From Rouxiella silvae (GTDB lineage Bacteria > Pseudomonadota > Gammaproteobacteria > Enterobacterales > Enterobacteriaceae), in NCBI RefSeq assembly GCF_002093625.1, contig NZ_MRWD01000001.1:62001-126000 (forward strand): 64,000 nucleotides of DNA, given 5' to 3'. This document shows positions 1 through 64,000 of the stretch, piece by piece; the stretch's first letter is position 1; each line of letters opens with the position of its first letter. Made by a program: the position numbers and the translations under genes. The notes under the pieces are model-generated. The model was not told where the DNA came from and did no database searches. It saw nothing but the letters and a program-made list of their open reading frames with translations.

Positions 1-85
1 GACGTCTAAGTTGGCTAAAGGTTAATTCATGCGCACGCTCTGGATCGAGCTGAAACAGTGCTTTCTTAACGAAGGGATAATACAT
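1..85 (-). CDS. pyrD: Dihydroorotate dehydrogenase (quinone), N-terminal fragment
   Basis: Only the first 28 codons are in the window; the gene runs off the left edge. The peptide starts [20 protein letters not shown], which is the amphipathic membrane-associating N-terminus of class 2 (quinone-linked) dihydroorotate dehydrogenase. The enzyme oxidises dihydroorotate to orotate in pyrimidine synthesis at the inner membrane. The start ATG (83-85 on the reverse strand) is preceded by a good AGGAG ribosome site. The gene is divergent from ssuE. The identification rests on a short but very characteristic N-terminus and on the expected neighbourhood. Confidence 0.9.
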
Positions 86-102
86 GGATTCTCCTGAGGT
101 CC

Positions 103-155
103 CGGTGGCTAATGGCTGGTGGCCAGTCGGGGCGATATTATCGGCTAAGCCACCG
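103..155 (-). promoter_or_regulatory. pyrD mRNA leader inverted repeat
   Basis: The arms CGGTGGCT (103-110) and AGCCACCG (148-155) are perfect reverse complements and lie in the pyrD leader just upstream of the Shine-Dalgarno. In E. coli, pyrC and pyrD translation is controlled by a leader hairpin that forms only on transcripts with certain 5' ends. Whether this stem plays that role here is inference. Confidence 0.4.
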
Positions 156-192
156 CCAATTGGAATTGATTCCCGTCAAAAAAGGGCATTCT

Positions 193-208
193 ACGCAAAC
201 GATATCCT
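193..208 (-). promoter_or_regulatory. Candidate PurR operator of pyrD
   Basis: The 16-mer ACGCAAACGATATCCT fits the PurR consensus ANGCAANCGNTTNCNT at all fixed positions but one. It overlaps a minus-strand -10-like TAGAAT (188-193), where a repressor would block RNA polymerase. E. coli pyrD is a known PurR target with a promoter-overlapping operator, so position and sequence agree. Confidence 0.6.
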
Positions 209-399
209 TTTTATTTTCTTCTGTAGAACATGCTGGTCACAGTAAACGCCCACGCAGTGACAGATTTCCCCTTCTTATCCATTTTTGAACTATTAAATCC
301 TAAAATTTAGATTTCCAGTCATAAGCTATCGCCTGCTAATTTAAATCGAAATCTATAAAAATTTGTTAGTTATATAACTACTGGTTATAAGGGGTCGTA
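209..399 (+). promoter_or_regulatory. AT-rich ssuE upstream region
   Basis: There is no gene here. The segment is very AT-rich and contains a perfect 12-bp palindrome AGTTATATAACT (368-379) just before the ssuE ribosome site (AAGGGG, 390-395). In E. coli this operon needs the LysR-type activators Cbl and CysB, which bind AT-rich upstream DNA. I could not define an individual site with confidence. Confidence 0.35.
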
Positions 400-975
400 A
401 TGAAAGTCATATCACTGGCAGGTAGCCCACGTCAGCCGTCACGTTCTTCAGCCTTGCTCGCACTCAGCCACCAGTGGCTCACCGCACGCGGCGTTGAGGT
501 TGTCTCCTACAGCCTTCAGGATTTTTCTGCCGACGATCTGCTGTTTGCCAATTTTAACAGTCCACAGCTAAAAGAGCTTATTGCTCAATTGGATACCGCA
601 GATGGATTGCTGATCGCGACGCCAGTCTATAAAGCCTCCCTTTCGGGTGCGCTAAAGACGTTACTTGACCTGCTTCCCGAGCGCGCGCTCGAACATAAAG
701 TGGTGCTGCCACTCGCCACCGCGGGTTCAACCGGTCACATGTTGGCGATTGACTACGCGTTGAAACCGGTTCTGAACGCCTTGAAGGCGCAAGAAGTGTT
801 ACAGGGCGTGTTTGCCGACGACAAATTGATTGGCCAATATCAACACTTCCCGGCGGAGCTGGAAGAAGGTTTGCAAGCACGTCTGGATGACTCGCTTGAA
901 ACCTTTATTACCGCGTTGGGACATCGTCACACCCTGGCTATCGCACGGGCAAAACGTCAACACGCTCACGCATAA
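400..975 (+). CDS. ssuE: NADPH-dependent FMN reductase of the alkanesulfonate system
   Basis: This 191-residue flavodoxin-like flavin reductase supplies reduced FMN to the monooxygenase SsuD. The N-terminal loop [14 protein letters not shown] is the FMN-phosphate binding motif. [10 protein letters not shown] (residues 116-125) carries the tyrosine (Y119 here) that forms the pi-helix typical of two-component FMN reductases. Length matches E. coli SsuE. The start follows AAGGGG at suitable spacing. It is the first gene of ssuEADCB; 13 bp separate its stop from the ssuA start, so co-transcription is expected. Confidence 0.95.
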
Positions 976-988
976 ACGGGAAGACGTT

Positions 989-1954
989 ATGAAAATTTTT
1001 GGCTTACGTATTATTGCCGCATTGGCGCTGACCTTTGGGCTTGGTAGCATCTTGCCAGCTCAAGCGCAGGAAAAAGATCCGCCTCAGTTTCGCGTTGCCA
1101 TTCAAAAAGGCTCGGTCGGACTCATATTGGCCAAAAATCATCACCTGTTAGAAAATCGTTTTCCTCATACCAAAATCACTTGGGTAGAATTTCCGGCAGG
1201 GCCACAGATCCTTGAGGCCTTGAACGTGGGCAGCATTGATTTCGGTGGTACTGGCGATCTGCCGCCGCTGTTTGCCCAGGCAGCCGGTGCAGACCTGCTT
1301 TATGTTGGCTATCAACCTCCTCAGCCTAAGGCCGAAGTGATTCTGGTGCCTGAAAACAGCCCGATAAAAACGGTTGCCGACCTCAAAGGTCACACTGTTG
1401 CTTTTCAGAAAGGCTCCAGCTCGAATAATTTCGTCCTGCGCGCTCTGCAACAGGCCAATCTGAAATTTACCGATATCAAACCCATTAATCTCGCGCCCTC
1501 CGATGCGCTGGCGGCTTTCCAACAGCACGACGTCGACGCTTGGGCGATTTGGGACCCTTACTATTCTGCCGCCTTTAATCAGGGAGGCGTGCGCGTGCTC
1601 ATCGACGGCACCACGCTCAATCAGACTGGCTCTTTCTATTTAGCACCCAAGAAATTTACCGAGACCAACCCGCAGTTTATTTCTGACGTGCTGAAAGTGT
1701 TAACTCAAGCCAATGCGCTGGTGAAAACCGAGCCTCAGCAAAGTATTCAACTGCTGGCGAAATCTACCGGCCTGCCGGAAAAAGTTATCGCCACCTATTT
1801 CTCGCATTTACCCGATGAGCCGATTACGCCAGTCAATGCGTACACCGAAAAACTCCAGCAGGCGACGGCAGATTTGTTCTATCAAAACCACCTGCTACCC
1901 AAGCCGGTGGTTATCAAGGACCGCATCTGGCATGCCCCTGCACTGGCGCAATGA
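989..1954 (+). CDS. ssuA: Periplasmic aliphatic sulfonate-binding protein
   Basis: The product is a 321-residue solute-binding protein of the SsuABC importer. The chosen start (989) gives a standard signal peptide, MKIFGLRIIAALALTFGLG followed by an AQA cleavage site near residue 27. An open frame runs further upstream into ssuE but has no signal sequence and no ribosome site, so it was not used. The mature domain has the NrtA/SsuA/TauA fold: QKGSVGLILAKNH near the N-terminus and GSIDFGGTGDLPPLFAQAAG in the ligand cleft. It delivers alkanesulfonates to SsuC/SsuB. Length is close to the E. coli 319 residues. Confidence 0.93.
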   Translation: MKIFGLRIIAALALTFGLGSILPAQAQEKDPPQFRVAIQKGSVGLILAKNHHLLENRFPHTKITWVEFPAGPQILEALNVGSIDFGGTGDLPPLFAQAAGADLLYVGYQPPQPKAEVILVPENSPIKTVADLKGHTVAFQKGSSSNNFVLRALQQANLKFTDIKPINLAPSDALAAFQQHDVDAWAIWDPYYSAAFNQGGVRVLIDGTTLNQTGSFYLAPKKFTETNPQFISDVLKVLTQANALVKTEPQQSIQLLAKSTGLPEKVIATYFSHLPDEPITPVNAYTEKLQQATADLFYQNHLLPKPVVIKDRIWHAPALAQ

Positions 1955-2026
1955 TCGGCTTTGACACACGTTAATTAACCCGAATTGCTAGCTCACCGTC
2001 CGCGGTGAAAGAAAAAGGAATATCAC

Positions 2027-3181
2027 ATGAGTCTGAACGTATTTTGGTTTTTACCTACTCACGGTGACGGTCATTATCTCGGCACCAATGAAGGTGCCAG
2101 GGCTGTCGATCATGGCTATTTGACACAGATTGCGCAGGCGGTGGATCGCCTCGGCTTTGGTGGCGTGCTGATCCCGACCGGTCGTTCATGTGAAGATTCC
2201 TGGCTGGTCGCAGCGTCGTTGATTCCGGCAACCCAGAAACTGAAGTTTTTGGTAGCACTGCGTCCAGGCATAATTTCGCCTACGCTGGCGGCGCGTCAGG
2301 CGGCCACGTTGGACAGGCTGTCCAACGGGCGAGCCCTGTTTAATTTGGTCACCGGCGGTGACCCGGAAGAGTTAGCGGCCGAAGGGTTGTTCTTAAACCA
2401 TGAAGAACGCTATGAGGCCGCAGCCGAATTTACCCATATTTGGCGCAGAGTGCTTGAAGGTGAAACCGTGACCTTCGAAGGCAAACACATCAGTGTGAAA
2501 GGCGCGAGCCTGCTGCATCCGTCGGTGCAAACCCCTCGCCCACCGCTCTATTTTGGCGGCTCGTCCGAGGCGGCGCAGGAACTCGCGGGTGAACAGGTGG
2601 AACTTTATCTAACTTGGGGTGAGCCGCTGGCGCAGGTCAAAGAAAAAATTGAGCAGGTGCGTGCCCAAGCGGCTAAACATGGCCGTACAGTAAGATTCGG
2701 TATTCGCCTGCACGTGATTGTACGCGAAACCACGGAGGAAGCCTGGAAAGCGGCCGACCGTTTGATAGCCAATCTCGACGATGAAACGATTGCCAAGGCA
2801 CAGGCCAAGTTCGCCAAAACCGACTCGGTTGGGCAGCACCGCATGGCGGCGTTGCACGGCGGTAATCGCGACAAACTGGAAATAGCCCCTAACCTGTGGG
2901 CGGGCGTTGGCCTGGTGCGTGGCGGAGCGGGTACGGCACTGGTCGGTGACGGTCCAACCGTGGCGGCAAGAATGCAGGAATACGCTGACCTGGGTATTGA
3001 TACCTTTGTGCTGTCAGGTTATCCGCATTTGGAAGAAGCCTATCGCGTCGGGGAACTGCTGTTCCCTCATCTCGATTTAGCCACTGAGGACGACGTTAAC
3101 GCCCCGACACGGCGCGCCATTCAGGCGCACGGCGAGCTGGTCGCCCACGACTTCGCACCTCAGCGCGTATCAGAAAGTTGA
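2027..3181 (+). CDS. ssuD: FMNH2-dependent alkanesulfonate monooxygenase
   Basis: This 384-residue bacterial-luciferase-family TIM-barrel enzyme uses FMNH2 from SsuE and O2 to cleave C1-and-longer alkanesulfonates to aldehyde and sulfite, providing sulfur during sulfate starvation. Family features include the N-terminal [27 protein letters not shown] in the central barrel, [16 protein letters not shown], and a conserved C-terminal [21 protein letters not shown]. It starts after AAAAAGGA and sits 10 bp before ssuC. Length agrees with E. coli (381). Confidence 0.96.
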
Positions 3182-3191
3182 GGACCACAGT

Positions 3192-3986
3192 ATGAGCACC
3201 AAAACTGAGCGCTGGTTAGACAGAATTAGCCCGTGGGTGTTGCCGGTAGTGTTACTCGCCGCTTGGCAGCTGGCGGTGGAAGCTGGCTGGCTTTCAAACC
3301 GCATTCTGCCCGCCCCGAGCGCCGTGGTAGAGGCATTTTGGACGCTGGCAAAATCCGGCGATCTGTGGCAAAACCTGAAAATCAGCACCTTTAGAGCGTT
3401 AACCGGCTTTGTTATTGGCGGCAGTATAGGACTGCTGCTCGGCTTTATCACTGGGCTTTCCCGCTGGGGCGAGCGCCTGCTGGACAGTTCGATGCAGATG
3501 CTGCGTAACATCCCGCATCTTGCGCTGATCCCATTGGTCATTTTGTGGTTTGGTATTGATGAGTCCGCCAAGATTTTTCTGGTGGCGCTGGGTACGCTTT
3601 TCCCGATTTATCTCAACACCTATCATGGCATTCGCAATATTGACCGCGGTCTGCTGGAAATGTCGCGCAGCTACGGACTTTCCGGATTCCCGCTGTTTAT
3701 TCAGGTCGTGCTGCCCGGCGCACTGCCGTCAATTATGGTTGGCGTGCGCTTCGCCCTCGGCTTTATGTGGCTGACGCTTATCGTAGCAGAAACGATTTCT
3801 GCCAACTCCGGCATCGGTTATCTGGCGATGAATGCCCGCGAATTCTTGCAGACAGACGTCGTCGTGGTGGCGATTGTGCTTTACGCCATTCTTGGCAAAC
3901 TGGCCGACATGCTGGCACGAGCGCTAGAAAGCGTTTGGCTGCGCTGGCATCCCGCCTACCAGAAGAAACAAGGAGAGGAAGCATGA
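3192..3986 (+). CDS. ssuC: Alkanesulfonate ABC transporter permease
   Basis: A 264-residue inner-membrane permease with about six hydrophobic helices (the first around residues 14-32). The cytoplasmic EAA-type loop is seen around [23 protein letters not shown]. It forms the SsuC dimer through which sulfonates bound by SsuA pass. Its stop overlaps the ssuB start (ATGA, 3983-3986), indicating translational coupling. Confidence 0.94.
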
Positions 3987-4756
3987 GTGAACCCACACGT
4001 ATTCCTCAAGGCACGCCGGTCACACTGGCAGGCATTGTCAAAAATTACGGTAACCGTGCCGTCTTAAAAGATATTAATCTTCGCATCTCACCTGGGCAGT
4101 TTGTCGCGGTAGTCGGGCGCAGCGGCTGCGGCAAAAGCACGCTTCTGCGACTGCTGGCAGGTTTAGAAAAAACCACCCGCGGCGAACTGCTCAGCGGCAG
4201 CGCTCCGCTGGGCAACGTTCAGGATGATACCCGCCTGATGTTTCAGGATGACCGCCTGCTGCCGTGGAAAAAGGTTATCGATAACGTCGGTCTTGGCCTA
4301 AAAGGGAATTGGCGACCCGCGGCTCAGTCGGCGCTTGAAGAAGTCGGCCTGGCCGATCGCGCCAACGAATGGCCCGCCGCGCTATCCGGTGGCCAAAAGC
4401 AGCGCGTTGCTTTGGCTCGCGCGTTGGTGCATCGTCCTCGGCTGCTGCTGCTCGACGAACCGTTGGGCGCACTTGACGCGTTGACCCGCATTGAAATGCA
4501 AAGTCTGATTGAGCGCCTGTGGCAACAGCACGGCTTTACCGTACTGCTCGTGACACACGATGTCAGCGAAGCCGTTACCGTTGCCGACCGTGTCATTCTT
4601 ATCGAACAAGGCGAGGTCGGGCTGGATCTGCTGGTTGATTTACCGCGTCCGCGCCGCCGAGGTTCCGTGCGGCTTGCGGAGCTGGAAGAACAGGTATTAG
4701 ACCGCGTGTTGCGCCCACAGTTGCCCAATACCGAGGCCAAGCTGGCACAGCGTTAA
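3983..4756 (+). CDS. ssuB: Alkanesulfonate ABC transporter ATP-binding protein
   Basis: A 257-residue ABC ATPase. Walker A is GRSGCGKST, the signature is LSGGQKQR, Walker B with D-loop is [16 protein letters not shown], and the switch histidine is in [10 protein letters not shown]. The start at 3983 overlaps the ssuC stop and follows AAGGAGAGGAAGC. The longer upstream open frame is an overlap with ssuC in another frame and is not needed. It energises SsuC. Last gene of the operon, convergent with pepN. Confidence 0.95.
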
Positions 4757-4773
4757 CTCTTTTCATGATCCAT

Positions 4774-4803
4774 AAAAAAGGGCAACATTCCTGTCGCCCT
4801 TTC
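4774..4803 (-). terminator. Terminator between ssuB and pepN
   Basis: The stem AAAGGGC/GCCCTTT encloses a short loop. Read on the minus strand it is followed by TTTTTTAT, a good intrinsic terminator for pepN. On the plus strand the T-tract is interrupted, so it may also end ssuB less efficiently. Confidence 0.75.
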
Positions 4804-4827
4804 GCTTTTACCCCTTCAACCAATCAA

Positions 4828-7479
4828 TCAGGCATCCAGCGCCTTGGTGATTTTCTCGTACAAGTCACCAGAAAGATTTTCCAGACCTTTTAACTGCTGC
4901 AACGCCTGGCGCATCAATGCCTGACGGCCTGCGTCGTAACGTTTGAGGCGGATCAGCGGCTCAATCATGCGTGCTGCAACCTGCGGGTTACGGGTATTAA
5001 GATCAGTCAGCATTTCGACCAAGAAGGCATAACCGCTGCCGTCTGTCGCGTGGAAAGCCGCTGGATTACCCTGAGCAAATGCGCCAATCAGCGAGCGAAT
5101 GCGGTTCGGGTTACCCATGGTGAACGAACGGTGCGTCAACAGACTGCGAACCTGCGCCAACACGTCGGCGGCGGGGCTGGTGGCCTGCAGGATGAACCAT
5201 TTGTCCATCACCAAGCCATCTTTGTGCCAGCGATCGTCGTAGGCAGCCAGCAAAGCATCGCGGCACCGCAGATTTGCCGCGACTGCCGCTGACATCGCCG
5301 CCAGAGAATCGGTCATATTATCAGCCTGTTCAAACTGCGTGCTGACCAGCTTGTCGGCCTGTGCCGCATCGGCGAATGCCAAATAACGCAGACACACGTT
5401 GCGCAGTGCGCGTTTACCAATGTCGGCATGCTCAACGCGATAAGTCGGCAGCGTATTGGCATGATAAACCGCCAGGAACTCATCGGTCATTTCAGTGGCC
5501 AGGCAGCGGGTAATAGACTCATGCACCGCGCTAATGGCTTCTGGATCAATAATACTAAACAATTCAGCGATTTCGTTTTCTGATGGCAGAGTCAGGATCT
5601 GCGCGGCCAGTGCGGGATCGATATTTTCATCCAACAGCACGGCGCGGAAAGCATCGGCCACGTGCAGCGGCAAAGACAGTGGCTGTTTCTGCTGATGACG
5701 CGCCACATTCAGCCTGATATAAATGGCCAGTAGACTCTGCGCCGAATCCCAGCGAGAAAAATCGTTGCTGGCATGTTTCATCAAGAAAGTCAGTTGATGA
5801 TCGCCATACTTGTAGTCCAGCTTAACCGGCGCAGAAAACTCGCGTAATAAAGAAGGGATAGGCTGATAAGCAACGTCTTCAAAAACAAAGGTTTGCTCCG
5901 CTTCAGTCACGTTCAACACATTACTGACCTTCTGACCGCCCTGCTTAAGCTCGATAACGCCACCCTGCGAGTCGTAAAGTTCGATATCCAGCGGGATGTG
6001 CAGCGGCAGCTTTTCAGTCTGATCCGGGGTTGCTGGCGTTTTCTGGCTCACAGTTAAGGTATAGGTCTGCTTCTCAACGTCATAGTCATCACGCACGGTC
6101 AAAATCGGCGTACCAGACTGGCTGTACCAGCGGCGGAACAGCGATAAATCGACGTTGGATGCGTCTTCCATCGCCTGCACGAAGTCATCGCAGGTTGCTG
6201 CACTGCCGTCATGACGCTCGAAGTAAAGCGCAACACCGGCCTGGAACTGTTGCTCGCCTAACAAAGTGTGCAGCATACGGATCACTTCCGACCCTTTCTC
6301 ATACACTGTCAGCGTGTAGAAGTTATTCATTTCAATAACTTTTTCGGGACGGATCGGGTGCGCCATCGGGCTGGCATCTTCGGCGAACTGCGCGCCGCGC
6401 ATCACGCGAACGTTGTCGATACGATTCACAGAGCGGGAACCCAGGTCGGAGCTGAACTCCTGGTCGCGGAACACGGTAAGGCCTTCTTTCAAGCTCAGTT
6501 GGAACCAGTCGCGACAGGTCACGCGGTTGCCGGTCCAGTTGTGGAAATATTCGTGTCCTATTACGGCTTCAATGCCGAGATAGTCTTTATCGGTGGCGGT
6601 TTCCGCCTTGGCCAACACGTATTTAGAGTTGAAAACGTTGAGGCCTTTATTCTCCATTGCACCCATGTTAAAGAAATCAACGGCAACAATCATAAAGATA
6701 TCAAGGTCATATTCTAGATTGAAACGCGTTTCGTCCCACTTCATTGACTGCTTCAGTGACTCCATCGCCCAGTCGGCGCGGTCAAGATTGCCGCGATCGA
6801 CGAAAATCTCCAGCGCGATATCACGCCCAGAGCGAGTAATAAAGTTGTCACGCAGCACGTCAAAGTCACCGGCTACAACGGCAAACAGGTAGCAAGGTTT
6901 TGGGAACGGATCTTGCCATTTAATCCAGTGGCGACCGCCTTCCAATTCGCCACCGTCAACGCGGTTGCCATTGGAGAGCAAGTAAGGATAAAGCGCTTTG
7001 TCGGCTACGATGCGAGTGGTAAATCGCGCCAGAACGTCTGGACGATCCAGATAATAGGTAATATGACGGAAACCTTCCGCTTCACACTGGGTACACAGCG
7101 CCTCACCCGACAGGTACAACCCCTCAAGAGCCGTATTTTTGGCCGGATGGATTTCGTTAACAATTTTCAGCTCAAAGGCTTCTGGCACACCCTTAATCAC
7201 CAGCGTGCCTTCACGCAGCTGATAGTTTGGCCAGTCCTGACCGTTAATTTTCAGGCTAATCAGCGTCAGGTCTTCGCCGTTTAACACCAGCTCAGCGCCT
7301 TCTGCACCCAGGCGTTTGACTTGACTGACGGCGGTGACCACGGTGGTCTGCGCATCGAGGTCGAAATCCAAATCAATATCAGTAATGGTGTAATCCGGGG
7401 CGCGGTAGTCGTGACGATATTTTACCTGCGGATGTTCTGATGCGTCGGTCTGTTGTTCCGTTTGCAGCTGGTCAGTCAT
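4828..7479 (-). CDS. pepN: Aminopeptidase N
   Basis: This M1-family zinc aminopeptidase, the main broad-specificity aminopeptidase of enterobacteria, acts in cytosolic peptide turnover. With the start at 7479 the protein has 883 residues (E. coli 870). It shows exopeptidase motif GAMEN at 273-277, zinc motif HEYFH at 309-313 and the third zinc ligand in LKEG at 332. The start was set at the second Met of the open frame because it has AAAGG seven bases upstream, whereas the first Met (7503) has no ribosome site. The N-terminus is about 13 residues longer than in E. coli before the shared KYRHDYRAPDY. It is divergent from pncB. Confidence 0.96.
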   Translation of the reverse strand: MTDQLQTEQQTDASEHPQVKYRHDYRAPDYTITDIDLDFDLDAQTTVVTAVSQVKRLGAEGAELVLNGEDLTLISLKINGQDWPNYQLREGTLVIKGVPEAFELKIVNEIHPAKNTALEGLYLSGEALCTQCEAEGFRHITYYLDRPDVLARFTTRIVADKALYPYLLSNGNRVDGGELEGGRHWIKWQDPFPKPCYLFAVVAGDFDVLRDNFITRSGRDIALEIFVDRGNLDRADWAMESLKQSMKWDETRFNLEYDLDIFMIVAVDFFNMGAMENKGLNVFNSKYVLAKAETATDKDYLGIEAVIGHEYFHNWTGNRVTCRDWFQLSLKEGLTVFRDQEFSSDLGSRSVNRIDNVRVMRGAQFAEDASPMAHPIRPEKVIEMNNFYTLTVYEKGSEVIRMLHTLLGEQQFQAGVALYFERHDGSAATCDDFVQAMEDASNVDLSLFRRWYSQSGTPILTVRDDYDVEKQTYTLTVSQKTPATPDQTEKLPLHIPLDIELYDSQGGVIELKQGGQKVSNVLNVTEAEQTFVFEDVAYQPIPSLLREFSAPVKLDYKYGDHQLTFLMKHASNDFSRWDSAQSLLAIYIRLNVARHQQKQPLSLPLHVADAFRAVLLDENIDPALAAQILTLPSENEIAELFSIIDPEAISAVHESITRCLATEMTDEFLAVYHANTLPTYRVEHADIGKRALRNVCLRYLAFADAAQADKLVSTQFEQADNMTDSLAAMSAAVAANLRCRDALLAAYDDRWHKDGLVMDKWFILQATSPAADVLAQVRSLLTHRSFTMGNPNRIRSLIGAFAQGNPAAFHATDGSGYAFLVEMLTDLNTRNPQVAARMIEPLIRLKRYDAGRQALMRQALQQLKGLENLSGDLYEKITKALDA

Positions 7480-7853
7480 AAAAGAACCTTTTGGCGTTTT
7501 CATTGGGATACGCGTGACGCGGTTAGAATAAACTTTATCACAGAAGGCGAAAATTCCCAGATTGTTGCCGGGATGTTGGCGACGACCGTCGAGCTTTTAG
7601 GCAAAGCGGTCAGCGTGGTCTCGCAAAGATAAAAAATAATCAGGCCAATCATTCACTTTTTTTTAACTTTTTTGTGCTATTCCCATTAACACCGCCACTA
7701 AATTATTTCGCCGGTCGTCAATTCATTGCGCAGGAGCCGAGCGCCGTATCACAGCCTCAAAACTGTGATCAACTCTCTGTATTTAATGAAATTAAAATGA
7801 AAGACATTAATTTTTAACGGGTTATTCTTTTGTTAAGACTTATCGGAAAGCGG

Positions 7854-7871
7854 TGTTTAATATCCTTAACA
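7854..7871 (+). promoter_or_regulatory. Candidate NadR operator of pncB
   Basis: The 18-mer TGTTTAATATCCTTAACA matches the enterobacterial NadR box TGTTTA-N6-TAAACA at 11 of 12 fixed positions. NadR represses NAD-biosynthesis genes, including pncB, in E. coli and Salmonella. The distance to the pncB start (274 bp) implies a long leader. Confidence 0.5.
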
Positions 7872-8030
7872 AGGCACAAATGGCCCTCGACCTGGCGCGG
7901 TGAATTGTGCTGAGATGAGGGTTCATTGGCTTGATAATGCGGTATACTTCCCGAACTTTGCCGATTTTACTCAGGTTATAAACAAATTTAATATTCGAAG
8001 TAGAAGGGGCCACGGCAAGGCAGTAAGCGA

Positions 8031-8117
8031 GTGAATTTCAATGCGCTGAAACAGATCAGTGATTTGGATGAACGAACGCAGATAATGCCGCTGTGGTTTC
8101 AAGTACTAAGAATATAG
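8031..8117 (+). CDS. Possible short upstream ORF in the pncB leader
   Basis: A GTG-initiated frame of 28 codons (VNFNALKQISDLDER...) ends at TAG, 27 bp before the pncB start and in the same frame as pncB. Upstream is only a weak AAGG-containing ribosome site. I do not recognise the peptide. It could be a leader peptide, a decayed N-terminus, or chance. The codons are ordinary for the genome, but the evidence is slight. Confidence 0.25.
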   Translation: MNFNALKQISDLDERTQIMPLWFQVLRI

Positions 8118-8144
8118 CCTGTTGCTGACGAGGATGTTGCGCGT

Positions 8145-9350
8145 ATGACTTCATTCGCCTCCCCGATTTTGACTTCATTGTTAGATACCGATGCCTATAA
8201 GCTCCACATGCAGCAGGCGGTCTATCATCGTTATGCTACGAGTCGCGTCGTTGCCGAGTTCCGTTGCCGTGGTGACGAGCTGCTGGGCGAATACGCCGAA
8301 GAGATATATGACCAGGTTCAACTGATGAGTAAACTGGCGCTGACCGAGGAAGAGTTCAGCTATCTTTCCGGCCTGCCATTCTTCAGTCAGGACTATTTGC
8401 AGTGGCTGCGTTCATTCCGCTACAACCCTGAACACGTTGAGGTATCTAACCGCAGCGGGCATTTGCATATTCGCATCTCAGGCCCGTGGCGCGAGGTTAT
8501 CATGTGGGAAGTGCCACTACTGGCGGTGATCAGTGAGGTGGTTCACAAGCATCGCTCCCCAGATGTTACGCCCGAAATGGCGGTTGAACAGCTGCGCAAA
8601 AATCTGCAAAAATTCAGGCAAGATTCTGCCGACGTTGATATCTCGGCCTTTAAACTAATGGACTTCGGCACGCGCCGCCGCTTTTCTGGCGCCGTTCAGC
8701 GGGCGATTGTTAGCACCTTAAAAGAAGAGTTCCCTTATCTGGTGGGCACCAGCAACTACGATTTAGCGCACAAGCTGCAGCTCAGTCCCGTTGGCACCCA
8801 AGCACATGAGTGGTTCCAGGCACATCAGCAACTGAGTCCGGTGCTGGCCAACAGTCAGCGCGCCGCCTTGCAAGCGTGGCTGGATGAATATCCTGACCAG
8901 TTAGGGATTGCTCTGACCGACTGCATTACCATGGACGCTTTCCTGCGCGACTTTGGTTCGAAGTTTGCCAATGCTTATCAGGGTCTGCGCCATGACTCGG
9001 GCGATCCGTTTGAATGGGGCGAGAAAGCCGTCGCTCATTACCAGAAATTAGGCATCGACCCGATGACTAAAACGTTAGTCTTCTCGGACAATCTGGACTT
9101 GGATAAGGCTCTTGACCTTTATCGCCGCTTCCACCAGCGTGTTAAATTGGTGTTTGGTATCGGCACCCGTTTAACCTGCAATATTCCCGGCGTAAAACCG
9201 CTGAATATTGTCATCAAACTGGTGCAGTGCAACGGAAAGCCGGTGGCCAAACTTTCAGATAGCCCAGGCAAAACAATTTGTCAGGACAAGGCCTTCGTTA
9301 AGGCTCTGCGCAAAGCTTTTGATTTACCCCTGGTGAAGAAAGCGTCTTAG
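8145..9350 (+). CDS. pncB: Nicotinate phosphoribosyltransferase
   Basis: A 401-residue type II phosphoribosyltransferase that makes nicotinate mononucleotide from nicotinate and PRPP in NAD salvage, with ATP-driven autophosphorylation of a histidine. Visible features are the N-terminal [31 protein letters not shown], the phosphorylated histidine in [12 protein letters not shown] (H221), and [11 protein letters not shown]. Length equals E. coli plus one residue. The start is supported by the conserved N-terminus. The ribosome site GAGG is somewhat distant (about 11 bases). Confidence 0.95.
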
Positions 9351-9371
9351 TTCTGCGTCGCGACTCCCCCA

Positions 9372-9410
9372 TTCCCCTTTCCTCCGCTGAAAAAGCCGAG
9401 GAAAGGGGAA
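9372..9410 (+). terminator. Long perfect hairpin after pncB
   Basis: A perfect 13-bp stem TTCCCCTTTCCTC (9372-9384) pairs with 9398-9410 around a 13-base loop. It starts 21 bp after the pncB stop. No T-run follows, so it may be an RNA-stabilising 3' end or a weak or factor-dependent terminator rather than a classical one. Confidence 0.5.
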
Positions 9411-9434
9411 ACATCTCTTCAGAAACATCTCTTC
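9408..9434. repeat. Tandem 14-base duplication
   Basis: GAAACATCTCTTC occurs at 9408-9420 and again at 9422-9434, a head-to-tail duplication immediately after the pncB hairpin. It looks like a replication-slippage event. No function is apparent. Confidence 0.6.
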
Positions 9435-9758
9435 TCACAGAGCTAAATTCTTCTTTATCTCTTTCAGGCTAGCGCCGTTACATCTTGTTCTTATTTTTTC
9501 TTCTTTATATAGAGGAATAGAGAGGAAGCGAAATAAGCTATTTTTTCACCACTTCCCCCCTCATTACTTTACTACCGTTTAAAGATAGGGCCGCTACAGC
9601 ATAAATGTTGCGTTCCGGCGGCGATTTCTTCTTGTGTCCTGAAAAAGGCTAAGTAACATAGCAAAACCCTTTTTTATAAAGGTGTGGCTTTCCAAGCAGG
9701 TTTTTAATACGAATTTAAAACCATCGGTATCATCAGAACTATTTTAAGAGAGAAATCT
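9435..9758 (+). promoter_or_regulatory. asnS upstream region
   Basis: No gene is visible. The pyrimidine-rich first half is followed by the asnS promoter region and leader. The asnS start has AAGAGAGA about seven bases upstream. I could not place the -35/-10 boxes securely. Confidence 0.4.
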
Positions 9759-11159
9759 ATGAGCGTTGTGCCTGTAGTCGACGTACTGCAAGGCCGTGCT
9801 GCGGTTGACAGTGAAGTCACCGTACGCGGTTGGGTGCGTACCCGGAGAGATTCAAAAGCTGGCATCTCCTTCGTCGCCGTTTATGACGGCTCCTGCTTTA
9901 ATCCGTTACAGGCCGTCGTTAATAATTCTTTGCCTAATTATCAGGACGAAGTGTTGCGCCTGACGACCGGTTGTTCCGTCGAAGTCACTGGCATTGTAGT
10001 CGCCTCTCCGGGCGAGGGTCAGAGTTTTGAACTACAGGCCACGGCAATCAAAGTGGTTGGCTGGGTGGATGATCCAGATACGTATCCGATGGCGGCAAAA
10101 CGTCACAGCATTGAATACCTGCGCGAAGTTGCCCACCTGCGTCCGCGTACCAACCTGATTGGCGCCGTAGCCCGTGTGCGTAACACCCTTTCACAGGCCA
10201 TTCACCGCTTTTATCATGAAAACGGCTATTTCTGGGTTTCAACGCCACTTATTACCGCCTCCGATACCGAAGGCGCCGGCGAGATGTTCCGTGTTTCAAC
10301 ACTGGACATGCAAAACCTGCCGCGTACTGACAAAGGCGAGATCGACTACAGCGAAGACTTCTTCGGTAAAGAGGCCTTCCTGACCGTATCCGGCCAGCTT
10401 AACGGCGAAACCTACGCCTGTGCGTTATCTAAAGTTTACACTTTCGGCCCCACTTTCCGCGCCGAGAACTCCAACACCAGCCGCCACCTGGCAGAATTCT
10501 GGATGGTGGAACCTGAAGTTGCCTTTGCAACCCTTGACGATATCGCTGCACTGGCTGAACGCATGCTGAAGTATGTTTTCCAAGCCGTTTTGGACGAACG
10601 AGCGGACGATATGGCATTTTTCCAGGAGCGCGTAGACAAAGATGCTGTTTCACGCCTTGAGCGTTTTGTAACGTCCGATTTCGCACAGGTCGACTATACC
10701 GATGCGGTTAATATCCTCATTGCGTCAGGTCAGAAGTTCGAAAATGAAGTGTCGTGGGGCGTCGATCTCTCTTCTGAGCACGAACGTTACCTGGCTGAGC
10801 AGCATTTTAAAGCCCCAGTGGTAGTGAAAAACTACCCTAAAGATATCAAGGCTTTCTACATGCGCATGAACGACGATGGCAAAACGGTAGCCGCAATGGA
10901 CGTTCTTGCACCTGGTATTGGCGAGATTATCGGCGGTTCTCAGCGTGAAGAGCGCCTGGATGTGCTGGATGCACGTCTTGAAGAGATGGGTTTGAATAAA
11001 GAAGACTACTGGTGGTATCGCGATCTCCGTCGCTACGGCACTGTTCCACACTCGGGTTTCGGTTTGGGCTTTGAGCGTTTAGTGGCTTATGTCACCGGTG
11101 TGCAAAACGTACGTGATGTTATTCCATTCCCACGTACTCCACGCAATGCAACCTTCTAA
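9759..11159 (+). CDS. asnS: Asparaginyl-tRNA synthetase
   Basis: A 466-residue class IIb aminoacyl-tRNA synthetase, identical in length to E. coli AsnRS. It has an N-terminal OB-fold anticodon-binding domain ([20 protein letters not shown]), motif 2 around [20 protein letters not shown] and motif 3 in [15 protein letters not shown] near the C-terminus. It charges tRNA-Asn in the cytoplasm. It is followed by a strong terminator and the porin gene, the same order as in E. coli (asnS-ompF-aspC). Confidence 0.97.
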
Positions 11160-11199
11160 TTAATTAAGAGTTATTAATTTAACATCTTTAGATACAAAT

Positions 11200-11232
11200 C
11201 TAAGGCCAGCGATGCTGGCCTTAGCTATTTTT
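11200..11232 (+). terminator. asnS terminator
   Basis: A perfect 11-bp stem CTAAGGCCAGC/GCTGGCCTTAG (11200-11210, 11214-11224) with a GAT loop is followed by CTATTTTTA. Confidence 0.85.
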
Positions 11233-11459
11233 AAACCTAGATCCCTGTCACAAAGTTCCGTAAATTTAATATTTTGTAACACATTCTTTCTCGCTGAAAC
11301 AAGTTTAGGCGTTTAGTAGCATTTTCGATGTAGATTAAGCGCACCCTCAATGGAACACTGCGTTCAGACACAGGAGACACCAAACTATCAACAATAGTTC
11401 CGTAAATTATTGTAGGCAGTGGCAAGGTGTCCAAATAACACCAATGAGGGTAATAATAA
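11233..11459 (+). promoter_or_regulatory. ompF promoter and 5' leader
   Basis: The segment resembles the E. coli ompF control region. TAGATT (11331-11336) occupies the -10 position. The leader includes the E. coli-like CAATAGTTCCGTAAAT (about 11393-11408). The ribosome site is GAGGG (11446-11450), nine bases before ATG. A small hairpin GGTGT/ACACC (11426-11430, 11438-11442) sits just upstream of it. In E. coli, OmpR binds upstream and the sRNA MicF pairs around the ribosome site. Regulation here is inferred from similarity. Confidence 0.6.
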
Positions 11460-12551
11460 ATGATGAAGCGCAACATTCTCGCAGTGGTAATCCCAGCCTT
11501 GTTAGCTGCTGGCGCAGCAAACGCAGCCGAAATCTATAATAAAGACGGCAACAAGCTGGATCTGTACGGAAAAGTAGACGGTCTGCATTACTTCTCTAAA
11601 GACGACGGTAGCGATGGCGACCAGTCTTACGTTCGTTTCGGCTTCAAAGGCGAAACCAAGATCAATGACAACATCACCGGTTACGGCCAGTGGGAATACA
11701 ACATTCAGGCTAACAACTCAGAAGGTGCTGACGCGCAAAGCGGCAACAAAACCCGTCTGGGCTTCGCAGGTCTGAAATTTAATGAATACGGTTCATTCGA
11801 CTACGGTCGTAACTACGGCCTGATGTATGACACTATCGGCTGGACCGATATGATGCCAGAATACGGCGGCGACTCTGGTTACTCAGACGGTTACCTGTCT
11901 GGTCGTTCTACCGGCGTAGCAACTTACCGTAACACCAACTTCTTTGGCCTGGTTGACGGATGGGACTTCGCCGTTCAGTACCAGGGCAAAAACGACCGCG
12001 ACAACGGTGATATCCTGCGCGGTAACGGCGACGGTTATGCGCTGTCAACGTCTTACACCTCTTCTATCGGTCTGGGCATCGTAGCCTCTATGGCGCAGTC
12101 TAACCGTACCGACGGCCAGAAAGCGCTGACTTACGGCAACGACAAAAACAAAGCACGCAGCTGGGGTACCGCGATTAAGTATGATGCTAATAACATCTAC
12201 ATCGCTGCTCTCTACACCGAAACGCGTGACGCAACTCGCATCACCAACTCGAATCTGACTACTGATAACGATGGTTTCGCTAACAAAGCGGTGACCACTG
12301 AAATGATCGCACAGTACCAGTTCGACTTCGGTCTGCGTCCGTCTATCGCCTACGTTCAGTCTAAAGGCAAAGACATCGAAGGTATCGGCGATGCTGACCT
12401 GTACAAATACTATGAAGTGGGCGCAACTTACTACTTCAACAAAAACATGTCTACCTATGTTGACTACAAAATCAACCGCCTGAGCGACAGCAACCCACTG
12501 GGTCTGCCGACAGACGACGTTGTTGCACTGGGTCTGGTATACCAGTTCTAA
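11460..12551 (+). CDS. ompF: OmpF-type general outer-membrane porin
   Basis: A 363-residue trimeric 16-strand porin. The signal peptide [19 protein letters not shown] ends with cleavage after ANA (residue 22), giving mature [16 protein letters not shown]. The protein has the C-terminal VYQF required for Bam-dependent assembly. The constriction-loop (L3) motif reads PEYGG (133-137) where E. coli porins have PEFGG. Much of the C-terminal half ([31 protein letters not shown]) is near E. coli OmpF, and the gene is flanked by asnS and aspC as ompF is. The start ATGATGAAGCGC is identical to E. coli. Confidence 0.92.
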
Positions 12552-12598
12552 TTTAGCCTAAGCCTCGCGCCTTCGGGTGCAACGCAAGTCTAAAAATC

Positions 12599-12627
12599 AG
12601 GCAGAGCTTTAGCTCTGCCTTTTTTTA
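12599..12627 (+). terminator. ompF terminator
   Basis: A perfect stem AGGCAGAGCT/AGCTCTGCCT with a two-base TT loop (effectively a slightly wider loop after fraying) is followed by TTTTTTT. Confidence 0.9.
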
Positions 12628-12828
12628 TCCCTCGATTTTAATTCGGCTTCATCCTCCTTTAATTCTCAAAGATCTCTCAGATTCTCTCTCTTCTTTCATC
12701 AGAAAAATTAATGCTGAAGGCTCGCTCACAACTCTGCTTTCTTTTTGCCGCAAACGGTTGGCAAAGGTCAAATCTGGCGGTAACCTAAATGCCTCATTCT
12801 GCTAGTTACTGGTCATGGAAGTATCCAC

Positions 12829-14019
12829 ATGTTTGAAAAAATCACTGCTGCACCCGCCGATCCGATCCTTGGTCTTACCGATCTTTTCCGCGCTGACGAT
12901 CGTCAGGACAAAATCAACCTGGGTATTGGCGTCTATAAGGACGAAACAGGTAAGACGCCGGTGCTCGCCAGTGTTAAAAAGGCCGAGCAGTTCTTGCTGG
13001 AAAATGAAACCACTAAAACCTATCTGAGCATTGATGGTTTGCCCGATTTCGCACACTGCACGCAAGAGCTGCTGTTTGGCGCAGACAGCGCAATCATCAG
13101 TGAGAAACGTGCACGTACTGCGCAAACCCCAGGGGGTACTGGCGCGCTGCGTATCGCGGCCGATTTTGTGGCAACAGAAACCGATGCAAAACGCGTTTGG
13201 GTGAGTAATCCAAGCTGGCCAAACCACGTCGGTGTGTTTTCATCCGCAGGCCTGGAAGTAGCAGAATACAATTATTACGATGCAGAAAAACACGCGCTGG
13301 ACTTTGACGGCATGCTCAAAAGCCTGAGCGATGCCAAGGCCGGTGACATCGTGCTGTTCCACGGCTGCTGTCATAACCCGACCGGCATCGACCCGACTAT
13401 CGCGCAGTGGCAACAGCTGGCAGAACTTTCCGTCACCAAGGGCTGGTTACCGCTGTTTGACTTCGCGTATCAGGGCTTCGCTAAAGGTCTGGAAGAAGAC
13501 GCACAGGGCCTGCGTATCTTCGCTTCACTGCATAAAGAGTTACTGGTTGCCAGTTCGTACTCTAAAAACTTTGGCCTTTACAACGAGCGCGTAGGTGCCT
13601 TTACCTTGGTTACCGCTGACGCCGAAACCGCCGACCGCGCATTCAGTCAGGTCAAGTCGGTTATCCGTACCAACTACTCCAATCCACCGGCACACGGCGC
13701 GGCAGTCGTTGCCACTATTCTGGGCAATCCAGAATTGCGCGCACAGTGGGAGCAGGAGCTGAGCGATATGCGTCAGCGCATTCACCGTATGCGTCAACTG
13801 TTCGTGACTACGTTGCAGGAAAAAGGTGCCAAGCAGGATTTCAGCTTTATTATTCAACAGAATGGCATGTTCTCATTTAGCGGACTGAATAAAGATCAGG
13901 TGTTACGTTTGCGCTCAGAGTTTGGCGTTTATGCGGTAAACTCAGGCCGTATCAACGTGGCGGGTATTACGCTCGATAACATGGCGCCGCTGTGCGAAGC
14001 CATTGTCGCGGTACTGTAA
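12829..14019 (+). CDS. aspC: Aspartate aminotransferase
   Basis: A 396-residue fold-type I PLP enzyme interconverting aspartate/2-oxoglutarate and oxaloacetate/glutamate. Lys246 in [16 protein letters not shown] is the Schiff-base lysine. NPTGIDPT, the [11 protein letters not shown] loop and the C-terminal SGRINVAG (substrate-carboxylate arginine) are all present. Length is identical to E. coli AspC and the N-terminus [16 protein letters not shown] matches. It lies 277 bp from ompF with its own terminator downstream, so it is probably monocistronic. Confidence 0.96.
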
Positions 14020-14040
14020 TTCTCTGAATTATGGGTAATA

Positions 14041-14076
14041 AAAAAGCCAGCCGGAATACTTCGCGCTGGCTTTTTT
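14041..14076. terminator. Bidirectional terminator aspC/gloC
   Basis: AAAAAGCCAGC ... GCTGGCTTTTTT forms a stem with A-tract and T-tract on either side, suited to stop both convergent transcripts. Confidence 0.9.
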
Positions 14077-14089
14077 AATGCATAGACGC

Positions 14090-14737
14090 TTACCAGATAG
14101 GTTGTTCGTCTTGCAGGAAGGGATTGGTTTTTCTTTCGTGGCCTAAATTGGACATTGGGCCATGGCCCGGCAGGAAGACAATATCGTCACCCAGTGGCAA
14201 AAGTTTGGTCTTGATCGAATGGATCAAATCTTCATGGCTTCCACGCGGGAAATCACTGCGCCCTACTCCGCCTTTAAAAATCACATCACCGGATACCGCA
14301 AATCTTGCCGCATCGTTAATGAAGACGATATGTCCAGGCGTGTGTCCCGGGCACTCAAGCACTGAAAGACTCTCTTCACCAACCTTGACCACATCGCCTT
14401 CCGCCAACCATGTGTCTGGGGTAAAAGCGGCGCAGTGTTCCAGACCAAACCTGCGCGCCTGTTCCGGCAAACCGTCGAGCAGGAAGGCGTCTTCCTTATG
14501 CGGACCAATAATGGGTACCTGATAATGTGCAGCAACGTCGGCTGCGGCACCGACGTGGTCGAGATGTCCATGCGTGAGCAAAACCTGAGTAATGTTTACG
14601 CCCAGAGCAGCAACCTCAGCTTTGATCTTCTCGGCATCACCACCGGGATCGACAACGGCGGCCTGATTGGTTTTAGGACAATAAATAACTGAGCAGTTCT
14701 GGCTGAATGCCGTTACCGGAATGATGTGATATTTCAT
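14090..14737 (-). CDS. gloC: Glyoxalase II-type metallo-beta-lactamase-fold hydrolase (YcbL)
   Basis: A 215-residue metallo-beta-lactamase-fold hydrolase with the dinuclear metal motif THGHLDH, further ligands in [10 protein letters not shown] and [21 protein letters not shown], and [14 protein letters not shown]. coli YcbL (GloC) hydrolyses S-D-lactoylglutathione in methylglyoxal detoxification. The start at 14737 gives [16 protein letters not shown], matching the E. coli N-terminus and length exactly; the open frame extends 26 codons upstream without support. It lies 80 bp downstream of mepK on the same strand and may be co-transcribed with it. Confidence 0.92.
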
Positions 14738-14817
14738 GTATGCTCCACACATACCCCTGGCTCTTAAACGCAAAGCAAGTCCCAGAGGTATGATTTTTTC
14801 CTGATTTTCGCACACCG

Positions 14818-15372
14818 TCAGGACCAGGTTCGGTTCGGTCCCGTATCGATGTGCACAAAGTCACTTCGTGGATAATATCCTACACCACCCATCCGCATTT
14901 TTAACGCCGCTTTACGGATATTCGCCAAATCAACGCCCTGGATGTGGAAATCCATGGCTTTACCCAATGTGTGATAACTGTGTTTTGCGACGCCGCTGCC
15001 AGGTTTGCGCATGCTGTTGTTGGTCGCTAATGTACGGTAGCCCGAAATCAGCTGAACCGGTTTATTGGTTCCCAGCATGATCTGCAGACGATAGAGGTGG
15101 TCGAAAAGTTGCGGGTCGATTTTGGTCACCTGGCCGCCAGCACGATAATCGCGGAACAAATGATTCAATCGCGCCAACTCATCCCTGTTGTACTTCTTAC
15201 CATCAAAAAACTCGGTTTTGAGGGTTTCACCAGTGTGGAGGTTGTTAATCACCAAAACCCGAGGTCTTGGTGTTGAAAGCGTTGCAAATGCCTTGCCAGG
15301 AAGCAGCGCAACGCCCATAGCCGCACCGCCAAGTGCAAGCCATTTACGTCGATATTTGTCTATTTGGTCCAT
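14818..15372 (-). CDS. mepK: Murein DD-endopeptidase MepK (YcbK)
   Basis: A 184-residue periplasmic M15-type (DUF882) peptidase that cuts peptidoglycan cross-links and in E. coli acts on mDap-mDap (3-3) bridges. The N-terminus [18 protein letters not shown] with an AFA cleavage site is a twin-arginine signal, as in E. coli YcbK. Metal-binding features are [14 protein letters not shown] and FVHIDTGP near the C-terminus. It lies next to ldtD, which makes the 3-3 cross-links MepK can cleave. That pairing of activities is known from E. coli; any co-regulation here is inference. Confidence 0.92.
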
Positions 15373-15414
15373 TTAAAGTCAATTACCTGATAGCTATATC
15401 TAAAAGAAGGTGAG

Positions 15415-15440
15415 AAAAAGGGGCCATAATTTGACCCCTC
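15415..15440 (-). terminator. ldtD terminator
   Basis: On the minus strand, AGGGGTC ... GGCCCCT closes a 7-base loop and is followed by TTTTT (15415-15419). It lies between the ldtD stop and the mepK start, so it separates the two genes transcriptionally. Confidence 0.7.
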
Positions 15441-15443
15441 GCA

Positions 15444-15472
15444 ACCATAACCGCCTTGATAAAGTGAGTCAA
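15444..15472 (-). promoter_or_regulatory. Sigma70-like promoter upstream of mepK
   Basis: On the minus strand, TTGACT (15467-15472) and TATGGT (15444-15449) are separated by 17 bp, a plausible sigma70 promoter for mepK-gloC. Its predicted start (near 15437) falls at the edge of the terminator hairpin, which is odd (see findings). Confidence 0.35.
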
Positions 15473-15568
15473 CCGGGTGAATACCCTATAATGCGGGCCT
15501 GCTCCGGGGTGGTGACACTTTATGAGTCAGTCTTTCAGACACTTATCAGGTTAAAATTACTGCACTTA

Positions 15569-17428
15569 TTACAACAGTTTTTCGGCCTGTGACAATATTT
15601 GTGCGCCAGATCTCACTGTTGAATCATAATTGTAAATATCTGTTCTAAACTGCGGCTTACCGTCTTCAGCAACCCAAGCGGTTAAATAGAACAATTTAAC
15701 TGGTATACGATGGCGGATTGGTACAAACGTCGTGCTACCGCCCTGAACCGTTGAAGAGATGCGCGCATCGTTCCAGCCGGTATCCTGTAGCAGCATGTTT
15801 GCCAACTCGGAGGCTTTGTTAACCCTCACGCAGCCCGAACTCAACGCACGCGAGTCTCGTTGGAACAGATTATGGTTGGGCGTATCGTGAAGATAAATCG
15901 CATCCGAACTCGGCATGTTGAACTTGTAACGGCCCAGCGCACTCATCGATCCCGCCTGCTGACGCACACGATACGGGAAGTGATCTGGAGACACCATGCT
16001 CCAGTTGATGGTTGAAGGATCAATCACTTCCGCGTCATTGCTCCAGCCCGAAAGCAGAGTAAAACCGTGCTTTTGCAAATAACCGGGGTCACGTATCACT
16101 TTGGGTACAATATCTTGGCGCACCAGCGTAGTCGGCACGTTCCAGGGTGGATTAAGCACTACGTTACTGAGCACGCTGCTCATTAACGGCGTTTTGCGGC
16201 TTGGACGACCAACGATAACGCGTGATGAGAGGACTTCATTGCCGTTGAGATAATACTTCAAAGAATAGTTGGGAATGTTCACCATAATTCCGTTAGTGAC
16301 GTCACCCGGCAGAATGCGCAAACGCTGTATGTTCAACGCCAGCAGCGTTGCTCTGAGGCGCGGTGAAGCATTTAACCACTGACGCGTGCCCGGGCCAATG
16401 ATTCCATCAGCCTCTATTCCCTGCCATTTTTGAAAACGTTTAACGGCTTCAACCAAATCCGGCGAATACTGATTATCCGACACCGCAACGGCCGCTGTCG
16501 CAGCAGTCTGCGTACCGGCGGGCTGAGTTGAATCTGGCGTTGGTGTCGGCAACACGTCTTGTACCGACGTAGCGGAAGGGCTCACGGCAGGCGACGGCTT
16601 TTGGGTCTTTTCAGCCGTTTCATCTACCGAAAAATCTTCAACATTATTGCTGGTGGTATTTTGTGCAATCGTTTCAGCCGTCGGCTTCGGGGTAGAGGTA
16701 TCCGTTACGTCAATCATTGTCTGACTGCGTTCGAGGATCTGGCGCAGCGCCGGTACGTCATTACTGATTTGCCCAGGGCGTAGACTGACCAGGCTGGTCA
16801 TTTGCGGCCACGTCCGTGAATCTGCCAACAGAGTTCTTAGCGCAGCATGCATTTTCTTATACTGCGGATGCTGAGGCTCCAGCGTCGTGACATAGTGCGC
16901 CGTGGTACCGTGGCGCACGGCAAGCTGCCACTGATTGATCACTGTCAGCGGCGGTGTGGCCATTTTGTAAGGCGTATTGCTGTACAGCCAATTGCTGCCG
17001 TTAACTTCGACACCGCTGGTAAATTGCAGATAACCGAGCATCGCATCGGACAGCACCACATCGCGCGCCATGCCTTTAATGCTGGGATCGGTTAGCCATC
17101 TAACCCACTGGGTAAATTGCGGCTGCACCCCAGAAATAGCCAGTTCGGCCAACTGCTGCTGGAATTGATGAATCGCATCGCGGTCTTGCCACATCGGCTG
17201 CATGTGATTCGCGGCGTAAAGAGAAGACAAAGTAGAGAGGTAAAGCGGCTTCACGCCAACGGGAAGCTCGGCCTGCAGGTGGTTCAGGCTCTGTACGCTA
17301 GAAAGCGTGGTGGTTTTAACCGGCATAGTCGGCATCGCCGCATAGCTCTGGGTTAATGGGGCGATACTGGCCGCCAACAAACTGCTGGCCATCAGCACCC
17401 TGAGAGACTCATTACGCTTAAGCATCAT
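15569..17428 (-). CDS. ldtD: L,D-transpeptidase LdtD (YcbB)
   Basis: A 619-residue periplasmic enzyme forming 3-3 (mDap-mDap) peptidoglycan cross-links, which become important under envelope stress and beta-lactam exposure. Order of parts: a signal peptide ending near QSYA, a scaffold domain with [17 protein letters not shown], a Ser/Thr/Pro-rich linker, a peptidoglycan-binding domain ([20 protein letters not shown]), and the YkuD catalytic domain with [11 protein letters not shown] and the catalytic cysteine in [13 protein letters not shown] at 17428 was preferred over the upstream GTG (17440) because AGG lies at correct spacing. The linker of about 80 residues looks longer than in E. coli, though total length is similar (615). 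Confidence 0.94.
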
Positions 17429-17650
17429 TCCCTGCCTCACTTAAATACTATAAAAGCGACATCGCTAAATGACTGCCAGAAACTGCCCGTAGATTAAGTA
17501 TATAGACAGAATGTTAACTTTGCTCAGGTCGGCAAGATAATTGCCGCCCAAGTCATAACAAGACTTTATGTTACATGCGGCTCGAATTAAAGCATTAGAC
17601 CGGCGTTTCTGATTTTTCGCCCTGTGAGTGGATGAAAAATCAGCCTATAA
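17429..17650 (-). promoter_or_regulatory. ldtD upstream region
   Basis: No gene is visible. It should hold the ldtD promoter. I looked for a CpxR box (GTAAA-N5-GTAAA), as in E. coli ldtD, and did not find one. Confidence 0.3.
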
Positions 17651-17690
17651 CAAAAAGCCCTGACTGCTATTATTCAGTCAGGGCTTTCCG
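17651..17690 (-). terminator. mukFEB operon terminator
   Basis: A 12-bp stem AAAGCCCTGACT/AGTCAGGGCTTT (17654-17665, 17676-17687) is followed on the minus strand by TTTTTG. It lies 70 bp beyond the mukB stop. Confidence 0.9.
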
Positions 17691-17757
17691 TTGGGCAATC
17701 AATTATCTGCCCTTCTTTGTTAATAAAAGTTGCAAGTAAACCCAGCTAATACAAAGA

Positions 17758-20700
17758 CTAGCCTTCTGCAGCGATATCAACCTCAGTCTTTTCAATAGCC
17801 GGAAGCTCGGCAGCAAAGCCTCTCAGGCCGACCACGTGAACGTGCTCGGTATTTTGGAATACTTTACGCACCAACTTGTAAGTGGTGCCTTTCTCCGGGC
17901 TGATATTCTCCGGCGCAGCGATAATCAGCTGCATCTGTAGGCGGTCGCACAGCTCAAACAGCGTAGCGATCGACTTAGCATCCAAACGGGCGGCCTCATC
18001 AAGGAACAGCAGGCGGCAAGGTGAAATGTCTTTTCCGCGCAGGCGGCTCGACTCATCTTCCCAACTCTGCACGACCATGACCAGAATCGACATCCCGGTA
18101 CCAATAGCTTCACCGGTTGACAGCGCCCCGCTCTCTGCGCGCAGCCAGCCGTCGGAACCACGGTTAACCTCAACTTCCATCTCGAGATAGTTGCGATAGT
18201 CCAACAGCTCTTCGCCAATGGTTTGCGGCGTACGCTGCCCCATATCAATCTGCGGATTCAGACGCTGATACAGCTTGGCCAACGCCTCCGAGAAGGTGAG
18301 GCGATTACTGGTGAACAAGTCTTGATGCTGCTCTTGCTGCTCTGAAAGCACGTCGAGTAGACCAGCATGAGCCTCACGCACGTTGACATTCAAGCGCACG
18401 CTTTTCACCTGTCCGAACGCGACGGCCTGTAATCCCTGGTTCAGCTGGCGGATACGATTTTGCTCACGCTGAATGGTTTTACGAATAATATTCGCCACGC
18501 TTTTTGAGCTAATCGCCAGCTGTTGCTCACGGGCAGTCAGCTCTTCAGTCAGTCGGCCTAGCTCGATTTCCATCTGTTCAATGGCTTCAACCGGATCGTC
18601 GGTGCGAATAATATCCTGACGTATGCGCTCGCGCAGATGCTGATAAACCGCAATGTAGAACTGAATTTTACGTTCGGGGCGTTTTGGATCTTCTGACATG
18701 CGCAGCACGTCACGAAGATGCTCATTATCCGCAACCGCCAAGCGCAGCGCACCCAGTGATTTATCCGACATTGAACGCAGCTCGTCGCCGTCCATGTAGG
18801 CCAGCTCGCGACGGTGCAGGCGGCGCTCAACGCCGTTGTCTTTTACCAGACGCATTACGGCACACCAGCCCGCCTTCGCGGTTACCACCTGTTCACGACT
18901 CTGATGATAGTCGCGCTCAAGCTTGCGCAGTTTCTTCTGCAGGTTGTCCATTTCGGCTTCGCAGAAGGTGATCTGTTTTTCGAGCTGATTACAGCGTGCG
19001 CGGTTGGTGCTGAGCAACTGATTCAGTTCATCACGACGTGCACGGGCGCGGGCTTCGGCATTCGGATCGGCCTGAACCCCGATGTCCTGCAGCTCCTGTC
19101 CCAGCTCTTTGAGCATGTCACGTTTGGCTTCAAACGAGCTTTTAAGTGAGGCCAAGACCTGGCTGTACTGCGTATACTGCGTTTGATGCTGGCGAACCTG
19201 CTCGCGAGCACGACTGCGCTCGCCTTCGGCGCTTTCGAGACGATGGCGCAGCTTGTCGTTCAAATCAGAGTTTTCGGTCAGCATGCCGGCAGAGTCGGTA
19301 TAACCAAAGTGCGCACGACGCTGTACGACTTCCGTCAGGGCAAAGGCCTGCTGCTTGGCAAGACGCTGGCTGTGCTGCGCCAGCGCGTAGTCTTCTTTTA
19401 ATTGCTCATGCTGTTCCGGGTCACTTTGCAGCACTGAAACCAGTGGCTCAAGTTTGGCCAGCGAAACGCCGTGCAATTGAATGAAACGCGCCGCGTCCTG
19501 CGCTTCGTCAAGCTCTTCGCGCAGTTCTTCAACCCGGTCAATGAGCGTTTCATCACACAGTAAACCGACGCGAGGCTGTAGCTTGTTGAGCAAGGCGGCG
19601 GCGTCTTTTGCCTGGTCGTACTGCTGACGTTGCTGCTGGTTCTGGCCTTCATGGGTATTCAATGCGCGTTCAAGCTCGCCGCGACGGCCGCTTAAGGCGC
19701 GGATATCCGCTTCCGGATCGGCATCAAAGGCAACCGCAAGATGGCTGCCGATAAAGCGGCTGAAAGCCTGATGCGAACGCTGAATTTTCTGAACGTCAAA
19801 TGACAGATTGGCATAGCGCTCAGAGAGGTTTTCACGCTCTTTGTGCAGCACTTCGAGACGATTTTCACGGGCAGCGCGCCCAAACAGCGGCACTTCTGGA
19901 TAGTGAGAATAGCGCCATTGACGATCGCCCGTTTTCACCAGCACCGCTTTTTGCATCTCTTCGACAGCAAAAACGCTGTCATCGAACGACTGCGGATCCC
20001 CTTCGATCAGATACAGGTCTTCAGGGCAGTCATCGAGTCCGTCGAGCTGGTCGCGAATGCGAGACAGGTCAGGAACGACAATCGCATGACGCGACGGGCC
20101 ATACAGCGCAGAGAAGTAAGGCGCATCGTCGAGGGTCACATCGTCATAAATTTCGGACAGCAGAACGCCACCAAACCGTTCAGCGAGGGCAATCATCCGC
20201 GAATCTTCTGCACCGCTCGGCTGGCTCAGTCGGGTAATTTGGCCTTCAATTTTACGCTTGCGGGCCGCGACCTGGTCACGCTCAACCGTAGTGTCACGCT
20301 CCGTTTCAAGCAGCTGCTGCATGAATTCGGTGACCTGCTGGCTGTTTTCCAGTGGCTCTTTGCTCTGTTCACTCAGTTGGCTCAACGCGTCCTGTGCTGC
20401 TAGCCAAACGGGTGCACGGGCGGTCAACTCACGGATGCGAGACTGTATCTGCTCAAGCTCCTGACGCATTTCCATGCGGCGCTCACCGGCCTGGGAAACG
20501 GTGACTGAAAGCTCTTCAATTTGTACATCAAGTTCGCGCTGCAGCTCGTCGAGGTCTTCCGGCTGAACATCTTGACCGGTGCGCTTACAGAATTCTTGCA
20601 GCTGGCGTTCGGCGTCTTGCTGCTCGCGCAGGCGGTTTTCAAGCTCGGTCAAACGCATGCGTAACGGCTCAACGCGCTCAGCCTGATGCTGCTGAGAAGA

Positions 20701-22215
20701 CCAGTCACGCAGCAGTTCACGGGCGGTTTGCCACGCGGCACTGCGGCTCACTTCACCGGCGATTTTTACTACCAGCTGATAGGCGTTTTCAAACTGACTG
20801 TGCGCGGCCTGCGCCACGCTCATTTTCTGTTCAAGCATCAGCAGTGTGTCGGTAGCTTCCAGCTCACGAGCGTGGAAAGTCTCGAGCCAGTCTTCACTAT
20901 TTTCAAGCGCAAGGTCTGGCAACTGGCAAAGCTCGCGGGCGCGTTCAATCGCCTGCAACGCCTGTTGATATTGAATGGCGCGCGTTTGCTGCACGTCCAG
21001 TGCTTGCTGGTAATCCGCCAACTGGCTTTTCAGTTCGTCGACTTCAAGCTCGGCAGCTTCGGCGCGCGCTTCGTGTTCGGCGTGCAGTTCGCTGGCTTCG
21101 GCAACCACTTCATTTTGCTCTTCGAGGCGGTAAGTCAGCTCTTCCAAATCTGACTGGTAGCGCTCAATTTTTTCCTGCTGGCGCATGGCCGTTTGCACCA
21201 GATTCAGGTGGTCACTGGCAGCCTGATAATCAGTTTCTAGGTCACTCTGCGAACCGCTCTGCTCCGACAGCTCACGCGCCATCTCAACGTGGCGATACTG
21301 CTCGCTGGCCAGTTGTTTACGGCTGGTCAGCAGTTCATTGCGCAGCACCATCGCGCCGTCAAGATGAATGCGGCGCTCGTTAGCGTGGCGCATATAGTCC
21401 GCGGCAACATAGGAGGTGGCTTCCGAAATAAGGTGCTTAAACAGGTCGCGATCTGACTGCGTAACGCGAATGGCCTCGAGCGTCATGCGGTTTTCACGCA
21501 GCGCCGCCTCCATATCCTGGAAGGCTTTGCGCACACCGCTGTTTTCTGGCAACAAATAGTCGCGCAGCGAGCGAGTAATGGCGCTCGAGATCCCGCCGTA
21601 CAGCGAGGCCTCAATCAGGCGATAAAACTTGCTGCGATCGGAGGCTGAACGAAGACGACGCGGGATAACGCCTAGGTCAAACATCAGCGAGTGGTAATCG
21701 GTGATGGAGTTGAACTGCTTGAACTGCACCCCTTCCATCTCTTCGACGCGCTCTTTCAGCTCCTGCAAAGACAACACGCGAGCCTGACGTTCACCGACGG
21801 TTTCAGTGAGGATCTCAGTCGGCTGAACGGAGGTTGGCAGCCCCTGAATGGTAAAAGGTTTGATGTCGACTTTACGGTCGCGACCGGCAACCTGCTGCAA
21901 GCGCACGCCGACAATTACGCGCTGATGGCGCGAGTTGACGACGTCTAGCGTCGAATAACACACGCCTGCGCGCAGCTTACCGTGCAGACCTTTATCACGG
22001 GAGCCGGAGGTGGCACCGGCTTCGGTGGTGTTACGAAAGTGCAGCAAGGTCAAGTCAGGGATCAGTGCCGTAACGAACGCGGCCATGGTGGTTGACTTAC
22101 CGGCTCCGTTGCCGCCGGAAAGTGTGGTAACCAGCGCATCGAGGTCAAAGGTTCTGGCAAAAAAACCGTTCCAGTTGACCAGCGTCAGTGAGCGAAATTT
22201 ACCGCGTTCAATCAT
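17758..22215 (-). CDS. mukB: Chromosome condensin MukB
   Basis: A 1485-residue SMC-like ATPase that, with MukE and MukF, loops and segregates the chromosome. The N-terminal head has Walker [11 protein letters not shown] (34-43). Long heptad-rich coiled coils flank a central hinge (around the [18 protein letters not shown] region). The C-terminal head has the signature [14 protein letters not shown] and Walker [14 protein letters not shown]. Length is within one residue of E. coli. The start overlaps the mukE stop (ATGA), so the three subunits are translationally coupled. Confidence 0.97.
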
Positions 22216-22940
22216 TCCTGTTCATCCTCTACAGCTTCTGGCCCATTGTCTGCCTGCGCTTCGCTCTCGTCGTTTTCATCATTGAGCGACAGGCTGTTTT
22301 CAATTGGCATCGCTTCGCCATCGCGGATCATACGCAGCTGCGCTTCCCGCGCGTCGTCACCGCTGCGAACGTCTGCTCCAAAGCGGAACACGGCTTCGGT
22401 AATTCTAAACTTGGTGCTGTCAGCGCCCATAAAATAAACCATGCCAAGTCGGCGCAGTCGGTTAAGCGAAGTTCTGACTTTTTCCTGAAGTTTTTGTCTG
22501 TCGAGATCTGAACCGGTAGAGCGCTGGTTGACGTATTTCAGCAGCTTGCTTTCATCAGCCAAACTCAGCAATTCATCATATAACTCTTGCTGAGTAAAAA
22601 TGCCTTCATGCGCCAGACGCTCTGGGCTAAGGTACAGATAACAAAGAATTTTTCCGACCATCATGTCCAGTTCTGATAATACAGAGCGTGGAATAAGCGT
22701 GGTTGAACGCGGACGAAGATAGAAGAAACCCTCAGGTGCGCGGATCAGCTCAACGCTGTAACGGCTGTAAAAAAGTTCGATTTCATCCTGATAATCCATC
22801 AGGAAAGCGTGATTATCTAATTCATCAATACCGATATGACGGCCAGAGCGAAGCTGACTGTCAAGAGCCGGAAACAGGGAATTAGCCAACGCCTGTGCCA
22901 GCTTGGCTGGCATTATTTGTTCAATATTTGTCGATGACAT
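22212..22940 (-). CDS. mukE: Condensin subunit MukE
   Basis: A 242-residue KITE-type winged-helix subunit that binds MukF and modulates MukB. The start at 22940 gives [20 protein letters not shown], matching E. coli; the open frame extends 40 codons upstream into mukF without support. It contains [20 protein letters not shown] and [21 protein letters not shown]. The acidic C-terminal tail is a little longer than in E. coli (234 residues). The gene overlaps the mukF 3' end by 20 bp and mukB by 4 bp. Confidence 0.95.
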
Positions 22941-24246
22941 GGGCCTGCACCTTGGCTCCGTAATCATTGATTGCCTGCCACTGTGCCGGCAACCCTGAAA
23001 AATCTGCTTCAGCCACACCGAGGCGTACTGCCTGGTCGACCATGATTCGCGCCACATCAAAATGTCGCACGCGTGGATACTGTTCGAGATAATCGCGCAT
23101 CACCAATCCTAGATTCAGCGGTACTTTATCCTGCTGATACACCAGCAGGGCTTTCTCAATCAGCGCCGCCAGCTGTTCGCGGATTTCGCTAAACTCTTCA
23201 AACTCGAGGTCTTCCGGCAGTTCACCGGTCACTTCATCACTGCGCAGCGCCAGCTCTTCGTCACGCATATCGAGTAAACGATCGGCATTAGCAAAGGTCA
23301 ACGTCCACGGACTGTCAAAATAGTTTTGCACCGACAGGCGTAAACGTTGCGCAAATACGCGATTTTTATCCATGTCGATGGCGGTACGAATAAATTTGTG
23401 CACGTGGCGATCGTAACCAATCCACAGGTCGATAGCCTGCTGTCCCCAACTGGTAATGCGGTCGAGTTTATTCTGCAGGTCGTACACCAACTTATCGATA
23501 AAGCCCAGCTCTTGCGGGCCGGTCAGGGTGGCATCCTGAATACGCAGCAGGTGGGCCTGCAGCAGGTCTCCCGCCGCTTCCAGCGTATCCTGAAGTTCGC
23601 GCAGCGTACCCGAAGTTTCGGATAACAGCAGTTCACAGCTGGAAATCGCCGCACGCCAGTCTTTGCTTAACAACGCCGCGATGTCATCTTTCACGCCCTG
23701 CTGCTGTTCGTCCATAATGCGCTGCGTCATGTCAATACTGTCGAAAATCTCGGCGACGGAGTATTTCAGCGGGGCGAAAACATTGCGATGCCAGTGGAAC
23801 TCGTCACCGCCTTCATCGGCAGCATCGGCCGCGCGCTTGAGCTCCTGGGCAACGATAGACAGCTGCATCGATAAACGCAGCGTCGAAAACTCGCGCTGGC
23901 GAATGTAGTAATCGGTAATTCCGATACCTAGTGGGGTTAAACGATAAATGGCGTTGCCGTCTGCCAGTTCACTGACAAAACGGTTAAGCAAACGTTGGCG
24001 CACCATATCATTGATGGCATTGTTGGCACGCACGGTGATGGTTTCGTTGGTTTGCTCAAACCCCTTACTGACGTGGCGAAACGCGTCAATCAGTTCGCCT
24101 TCGCTCATCTCTCCATCTAGACGCTCACCATTGAGTGTGGCAATCGCCAGAAGAAAGGCCAGTCGCTCCGTCGGCAATGAAATTGAGAAATCATTTTTAC
24201 GTGCCCAGGCGACCAGTTCAGGGACGGTCTGGGAAAACTCACTCAT
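22921..24246 (-). CDS. mukF: Condensin subunit MukF (kleisin)
   Basis: A 441-residue kleisin. It has an N-terminal winged-helix dimerisation domain ([20 protein letters not shown]), a helical middle that contacts the MukB neck, and a C-terminal winged helix binding the MukB cap. It bridges MukB heads and recruits MukE. Length is E. coli plus one. The start codon overlaps the cmoM stop (ATGA, 24243-24246), making a four-gene operon cmoM-mukF-mukE-mukB with every junction overlapping. Confidence 0.96.
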
Positions 24247-25067
24247 AATTCGTCCTTCCGATCGGGTTTGTGCGCCATCACGTGGATGTAGCGCCCCAAA
24301 CTAACAAAAGGCTCCTGTCGGCAATAACGCTGTTCCAGCGCCAGAAGCTCGTCAAAATCCTGTTTATGCTGTTGCCTGTTCCGCAGATAATCATGGAAAA
24401 CCCTTACACCGGTCTTACCTGTTATCCGTAAATCCAACTGTTCCAACCACTGGTACACCTGATTAGGTTCCAGTGGATGGTCGGGCAGCAACGAGCTTTT
24501 TTTTATTTTGGGTAACCCTGCGTCGACGTGGCCAAAATTACCCAGCACCATATGGCGCATCACTAAACCGTTGACGTTATAAAACATCAAAGAAAGTGCG
24601 CCGCCCGGTAACAGGCAGTCGATTAATGCTTTAAGTGCTTCTTGCGGTTCGGCCAGCCATTCAATTACAGCATGAAACAATATCAGATCAACCGGCTGTT
24701 CCAAATACTGTGCGATGTCTTGAGCGGGACATTGTACGAATTGCATGTTGTCGCTCACACCTTTTTCGGCAGCAGCGGCCTTTGCCCGCTTGATCATCTC
24801 ACCGGAAAGATCGCACAACAATACCTGATGTCCTAAAGCGGCCAATTCACAGGCCATTTGCCCTTCACCACCACCCGCATCGAGTATACGCAAAGGACGC
24901 TGTGGAAGCTCGGTTAAAAGCCCACGTAAATCTTGCCCAAGTACTGCCTGGCGAATAAGTCCTTTGGTCGTGCCGTAGATATTGCGAGAAAATTTCTCCG
25001 CCATATCATCGAAATTGCGACCCTGTGGCGAGGGCTCTTCCACCACTGTACGTTTTTTTTTGCTCAA
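24243..25067 (-). CDS. cmoM: tRNA 5-carboxymethoxyuridine methyltransferase CmoM (SmtA)
   Basis: This class I SAM-dependent methyltransferase methylates cmo5U34 to mcmo5U in a subset of tRNAs. SAM motif I is [18 protein letters not shown]; further motifs are [13 protein letters not shown] and [14 protein letters not shown]. coli CmoM begins MQDRNFDD. Here the conserved [20 protein letters not shown] is preceded by 17 codons with no ATG. An in-frame stop lies just upstream, so the start must be TTG (25067) or one of two GTG codons; TTG is used here. The first codons include a run of nine A residues. Product 274 residues against 261 in E. coli. Confidence 0.9.
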
Positions 25068-25198
25068 CTTTTTGTTTTACCAATAGGTATAGGAACCGGT
25101 TATGCTGCTATTTTGGCACAGGCTGGCCTAGAATAAATCATCCTGACCGAGAATCTCGCCCGGATGCCGTTTTTTCACCCAAAAGAGACGATTATCTG

Positions 25199-25993
25199 AT
25201 GTTTTTCACCCTAAAAAAGTTTGTCGGCGGCCTGCTGATGCCCTTGCCGCTTTTACTGATAATCATGGCGATAGCGCTGATTCTGCTCTGGTTTAGTCGA
25301 AGGCAAAAAACGGGAAAAGTGATATTTTTGGTCGGTTGGCTGCTGCTGGGGCTATTGAGCCTTCAACCGGTGGCCGACAGTCTGCTCCGTCCGCTGGAAA
25401 ACACCTATCCAACCTATCACGGCGGGACTCAGCTTAAATACGTCGTGGTGCTGGGCGGAGGTTATACTTACAACCCGCAGTGGGCACCGAGTTCGAATTT
25501 AATTAATAACAGCTTACCCAGAGTCACTGAAGGAATAAGAATTTATTTAATGAATCCGGGGTCAAAACTTATTTTTACCGGTGCAGCAGCCCCCGGTAAC
25601 CCGGTGAGTAGTGCAGCAACGGCGGCAAAAGTAGCTGAAAGCCTGGGTGTACCGGCAACAGATATTATCACTCTCGACCAGCCACGAGACACACATCAGG
25701 AAGCTGAGCAGGTAGCGCAGCGCATTGGTCACCAGACTTTTGCACTGGTAACGTCGGCCAATCATCTGCCGCGCGCGATGGTATTTTTTCAAGAGCAAGG
25801 TTTGGCCCCTGTTCCGGCGCCCGCCAATCAGTTGGCAATAGACTCACCGCTCAATATCTGGGAACAAGCCGTGCCGCAGTCTCTCTACTTAGCCCATTCA
25901 GAACGCGCCTGGTATGAAACGCTGGGGCGAATTTGGCAGTATTTCACCGGTAAAACGGCGCCTGTGCAGCAAGAAAATTCAGCTTCTGAATAA
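25199..25993 (+). CDS. elyC: Envelope biogenesis factor ElyC (YcbC, DUF218)
   Basis: A 264-residue inner-membrane protein with two N-terminal hydrophobic segments (about residues 13-35 and 41-60) followed by a periplasmic DUF218 domain. That domain carries YVVVLGGGYTYNPQWAPSSN, GSKLIFTGAAAPGN and LVTSANHLPRAMVFFQEQGL. In E. coli it is needed for normal peptidoglycan assembly at low temperature. The start at 25199 matches the E. coli N-terminus; the frame is open further upstream but unsupported. It is divergent from cmoM. Confidence 0.93.
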   Translation: MFFTLKKFVGGLLMPLPLLLIIMAIALILLWFSRRQKTGKVIFLVGWLLLGLLSLQPVADSLLRPLENTYPTYHGGTQLKYVVVLGGGYTYNPQWAPSSNLINNSLPRVTEGIRIYLMNPGSKLIFTGAAAPGNPVSSAATAAKVAESLGVPATDIITLDQPRDTHQEAEQVAQRIGHQTFALVTSANHLPRAMVFFQEQGLAPVPAPANQLAIDSPLNIWEQAVPQSLYLAHSERAWYETLGRIWQYFTGKTAPVQQENSASE

Positions 25994-25999
25994 AAAATT

Positions 26000-26029
26000 A
26001 AGGCCACTGAGTGAAGAGTGGCCTTTTTT
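26000..26029. terminator. Terminator between elyC and kdsB
   Basis: The 9-bp stem AAGGCCACT/AGTGGCCTT is followed by TTTTG on the plus strand. The preceding TAAAAAATT gives a partial T-tract on the minus strand, so it may serve both genes. Confidence 0.85.
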
Positions 26030-26041
26030 GGCAGACAGCGC

Positions 26042-26794
26042 TTACTTAGAAGCAAAGAATGCGCGGACACGTTCCAGATCTTCAGGCGTATCAACGCCAA
26101 CAGATGGAATGGCTTTGGCAACGGCAACGTGAATTTTTTCGCCGTACCACAACACACGCAGCTGCTCGAGAAGTTCAATTTTCTCAAGTGCGCTAGGCTC
26201 CCAAGTCACGTAACGACGCACAAAACCCGCGCGGTAGGCATAAATACCAATGTGACGCAGGAAGGTTTCACCGACGGTTTCTTTTGAACGAGCAAAGCGC
26301 TCGCGGTCCCACGGGATGGTAGCGCGTGAGAAATAGAGCGCGAATCCCTGTGCGTCCATCACCACTTTTACGGCGTTGGGATTAAAGGCCTCTTCAGCGT
26401 CTTCAATCGGCACCGCCAACGTGGCCATTCCAGCACCGCACTGAGCCAAATTCTCTGCAACCTGACGCACGATCACCGGTGGAATAAGCGGCTCATCACC
26501 CTGTAAGTTAACAATAATTTCATCGTCGGCAAAGCCGCAAAGCTCGATAACCTCAGCCAAACGCTCAGTACCCGACTGATGATCGGGACGCGTCATGCAA
26601 ACTTCACCCCCGGCCGCTTCAACGGCAGTCTTCACATCCGGATGATCGGTCGCCACGATGACGCGTTTGGCTCCGGATTCACGAGCACGTTCCATCACGT
26701 GTACGATCATCGGCTTGCCATTAATATCGGCCAGCGGTTTACCGGGCAATCGGCTTGAAGCGTAGCGAGCAGGAATAATGGCAATAAAACTCAT
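26042..26794 (-). CDS. kdsB: 3-deoxy-manno-octulosonate cytidylyltransferase
   Basis: A 250-residue nucleotidyltransferase making CMP-Kdo from CTP and Kdo for LPS inner-core synthesis. The N-terminal [20 protein letters not shown] is the CTP-binding loop; [14 protein letters not shown] and [12 protein letters not shown] carry substrate and metal residues. Length is close to E. coli (248). The start overlaps the ycaR stop (ATGA), so translation is probably coupled. Confidence 0.96.
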
Positions 26795-26973
26795 GGGTGG
26801 ATCTCGTCAGCAGAGAGAGAACGGGCTTCTACTTCGAGTAGCACGGGAATGCCGTCGCGAACTGGATAGGCCAGACCGTCGGCTTTGCACACCAGTTCTT
26901 GAGATTCTTTATTGAAGTACAATTTGCCATTGCAAACAGGGCAAGCAACGATTTCGAGCAAACGATGGTCCAT
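26791..26973 (-). CDS. ycaR: Trm112-like small protein YcaR
   Basis: This 60-residue protein of the UPF0434/Trm112 family begins [20 protein letters not shown] with a CPVC knuckle. The start at 26973 has a very strong AGGAGGAACT ribosome site and reproduces the E. coli length exactly. The longer open frame upstream is not supported. Its function is not established. It overlaps kdsB by four bases, as in E. coli, which suggests a conserved operon rather than a known joint role. Confidence 0.93.
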
Positions 26974-27144
26974 AGTTCCTCCTTGAGGCGTAGATAGAGC
27001 ACTCATTCTGCGTCTATAAAAACGGACAGCAGCCAAGTCATTATGGTGACAGAGAATAGCACAGCCCCCACCTGCCGTTAACTGTCGTAGCTCAAGAAGT
27101 TTACGCCTGGATATTGCGAAATACAGAGGTCAGGCGTATGATTT

Positions 27145-27166
27145 TTATGTGACACAGATCACATAA
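27145..27166 (+). promoter_or_regulatory. CRP (cAMP receptor protein) binding site
   Basis: TTATGTGA-CACAGA-TCACATAA is a perfectly symmetric 22-bp site (8+6+8) matching the CRP core TGTGA-N6-TCACA completely. It lies 24 bp before a 16-codon ORF on the plus strand and about 170 bp upstream of ycaR on the minus strand. Which transcript it controls cannot be decided from sequence. A possible -10 (TAAATT, 27164-27169) overlaps its right edge, and CAAAAT (27204-27209) is at the spacing expected for a class I site. Confidence 0.75.
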
Positions 27167-27190
27167 ATTCACCATTCAAAGAGACAAAAA

Positions 27191-27241
27191 ATGAAAGTTT
27201 TCCACAAAATCATCGCTTTGTTCGCCAACTTCAGCAATTAA
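27191..27241 (+). CDS. Possible 16-residue peptide, unrecognised
   Basis: ATG to TAA encodes MKVFHKIIALFANFSN, a short, mostly hydrophobic peptide with two lysines and one histidine near the N-terminus. AAGAGA lies about seven bases upstream. A CRP site precedes it and an intrinsic terminator follows 20 bp after the stop, with no gene in between. I do not recognise it. The 3' half overlaps a nested stem-loop, so the unit could be a small RNA, a dual-function RNA, or a coding gene. Confidence 0.35.
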   Translation: MKVFHKIIALFANFSN

Positions 27242-27290
27242 TGCTGTACGGCGAAACGTAAACGGCTGCCGAATGCAGCCGTTTTCTATT
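27216..27290 (+). ncRNA. Candidate CRP-linked small RNA
   Basis: The segment can fold into TTCGCC (27221-27226) pairing with GGCGAA (27250-27255). An inner stem CAGCA (27232-27236)/TGCTG (27242-27246) lies within it, followed by the terminator stem. The layout (CRP site, compact stem-loops, terminator, about 75-115 nt) resembles that of bacterial small RNAs. The 5' end is a guess from CRP class I spacing. No known RNA family was recognised. Confidence 0.3.
27261..27290. terminator. Intrinsic terminator
   Basis: The 9-bp stem AACGGCTGC/GCAGCCGTT with CGAAT loop is followed by TTCTATTT on the plus strand. It could also end ycaQ transcripts on the minus strand (TTTACGTTT follows there). Confidence 0.8.
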
Positions 27291-27312
27291 TAAGCTATCA
27301 AAAAACCTGCTT

Positions 27313-28542
27313 CTACTCGATTAAACTCCACCCCTCTCCCCAAAGCTGTGCTAATTCAGCAGGAATATTACCTAATTTTACCTGACTGGCTCCCTGCCAA
27401 CGAGCAAAACGGCTTATTGCATCCGCGACGTCCTTAGCACGACGAGATCCTACTGCCCCCCCCTTTTCGAGGTGCAGACTTTTGATCTCCAAAATGCTCT
27501 CTTTGCGGTGCATTTTGGCATCGGTTCGCCCAATGATTTCACCACGATTAAGAATAGGTAAGGTGAAGTAACCGTATTTACGCTTGGACTCAGGGGTATA
27601 ACACTCTATGCGATAATCAAAATTAAACAACTCGAGCGCTCTTTTTCGATCCCACACCACGGGATCAAAGGGCGAGAGCAAGGTGGTAACGGTAGAGATG
27701 ATTTTTCCACTCGCGGTTTCATTGAGCAAACTGAAGCATGACTGATGGACATACATGGGTGTCTCGATCCCTATCACCTCCACCTCAGTGATCAATCCAG
27801 CTTCCAACAACCTGGCAGTAAGTTTTTTAGCATTCACGCGTTTTAGACGGTAGTAGTCTGCTAACCATTCGATTTTGAATATACCCAACGCCTGGGCTGA
27901 ACGGCAAAGCATTTCAAACTCGGCCTCTTCTTTGCTCAGCGTATGGGTTGCATCGTCCCACTGTGGCAGCACATTTTCACGAAGATCGTATACACGATGA
28001 AAATTACGCCTTTCAACTACCATCAGATCGCCGCGGGTAAACAGTGTTTCAAGATGCTTTTTATGCGGTTTCCAGTCCCACCAGCCGCTGGTTGCACGCT
28101 TTTCTGCCTTGAAATCTGCCGATCTTACTGGGCCGTTGGTTGAAATATGTTTAAGCAAAGCCTGAATGTCGGTCTGATGTTCGTCGAACCACGCCTGATT
28201 GAACTTCCATCCCATTTTATCTGGGTCAAGCATACGATGACGCAGCAGTCGATAGTCTTCTATAGGAATGAAGCAGGCTTCATGGGCCCAGTATTCAAAG
28301 ATTTTTTGCTCAAACAGCGTGGACTCAAGCCACTCGGCGGGGTACTCACCCAAACGAATAAAAAGCACCAGATAAGGACTGCGGGCGACGACGCTAATAG
28401 TATCGATTTGCAGCAACGCCATACGCCGTATAGCTGAAAGTAGACAGTCAGGAGTTGCCAGGGTTTTTAACGGATATTGGAGTTGTTGCGCGGCGAGGTG
28501 AAGCGTGCGCGCTGCTTGGAGAGTAATACGTGGATTTGGCAT
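27313..28542 (-). CDS. ycaQ: YcaQ-type winged-helix DNA glycosylase
   Basis: A 409-residue member of the AlkX/YcaQ family (HTH_42), DNA glycosylases that unhook interstrand crosslinks and excise bulky alkyl purines in E. coli. Recognised segments are LLQIDTISVVARSPYLVLF, EYWAHEACFIP, RHRMLDPDKMGWKF, GWWDWKPHKKHLE and LLSPFDPVVWDRKRA. QIDT here corresponds to the catalytic QxD motif of the family. The start at 28542 gives MPNPRITLQAARTLHLAAQQ, aligned with E. coli (410 residues). The frame extends 15 codons upstream without a ribosome site. Confidence 0.9.
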   Translation of the reverse strand: MPNPRITLQAARTLHLAAQQLQYPLKTLATPDCLLSAIRRMALLQIDTISVVARSPYLVLFIRLGEYPAEWLESTLFEQKIFEYWAHEACFIPIEDYRLLRHRMLDPDKMGWKFNQAWFDEHQTDIQALLKHISTNGPVRSADFKAEKRATSGWWDWKPHKKHLETLFTRGDLMVVERRNFHRVYDLRENVLPQWDDATHTLSKEEAEFEMLCRSAQALGIFKIEWLADYYRLKRVNAKKLTARLLEAGLITEVEVIGIETPMYVHQSCFSLLNETASGKIISTVTTLLSPFDPVVWDRKRALELFNFDYRIECYTPESKRKYGYFTLPILNRGEIIGRTDAKMHRKESILEIKSLHLEKGGAVGSRRAKDVADAISRFARWQGASQVKLGNIPAELAQLWGEGWSLIE

Positions 28543-28626
28543 ATCGATATCCGTCAAACAGTTAGTAGGCGGATATCGATAACACATTTTAATCAGGGGG
28601 TAAAATGTACCGCCGCTGATTGTGGC

Positions 28627-28839
28627 TTAGTAGGCGATAACGTCCGCTGCCGCCGGGCCATGAGTCGAACTATTATAAATGGTGAACTCTACACTTTGAC
28701 CAGCATTCAACGATTTGTTACGCGTATTCGCAATGGAAGTACGGCTGACATAAATTTCGGAAGAACCGTCGAGTGGAGAAATGAAACCATAGCCTTTAGC
28801 CTGATTAAACCATTTAACTAAACCCATTTTTAACATCAT
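28627..28839 (-). CDS. Divergent cold-shock-domain protein
   Basis: A 70-residue single cold-shock domain. MGLVKWFNQAKGYGFISPLDG retains the first strand and RNP1 (KGYGFI), and the C-terminus GPAAADVIAY is family-typical. RNP2, normally VFVHF, reads IYVSR, so its aromatic/histidine nucleic-acid contacts are missing. The start at 28839 follows AAGGA by nine bases and aligns with MSNKMTGLVKWF of E. coli CspG/CspB. The open frame begins 23 codons earlier without support. Which csp paralogue it corresponds to is unclear, so no symbol is assigned. Confidence 0.85.
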   Translation of the reverse strand: MMLKMGLVKWFNQAKGYGFISPLDGSSEIYVSRTSIANTRNKSLNAGQSVEFTIYNSSTHGPAAADVIAY

Positions 28840-28991
28840 AATTTTATTTCCTTTTTTCGGGCATCCATGACAACGCTTTTTTATTATTGTTCGGATGCGC
28901 TTGCCCATACTAAAGTTGTTCTTATAAAAAACCCTCTAATGAGCATATTAAATCCTGCCGTTATTGGCAGGCGATAGCTTTGAGTGTAGCA
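28840..28991 (-). promoter_or_regulatory. Promoter and leader of the cold-shock-type gene
   Basis: On the minus strand, TGCTACACT (28983-28991) is an extended -10 element, placing the RNA start near 28976 and giving a leader of about 137 nt. The leader contains a stem CCTGCC/GGCAGG (28954-28971). Long structured leaders are typical of cold-inducible csp mRNAs (about 160 nt in E. coli cspA). I did not find an E. coli-like cold box. Confidence 0.4.
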
Positions 28992-29343
28992 CCCTAGGCG
29001 ATTTATGTTGTTGAATTGGACAACAATTACAATAAATCGTTCAGGTAACCTAACACATCACGTTGTGCCATAAGGCATCGGGGCCGTTTTTCAGAAAAAT
29101 TACTTATGGAAGGTACTTCGAAGGTTCGTCTTTGTAGCGGAATCAAACTTTTTGGCAAGTCAAACTTTGGCGAGTCAAACAATAAAGATAACGTTTGGGA
29201 GGAACTGTCACTGCTAAGGTTAGCGGCACTTGCGGCTAACGATACTGTACATACTCATAAATAGCTCTGCATTCACAGGCCGTACTGCATTAACTCATAA
29301 ATTGTGATGAAGGTCAAGTTTTAAACAGGCCTATCTTATCTAA
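28992..29343. other. Gene-free region upstream of the cold-shock-type gene
   Basis: There is no supportable ORF in about 350 bp. It contains three spaced TCAAAC repeats (listed separately) and a stem-loop GTTAGC/GCTAAC (29219-29224, 29235-29240). It lies downstream of lpxK. No T-rich terminator for lpxK was identified. Confidence 0.5.
29143..29180. repeat. Short imperfect tandem repeat
   Basis: TCAAAC occurs at 29143, 29160 and 29175. The last two copies lie in a near-perfect 15-base unit (TTTGGCAAGTCAAAC, then TTTGGCGAGTCAAAC). It could be a slippage product or spaced protein-binding sites. Confidence 0.55.
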
Positions 29344-30333
29344 TCAGCCTTTTGATGGCACCAATGCGTTGATACGCTCAAGCAATTTCAAAGAGTCTGG
29401 TTGCGAAAGATGCGCATCGACCGGCAGATACCACCAGGTAGACTGGGCAAAGCTGCGGCACTTTACTGCATCTTTTTCGGTCATAAGCAGCGTTTGTTTC
29501 TCATCGGTCAGCGCACCAAGCTGTTCGAGCTGGTAAGCTTGGTGGTCGGCAAAGGGAATTTCTTTTTCAGCTTTAACCCCTAGTTGGCTCAGTGTCGCGA
29601 AAAAGCGAGGAGGATGGCCAATGCCGGCCATTGCCACAACATGGGTTAACAACTCAGCCTTGCATTTCTCACCGGTCAGCAAATTTACCGCATCTCCCGC
29701 CTGAAGCAGCATGCCGATTTCATTGCCCTGCCCTTTACCATTACCGTTCACAATAACTGCGTCGACACTCTGTAATCTTGAGGCCCTTTCTCGCATAGGC
29801 CCGGCGGGGAGCCAGTGACCGTTACCGAAACGCCGCACGCCGTCGATCACCACAATTTCAAAATCACGCTGCAGGGCATAATGCTGTAAACCATCGTCGG
29901 TCACAATAATATCTAGCGCCGAGGCTTTCAACAGCGCGTTTACTGCCTCTGAACGAATGGGGGAAACCGCCACCGGCGCACCTGTGCGCTGAAAAATGAG
30001 CACAGGTTCGTCACCGGCCTGCGACGTGGTAGTGGCAGAATTCAACACCAAAGGGTAGCTTTCCGCTTTGCCTCCATAGCCGCGGGAAACCACGCCAACG
30101 CGCAGTCCACGCTGCTGCAACTGCTCGACAAGCCAGATAACGACCGGTGTTTTACCATTGCCACCGGCGGTGAGATTGCCCACCACCACGACGGGAACCG
30201 GTGCTCGCCAGCTTTTCTTCCACCCTTTTTTATAACTATAACGCAGCACTAGCGAGACTATTCCGTACAGCCAGCTGAAGGGCAGCAACAGCAGATAAAG
30301 TGCGGATTGCCCCGACCAGATGCGCTCAATCAT
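29344..30333 (-). CDS. lpxK: Tetraacyldisaccharide 4'-kinase
   Basis: A 329-residue membrane-associated P-loop kinase that adds the 4'-phosphate of lipid A. An N-terminal hydrophobic segment (about 10-30) precedes the Walker A variant [12 protein letters not shown] and the motif [14 protein letters not shown]. Length is E. coli plus one. Its start overlaps the msbA stop (ATGA, 30330-30333), so lipid A 4'-phosphorylation and flipping are encoded as a coupled pair. Confidence 0.96.
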
Positions 30334-32078
30334 TGGCCAAACTGCATCCGATGAAGTTGAGCATAGGCCCCGTGCAGTGCGATCAGCTCATCGTGAGCGC
30401 CACGCTCTACCACTTTCCCATCCTCAATGACCAAAATTTGATCGGCTTTCTCAATGGTAGAAAGACGGTGTGCAATGACCAGTGAAGTACGGTTCTTCTG
30501 CAGTTCATCGAGTGCCGACTGAATCGCCCGCTCAGACTCGGTATCCAGCGCCGAGGTTGCTTCGTCCAGAATCAAGACCGGAGAGTCACGCAGCAATGCG
30601 CGAGCAATTGCAATACGCTGGCGCTGTCCACCGGAAAGCAGCACACCGTTTTCACCAATAATGGTATCAATGCCGTTTTCCATCTTGTTGATGAAGTCCA
30701 TCGCGTGCGCCATGGTCGCGGCCTTAATAACGTCCTCGCGGCTATACTTTTCAGTACGCGCATAGGCGATGTTGTTGGCAATGGTATCGTTAAACAGATG
30801 AACGTTTTGCGACACCAGCGCAACCTGGTCACGTAGCGACGACAGCGTATACTCACGCAGGTCGTGTCCGTCGAGTAAAATCTCGCCCTGCTGAATGTCG
30901 TAGAAACGGGTCATCAGATTGGCAATGGTCGATTTACCCGAACCAGAGCGCCCCACTAATGCCACCGTTTTACCCGCCGGAATATCGAAAGAGATATCTT
31001 TCAGGGCCGGTTTCTCGCTGCTACCGTAACTAAAGGTGACATGTTTAAATTCAATATCGCCTTTGGCACGTTCAATAGTGCGTGAGCCTTCATCTTTCTC
31101 TTGTTCCATATCGAGGATAGAGAAAAGAGTCTGACAGGCCGCCATGCCGCGCTGGAACTGAGCGTTGACGTTGGTCAATGATTTTAGCGGACGCATCAGC
31201 GCAATCATTGAAGAGAAGACCACGGTGATAGTACCGGCAGTTAACGTTTCCATTACTGACGGGAAGCTGGCGGCGTAGAGCACAAATGCCAACGCCAGTG
31301 AGGCAATCAACTGAATAATCGGGTCAGAAATCGACGAGGCAGAAACCAAACGCATACCTTGACGGCGCATATGATTGCTGACTTTATCAAAACGTTCGGT
31401 TTCAATCGCCTGACCACCAAAAATCAGCACCTCTTTATGCCCTTTCAGCATTTGTTCTGCGCTAGTGGTCACCTGACCCATGGTGTTCTGCATGTTTTTA
31501 CTGATATTACGAAAACGCTTGGACACCACGCGGATCACAATAGAAACGATAGGCGCGATAACAACCAAGATCACCGACAGCTGCCAGCTGTAGTAAAACA
31601 TCATGATAAACAGGCCAATGATCGACGCACCTTCGCGCACCACGGTAACCAGCGCGCTTGAGGACGAGGACGCAACCTGCTCTGAATCGTAAGTAATTCG
31701 CGACAACAGAGTACCGGTGGACTGCTGGTCAAAGAACGACACAGGCATTCTCATCATGTGACCAAACAGGCGGCGCCGCATCTGCATAACCACTTTGCCT
31801 GAAACCCAAGAGATGCAGTAACTGGACACATATCCGCTGACGCCGCGAACCAGCATCAGACCAATAACCACCAGCGGCATCCACATCAGGATTGAGCGGT
31901 CAGTTTTACCAAAACCATCATCCAAGAGGGGCTTGAGCAGCGATAGCATGAGCGTATCACCGGCGGCATTGACCACCAGCGCGATAGCTGCGGCGATAAG
32001 CCCAGCCTTAAAAGGTGTGATCATCGGCCAGAGGCGACGGAATGTCTGCCAGGTGGAGAGATCTTTATCATTAATCAT
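30330..32078 (-). CDS. msbA: Lipid A/LPS core flippase MsbA
   Basis: A 582-residue ABC half-transporter, working as a homodimer, that flips core-lipid A across the inner membrane. Six transmembrane helices occupy roughly residues 20-300. The nucleotide-binding domain has Walker [10 protein letters not shown], signature LSGGQRQR and Walker [13 protein letters not shown]. Length is identical to E. coli. It lies 36 bp downstream of comEC and overlaps lpxK. Confidence 0.97.
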
Positions 32079-32114
32079 GCAATTAACCAGCAGCGATATA
32101 AACAGCGGCCCATT

Positions 32115-34397
32115 CTACTCATTATCTCCCCCAACGCCAAACCACTGATGATACCAACGGGGCATTAATTGTTCCCGCAGGCCCTTAATTACCCAATAAT
32201 TGCTGAAAAAGAACGCACTGAGTTGGCCGGAACGCGCAGTGTCATGCCAAACCACCGCATTTTCTCGATAGCGGTCTTTTATTTTTTGCGCTGGCAAACG
32301 CCAAACATTGAACCGTGAAGCCGAGGCAATCGCCACCTCGGCCCCGCTTGCCCGTAAAAAAGGGCCAATGGAGGAAGTATTGCTGCCATGATGAGGAACC
32401 TGTAACAAATTAACCGGTAAACTTTTCCGACTTTGCTTCACTAAGTGCGTTTCCGACTGGCGCTCAATGTCACCCGTGAGTAAAACGCTGAATTTTCCGT
32501 CCGTAATACGCACAACGCAACTGTCATCATTTCCCGCGTAATCGTGCAAGGCCAGCGGCCACAGTACGGAAAACTTCAATTCCTGCCACTGCCAGCTCTG
32601 CCCGCTTATGCACGGCAAATTACCACGAAATGACGTTCTTAGGCTGGCCTTTGGAAAGGCAGCTTTAACGAGGTCGGTGCCGCCGTGGTGATCCATATGG
32701 CTGTGGCTAATAATTATCTGATCTATTTGTATATTGCGCCACTGGAGATAAGGCAGGATCTGCATTTCAGCCTGCGATCCTCCCTCCCATCTATTTCCCG
32801 TGTCATAAAGTACACCCCGACCATTTTTTTCAATTAACACCGCCAATCCATGTCCCACGTCAAGCATATCAACTCGCCAGTTTTCGCGGGCTGTTGATTG
32901 CCTCCACAGCATCATCAAACCGAAAAGTGCCACCACGCCCGCCGGATAGGTAAAAAGCCACCCCATTCTCCAGATGATAACGCCCAGCCAACCCATCAAG
33001 CTCAACCCTATTGCACCTTCGCCGAGTGGCAACCAATAATGCTCTGCCTGTTCAAGCCCGTATAGCACCCATACCAGACTGGCATCGGCCAGTGACCAAA
33101 GCGAAGAAACCACAGGAAGCGAGAGTTCATACGGCAGGGGACTTAGGACCAGTGCAATCAACACCAGGGGCACCGTCAACAGCGAGACAATTGGCACTGC
33201 CCACAGATTGGCAAAAAATGAAGCCGTACTTAACCCGTGAAACAAGCCAATTTGCATCGGCAGCAGTAAAAAGGTCATTCCGGTTTGAAGATGGGCATAG
33301 CGAAGCCAACCCCAGTACCAGCGATGCGAAAATCGATTTGGCAAAGGTGCCCATTGGAACCAGAAGATAAGTCCTGCCACGGCAAAACATGAAAGCCAAA
33401 AACTGTCTGAGACAATACCCAATGGATCTTGCATCATCAGCAATGCTACGCCCCAGGCCCATACCTGCCAGGGATGGCAACGCATCCGCCATAAACGCAG
33501 CCCCAACCATAGCGTGATGGCCAAAGCTGCTCTCATGGCGGGTGGATTTACCCCAGAAAGCCAGGTGTAATAAAGCACGGCCAGCCAGCTAACGACGAGC
33601 GGGAAGCGGTAGTCAATCCAGCGCATCGGCAACAGAAATTGCAGCCCTCGGGCTAAAAGCCAGCCAATAAGCGCCGCGACACCAATATGCAAGCCGGATA
33701 TTGCCATCAGATGCGCAGTACCGGTAATTTTAAACAAATTGTTCATCTTTTGGGGGATTAACGAACGCTCACCAAATGCTAGCGCCATCAGAACCGGCAT
33801 GCTGTTCAGGTCTTGGGTCTGCCGCTGTACCCTACTGATAATCCTCTGACGTACGGAGCATGCGCCCGATATAAGTTCGGCACTGCGTATCCGTCCGCTG
33901 AGCGTTTGTCTATTCGCAATCGCCCAGCGCTGCCCGTCAAAATTACCGAGATTCAATTGGCTATGCACTGGTCTGAGACTCAGTGTAAGCCGCCAGCGTT
34001 GCCCTGCACAATATCCATCAGGAAAGCCGTCACTCGACACTTTAGCCGAAAGCGGTGGAAAAACGCGATGCCCATTGACCTCTTTTAGCGCAATAACCAC
34101 ATTGTGTTTGTCTTCGCGCTGCAAAAAGGCACTGTTTATTTGTGCAACCACCTGCTGCCGTCCACCGCTAAAATTGTTGGTCTGCTGTAAAATTTGCTGG
34201 CCGTTTGCCGTCGCCCAAAGAAATCCCATTAGAGCTATGCAAAGCAGTTTTGAGAGGCAATATGGCAGATATCCCGCAACGCAGGCGACAACAAACAGGA
34301 CAATACAGAAATACAGACCCGGCAACTGCGCCAGTACCGTTAAAGGTAGAATACCGCTGATTAATGCCAGCGAAATTTGAGTGAATGTAATCTTGAT
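32115..34397 (-). CDS. comEC: ComEC/Rec2-family DNA-uptake channel protein (YcaI)
   Basis: A polytopic inner-membrane protein with an N-terminal OB-like region, a competence domain with HLMAISGLHIGVAALIGWLL, multiple transmembrane helices, and a C-terminal metallo-beta-lactamase domain (HSHMDHHGGTDL, LLQVPHHGSNTSS). It is the predicted channel for single-stranded DNA entry. The frame matches E. coli YcaI from its first residues: codons 2-4 encode KIT, followed by a conserved ISGILPL. However, the homologous start codon (34395-34397) is ATC, with AAGGA seven bases upstream. The first conventional start in frame is a TTG at 34325, with no ribosome site. I give the homology-based extent (760 residues). 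Expression is uncertain. Confidence 0.8.
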   Translation of the reverse strand: MKITFTQISLALISGILPLTVLAQLPGLYFCIVLFVVACVAGYLPYCLSKLLCIALMGFLWATANGQQILQQTNNFSGGRQQVVAQINSAFLQREDKHNVVIALKEVNGHRVFPPLSAKVSSDGFPDGYCAGQRWRLTLSLRPVHSQLNLGNFDGQRWAIANRQTLSGRIRSAELISGACSVRQRIISRVQRQTQDLNSMPVLMALAFGERSLIPQKMNNLFKITGTAHLMAISGLHIGVAALIGWLLARGLQFLLPMRWIDYRFPLVVSWLAVLYYTWLSGVNPPAMRAALAITLWLGLRLWRMRCHPWQVWAWGVALLMMQDPLGIVSDSFWLSCFAVAGLIFWFQWAPLPNRFSHRWYWGWLRYAHLQTGMTFLLLPMQIGLFHGLSTASFFANLWAVPIVSLLTVPLVLIALVLSPLPYELSLPVVSSLWSLADASLVWVLYGLEQAEHYWLPLGEGAIGLSLMGWLGVIIWRMGWLFTYPAGVVALFGLMMLWRQSTARENWRVDMLDVGHGLAVLIEKNGRGVLYDTGNRWEGGSQAEMQILPYLQWRNIQIDQIIISHSHMDHHGGTDLVKAAFPKASLRTSFRGNLPCISGQSWQWQELKFSVLWPLALHDYAGNDDSCVVRITDGKFSVLLTGDIERQSETHLVKQSRKSLPVNLLQVPHHGSNTSSIGPFLRASGAEVAIASASRFNVWRLPAQKIKDRYRENAVVWHDTARSGQLSAFFFSNYWVIKGLREQLMPRWYHQWFGVGGDNE

Positions 34398-34553
34398 GAC
34401 TCTATCCTTCAGTCAATTGAGGCAGTGTGCTTGCCGCATGGATGAAGGTGGATTGTTGGGGAGATGAGGGATTGAAGCAATTGTGGAAGGCATTTGCTGC
34501 GAGACGTTACCCAGAATTTAAATATTCATCAGGCTCGGCTGCTGATTTTAGGC

Positions 34554-34586
34554 AAAAAAAAACGGTGTCCGTTAAGACACCGTTTT
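34554..34586 (-). terminator. ihfB terminator
   Basis: The 11-bp stem AAAACGGTGTC/GACACCGTTTT is followed on the minus strand by a long T-run, at the end of ihfB. Confidence 0.92.
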
Positions 34587-34624
34587 GTTCGCTTTAGGCA
34601 GACATTCAGGAAAAGGATAAATCC

Positions 34625-34909
34625 TTAACCATAAATGTTCGCGCGATCGCGCAACTCTTTGCCTGGCTTAAAGTGAGGAACGTACTTGCCGTCCAACTCA
34701 ACCTTGTCTCCAGTCTTTGGGTTACGCCCAACGCGCGGAGCACGGTAGTGAAGAGAAAAACTGCCAAACCCGCGGATTTCGATGCGTTCTCCATCAGCTA
34801 AGGTTGCAGCCATATGTTCAAGCATCTCTTTCACGGCATCCTCAACGGCTTTCGCCGGGACATGAGAGTGCTGTCCAGCAAGTCTTTCAATGAGTTCAGA
34901 CTTGGTCAT
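34625..34909 (-). CDS. ihfB: Integration host factor subunit beta
   Basis: This 94-residue HU-family DNA-bending protein, with IhfA, forms IHF, used in recombination, replication and transcription. [22 protein letters not shown] and the DNA-inserting arm [21 protein letters not shown] match E. coli IHF-beta, including the apical proline segment GRNPKTG. Length is identical. It lies 69 bp after rpsA, separated by a hairpin, as in the E. coli rpsA-ihfB arrangement. Confidence 0.97.
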
Positions 34910-34948
34910 ATAACCTCCAAGCTTTGCAGCTAAACTACCGTTATAGAA

Positions 34949-34969
34949 GCAGCTCCATTAAGGAGCTGC
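34949..34969 (-). promoter_or_regulatory. Hairpin between rpsA and ihfB
   Basis: GCAGCTCC/GGAGCTGC is an 8-bp stem in the 69-bp spacer. No T-run follows, so it may mark an RNA 3' end or processing/attenuation site rather than full termination. Confidence 0.5.
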
Positions 34970-34978
34970 GTCCCGTTA

Positions 34979-36652
34979 TTACTCGCCTTTTGCCGCTTTG
35001 AACGCTTCAGCCATAGCGTTAGAGAAGTTGGTTTCGTCTGGTTTGTTGTTAACCACGGCGATTGCATCTTTCTCGTCTGCTTCGTCCTTAGCACGGACGG
35101 ACAGGCTTACAACACGGTTCTTACGGTCTACGCCAGTGAATTTAGCTTCAACTTCATCACCAACGTTCAGAACCAGAGTTGCGTCTTCAATACGGTCGCG
35201 AGAAGCTTCAGAAGCACGCAGGTAACCTTCTACGCCGCCTGCTAATTCAACTGTAGCACCTTTAGCGTCAACTGCAGTTACTTTACCAGTAACAATAGTA
35301 CCTTTCTTGTTTACAGACAGGTAGTTATTGAACGGGTCTTCTGCGAGTTGTTTAACGCCAAGGGAGATGCGCTCACGCTCTGCATCAACTTGCAGAACCA
35401 CAGCTGCGATTTCGTCGCCTTTTTTGTATTCACGTACTGCTTCTTCGCCTGCAACGTTCCAGGAGATGTCAGACAGGTGAACCAGGCCGTCGATGCCGCC
35501 GTCCAGACCGATGAAGATACCGAAGTCAGTGATTGACTTGATTTTGCCTTCAACACGGTCGTTCTTGTTGTGGGTTTCTGCAAACAGCTGCCATGGGTTA
35601 GATTTACACTGCTTCAGACCCAGGGAGATACGACGACGTTCTTCGTCGATGTCCAGAACCATAACTTCCACTACGTCACCCACGTTAACAACTTTGGATG
35701 GGTGGATGTTCTTGTTGGTCCAGTCCATTTCAGACACGTGAACCAGACCTTCAACGCCTTCTTCGATTTCTACGAAGCAGCCGTAATCAGTCAGGTTGGT
35801 TACGCGACCAGTCAGCTTGGTGCTTTCTGGGTAACGTTTAGCGATAGCAACCCATGGATCTTCGCCCAGCTGTTTCAAGCCAAGGGAAACACGAGTGCGC
35901 TCACGGTCGAATTTCAGAACTTTAACAGTGATTTCGTCGCCAACATTCACGATTTCGCTTGGGTGCTTAACGCGCTTCCAAGCCATATCTGTGATGTGCA
36001 GCAGGCCGTCAACACCGCCCAGATCAACGAAGGCGCCGTAGTCAGTGAGGTTCTTAACGATACCTTTAACTTCCATGCCTTCCTGCAGGTTTTCCAGCAG
36101 TTGATCGCGCTCAGCGCTGTTCTCAGACTCAATTACTGCACGACGAGAAACAACAACGTTGTTGCGCTTCTGGTCCAGCTTGATGACTTTGAACTCAAGA
36201 TCTTTGCCTTCGAGATGCAGCGTGTCGCGAACAGGACGCACGTCAACCAGTGAACCTGGCAGGAACGCACGAATACCGTTCAGCTCAACGGTGAAACCGC
36301 CTTTAACTTTACCGTTGATAACACCGGTAACAGTTGCAGCTTCTTCGTAAGCTTTTTCCAGCATCAGCCATGCTTCATGACGCTTAGCTTTCTCACGAGA
36401 CAGCAGAGTTTCACCGAAGCCATCTTCAACAGCGTCAAGTGCAACGTCAACTTCGTCGCCAACCTGGATTTCCAGTTCGCCCTGTGCGTTTTTGAACTGC
36501 TCTGCTGGAATAGCAGACTCAGACTTCAGACCGGCGTCAACCAGTACGACGTCTTTGTCGATAGACACAACAACACCACGAACGATTGAACCCGGACGGG
36601 TTTCGATTGTTTTTAAGGATTCTTCAAAGAGTTGAGCAAAAGATTCAGTCAT
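34979..36652 (-). CDS. rpsA: 30S ribosomal protein S1
   Basis: A 557-residue protein with six S1 RNA-binding repeats, essential for initiation on structured mRNAs. The start at 36652 gives [20 protein letters not shown], identical to E. coli over most of this stretch. The frame continues 12 codons upstream without support. Repeat signatures such as [40 protein letters not shown] and [20 protein letters not shown] are evident. In E. coli, S1 represses its own translation through leader structure. Confidence 0.98.
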
Positions 36653-36828
36653 ATTGATAATCTTTAGTTTCTTAAGTTTAACGTCCATCTGGCTTCATGC
36701 TGGATGGGGTTGTTTCAAATGCCCCGCTACCGTCCTGGCGGCGAGGTTAAAAAAAACGGTAGCAAAACTGGCACTGACTCCCTTTTCTTTACAAAAAAGA
36801 ATGGATCAGCACCAGATATTTGCTCGAA
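36653..36828 (-). promoter_or_regulatory. rpsA promoter/leader region
   Basis: The 176-bp spacer between cmk and rpsA contains an inverted repeat GCTACCG (36726-36732)/CGGTAGC (36757-36763). On the minus strand a T-rich stretch lies between the arms. The ribosome site before the rpsA ATG is weak, consistent with the structured, S1-autoregulated initiation region known in E. coli. The details are inferred. Confidence 0.4.
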
Positions 36829-37539
36829 TCACCGTGTTTGTTTTAGCGGCAATCCTAAAATTTCAGTGGCATACGCCAACGCTTTTTCGATAACTGCATC
36901 AATGGACATACTGGTTGAATCCAGTATTAACGCATCTTGCGCAGGAACCAAAGGCGCTATAGCCCGATTACGATCGCGGTCATCCCGCTCTTTTATCTCG
37001 GCTAAAAGACGTTCAAAGTTAACACTAAAGCCCTTTTCCTGCAACTGTAGCATTCTTCTGTTTGCGCGTTCTTCAGGGCTAGCATCAAGAAAAATCTTTA
37101 CCGGTGCTTCAGGGAAGACCACGGTGCCCATATCTCGTCCATCGGCGATAAGACCCGGTTTTTCTTTAAAGGCACGCTGGCGGCGAAGAAGTGCTTCGCG
37201 AACCCGCGGAAAAGCGGCTGCCTGTGAAGCGGTATTGCCTACGGTTTCAGTGCGGATTTCATGACTGACATCCTCACCTTCCAAAATAACGTTAAGCTGT
37301 CCGTTGTTCGCCACGAAGCGAACGTCGAGGTGTGCGGCAAGCGGCACCAGCGCCTCTTCGGAAACGATATCAACCTGATGATGCAGCGCAGCCAGAGCCA
37401 GAACGCGATAAATTGCACCGGAATCAAGCAGGTGCCATCCAAACGCCTCAGCCAGAGCCTTACACAGTGTGCCTTTACCGGCACCACTTGGCCCATCAAC
37501 GGTTATCACTGGGGTTATAGACGAGGTCATAGCCGTCAT
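36829..37539 (-). CDS. cmk: Cytidylate kinase
   Basis: A 236-residue P-loop kinase phosphorylating CMP and dCMP. Walker A is [22 protein letters not shown] and [13 protein letters not shown] bind CMP, and [21 protein letters not shown] is the lid region. The start at 37539 has AGGAG at proper spacing; the upstream Met (37575) does not. Slightly longer than E. coli (227), mainly at the two termini. It precedes rpsA, the conserved cmk-rpsA order. Confidence 0.96.
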
Positions 37540-37745
37540 TTCTCTCTCCTTTCGGTGGGGAAAACCCCTCATCATTAACCCAACTGGGCTAATTCAGGTG
37601 CAGCATTATACGCTGCCTTTTGCCGAACTGTTACCCCACTTAAGCATGTTAAGAAAAATAAGCTGGGGAAAACGGCAAAGCGATTCAATAAACACGCAAA
37701 ATAGAGAATATTTAAGCATAGCGACGGGAGGATGACTGCGCGAAA

Positions 37746-37776
37746 ATAAAAAAACGGACACGATAATGTCCGTTTT
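37746..37776 (-). terminator. aroA terminator
   Basis: The 10-bp stem AAAACGGACA/TGTCCGTTTT is followed on the minus strand by TTTTATTTTC, 22 bp after the aroA stop. Confidence 0.92.
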
Positions 37777-37798
37777 AGAGAAAGGGATGACTAAAGGC

Positions 37799-39082
37799 TT
37801 AGGCCGAGGTGCAGAGTGACGCCAGTAGGTCGAAATACTCTGGGACAGTTTTCGCGGTGCATTTCGGGTCAAGAATCGTCACTGGCGTGTCAGAAAGCGC
37901 CACCAGCGAGAAGCACATCGCCATACGGTGATCGTTATAGGTGCCAATTTCAGCAAAAGTCAGTGAGCTTGGTGGAACGATGCTGATGTAATCTTCGCCC
38001 TCTTCTACTGTTGCGCCGACTTTACGCAGCTCGGTGGCCATTGCCGCCAAACGGTCGGTTTCTTTTACCCGCCAATTGTAAATGTTGCGCAACGTGGTTG
38101 GGCCTTGTGCGAACAACGCCGCAACGGCAATGGTCATCGCCGCATCGGGAATGTGGTTCATATCCATATCGATACCGTGCAGTTCACCGCGAGTACATTC
38201 AATATAGTCATCGGACCAAGTCACAGTGGCGCCCATTTTTTCGAGCACGTCGGCAAAGCGAATATCACCCTGCATGCTATTTTTGCCAATACCTGTCACG
38301 CGAACGGTGCCACCTTTGATGGCCGCCGCTGCCAGAAAGTAAGATGCGGAAGAAGCATCACCTTCAACCAGGTAAGTGCCTGGGGACGTGTAACTCTGGT
38401 TAGCCTGCACGCGGAACTGTTGGTAATCTTCATTAACCACGGTCACGCCGAAGGTTTTCATCAGATTCAAGGTGATATCGATATACGGTTTTGAAACCAG
38501 CTCACCTTTAATACGGATAACTGTGTCGCTTTCGGCCAAGGGTGCAGTCATCAGCAGTGCGGTGAGGAACTGGCTCGATACGCTGCCATCCACGCTGATT
38601 TCACCGCCTTTGAAGCCACCGTGCAGGCGCAGGGGCGGGTAATTTTCTTGCTCGAGGTAGTCAATCTGCGCGCCGCCCATGCGTAAGGCGTCGACCAGAT
38701 GGCCGATCGGGCGCTCTTTCATACGTGGCTCACCGGTCAACACCACATTTTGCTCACCAAAGCACAGCGCAGCAGCCAGCGGGCGCATGGCAGTACCGGC
38801 ATTGCCAAGGAACAGTTCCAGATTGTTGACTTTCGGGAAAACACCGCCCAAACCGTCAATGTCACAGCAGGTACGGTCTTCTGACAGACGGTGCGTCACA
38901 CCCAACGCAGTCAACGCATTAAGCATGTGGCGAACGTCGTCGCTGTCGAGTAGGTTGGTCAGATGGGTGGTACCCTTGGCGAATGCGGCCAATAAAAGTG
39001 CACGGTTTGAGACACTTTTTGATCCAGGTAAATTAATTGTGCCGTTGACTCGTGCAACAGGTTGTAGGGTTAGGGCTTCCAC
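37799..39082 (-). CDS. aroA: 3-phosphoshikimate 1-carboxyvinyltransferase (EPSP synthase)
   Basis: A 427-residue class I EPSP synthase joining PEP and shikimate 3-phosphate in the aromatic pathway. [20 protein letters not shown] carries the substrate lysine and serines. [11 protein letters not shown] is the wild-type class I PEP/glyphosate loop. [20 protein letters not shown] is the C-domain signature. Length is identical to E. coli. It is downstream of serC with a terminator-like hairpin in between, the classic serC-aroA operon. Confidence 0.98.
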
Positions 39083-39107
39083 AGCGTCTCCGTAAATCGG
39101 TAAGTAT

Positions 39108-39146
39108 TTTAAAAACTAACCCCGGACACAGGGCCGGGGTTAGTTT
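39108..39146 (-). terminator. Internal terminator/attenuator of serC-aroA
   Basis: A perfect 13-bp stem (39113-39125 with 39134-39146) with an 8-base loop is followed on the minus strand by TTTTT. It lies between serC and aroA, so it should reduce aroA relative to serC expression, as described for E. coli. Confidence 0.85.
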
Positions 39147-39204
39147 AATTACGAACATTTCTAATAATAAAAATGCAAATCAAACAGTGAGTCTATACGC
39201 CAGA

Positions 39205-40290
39205 TTAACCGTGGCGTTTTTCAAAGTCATTCATAAACGCGGTCAAGGCCTGAACGCCTTCCAACGGCATAGCATTATAAATAGATGCACGCATACCGCC
39301 AACTACGCGGTGGCCTTTTAGCGCATGTAGACCGGCTTCCAAGGACTCTTTCAGGAACACAGCATCCAGCGCAGAATCAGCCAACTGGAAAGGCACGTTC
39401 ATGCGTGAGCGGTTAGCATCGGCAACCTGATTACGGTAGAAACCACTGCGGTCGATGGTACCGTAAAGCAACTCAGCCTTGGCTTTGTTACGTTTTTCGA
39501 CTTCGTTCAGGCCGCCCTGCTCTTTCAGCCATTTGAATACCATACCCGACAAATACCAAGCAAACGTTGGCGGGGTGTTGAACATTGAGTCGTTCTCGGC
39601 CAACACGGTGTAATCCAAAATAGACGGCAGCTCTTTGCGTGCTTTACCTAACAGATCTTCGCGGACAATAACCAGCGTCAGACCGGCTGGACCAATATTT
39701 TTCTGCGCGCCGGCATAGATAACACCAAAGCGGCTCACGTCGATAGGACGCGAAAGAATGGTTGAGGAATAGTCGGCAATAACCACTTTATCGCCAAAAT
39801 CAGGCATTTCATCAATGGCCAGACCATCGATAGTTTCGTTCGGGCAGTAGTGTACGTAAGCCGCATCTTTACTGAGCTTCCACTCGCTCATTGGCAGCAG
39901 GCCGCGTTTGTCACCCAGAGTCGTTGTGATGTCAATCACATTTGGCGTGCAATACTTTTGCGCTTCTTTAACCGCGCTGTGCGCCCAGTAGCCGCCGTCG
40001 ATATAATCGGCAGACGCTTTGTCACCCAGTAGGTTCATCGGGATCGCAGCAAACTGCGCGCGCGCGCCGCCGTGGCAGAACAGAACTTTATAGTTCGAGG
40101 GGATATTCATCAGGTCACGAATATCCTTTTCGGACTCTTCGGCTACCTGGATGAACTCCTTGCTGCGGTGACTGATTTCCATCACCGAGGTGCCGAGACC
40201 GTGCCAATTACAGAGTTCTTGTTCAGCACGACGTAAGACTTCAGCCGGGATCATCGCCGGACCTGAGCTAAAATTATAAACCTGAGTCAT
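39205..40290 (-). CDS. serC: Phosphoserine aminotransferase
   Basis: A 361-residue PLP-dependent class V aminotransferase making phosphoserine, and in the pyridoxine pathway 4-phosphohydroxy-threonine. [20 protein letters not shown] at the N-terminus and the PLP lysine in [13 protein letters not shown] are diagnostic. Length is within one residue of E. coli. It is divergent from ycaO across 276 bp, which must hold both promoters. Confidence 0.97.
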
Positions 40291-40566
40291 TTCCCCTCAC
40301 CACTTCTCTTAGATAGCCACTTGAAAGCCAATTGAGCCGTTGATTGATAGCATCATTGAATCGATTGCGTATACCAACAACCAGTTTATCGGTTTTAACA
40401 CTGGTCACCCCCTGCTGCAATTGTTATTCGCCCCAGATTAATAATCAGTAATAAATTTCATATCTTCGGCTGTTATATTCTTTTTTCTTAGCACAATGAA
40501 TACGTGGAGCTCAAACCAAAAAACCCGTATCATTGCGCGTTTTTAGAACGCACAAAAGTGAACTCA
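40291..40566. promoter_or_regulatory. serC-ycaO divergent promoter region
   Basis: A 276-bp AT-rich gap without genes. In E. coli, serC is activated by Lrp and repressed by CRP. No site here was clear enough to call. Confidence 0.35.
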
Positions 40567-42330
40567 ATGACGCAAACTTTTATCCCTGGCAAAGACGCGG
40601 CGCTGGAAGTCTCCATCTCCCGTTTTCAGCAAAAACTTACCGACCTCGGCTTTAATATCGAAGAGGCTTCGTGGCTGAATCCGGTCCCGCACGTCTGGTC
40701 TGTACATATCCGCGACCGCGACTGCCCGCTGTGCTTTACCAACGGCAAGGGAGCCAGTAAAAAAGCGGCATTGGCTTCGGCGCTGGGTGAATACTTCGAA
40801 CGCCTGTCGACAAACTACTTCTTTGCTGACTTCTATCTTGGCAAAGAGATCGCAGAAGGCGACTTCGTTCACTACCCGAATGAAAAGTGGTTTCCAATTC
40901 CTGCAGACAATAGCCTGCCAAAAGGCATTCTCGACGAACGGCTCCATGCGTTCTACGACGAAGAAAAAGAGCTGACCGGCAGCGAACTTATCGATTTGCA
41001 GTCTGGTAATGCCAGCCGCGGTATCTGCGCCCTGCCGTTTACCCGTCAGTCAGACCTTGAAACCGTTTATATTCCGATGAACATCATTGGTAACCTGTAC
41101 GTGTCTAACGGCATGTCGGCCGGTAACACTGCCAACGAAGCGCGCGTTCAAGGTCTTTCCGAAGTGTTTGAGCGTTACGTTAAAAACCGCATCATCGCCG
41201 AATCTATTAGCCTGCCTGAAATTCCTGCCGACGTGCTGGCTCGTTACCCTAGCGTGGTTGAAGCCATTGCCAAACTGGAAGAAGAAGGTTTCCCTATTCT
41301 TTCCTATGACGCATCATTAGGCGGCAACTATCCGGTAATTTGCGTGGTGTTGTTCAACCCAGCAAACGGTACCTGTTTCGCCTCTTTCGGCGCTCATCCT
41401 GACTTTGGCGTCGCACTTGAGCGTACCGTCACTGAACTGCTTCAGGGACGCAGCCTTAAAGATCTGGACGTGTTTACCGCGCCAACCTTTGACGATGAAG
41501 AAGTTGCCGAGCACGCAAACCTTGAAACTCACTTTATCGATTCCAGCGGCCTTATCTGTTGGGACCTGTTTAAGCAGGACGCAGACTTCGAGTTTGCTGA
41601 CTGGAGTTTCAGTGGCAGCACTGAGCAAGAGTTCGCCACGCTGATGGCCATCTTTGATAAAGAAGACGCTGAGGTTTACATCGCCGACTATGAGCACCTC
41701 GACGTTTACGCTTGCCGTATCATCGTACCGGGCATGTCTGATATTTATCCTGCTGAAGACCTATTGCTTGCCAACAACAGCATGGGCGCACATTTGCGTG
41801 ATCAGATCCTTGCACTTCCAGGCAGCGATTTCGCACCGGAAGAATATCTTGAAATGATAACTCAACTGGATGATGAAGGTCTGGATGACTTTACCCGTGT
41901 GCGTGAGTTACTGGGCATTGCTAGCGGCAAAGACAATGGTTGGTACACCCTGCGCGTGGGTGAGTTGAAATCCATGCTGGCACTCGCCGGTGGTGATATG
42001 GATCAGGCACTGACCTGGGCGGAATGGGCGCATGAGTTCAACGCATCAGTCTACAGCGATGAGCGCAATAACTATTACCGCTGCCTGCAAACGCTGCTGC
42101 AATTAGCGTTGGAGCCAGAGCGCGAAGCCTCTCAGTATTACAACGCCTTCGTTAAAATGTACGGCCAAGAAGCTGTTGAACGTGCTTCTGCCGCCATCAG
42201 CGGTGAGGAACGCTTCCACAGTCTGTTCGCCGTTGACCCTGAACTTAACGCGCTACCAGCCCATCAGGGACTGCTTGCTGCCTATGAGAAACTTCAGGTA
42301 GCCAAGCGTCGTTTCTGGTCAAAAGCGTAA
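40567..42330 (+). CDS. ycaO: YcaO, ribosomal protein S12 methylthiotransferase accessory factor
   Basis: A 587-residue founding-type YcaO protein. The N-terminal ATP-grasp-like YcaO domain contains NGKGASKKAALASALGEYFERLS and GMSAGNTANEARVQGLSEVFERYVKNRII, which carry the ATP/Mg-binding acidic residues. A C-terminal TPR-like region follows. In E. coli it assists RimO in beta-methylthiolation of S12 by an unclear mechanism. The start at 40567 matches MTQTFIPGKDAALE; the frame is open 21 codons further from a GTG. No biosynthetic precursor peptide or dehydrogenase is nearby, arguing against an azoline-natural-product role. Confidence 0.94.
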   Translation: MTQTFIPGKDAALEVSISRFQQKLTDLGFNIEEASWLNPVPHVWSVHIRDRDCPLCFTNGKGASKKAALASALGEYFERLSTNYFFADFYLGKEIAEGDFVHYPNEKWFPIPADNSLPKGILDERLHAFYDEEKELTGSELIDLQSGNASRGICALPFTRQSDLETVYIPMNIIGNLYVSNGMSAGNTANEARVQGLSEVFERYVKNRIIAESISLPEIPADVLARYPSVVEAIAKLEEEGFPILSYDASLGGNYPVICVVLFNPANGTCFASFGAHPDFGVALERTVTELLQGRSLKDLDVFTAPTFDDEEVAEHANLETHFIDSSGLICWDLFKQDADFEFADWSFSGSTEQEFATLMAIFDKEDAEVYIADYEHLDVYACRIIVPGMSDIYPAEDLLLANNSMGAHLRDQILALPGSDFAPEEYLEMITQLDDEGLDDFTRVRELLGIASGKDNGWYTLRVGELKSMLALAGGDMDQALTWAEWAHEFNASVYSDERNNYYRCLQTLLQLALEPEREASQYYNAFVKMYGQEAVERASAAISGEERFHSLFAVDPELNALPAHQGLLAAYEKLQVAKRRFWSKA

Positions 42331-42346
42331 GTAGCATCATTACATC

Positions 42347-42374
42347 AACCGGCGTGAAACCGCCGGTTTTTTTA
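42347..42374 (+). terminator. ycaO terminator
   Basis: The 8-bp stem AACCGGCG/CGCCGGTT is followed by TTTTTT. Confidence 0.92.
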
Positions 42375-42799
42375 CGACCAAAGTTTCATGTTCCATCCGC
42401 TGTTCCATTTCAAAATTAAAGCGGCCTATCTGGTTTGACTCTTCGACGAAACAAGCGTTAAATATCGCCAAACTGAAAGATACTGTGGCTATCTTCTGTT
42501 GGATTGATTTTTTTCTTGTAAAATAATGAGATGCAAATTGTATGCTGCAAAATTTCAATTCGACATTTTCGCTTATAAATCAACGCAACCATCTCATTTA
42601 ACCGTTTTTAGTTAAACTTTTTTTGTGAAAATTAAAAACATTTTTACCCATTAAAATCAGTAAATTAGCCCTATCCCACCCTTCTCATCTGCCTCAACTC
42701 GGCGATAGTCACGCCCAGTTATGATCCAAATCAATATCTCAACTACACTAGGTTGCTAATATTCGTCTTGCAGTACATAACCCTTAAGAGAGAGTTAAT
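42375..42799 (+). promoter_or_regulatory. focA upstream region with class II FNR-type promoter
   Basis: The 425 AT-rich bp contain no convincing ORF. ATGAT-CCAA-ATCAA (42721-42734) differs from the FNR consensus TTGAT-N4-ATCAA by one base. Its centre (42727.5) is 41.5 bp upstream of about 42769, and TAATAT (42757-42762) is in the exact -10 position for that start. This is the geometry of an FNR-activated class II promoter, as expected for focA-pflB. ArcA and further promoters known in E. coli were not resolved. Confidence 0.65.
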
Positions 42800-43657
42800 G
42801 TGAACGCTGACAACCCCTTCAATTTGTTATTACCTGCTGCCACGGCGAAAGTTGCCGAAGATGCAGGGGTGTATAAAGCCACCAAGCAACCTATAAAAAC
42901 CTTTTTCCTGGCGATTACCGCCGGTGTCTTTATCTCAATTGCCTTCGTTTTCTATATCACCTCGACCACAGGTACCGCCAGCATACCTTTTGGCCTGGCA
43001 AAACTAGTGGGGGGTATCTGTTTCTCACTGGGCCTGATGCTGGTCGTGGTATGTGGCGCAGATTTATTTACGTCAACCGTATTAACCGTCATTGCCAAGG
43101 CAAGCGGTCGCATCACCTGGTCCCAACTGGGCTTTAATTGGCTAAACGTTTACATCGGCAACCTGTTCGGTGCGCTTTTCTTTGTGGCCCTTATCTGGTT
43201 TGCAGGCATGCACATGACCGACAACGGTCTTTGGGGCTTAAACGTCCTGCAAACTGCCGATCATAAGATGCATCATACTTTTATCGAGGCAGTTTGCTTG
43301 GGCATTCTAGCCAATCTAATGGTCTGTCTGGCGGTATGGATGAGTTATTCCGGCCGCAGCCTGATGGACAAAATGTTCGCGATGATCCTCCCGGTCGCCA
43401 TGTTTGTCGCCAGCGGCTTCGAACACAGCATCGCCAATATGTTCATGATCCCCCTCGGTATAGTTATTAAAAATTTCGCGCCAGAAAGCTTCTGGCAGGC
43501 GGTAGGCAGTGCACCGGACAAATTTGCCGACCTAACTGTCTCCCACTTTATTATCGACAACCTGATCCCGGTGACGCTCGGCAATATCATCGGCGGTGGC
43601 TTACTGGTAGGCCTGACTTACTGGGTCATTTATCTGCGTGATGAGCAGCGTCATTAG
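42800..43657 (+). CDS. focA: Formate channel FocA
   Basis: A 285-residue pentameric FNT-family channel with six transmembrane helices, moving formate across the inner membrane. NPFNLLLPAATAKVAEDAGVYK is the N-terminal helix that contacts PflB in E. coli. The gating/proton histidine lies in ASGFEHSIANMF, and CGADLFTSTVL is the omega-loop region. It initiates at GTG, as in E. coli, after AGAGAG. It is followed by pflB after 97 bp. Confidence 0.96.
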   Translation: MNADNPFNLLLPAATAKVAEDAGVYKATKQPIKTFFLAITAGVFISIAFVFYITSTTGTASIPFGLAKLVGGICFSLGLMLVVVCGADLFTSTVLTVIAKASGRITWSQLGFNWLNVYIGNLFGALFFVALIWFAGMHMTDNGLWGLNVLQTADHKMHHTFIEAVCLGILANLMVCLAVWMSYSGRSLMDKMFAMILPVAMFVASGFEHSIANMFMIPLGIVIKNFAPESFWQAVGSAPDKFADLTVSHFIIDNLIPVTLGNIIGGGLLVGLTYWVIYLRDEQRH

Positions 43658-43754
43658 TCATTAACGATGCTTTTCGCAAAATCTTTAACTGTTATTCAAG
43701 TTATCCCGATAACGCAATTTTTTGAAAAAAATCAAATTAGAAGGTAGGTGCAAA

Positions 43755-46037
43755 ATGTCCAAGCTCAATGAAAAATTGACCACTGCATGGCAGGGTTTTA
43801 GCGCTGGTGACTGGCAGACTGAAGTCAACGTTCGTGACTTTATTCAGAAAAACTACGCCCCTTACGAGGGTGACGAGTCCTTCCTGGCCGGTGCAACAAA
43901 AGCGACGACCACCTTGTGGGACAGCGTGATGGAAGGCATCAAACAGGAAAACGCAACAAAAGCACCTGTTGATTTTGATACCGACCTCGCCTCAACCATC
44001 ACCTCGCACGACGCGGGTTATATCAACAAATCTTTAGAGACCATCGTAGGCCTACAGACTGATGCACCATTAAAACGTGCCATTATTCCTTTCGGCGGCA
44101 TTAAAATGGTTGAAGGCTCATGCAAAGTGTATGGCCGCGAACTCGACCCTCAGCTGAAAAAAGTCTTTACCGATTACCGCAAAACTCACAACCAGGGCGT
44201 TTTCGACGTCTACACCAAAGACATTCTTAACTGCCGTAAATCCGGCGTATTGACCGGTTTACCTGATGCCTACGGCCGTGGCCGCATTATCGGTGACTAT
44301 CGCCGCGTAGCGCTTTATGGCATTGATTTCCTGATGGCCGACAAATTTGCCCAGTTCCAGTCTTTGCAGTCAAAACTGGAGAACGGTGAAGACCTGCAAA
44401 TGACGATTCAGCTGCGCGAAGAAATTTCGGAACAGTACCGCGCGCTAGGCCAAATCAAAGAAATGGCGGCCAAGTACGGCTTCGATATTTCAGGTCCGGC
44501 AAGCAGTGCTCAGGAAGCGGTTCAGTGGACCTACTTCGGCTATTTGGCCGCTGTTAAATCTCAGAACGGCGCCGCCATGTCATTTGGTCGCGTATCTACC
44601 TTCCTTGACGTGTTTATCGAACGCGATATCAAAGCGGGTAAACTGTCTGAAGAACAGGCTCAGGAACTGATTGACCACCTGGTAATGAAACTGCGCATGG
44701 TGCGTTTCTTGCGTACTCCAGAATACGATGAACTGTTTTCCGGCGACCCAATTTGGGCAACTGAATCATTGGCAGGTATGGGCGTTGATGGCCGTACGCT
44801 GGTGACCAAAAACAGCTTCCGCTTCTTGAATACTCTTTACACCATGGGCCCTTCTCCAGAGCCGAACATGACCATTCTGTGGTCAGAAAAACTGCCGGTG
44901 AACTTCAAGAAGTATGCGGCCAAAGTTTCAATTGATACATCATCAATTCAGTATGAAAATGATGACCTGATGCGTCCGGACTTTGACAACGATGATTACG
45001 CCATTGCCTGCTGTGTAAGCCCAATGATTGTCGGCAAACAAATGCAGTTCTTCGGCGCGCGTGCCAACTTGGCGAAAACCATGCTGTACGCCATCAACGG
45101 CGGCGTTGATGAAAAAATGAAAATCCAGGTTGGCCCTAAAGAAGCGCCAATGATGGATGAAGTATTAGACTACGATAAAGTGATGGAACGTATGGATCAC
45201 TTTATGGATTGGCTGGCCAAGCAGTATGTGACCGCACTGAACTGTATTCACTTCATGCACGACAAATACAGCTATGAAGCCGCTCTGATGGCACTGCACG
45301 ACCGTGATGTTTATCGCACTATGGCCTGTGGTATCGCGGGACTGTCAGTAGCCGCCGACTCACTGTCAGCCATTAAATATGCCAAAGTAAGCACAATCCG
45401 TGATGAAGACGGCCTGGCTGTAGACTTCAAAATTGAAGGCGAATATCCACAGTTTGGTAATAACGACTCACGCGTTGATGACATCGCCTGCGACCTGGTA
45501 GAACGTTTCATGAAAAAAATTCAGAAACTGCCAACCTATCGTGACGCGGTGGCTACCCAATCAGTACTTACCATCACTTCAAACGTAGTGTACGGTAAGA
45601 AGACCGGTAACACGCCTGATGGCCGTCGTGCTGGTGCACCGTTTGGACCAGGTGCTAACCCTATGCACGGTCGTGACCAGAAAGGTGCCGTTGCCTCACT
45701 GACCTCCGTTGCCAAACTGCCGTTTGCCTACGCGAAAGACGGGATCTCTTATACCTTCTCTATCGTGCCAAACGCGCTGGGTAAAGATGATGACGTCCGT
45801 AAAGCCAACCTAGCGGGTCTGATGGACGGTTATTTCCATCACGAAGCATCTATCGAAGGCGGTCAGCACCTTAACGTCAACGTGATGAACCGCGAAATGT
45901 TGCTTGAAGCGATGGAAGATCCAGAAAAATTCCCGCAACTGACAATTCGTGTATCAGGCTATGCAGTGCGTTTTAACTCACTGACTAAAGAGCAGCAGCA
46001 GGACGTTATTACTCGTACCTTCACTAAAACGCTGTAA
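43755..46037 (+). CDS. pflB: Pyruvate formate-lyase
   Basis: A 760-residue glycyl-radical enzyme converting pyruvate and CoA to acetyl-CoA and formate in anaerobic growth. Catalytic cysteines are in IACCVSPM, and the radical glycine is in [10 protein letters not shown] about 26 residues from the C-terminus. Length is identical to E. coli. ATG at 43755 follows AAGGTAGGTG. An 11-codon in-frame extension upstream is not supported. It requires PflA, encoded just downstream. Confidence 0.98.
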
Positions 46038-46066
46038 AAGTGATGAGCTTCCTGTAGTTGTTCATT

Positions 46067-46092
46067 AAGGCTCCACTTGTGTGGGGCCTTTT
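46067..46092 (+). terminator. Attenuator-like hairpin between pflB and pflA
   Basis: AAGGCTCCAC/GTGGGGCCTT (one G-T pair) with a TTGT loop is followed by TT then mixed bases. It probably reduces read-through, so that less activase than enzyme is made. Confidence 0.65.
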
Positions 46093-46112
46093 CACATTGG
46101 AGAACATCCGCA

Positions 46113-46853
46113 ATGTCTGTTCAAGGTCGCATTCACTCCTATGAATCCTGTGGCACCGTAGATGGCCCAGGTATCCGTTTTATCGTGTTTTTTCAGGGCT
46201 GCCTGATGCGTTGCATGTATTGCCACAACCGCGATACGTGGGATACGCATGGGGGTAAAGAAATAAACGTCGAAGATTTAATGAAAGAGGTGGTGAGCTA
46301 TCGCCACTTTATGAACGCTTCGGGTGGTGGCGTTACGGCTTCCGGCGGTGAAGCAATTTTGCAGGCCGAGTTCGTTCGCGACTGGTTCCAGGCGTGTCAA
46401 AAAGAAGGTATTAATACTTGCCTGGATACTAACGGCTTTGTACGACGTTACGACCCAGTGATTGATGAATTGATTGATGCAACAGATCTGGTGATGCTCG
46501 ACCTTAAGCAGATGAACGATGAAATACATCAAAAACTGGTGGGTGTTTCGAATCACCGTACGCTTGAGTTCGCTCAGTATCTTGCCAAACGTAATCAACG
46601 CACCTGGATCCGCTACGTGGTAGTGCCCGGCTGGTCAGATGATGACCAATCGACACACATGCTCGGTGAGTTCACCAAGGATATGGGCAATATAGAAAAA
46701 ATAGAACTCCTGCCCTACCATGAACTCGGTAAGCATAAATGGACTGCAATGGGAGAGAAATACGGCCTCGACGGTGTAAGCCCTCCGACCAAAGAAATCA
46801 TGGAAAGGGTCAAAGGGATACTGGAGAGCTACGGCCACAAAGTGATGTACTGA
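46113..46853 (+). CDS. pflA: Pyruvate formate-lyase-activating enzyme
   Basis: A 246-residue radical-SAM enzyme that installs the glycyl radical on PflB. Cys30, Cys34 and Cys37 (CLMRCMYC) ligate the 4Fe-4S cluster. [11 protein letters not shown] and the TCLDTNGF strand belong to the SAM-binding barrel. The start at 46113 gives [20 protein letters not shown] and the exact E. coli length. The upstream extension overlaps the hairpin and was rejected. Confidence 0.97.
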
Positions 46854-46867
46854 TATTTTTCTTTTTT

Positions 46868-46896
46868 GAAGCCGCAGCTAGCCACGCTGCGGCTTC
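46868..46896. terminator. Hairpin between pflA and ycaD
   Basis: A perfect 10-bp stem GAAGCCGCAG/CTGCGGCTTC with a 9-base loop sits between the convergent genes. The adjoining T-runs are on the 5' side for the plus strand, and A-runs follow for both directions, so it is not a textbook terminator in either direction. Confidence 0.5.
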
Positions 46897-46909
46897 AGGA
46901 AAAACAGTA

Positions 46910-48055
46910 TTAAGCGGCAGCAACGGGGTTGTGGGTGTTCTCTGTCTTGCGCAGCAACATAATTAAATACACCAGCGCCACGGCGGCTATCATCACAAAG
47001 AGCACGCGGTCGGAATAGTTCTGCATCAGTATGGCGGTCATTGAAGGACCGGCAAGACTACCGATGGTATAACTCATCAACAGTGCCTGATTCATGGCGA
47101 CCAACTCATCCGGATTCACTTTTTCACAGGCCCAAGACATTGCCACTGGATAAAGCGTAAAGCCGGCACAGCCTAACACAAACAGTGCAGGCGCCATGGC
47201 ATAGCCACTCAGCATGGCAATACTACCGAGAATAACTACAAAAACCTGCACGCGCAGCACAGTCAATCGGCCATAGCGATCGGCCAGGCGCCCTACCGGC
47301 CATTGGCCGATTATTCCTGAACTGACAAGCAGCGCCATCCAGTAGCCAACATCGGCGTCGCTAAGGCCACGATGTGCCAAAAATAGCGGCATCAGTCCGT
47401 ATAATGACCCCAACACGATGCCTGAAATGACACACCCGTTAATGCCCAGTCGGGCACTGCGGCGTTTTAACATTGGCCAAACGCTGGTGTGGGGTTGTTC
47501 ACTGTCTTGGTTAGTGATGTGTGCAAACAGCAGTGGAAGCATGGCAATAACGATAATACCGGTCACCCAAGGAATGACGCTAAACAACTCGGTTGACACT
47601 TTTCCCAGCAGCAACTGACCAACAACGGTTCCGATATAATAAACAATCATATAGGCCGCAAGTAGTTGCCCACGATTTTTCACCGTACCACTACGCAGCA
47701 GAGCACTTTCGACAATCACCCAGATCAGTGCACAAGCAATACCGGCGATGAAACGCCAGCTAATCCAGCCAAAGAAGTTCATTGAAAGTGCAAGACCGGC
47801 TGTCGCAACAGCAAAAACAATGCATGAAAGCTGATAACTCAGGTTAAAACCTAGTTGCTTGATTAACCGACCCGCGATCAGAGTCCCCAATAAATTCCCG
47901 GCGTAATAAGAAGAACTAACAAGGCCAACTTTCCAGGTAGGAAGGGCTTCGTGCGTCAGCCAAAGAGGGACGAGCGTACTCAGTACCGCTATAGAAACGG
48001 TAAGCAACAAAAGACCACAGAGCAGCAACAGCACCGGGCGAGAATAAGCAGACAT
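46910..48055 (-). CDS. ycaD: MFS transporter YcaD
   Basis: A 381-residue major facilitator superfamily protein with about 12 transmembrane helices; the substrate is unknown. [15 protein letters not shown]-type motif A between helices (seen as [18 protein letters not shown]) and the N-terminal [22 protein letters not shown] are typical. The start at 48055 gives [19 protein letters not shown], aligned with E. coli YcaD (382). The frame extends 16 codons upstream. Convergent with pflA, as ycaD is in E. coli. Confidence 0.9.
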
Positions 48056-48351
48056 AGAGATTGGGCGACCAGAAATACAATGAAATTGCGCGCATAATGC
48101 CATTGGTTAGTAAAAAGTCAATCTGGTGAAATCGACCTTGCGCACAATCTGCATTTCCATGATTTAAATAACTAATCAATAGCCAAGAGTAGAGATTGCA
48201 CACTTCAAAACAAAAATAAATATCACATTGATTAGTAAGTATTTTGTTTTGCAATCTAGAGAATCGTTTTATAAAAATTAACGCATCGTGTATGGGACGA
48301 TTAAAAAATATCGCCGATAAACAAAGGTTGTTAAACGTATGCTTTCAATCA
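48056..48351 (-). promoter_or_regulatory. ycaD upstream region
   Basis: No gene is visible in this AT-rich stretch between the ycaD start and the serS terminator. It presumably carries the ycaD promoter. No defined site was recognised. Confidence 0.35.
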
Positions 48352-48386
48352 ATAAAAAAGACCAATCGCATTAACGATTGGCCTTA
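48352..48386 (-). terminator. serS terminator
   Basis: AAGGCCAATCG/CGATTGGTCTT (minus strand, one mismatch or G-T pair) with a 6-base loop is followed by TTTTTTATT. Confidence 0.88.
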
Positions 48387-48421
48387 GATTTTTCACGTAA
48401 TTTAACCGTTTAAACGATTAA

Positions 48422-49735
<1,314 letters not shown>

Positions 49736-49819
49736 TTAAAAATATTTAGATGATGCATACCGCCTGAAACGGCAGCATGTCAAAGAGTTATCAGGGATAA
49801 CCTTACCGCAACAGCAAAT

Positions 49820-51163
49820 TTATCGGTAGCGTTTTGTCGGGCTATTTTGATCTTGTTCAGTTAACCACGCCATCTTTTCCCCGATTTTGCCTTCCATACC
49901 GCGTGCAGTCGGATAATAGTACTGCGTTTTGGCCATTTCAGGAGGGAAATAGTTCTCACCGGCGGCGTAGGCGTTGGGTTCGTCATGCGCGTAGCGGTAT
50001 TCTGCACCCAGCCCCATCTCTTTCATCAACTTGGTTGGCGCATTGCGTAAATGCTCTGGAACGTCATAGTCAGCCTGCTCTTTTGCATCGCGCATTGCGG
50101 CCTTGAAAGCCGTATAAACGGCGTTACTTTTGGGTGCACAGGCCAGATAAACAATAGCTTGTGCAATAGCTCTTTCGCCTTCGGCCGGCCCAACGCGGGT
50201 AAAACAATCCCAAGCGGCGATGGCTATCTGCATCGCACGCGGATCGGCATTGCCAACATCTTCCGAGGCAATGGCCAGAAGACGCCTTGCAACATAAAGC
50301 GGATCGCCACCGGCGGTGATAATGCGTGCATACCAATAGAGCGCAGCATCAGGGGCAGAGCCACGCACTGACTTGTGCAGGGCTGAAATCAGGTCGTAAT
50401 AGCGGTCGCCTTTATTGTCAAAGCGCGCACTGCGTTCACCAGAGATTTCATTCAACAGCTCTGTGGTGAGTACCCTGACGCCCTGTGCATCAACCTCGGC
50501 CATATCGGCCATCATTTCAATGCTGTTTAAGGCGCGGCGGGCATCGCCATTGACCAATTCGGCTAGCATACGGCGGGTTTGCGGAGAAATACGAATATTT
50601 TGCCCAGCATAGCCACGGTCGGCGTTGTTCATTGCCTGATCGATGACCTTTTCGATGTCATCCGCCGTCAACCCTTTCAGTAAATAAACGCGGGCACGCG
50701 AAAGTAGCGCCGAATTCAATTCAAATGAGGGGTTTTCAGTGGTCGCGCCGATAAAGGTAATGGTGCCATCTTCAATATGCGGCAGAAATGCGTCCTGCTG
50801 ACTTTTATTAAACCGATGCACCTCGTCGACAAACAAGATAGTCCGTCGACCGGCATTGCGATTCTGACGAGCGCGTTCAATCGCTTCACGGATCTCTTTA
50901 ATACCGGACGTAACCGCCGAAATACGTTCAACGTCAGCGTTGGCATAACGGCCAATCAGCTCAGCCAGCGTCGTTTTCCCCGTACCTGGCGGTCCCCACA
51001 GGATCATGGAGTGCAGCTGTCCCGCTTCAATAGCGCGTGGCAACGGCTTGCCAGGGGCCAGCAGGTGCTGCTGGCCAATATATTCAGCCAAGGTAACCGG
51101 CCGCATTCTTGCGGCCAGTGGCTGAAATTCATTATGGGAAAAATCGAGTGACAGATTACTCAC
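49820..51163 (-). CDS. rarA: Replication-associated recombination protein RarA
   Basis: A 447-residue AAA+ ATPase of the RarA/MgsA/WRNIP1 family acting at stalled replication forks. Walker A is GPPGTGKTT, Walker B is [16 protein letters not shown], sensor 1 is in [17 protein letters not shown], and the C-terminal tetramerisation domain includes [22 protein letters not shown]. Length is identical to E. coli. It starts 7 bp after the lolA stop, so the two are probably co-transcribed. Confidence 0.96.
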
Positions 51164-51170
51164 TAAGTCC

Positions 51171-51782
51171 TCACTGACGCTGATCGTCTACCGTCACACC
51201 CTGAGGTGGGGTGAATTTAAATTTGGAATCATCCACTGCGGCATTTTGCTCACCTTTTAACGCATAAGCACTGCGTTGACCATCTTGCTCAACGGCAGTA
51301 AAGCTTTTAATCGTGCCCGCAGGCGTCACAGTAATAGCAAATTGCTTAAGATTACCGGTGGCCGCTTTAGGGGTGAGGTTAAAATCATCCCCTTTTTGAG
51401 TGACATTGTATTTGGCCCAGTCGCTGCTGTCGTTACGCGTAATCAGCATGAACGGCGTGTTACCGGTGGCATTTTTCAGCCAAGTTGCCGTAACTTGTTC
51501 AACAAACGGATTGTAGAACCACAGCGTTTTACCATCAGAAACCAGAATGCTTTCATCCGGCGTGGTCATGTGCCAGTTAAACAGATTCGGACGTTTAACC
51601 CAAAGCTGCCCCTCACCCTGCTGAATGTTGGAACCATCATCACCGGTCACCGTTTGAGTAAAGCTGGCGTGAAAAGTATTCAGTTTACCAAGGCGGTTCT
51701 TTAAATCGCTGCTGGCATCGGCCAACACAGATCCTGAAATAAATGCGGTCAATAAACAGCTTACAGCGAGTAATTTTTTCAT
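51171..51782 (-). CDS. lolA: Periplasmic lipoprotein carrier LolA
   Basis: A 203-residue precursor. The signal peptide [21 protein letters not shown] is followed by mature [10 protein letters not shown]. It shuttles lipoproteins from LolCDE to Lol[23 protein letters not shown] and GNTPFMLI are conserved LolA segments. The start at 51782 reproduces the E. coli length; an 8-codon upstream extension would precede the signal peptide. It lies 243 bp downstream of ftsK, past a terminator, so it has its own promoter. Confidence 0.95.
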
Positions 51783-51988
51783 TGTTATTGCTACCTCAAA
51801 ATCCATTGCGAACAGACGACATCTCCCAACAATTGGGGGAATACCTGAGAAAACAACCCCAGGAACTAAACTTTAGCCGAAGCAACTTGCCCCGCGATAG
51901 CTCAATCGTCTGAGAATTATAGCTTTTACGATTCTTTGCATTCCTGACTGTCTGTGAGAAATTTCACTACGGGTGAAGCAAAATTGCC

Positions 51989-52012
51989 AAGGGCCGCATT
52001 TGCGGCCCTTTA
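51989..52012 (-). terminator. ftsK terminator
   Basis: The 10-bp stem AAGGGCCGCA/TGCGGCCCTT with a two-base loop lies 14 bp after the ftsK stop. The minus-strand T-tract is broken (TTGGCAATTTT), so termination may be partial. Confidence 0.7.
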
Positions 52013-52025
52013 TTACCCACCCAGA

Positions 52026-55000
52026 TTATTCATGAGGGGGTGGAGCAAGAACTTCACGGTTGCCGTTGTGGCCCGGTGTGCTAACAATCGACTGCGCCTC
52101 CATTTGCTCAACGATACGTGCCGCACGGTTGTACCCGATACGGAACTGACGCTGAACGCCGGAGATTGAAGCGCGGCGTTTTTCAACCACAAACTCCACG
52201 GCCTGATCGAATAGCGGATCAAGCTCCTCACCCTCTTCAAGCCCTGCGGCACCTTCACCCTCTTCGCCGCCCTTAACGATACTGTCGATGTACTGTGGAC
52301 GACCGCGCGCTTTCCAGTCCTGAACTACGGCGTGAACCTCCTGGTCGCGAACAAATGCACCGTGCACGCGGATAGGAATCGAGGAATTAGGGGCCATATA
52401 CAGCATGTCACCCATTCCCAACAGCGATTCTGCGCCCCCCTGGTCGAGAATAGTCCTCGAGTCGATTTTGCTCGACACGGTAAAGGCAATACGCGTCGGG
52501 ATGTTAGCCTTGATTAAACCGGTGATAACGTCAACCGAGGGCCGTTGAGTTGCCAGAACAAGGTGAATACCCGCAGCTCGCGCTTTCTGTGCGAGACGAG
52601 CAATAAGCTCTTCTACTTTTTTGCCAACGGTCATCATCAGGTCGGCAAATTCGTCTACCAGCACCACGATAAACGGCTCTTTACCCAGCATTCTCGGCTC
52701 ATGACCCATGCTGTCGCTAGGCTTCCAGAACGGATCGGGGATTGGCCAGCCCATAGCTTCTGCTTCTTTAATCTTCTCGTTGTAACCAGCAAGGTTACGC
52801 ACACCCAGAGCAGACATCAGCTTATAGCGACGTTCCATTTCACCCACACACCAGCGCAGCGCATTGGCCGCATCTTTCATGTCGGTAACCACCTCAGTGA
52901 GCAAGTGAGGAATGCCCTCATACACTGACAGCTCGAGCATTTTCGGGTCAATCATGATAAAGCGCACGTCTTCAGGCGTTGCCTTATACAGCATGCTCAG
53001 GATCATGGCGTTAACGCCCACCGATTTACCCGACCCTGTCGTACCCGCCACCAGCAGGTGCGGCATTTTTGCCAGGTCTGCGACCACCGGTTGACCAGAA
53101 ATATCCTTACCCAGCACCACAGTTAGTGGAGAAGGATCGTTTTTGAACTGCGGACAGTCGAGCACTTCACGCAGGTAAACGGTCTGCCGCTTTTTATTCG
53201 GCAGTTCCAGGCCCACGTAAGGCTTGCCAGGTATGACTTCAACAATACGCACCGCCACGGTAGACAGTGAGCGCGCAAGGTCTCGAGAAAGATTCGAGAT
53301 ACGCGCGGCTTTTACACCGGGTGCCAAATCCAGCTCAAAACGGGTGATTACCGGCCCAGGCAACTTATCGACAACCTCGGCCTTGATGCGATAATCATTC
53401 AGTCGCGCTTCGATTAACTGCGCAGTTTGCTCAAGAGCGAACATATCGACAGGTTCTTCCGTAGCCGGAGCCGACGTCAGCAAGTCAAGGCTTGGCAACG
53501 GCGTGGTTGGCCTACTGACAGGCTGCTCATTACGCATCAATGCCGGATGGATAAGACTGTCCATCACTGGTTTTACGGGTTCTACAGGCCGCGGTTGCTC
53601 TGCGGGTGTTGAAGCCGCGTTTTGACGGTAAGAATCAGGTTGCACTGACTCTTCTGCATGCGGTGGAAGTGTAAACAGCGGTTCCACCGGCGTATCGTCA
53701 ATCAAGTCTGCCATCGGCGAGAAGTTAAATGCGTCGTGCGTACTGATATTTTGGCTTGAAACAGGACTCACACGAGGCGTTTCCTGATACTGAGGCGTTT
53801 GCTGACGTGTTTGCGTCTCCTGATAAGGCTGCGACTCCACCTGCTCGGGTTCAGACTGATAACGCGACTGTTCGCGAGCTGCAAACTGCTGACGCAGTTG
53901 AGCCTGTAGCAGTGCATCTTCGTCTTCTTCGCTCGGTTCAGCTTCTTGCCCATAGCGCTGATTCTGCTGATCGACCCACGCCTGCCTCAGCGCCGCTTCC
54001 TGCATGGCCTCTTCATCTTCAACAGAAGAAGTCTGCGGCTGCGGAATTTGCGTGGCCTGTGCCTGTTGGCGTGCGGCTTCTTGCTCCTGCTGTTCAGCGA
54101 TGCGCTGCGACGGCAGTTTAATCCCGTACGAAGCCAGCTCACGGCGAGTCGGCAGTTTTACAGGATTTGGACGCGGTAATTCTGGGCCAAAGCCTTTCTT
54201 GATTTGCGGATTATCGTCACTCACTGCGCTAAACGCCGGCATAAACATGTTGCCCGCTTCCGATGCTGCCGATTTTCCTGCCTGTGCTAAGCCGGTCGCC
54301 AATGCAGCCGTTGCCGCAATGCTACCTACTTCAGGCGTCGAGCTGAAATCAAACGGTGAACGCTCATTCTGCGGCTCGGAAACCTGATTCCAGTTGCCAA
54401 GTTGAGGCTCATCGTATCGGCGAGACTGAGGTGAAGCACTTGGTTGAACGGTTCTTGGCACCGGTGTTTCTTCAGGAATTTCAAAACTGTACAACGGCGG
54501 CGTTTCTGGCTGTTGAGCCGATACCGCAGGCTGAACCCGTGGCGCGGACTGCGGCTGAGCAGGCGTTTGCACTGCGGCATTAACCACAGAAGCAGGGCTG
54601 GCAGGCGCTGGAGTCTCGCTCACAACGGCCGGAGCAGGACTTAGCGCGGCAGCAGCCTGAGGCAGTGGTGTTGCAGTTTCATTAACAGACGGTGCCGAGA
54701 AAAGAACATCGTCGTCGGCCAGTGCCGCAGCAGAAACCGCCACCGTTGCCGCAGTAGCAACTTGCGCGGGAGAAGCCGGTGAGTGGGCTTCCTCTTCTTC
54801 GTCGTCGTGATGATTTTTGAGCAAGGTATCATCGTGCTCATCACGACTGTCATACTCATAGTTGTAATCATCGTCGCGACGCGAACGGTTAGTCATAAAG
54901 GTGGTAACACCGAGCACCGTGCCGCCTATTTTCTCGGCAATAGTCAGCCAAGACCAACCGGTAAACAGCGTAAGACCAGCGGCCCAAACGCACAGCAATA

Positions 55001-55496
55001 CCAGCGTGGCGCCCACGTTATTAAACCACGGCGTCATAGCCGTACTCAGTAAACTGCCGATCACGCCACCTGAGGCAAAGTAGTAGAGATCGTCAATATT
55101 GAGCGCAGCCAGACCACATGAGGTCAGAACCAGTGCAAGGGTGCCTATCAGACGCAGAGAGAGCGTAAAATAGTCTATATAGTCATGATTATCCCGCTGG
55201 CGGAAAGAGGCCCAGCACAGGCAAAGCATGATAGGTGGAATGGCATACGCCAACACGCCAAAAATGAAGAATAGCGTGTCGGCCATCCAGGCTCCGACAC
55301 CGCCCCCCAAATTATGGATAGGACCGTGCCAAGAGGTTTGAGACCAGCTCGGATCGGACGGATTGAAACTTATTAACGCTGCCATGAGATAGATGGCAAA
55401 CACCGCTACCACAACCAGCACAGCCTCCAGAATTCGGCGGCTACTGCTGAGTTTTTTCAAGGTAACGTCTTTATCTTCTGTATATTCCTGGCTCAA
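52026..55496 (-). CDS. ftsK: DNA translocase FtsK
   Basis: Septal DNA pump and divisome protein. The N-terminal membrane domain has four helices. A Pro/Gln/Ala-rich linker spans about residues 220-670. The motor has Walker A in [16 protein letters not shown] and Walker [13 protein letters not shown]. The C-terminal gamma winged helix [22 protein letters not shown] reads KOPS sites. The homologous start is TTG at 55496 ([14 protein letters not shown]. coli MSQEYIEDKEVTL) with GGAGAG upstream; the further GTG at 55577 lacks a ribosome site. The protein has 1156 residues against 1329 in E. coli, the difference being in the linker. Confidence 0.94.
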
Positions 55497-55622
55497 GAAA
55501 GGCTCTCCAGGTTCCTGTGAACTGAAATAGCGATAGCGCCGAGAGACCGCCTCGGCGCCAGAGCTGTATGGATACACAGGAGTGTAGCTAAATTAATTAG
55601 GTTTTGCACCTGTACCTTTTAC

Positions 55623-56117
55623 TTACCGGGTTTTAATTACCAGGCGGTTAGTCTGTTTCACTTCTTCCATTACCACATAGGTACGGGTGTCGTTAACGCC
55701 TGGTAAACGAAGAAGCGTTTCGCCAAGCAGTTTACGGTAAGCAGACATATCCGGTACGCGGGTTTTCAACAAGTAGTCGAAGTCCCCAGAAACCAAGTGA
55801 CACTCCTGAATATCTTCTAGTTTTTGTACTGCCGCATTGAATTGCTCAAACACATCCGGTGCACCACGGTTGAGGGTAATCTCAACGAAGACCAACAACG
55901 AAGCATCCAGATAGTGAGGATTAAGCAACGCAGTGTAGCCATGAATGAAATTCTGACGTTCTAAACGACGAACGCGTTCCAGACATGGCGTAGGTGACAA
56001 ACCTACGCGTTTGGAAAGCTCGACGTTAGAGATCCGGCCATCCTTTTGCAGCTCATTAAGAATGTTACGGTCAATACGGTCGAGATCTTTTCCCGGACGT
56101 TTCTTGTTATCTACCAT
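55623..56117 (-). CDS. lrp: Leucine-responsive regulatory protein
   Basis: A 164-residue AsnC/Lrp-family global regulator. The N-terminal helix-turn-helix is GRISNVELSKRVGLSPTPCL, and the RAM ligand/oligomerisation domain contains HLVSGDFDYLLKTRVPDMSA. Almost identical to E. coli Lrp and the same length with the start at 56117. It is upstream of and co-oriented with ftsK, as in E. coli. Confidence 0.98.
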   Translation of the reverse strand: MVDNKKRPGKDLDRIDRNILNELQKDGRISNVELSKRVGLSPTPCLERVRRLERQNFIHGYTALLNPHYLDASLLVFVEITLNRGAPDVFEQFNAAVQKLEDIQECHLVSGDFDYLLKTRVPDMSAYRKLLGETLLRLPGVNDTRTYVVMEEVKQTNRLVIKTR

Positions 56118-57679
<1,562 letters not shown>

Positions 57680-57717
57680 CGCTGCAAGTTTGGCGTAAAA
57701 ATGGGATGCGAATTCCC

Positions 57718-57746
57718 AAGGCGACCTCAGGGTCGCCTTTTTTGTT
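57718..57746 (+). terminator. trxB terminator
   Basis: The 9-bp stem AAGGCGACC/GGTCGCCTT with a TCAG loop is followed by TTTTTG. Confidence 0.93.
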
Positions 57747-57906
57747 TGTAAAGCCGGTCGTTTTTTGTAAAAGTCGGGTGTGTTCAGCGCCAGCAAGACC
57801 CTATATAATGTGCGGGCTTTCCGGCTGACATGGAAAACAATGGACAATTGCGCCCCCAATGGTGCTTTTTTTGAATCATGCACGCACTGCATTTGGATTC
57901 CCCGGG

Positions 57907-59679
57907 ATGAACAAAACACGGCAACAAGAATTACTCCGCTGGCTTAAACAACAAAGTGCCAGAGCCAAGCGGTGGACTCGTCTTTCCATGATTCTGGGCC
58001 TGCTATCGGGTCTTCTCATTCTTGCACAAGCCTGGCTGCTCGCCGGGCTGCTACACAGTCTTATCGTCGTTCACACCCCACGCGAGACCCTCTGGCAAAG
58101 CTTTCTGTTTTTGGCACTGACGTTTATCCTGCGTGCCGTGGTCACCTGGCTGCGTGAACAAGTAGGTTTTATCTGTGGCCGAATTATTCGCGAAGAAATT
58201 CGTCGGCTGGTGCTCGACAGGCTGCAAGTACTGGGGCCGGCGTGGATACAGGGCAAACCCGCGGGCAGTTGGGCGACGCTTATCCTCGAGCAAATTGAAG
58301 ACATGCAGGATTATTATGCTCGTTATTTGCCACAGATTTCGCTGGCGGGCATTGTACCGCTGTTGATTTTGGTCAGTATTTTTCCCATCAACTGGGCAGC
58401 AGGGCTTATTCTGCTCGCCACTGCGCCACTGATCCCGATTTTCATGGCACTGGTTGGCATGGGCGCCGCCGACGCCAACCGTCGCAATTTTCAGGCCTTG
58501 GCTCGCCTCAGCGGACAATTCCTCGACAGCCTGCGCGGACTCGACACGCTGCGACTGTTTTGCCGTGCTGAAGCAGAGATAAATCAAATCAAAAGCTCTA
58601 CAGAAAACTTCCGCGCACGCACCATGGAAGTTCTGCGCCTCGCCTTTCTCTCATCTGCGGTACTGGAGTTTTTTGCCTCTATTTCGATTGCAGTGGTGGC
58701 GGTTTACTTCGGTTTCTCCTATCTCGGTGAACTCAATTTCGGCCATTACGGTACGCCGGTGACGCTGTTTGCCGGCTTCCTGGTGCTTATCCTCGCGCCG
58801 GAATTTTTCCAGCCGCTGCGTGATTTAGGCGTTTTCTATCACGCCAAGGCGCAGGCTGTAGGCGCTGCTGAAAGCCTGCTGGAATTTCTGACTGCCGAGG
58901 CAGCCCCCCCAATGGCAGGAAACGCGCATTGGAACGCCACGGGGCCGGTTTCACTTACGGCAAAAGATGTGCATATTTTATCCCCTCAGGGCGCGCACCT
59001 CGCCGGTCCGTTGAATTTTACTGTTCCCGTAGGAGGCAGCGTGGCGATCGTTGGGCTAAGCGGCGCAGGGAAGAGTTCGCTGCTTAACGCGCTGCTCGGA
59101 TTTATGCCCTATCAGGGCCAGTTAGCCGTTAGTGGTCAAGAACTGCGCGAAATAGTCCCCACTCAATGGCGTCAGCAAATTAGCTGGGTGGGCCAAAATC
59201 CGCATTTACCCGAACTCACGCTGCGACAAAATATTCTGCTGGGCCAGCCAGACGCCAACGCTCAATGTCTCAACGAGGTTATCGAGCAGGCCGACGTCAG
59301 TGAATTTTTACCCCTATTACCTGAAGGCGTTGATACGTTGATTGGCGAAGACGCCGCGCGACTTTCCGTTGGTCAGGCACAGCGAGTGGCCGTAGCCCGT
59401 GCCCTGCTCTCGTCCTGTTCGCTGATGTTGCTTGATGAACCCGTCGCCAGCCTTGACGCTGAAAGCGAGGCGAGTGTCATGCGCGCACTTAATCAGGCGG
59501 CAAAAAAACAAACGACCCTGCTGGTCACTCATCGGCTTGAGGACACGGCGCAGTTCGACGAAATCTGGGTGATGGACAAAGGATTGCTGGTTGAAAAAGG
59601 CACCTATCAACAGCTGAGCGAACAGGCTGGACACTTTGCCAGACTGCTTGCCCAGCGCACGCGGGAGCTGCCGCTATGA
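57907..59679 (+). CDS. cydD: Glutathione/cysteine ABC exporter subunit CydD
   Basis: A 590-residue ABC half-transporter. With CydC it exports glutathione and cysteine to the periplasm and is required for cytochrome bd assembly. Six transmembrane helices occupy roughly residues 20-320. Walker A is GLSGAGKSS, the signature is LSVGQAQRVAVARALL, and Walker B is LMLLDEPVASLD. The start at 57907 (MNKTRQQELLRWLKQQSA) matches E. coli; the frame extends 16 codons upstream. The 3' end overlaps cydC by four bases. Confidence 0.96.
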   Translation: MNKTRQQELLRWLKQQSARAKRWTRLSMILGLLSGLLILAQAWLLAGLLHSLIVVHTPRETLWQSFLFLALTFILRAVVTWLREQVGFICGRIIREEIRRLVLDRLQVLGPAWIQGKPAGSWATLILEQIEDMQDYYARYLPQISLAGIVPLLILVSIFPINWAAGLILLATAPLIPIFMALVGMGAADANRRNFQALARLSGQFLDSLRGLDTLRLFCRAEAEINQIKSSTENFRARTMEVLRLAFLSSAVLEFFASISIAVVAVYFGFSYLGELNFGHYGTPVTLFAGFLVLILAPEFFQPLRDLGVFYHAKAQAVGAAESLLEFLTAEAAPPMAGNAHWNATGPVSLTAKDVHILSPQGAHLAGPLNFTVPVGGSVAIVGLSGAGKSSLLNALLGFMPYQGQLAVSGQELREIVPTQWRQQISWVGQNPHLPELTLRQNILLGQPDANAQCLNEVIEQADVSEFLPLLPEGVDTLIGEDAARLSVGQAQRVAVARALLSSCSLMLLDEPVASLDAESEASVMRALNQAAKKQTTLLVTHRLEDTAQFDEIWVMDKGLLVEKGTYQQLSEQAGHFARLLAQRTRELPL

Positions 59680-61349
59680 AAACTCTGCTGCCTTATCTGG
59701 CACTTTATCGTCGTCACTGGGTGCGCATGGGGCTGGGCATTTTGCTGGCGATTGTCACACTGTTGGCCAGCATTGGCTTGCTGACACTCTCTGGCTGGTT
59801 TCTGGCTGCCTCGTCGCTGGCAGGCCTTGCGGGTTTGTATACGTTTAACTACATGCTGCCCGCGGCGGGCGTGCGTGGAGCGGCTATTTTCCGCACCGCT
59901 GGCCGCTACGCCGAGCGGGTTGTCAGTCACGATGCCACCTTCAGAGTGCTGGCACACCTGCGCGTATTTACCTTCAGCAAGCTGCTACCGCTTTCTCCTG
60001 GCGGCCTTGCACGTTTCCAAAAAGTCGAATTACTCAACCGACTGGTTGCCGATGTTGATACCCTTGACCATCTTTATCTGCGCGTTATTTCTCCATTAAT
60101 CGCCGCTCTGGCCGTGATAATGGGGGTCACTCTCGGGCTCAGCTTTCTGGACGTAGGGCTTGCCCTAATACTTGGCGGGATCATGTTGGCTTTGCTGCTG
60201 CTGCTGCCCGTTATTTTTTACCGCGCTGGGCAGCCGATTGGCCGTGAACTGACACAACTGCGGGGAGAATACCGCACACAGCTCGGGGGATGGTTGCAAG
60301 GGCAGTCCGAACTGGTCATTTTTGGGGCTGAACATCAGCGCCGTCAACGGCTTGATGATATCGAAAAACGCTGGCTTGGCCGTCAGCAACAACAGGCAAA
60401 GCTCTCAGGGCTTTCGCAGGCGCTGATGATTGCCGCCTCAGGTTTAACGCTCTGCCTGATGCTATGGCTTGCGTCGGGAGGTGTCGGCTCTCTTCCCGCA
60501 CCGGGCGCACTGCTGGCGCTTTTTGTCTTTACTCCGCTGGCAGCGTTTGAAGCGCTGGGGCCGGTCGCAGGCGCATTTCAGCACTTTGGACAAGTCATGG
60601 CCTCTGCAAACCGCGTCACTCAAATTATCAGCCAACGGCCATCCGTCACCTTCCCGGCAAGCGGCGGCGTTAAGCATTCTCTCGCTAACGTTTCTATTCA
60701 GGCGATGAGTTTCACCTATCCACAGCAGCCAATTCCGGTGCTGAAAGCCGTCAATCTTGAGATAAACGCCGGTGAACACATTGCGCTATTGGGCAAAACT
60801 GGCTGCGGAAAATCGACACTGGCTCAGTTACTGACACGCGCCTGGGACCCTCAGCAGGGCTGTATCCTGCTTAATGGTGTTTCGTTAACAGAATATCAAG
60901 AATCAACCCTGCGCAGCATGGTGACCGTTATGAGCCAGCGCGTGCACGTATTCAACAGCACGTTGCGTGATAATCTGCTGCTCGCCGCCCCTGACAGCAG
61001 CGATGAGCAGCTTGCGGCAGCGCTGCGCCAGGTTGAGCTCGATAGCCTTCTGGAAAATCAGGGCCTTAATGCTTGGCTGGGGGAAGGTGGACGTCAGCTC
61101 TCCGGCGGGGAACAGCGCAGATTAGGCCTGGCGCGCGCCCTGCTCCACGATGCGCCCCTGTGGATCCTTGATGAACCTACGGAAGGCCTCGACGCCGAAA
61201 CAGAACGCCATATCCTTGCGCTGCTCGATACGCACTGTAAAAATAAAACGCTGCTCATGATTACCCATCGCCTGACCGGTCTGGAAAAGATGGACCGCGT
61301 TTGCGTAATGGATGCGGGTCAGATAACGTCATCTACGGCTTTTGTGTAA
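59676..61349 (+). CDS. cydC: Glutathione/cysteine ABC exporter subunit CydC
   Basis: The 557-residue partner of CydD. The N-terminus ([12 protein letters not shown]) and transmembrane region align with E. coli. Walker A is GKTGCGKST, the signature is [16 protein letters not shown], Walker B is [12 protein letters not shown], and the switch histidine is in MITHRLTG. The protein ends ...[15 protein letters not shown]. coli (573 residues) continues with about 20 more residues of the usual ABC C-terminal GTHAELL...Y segment. Here that tail is replaced by a short unrelated one. All catalytic motifs remain, so activity is likely but not certain. Confidence 0.93.
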
Positions 61350-61359
61350 CGAGGATACT

Positions 61360-62088
61360 ATGCGTCTGGTGCAGCTATCAGCTAACTCGGTGAACTTTCC
61401 CAGACCGGAAACGGCGTTACTTCAGCCTAACGGTCTGCTGGCGGTAGGGGGCGATTTAAGCCCTCCCCGCCTGCTCTCGGCCTACTTCAACGGTATTTTT
61501 CCTTGGTTTGATCCCGGTGAGGCCATCCTATGGTGGTCTCCTGACCCTCGCGCGGTGCTGGTTCCGGCCGAAAAACACCTTAGCCGCAGCCTGCGTCGCT
61601 TTATGCGTCAGTCAGACTATCGCTATACGCTCAATCGCGCCTTTGAGCAGGTTATCTCTGCCTGTGCCGACGCGCGCAGTGAAGGTACCTGGATAGGGCC
61701 GGAGGTAAAACAGGGATATTTGCAGCTGCATCAGCAGGGTCATGCGCACTCTATCGAAGTGTGGTCGGGTAACCAACTGGTTGGCGGCATGTACGGCGTA
61801 GCGGTCGGTGCCCTGTTTTGCGGGGAGTCAATGTTCAGCCGCCGTTTAAATGCTTCTAAATGCGCGATAATGACTTTTTGCCAATATTTTACCGCTAATG
61901 GGGGAGAACTGATTGACTGTCAGGTCCTCAACCCTCACACTGCGTCGCTGGGTGCGAAAGAGATCCCCCGACGCCAATTTTTGCAGCAGTTATCCCGGCT
62001 TTCGCAACGCACGTTGCCGCCAGAATGCTGGTTGCCACAAGACTTACCCCCACATGACGTTGATTTACCATCCCTCCTGAAGGAATAG
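61360..62088 (+). CDS. aat: Leucyl/phenylalanyl-tRNA-protein transferase
   Basis: A 242-residue GNAT-related transferase that adds Leu or Phe from tRNA to N-terminal Arg/Lys of proteins, creating ClpAPS degradation signals. [41 protein letters not shown] and [19 protein letters not shown] are family-defining. GAGG lies six bases before the ATG at 61360. It starts 10 bp after cydC. Its degradation partner clpA lies about 1.3 kb downstream on the other strand. Confidence 0.95.
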
Positions 62089-62173
62089 GGAATGGGTGCG
62101 GTATACGCCAACACTTCTTTACATAATGTGGGTTTTTCGGCATTATCTTGCCGGTTAAAAACTATGGTAGTAA

Positions 62174-62407
<234 letters not shown>

Positions 62408-62562
62408 TAGGCTCACTCATCGCTGATTTATCCCGCGATACCTGAGGTTACCCATTTCGCTCTTCCCGCATTTGGCAACAAATGCAGGCTAGGGCGTTTT
62501 GTGGTATCCGCCATCCAGTATCTGAACAGCAGGCGTTGTCGATTGTTCAGATAATGGCTGTG
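62408..62562. other. infA downstream region
   Basis: No gene is visible. GCATTTG/CAAATGC (62468-62474, 62479-62485) is a 7-bp hairpin with TTTT following only after some distance, a weak candidate terminator for infA. A second inverted repeat TCTGAACA/TGTTCAGA (62521-62528, 62544-62551) lies 11 bp before the direct repeat described next. The tRNA-Ser gene (serW) found here in E. coli was not seen. Confidence 0.45.
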
Positions 62563-62581
62563 AAAAAGGCGATGTTTCCAT
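62563..62581. repeat. 19-bp direct repeat, left copy (putative attachment-site core)
   Basis: AAAAAGGCGATGTTTCCAT is identical to 63294-63312. The right copy is part of the clpA terminator hairpin, whereas this copy lacks the second arm. It sits about 100 bp beyond the 3' end of an integrase remnant. This is the pattern left by site-specific integration into the clpA terminator. Confidence 0.6.
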
Positions 62582-62681
62582 GTGACTTAGTGCTAAGCGC
62601 TGCAAGCAGTGCACCAAAAAACAATAAGTTAGCATGGTTACATCGCTTTTACTGACGCTCAATAGCGCCAGTTCAAGGACA

Positions 62682-62945
62682 CTACAAGGACCTGCCAGCA
62701 ATCGGATTTAATGTAACTGCATCCTCTAATAAGTCATGAGCGAAGTGAGCATAAGTCATTGTTTGCTGAATATTTGCATGACCAGATATCCGTTGTAGCG
62801 TATCCCCCCACCGCCCTCCCGTTGCCAAACAGAGCAAGATTGCCTTGCGATTATCCCCTTTAAGCAAGCTCAAGCGTTTTTGAATTTCCTCTTCGTTAAG
62901 AAACCACAACTTAGAATCCGTATCGACCCACATCTCGGCACGCAT
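62682..62945 (-). pseudogene. Remnant of a P2-type phage integrase (tyrosine recombinase)
   Basis: This 87-codon frame joins two separated parts of a P2-family integrase. FLNEEEIQKRLSLLKGDNRK with LLCLATGGRWG comes from the start of the catalytic domain, including the box I arginine. It is fused directly to TLQRISGHANIQQTMTYAHF with the tyrosine nucleophile and C-terminal EDAVTLNPIAGRSL. About 110 residues between them, including the HxxR box, are missing, as is the whole N-terminal arm-binding and core-binding part. It cannot be an active recombinase. The family assignment is from remembered P2 Int sequence. Confidence 0.8.
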
Positions 62946-63255
62946 GCCAAGTAATTAAGATAAGCGCAGCGCCATATCAGCAGTATTTAGGGGAAGTGAA
63001 TTCAGGATTCGAGACCACTGAGTATGAATAATTTTAGGGCGATCGCTGCATCAATTACGCTAACATCTTGCAGGTAGTCTCGCAGAACCTCGCTTGGGGG
63101 TGGCAGATTGGACAAACGTATAAGAGACGTTTAATAAAAATAAACCATTGATTTATATAGCTAATATTTTCATTGGGCCGAGAAGGGTTTTACACTTCGC
63201 GCGGGTGCTCAGGATCTTTCTGTTCTGAGCATGCATTAAGATTTATACAAAATTA
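62946..63255. other. Accessory scar DNA without genes
   Basis: About 310 bp between the integrase remnant and the palindrome near clpA. I find no ORF, tRNA or recognisable RNA. It is presumably residual sequence of the lost element or of the original clpA-infA gap. Confidence 0.4.
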
Positions 63256-63279
63256 ATGAAATAAATCATTTTATTTCAT
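63256..63279. repeat. AT-rich palindrome beside the attachment repeat
   Basis: ATGAAATAAA (63256-63265) and TTTATTTCAT (63270-63279) are perfect inverted repeats around TCAT, 14 bp from the right copy of the 19-bp repeat. It could be a recombination arm or excisionase site of the former element, or a secondary RNA 3'-end hairpin. Confidence 0.5.
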
Positions 63280-63293
63280 ATTGATACGCAAAT

Positions 63294-63312
63294 AAAAAGG
63301 CGATGTTTCCAT
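63294..63312. repeat. 19-bp direct repeat, right copy (within clpA terminator)
   Basis: Identical to 62563-62581; see that entry. Here the sequence forms the left arm, loop and start of the right arm of the clpA terminator, so this is likely the native chromosomal copy or a regenerated junction. Confidence 0.6.
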
Positions 63313-63325
63313 CGCCTTTTTTATT
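63294..63325 (-). terminator. clpA terminator
   Basis: AAAAAGGCGATG/CATCGCCTTTTT with a TTTC loop is followed on the minus strand by TTTTTATTT. It lies about 20 bp beyond the clpA stop. Confidence 0.9.
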
Positions 63326-63345
63326 TTATTTCAGAATGCAGATGC

Positions 63346-64000
63346 TTAGTGCACTGCGCCCTCTTCTTTCAGTTTCTGTGCACTCATAAAGTGGTAGGTC
63401 AGTTTGTCAGCGGCTTTATCAAGCGCGACAGAGACTGAGCCTCCATCAACCAATGAGCCAAACAACAGCTCGTTAGCCAACGGTTTCTTCAGATTTTCCT
63501 GAACGGTACGCGTCATTGGGCGAGCCCCCATTGCGCGGTCATAGCCTTTCACCGACAGCCAGTCGCGCGCTTCTTCACTCACTTCAAGCGAAACGCCTTT
63601 TGCATCCAGCTGTGCCTGCAGTTCGACGATAAACTTATCGACAACCTGCTGGATCACTTCACGCGACAGGTGATTAAACCAAATCACATTGTCGAGACGG
63701 TTACGGAACTCAGGCGTAAACACTTTCTTGATTTCTTCCATGGCGTCAGGGCTGTTGTCCTGATGGATGATACCAATCGATTTACGCTCAGTTTCCCGCA
63801 CGCCGGCGTTGGTGGTCATCACCAGTATCACGTTACGGAAGTCGGCTTTACGGCCGTTATTATCAGTCAGCGTGCCGTTATCCATCACCTGCAGCAGCAG
63901 GTTGAAGACGTCCGGGTGCGCTTTCTCGATTTCATCGAGCAGCACCACGGAGTGAGGATGCTTGATAACGGCATCCGTCAGCAAACCACCCTGATCGAAT
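63346..64000 (-). CDS. clpA: ATP-dependent Clp protease ATP-binding subunit ClpA, C-terminal part
   Basis: The last 217 codons of ClpA; the 5' portion lies beyond the right edge. The visible part is the second AAA+ domain: Walker B SVVLLDEIEKAHPDVFNLLLQ, MDNGTLTDNNGRKADFRNVI, sensor 1 VMTTNAG, arginine finger in TPEFRNRLDNVIWFNHLS, and sensor 2 GYDRAMGARPMTRTVQ. The C-terminus ends KEEGAVH. ClpA unfolds substrates, including Aat-made N-degrons via ClpS, for ClpP. Convergent with infA across the scar region. Confidence 0.95.
   Translation of the reverse strand, partial: FDQGGLLTDAVIKHPHSVVLLDEIEKAHPDVFNLLLQVMDNGTLTDNNGRKADFRNVILVMTTNAGVRETERKSIGIIHQDNSPDAMEEIKKVFTPEFRNRLDNVIWFNHLSREVIQQVVDKFIVELQAQLDAKGVSLEVSEEARDWLSVKGYDRAMGARPMTRTVQENLKKPLANELLFGSLVDGGSVSVALDKAADKLTYHFMSAQKLKEEGAVH

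Follow-up and report, generated by a model that had tools for sequence, protein, structure and literature searches.

A predicted CRP-repressed gene for a 16-residue protein between ycaR and ycaQ of Rouxiella silvae, AzuC-like in logic and perhaps in descent

The interval between ycaR and ycaQ in Rouxiella silvae is, as judged from the substitutions that separate it from its relatives, a small-protein gene, whose 16-codon open reading frame (ORF) is under purifying selection. It lies in a stretch of 64,000 nucleotides (contig NZ_MRWD01000001.1, positions 62,001 to 126,000), termed here the window, in which all coordinates are counted. We propose, with a probability of roughly seven in ten, that it is a free-standing gene, repressed by CRP, whose product acts as an amphipathic helix on a membrane or metabolic enzyme. 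Coding constraint, the geometry of operator and promoter, conservation and recurrence at other loci are read directly from the sequence, and from them we infer transcription, repression, membrane binding and the metabolic-enzyme target. The nearest described system is the CRP-repressed AzuC/AzuCR pair of small protein and RNA, and the unit appears to represent an AzuC-like family of CRP-repressed microproteins, alike in logic and perhaps in descent.

The unit is placed on the plus strand, with ycaR and kdsB to its left and ycaQ to its right, all three on the minus strand, so that it is divergent from ycaR and convergent with ycaQ. These gene names were assigned by recognition; the Pfam families of the three neighbours are Trm112-like, cytidylyltransferase and AlkZ-like, respectively. 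Directly upstream of the CRP site there is a σ70-like promoter (27114–27142), absent from the preliminary description of this DNA, that is composed of the −35 element TTGCGA (27114–27119), in which TTGC is invariant in 6/6 genomes of the genus, a 17-bp spacer and the −10 element TATGAT (27137–27142), which is conserved among relatives. The predicted transcription start is at about 27149. The putative CRP-cAMP operator TTATGTGACACAGATCACATAA (27145–27166, no strand assigned) is centred at about +7.5, the position expected of a repressor, and is conserved in relatives. Its core TGTGACACAGATCACA, TGTGA-CACAGA-TCACA at 27148–27163, has matching flanks TTA and TAA. The 22-bp site (TTATGTGA...TCACATAA) had been called perfectly symmetric, which holds for its two 8-bp arms, perfect inverted repeats, but not for the asymmetric central 6 bp. 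Exact TGTGAN6TCACA occurs twice in the window against 0.07 expected, and none of 100 shuffles contained two. The second occurrence (39925–39940) lies within a 361-codon ORF, which we take to be serC, and is probably due to chance.

The ORF MKVFHKIIALFANFSN (27191–27241, plus strand) starts 24 bp past the 22-bp CRP site, as had been described, and is preceded by the Shine-Dalgarno-like AAGAGA (27179–27184), whose AGAG run lies about 7 nt upstream. Its predicted product is a cationic peptide with an amphipathic pattern, the hydrophobic moment being reached by 56 of 5000 shuffles. The intrinsic terminator described previously as strong and 20 bp after the stop codon was likewise found, as a stem of 10 pairs (27260–27284, plus strand) beginning 18 nt past the stop and followed by the tail TTTTCTATTT, in which the U-run is interrupted. 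The promoter scan gave one site where 0.9 were expected by chance, and two terminator-like sites were found in 26900–27600 against 0.8 expected; as both scans taken alone are near chance, the support for these elements comes from their conservation. The terminator stem is invariant in 6/6 genomes of the genus, and hence offers no covariation evidence.

The preliminary description proposed a CRP-regulated small RNA, a small protein gene, or both, and held that codon-pattern substitutions would favour a peptide. Such substitutions are what we see: among 13 distinct ORFs (15 sequences from three genera) pN/pS is 0.171, and the synonymous fraction reaches 0.544 against 0.268 for column shuffles, with only 2 of 2000 shuffles attaining the observed value. 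The three genera were picked because they carry the peptide, and no usable ycaR-anchored locus in them was omitted. Within Rouxiella alone (5 distinct sequences) the coding signal is weaker, since 35 of 2000 shuffles reach the observed value. A larger test (47 distinct ORFs of 64) agrees, but its loci were mostly chosen by a degenerate codon pattern and are therefore biased, so that the three-genus test is the one relied on. A Shine-Dalgarno-like 4-mer precedes the ORF in 36 of 41 distinct units of standard register (57 distinct of 64 units in all; counted with no chance control), and in 5 of 16 units of the Serratia type (leader ending in ATG or GTG), leaving 11 with none; the copies of the Serratia marcescens group would require a GTG start.

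Could the transcript act instead as a non-coding, CRP-regulated small RNA, in which the short ORF is incidental? Its size, its own promoter and terminator and a stable fold in the window would suit such an RNA. The fold of the whole RNA, terminator included, has a z of −3.6, and the nested stem noticed earlier (27221–27255, plus strand; 27221–27226 paired with 27250–27255, enclosing 27232–27236 paired with 27242–27246) is indeed found in the minimum-energy structure with the stop codon in its loop. The other genomes of the genus give it no support, however: in the six-genome alignment 75.8% of cells pair against a shuffled mean of 75.3%, one pair being changed on both sides. Slid versions of the stem are paired at 34.8–56.1%, below the real value, which is expected when a stem is read off one row. 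The structured-RNA part of the proposal was thus rejected, and the protein part stands on codon conservation, together with a CRP site that always accompanies the ORF. By eye, the sequence around the ORF differs among genera while the peptide is kept, and after the stop codon some other genera carry a different sequence. With codon-pattern selection on the ORF as well, the purely non-coding reading is very improbable. An Rfam scan of 26500–28000 (E up to 1) gave no match, Spot 42 included, and a known RNA family was on this ground ruled out for that interval.

The protein-coding unit is carried by 6/6 genomes of the genus. In their alignment the promoter, the CRP arms, the ORF and the terminator stem are conserved; variation is seen in the leader and from the stop codon to the terminator. 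A wider search of genome contigs with the codon pattern KI-I-(A/S)-(L/M-type)-F-A-N-(F/Y-type) gave 58 loci, of which three (L161, L166 and L179) were chance matches and were dropped. All 55 remaining loci have the unit together with a CRP site (at most one mismatch), TGTGAN6TCACA being exact in 51 and having one mismatch in 4; the 51 exact sites are the only ones in the 434.6 kb of those loci. Since the pattern made no demand for a CRP site, the co-occurrence of site and ORF is independent of the search. The hosts are Yersinia, Serratia, Rahnella, Rouxiella, Ewingella, Hafnia, Sodalis, Acerihabitans, Enterobacillus and Biostraticola, along with one record named Martelella alba and MAGs, and the peptide of the window is unchanged in 11 of 13 Yersinia loci. 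In Yersinia aleksiciae (L169, 2743–3259) the convergent neighbour is a cold-shock-type gene and not ycaQ, and a scan of 2700–3300 in that locus detected no terminator of the type sought.

A profile of the 16-mer found 43 places at E 1e-6 or better in 392 genomes of the family; compared by eye with ycaR positions, 38 of the matches listed lie within about 0.6 kb of that gene and 4, all from one genus, about 4.4 kb away. An order-wide search of 335 genomes with a 25-row profile gave 14 matches at E 0.01 or better, 13 of them in the same family (the genome of the window included) and the remaining one, outside it, weak and partial, so that the peptide family seems confined to Enterobacteriaceae sensu lato. 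A distant BLAST search (E up to 0.1) found no DNA relative of the locus in E. coli genomes.

Two further readings assign the site or the ORF to a neighbouring gene: the CRP site might serve the divergent ycaR-kdsB operon, or the ORF might be a leader peptide attenuating a downstream gene. The former is in keeping with the location of the site 162–290 bp upstream of ycaR in the 18 ycaR-anchored loci that have it, and the preliminary description had noted that a CRP site kept without the ORF would point that way. The opposite was observed among 30 ycaR-anchored loci, as 18 have both the peptide and the CRP site (at most one mismatch), 12 have neither and none has one alone; hence the loci devoid of the peptide have no CRP site. 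The peptide was sought independently of CRP sites, and a search conditioned on them gave the same 18 and 12. In addition, the same peptide core with CRP sites adjoins other genes elsewhere. The leader peptide had already been doubted for want of a downstream gene, and rightly, since the gene that follows runs toward the unit, being ycaQ in the window and a cold-shock-type gene in the single locus of Yersinia that was examined. Gene orientation and the joint occurrence of CRP site and peptide led us to reject both readings, whose combined likelihood is next to negligible. One of the 12 negative loci (L037) has just 245 nt of sequence upstream; the other 11 of the 30 lack the unit although 700 nt are available there, which implies that some members of the family can do without it.

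The direction of CRP control can be predicted from the position of the site. A TAnnnT hexamer ends 0–6 bp upstream of the CRP site in 55/55 relatives found by the codon pattern, and such a hexamer is so placed at 726 of 11000 random positions (6.6%) of the same loci. The centre of the site is 24–48 nt upstream of the peptide register in relatives, and 35.5 nt in the window. At class II promoters transcription starts about 41.5 bp downstream of the centre of the CRP site. Such a start would be located at the ORF or within it, both in the window and in every relative except L191, in which it would just precede the ORF; if the ORF is to be expressed, therefore, CRP must repress a promoter whose −10 element touches the site. 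Thus, given an operator that is itself predicted and that lies just downstream of the −10 element, CRP most likely represses the unit.

A CRP operator at the promoter, present in the sequence here, is also a feature of AzuC. Both AzuCR and Spot 42 are described as CRP-repressed, and AzuC as raising the activity of GlpD, in one report (PMC8672173), and AzuCR is termed a dual-function RNA in another (PMC10746267). In both systems CRP sites at the promoter go with a short, cationic amphipathic protein starting with MK, and a stand-alone RNA has its own terminator, 159 nt being annotated in K-12 and about 140 nt predicted here. The first 15 residues are paired by hhalign with no gap and in register, the similarity of the two profiles being weak (P 0.004, probability 8%). 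When the hydrophobic pattern is preserved, 26 of 5000 permutations reach the observed score against AzuC (with 22/25 and 8/9 alignment rows used), and the four permutation controls run on the 16-mer gave 2, 13, 56 and 26 of 5000. Homology of the 16-mer to AzuC is consequently only suggestive.

There are clear differences as well. AzuC has 28 residues, and its C-terminal half, containing V-P-P-G in most alignment rows, has no counterpart in the ORF, which ends at residue 16; identity with AzuC was rejected on this ground and the likeness retained. It also follows from the weak profile similarity and the missing half that the target of AzuC may not carry over. E. coli azuC is placed between yecJ and yecR, and by our own reading has a second CRP-like site between the −35 and −10 elements, whereas the window has a single site after the −10. 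The promoter logic itself is shared by E. coli azuC and its orthologs, of which 26 of 27 units scored have two CRP-like sites, with 6 bp from the upstream site to TTG in 22. The azuC leader motif CACCTGC is missing from the window. Against NCBIfam NF033642 E. coli AzuC scores 75.9 bits and three 23-residue relatives of the 16-mer give no match, the 16-mer itself being below the 20-residue limit of that scan; our own AzuC profile had a best E of 0.9 in the six genomes of the genus, with no match at this locus. Moreover, AzuC and genes of the window type, or of the atpC type described below, coexist in some genomes (e.g., G009 and G031), which indicates separate genes, so that the locus is not simply azuC.

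If AzuCR has a dual function, one may ask whether the transcript of the window does, i.e., whether it base-pairs with mRNAs in addition to encoding the peptide. Of 28 azuC units scanned, 18 have CACCTG, and 13 CACCTGC, among the 60 nt that precede the start codon. In Rahnella (10 of 11 units) and Yersinia (11 of 13) the core CCTGC lies within 45 nt past the stop; the 5′ leader has it in Enterobacillus, in two units of Serratia and three of Sodalis, and in several related ones, as if a segment had been kept but moved. This scoring covers azuC units and units of the window type. CACCTG(C) is thus common to many azuC leaders and many RNAs of the window type, at differing places (L156, L155, L191, L211; L061 at 3844–4002), and it may be a small-RNA pairing segment that changed its place. 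In 6/6 Rouxiella units, that of the window included, however, neither the leader nor the 45 nt past the stop contains the core, which argues against a dual function here, and only 2 of 16 Serratia units have it, 14 being devoid of it. Furthermore, the motif came to notice in these very data, its shuffle control (7–30%) was weak as short sequences mixed poorly, the nested stem is unsupported and the U-tail would presumably be poor for Hfq. Base-pairing by the transcript of the window is accordingly doubtful.

Other CRP-repressed systems offer a different kind of analogy. SpfP, a 15-residue peptide from the CRP-repressed Spot 42 RNA (PMC8672173, PMC11188072), is stated in the latter source to bind CRP and to block activation of specific genes. 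A similar feedback, in which the micropeptide would bind CRP and blunt activation of selected promoters, agrees with the length of the 16-mer and with the expected sign of CRP control. The locus gave no Rfam match to Spot 42, though, and the cationic amphipathic pattern is nearer to AzuC, hence we regard this feedback as unlikely. The peptide SpfP is probably different in sequence as well. VcdRP of Vibrio cholerae, according to PMC8672173, is a CRP-repressed RNA whose small protein makes an enzyme of central metabolism more active; VcdP has 29 residues and is likened here by description. Ysr206 of Yersinia pseudotuberculosis is described as CRP-bound and detected only in a crp mutant, the behaviour predicted here, and as having more than one predicted CRP site (PMC4376681); it is likened by behaviour, not by genome position. 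Among titles and abstracts on azuCR, on AzuC, CRP and GlpD, on atpC-glmU and on ycaR/ycaQ none describes the locus, by which we do not claim its absence from print, and none of five peptide strings occurred in the papers searched.

The peptide core recurs at other loci. Regions around the weaker profile places of the 16-mer were extracted, and 17 of 20 showed the ORF in a first scan and one more (L108) in a later one. Together with L020 this makes 21 loci, in which 19 units were scored; two CRP-like sites (at most 2 mismatches) are present in 18 of the units; the downstream site begins 43–49 nt before the start codon and the upstream one is 6 bp (16 units) or 7 bp (2 units) before TTG. Seven of 11 such regions inspected begin with sequence that we take, by eye, for atpD and atpC, and 5 of these end in what is presumably glmU. 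A small ORF (16–23 residues) flanked by CRP-like sites thus follows atpC in several enterobacteria (L094, L097, L101 and L106, at about 2000; L020, at 1501). The atpC-glmU interval of E. coli K-12 has neither an ORF of this kind nor a CRP-like site at 2 or fewer mismatches.

A two-ORF group, seen in 7 of 8 loci inspected (L092, L093, L095, L096, L102, L104 and L108, near locus position 2000), has a KIIAMF-type ORF of 23–25 residues behind the CRP sites, and then a 28-residue ORF before the terminator, which in L095 reads MRVVRKINQILKALGKTYRGVNPHAIFR. Of 392 genomes searched with a profile of this second peptide, 20 gave a match (E 1.5e-6 or better), none of them among the listed genomes of the genus of the window, and in 18 of the 20 the first peptide is immediately upstream (coordinates compared by eye). 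Its similarity to the AzuC profile covers 28 of 28 positions with no gap (hhalign P 2.3e-5, probability 76%). NCBIfam gave no match for the second peptide, as for the three 23-residue relatives, and Pfam nothing above the cut-off for either, the second peptide having one sub-threshold match (E 0.18). A broader scheme can tentatively be drawn from this, which we hold as a possibility against the odds: a dispersed enterobacterial family of CRP-repressed microproteins of 16–28 residues, with AzuC as one branch, in which the KIIAMF type (at this locus, after atpC and at a third locus preceding the AzuC-like 28-mer) and the AzuC type would be partners on the same metabolic step at low cAMP, several of the RNAs carrying a movable CACCTGC pairing segment.

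For the locus of the window itself, the proposed mechanism is as follows. Its own σ70 promoter would give an RNA of about 140 nt carrying the 16-residue ORF, and CRP-cAMP bound over the first transcribed bases would repress it. At low cAMP, e.g., on glucose, CRP would leave and the protein would be made. The short cationic amphipathic helix would most likely dock on the inner membrane, or on a metabolic enzyme associated with the membrane, and adjust the activity of such an enzyme, as reported for E. coli AzuC on GlpD. Because the same protein and the same CRP switch recur in Yersinia, Serratia, Rahnella, Hafnia, Sodalis and others, the tiny protein is probably a real regulator of metabolism and not a product of chance. 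The prediction that it is on with glucose and off with cAMP is easily testable.

If true, the protein would be among the shortest conserved bacterial proteins, and would belong to the CRP regulon across the Yersinia-Serratia-Rahnella-Hafnia-Sodalis lineage. Proteins of such size are passed over by routine gene callers. AzuC, described in E. coli, would be set within a family in which a two-peptide arrangement occurs naturally, a hint that the peptides may act jointly, and the shorter versions in the family would help to locate the part that contacts the target.
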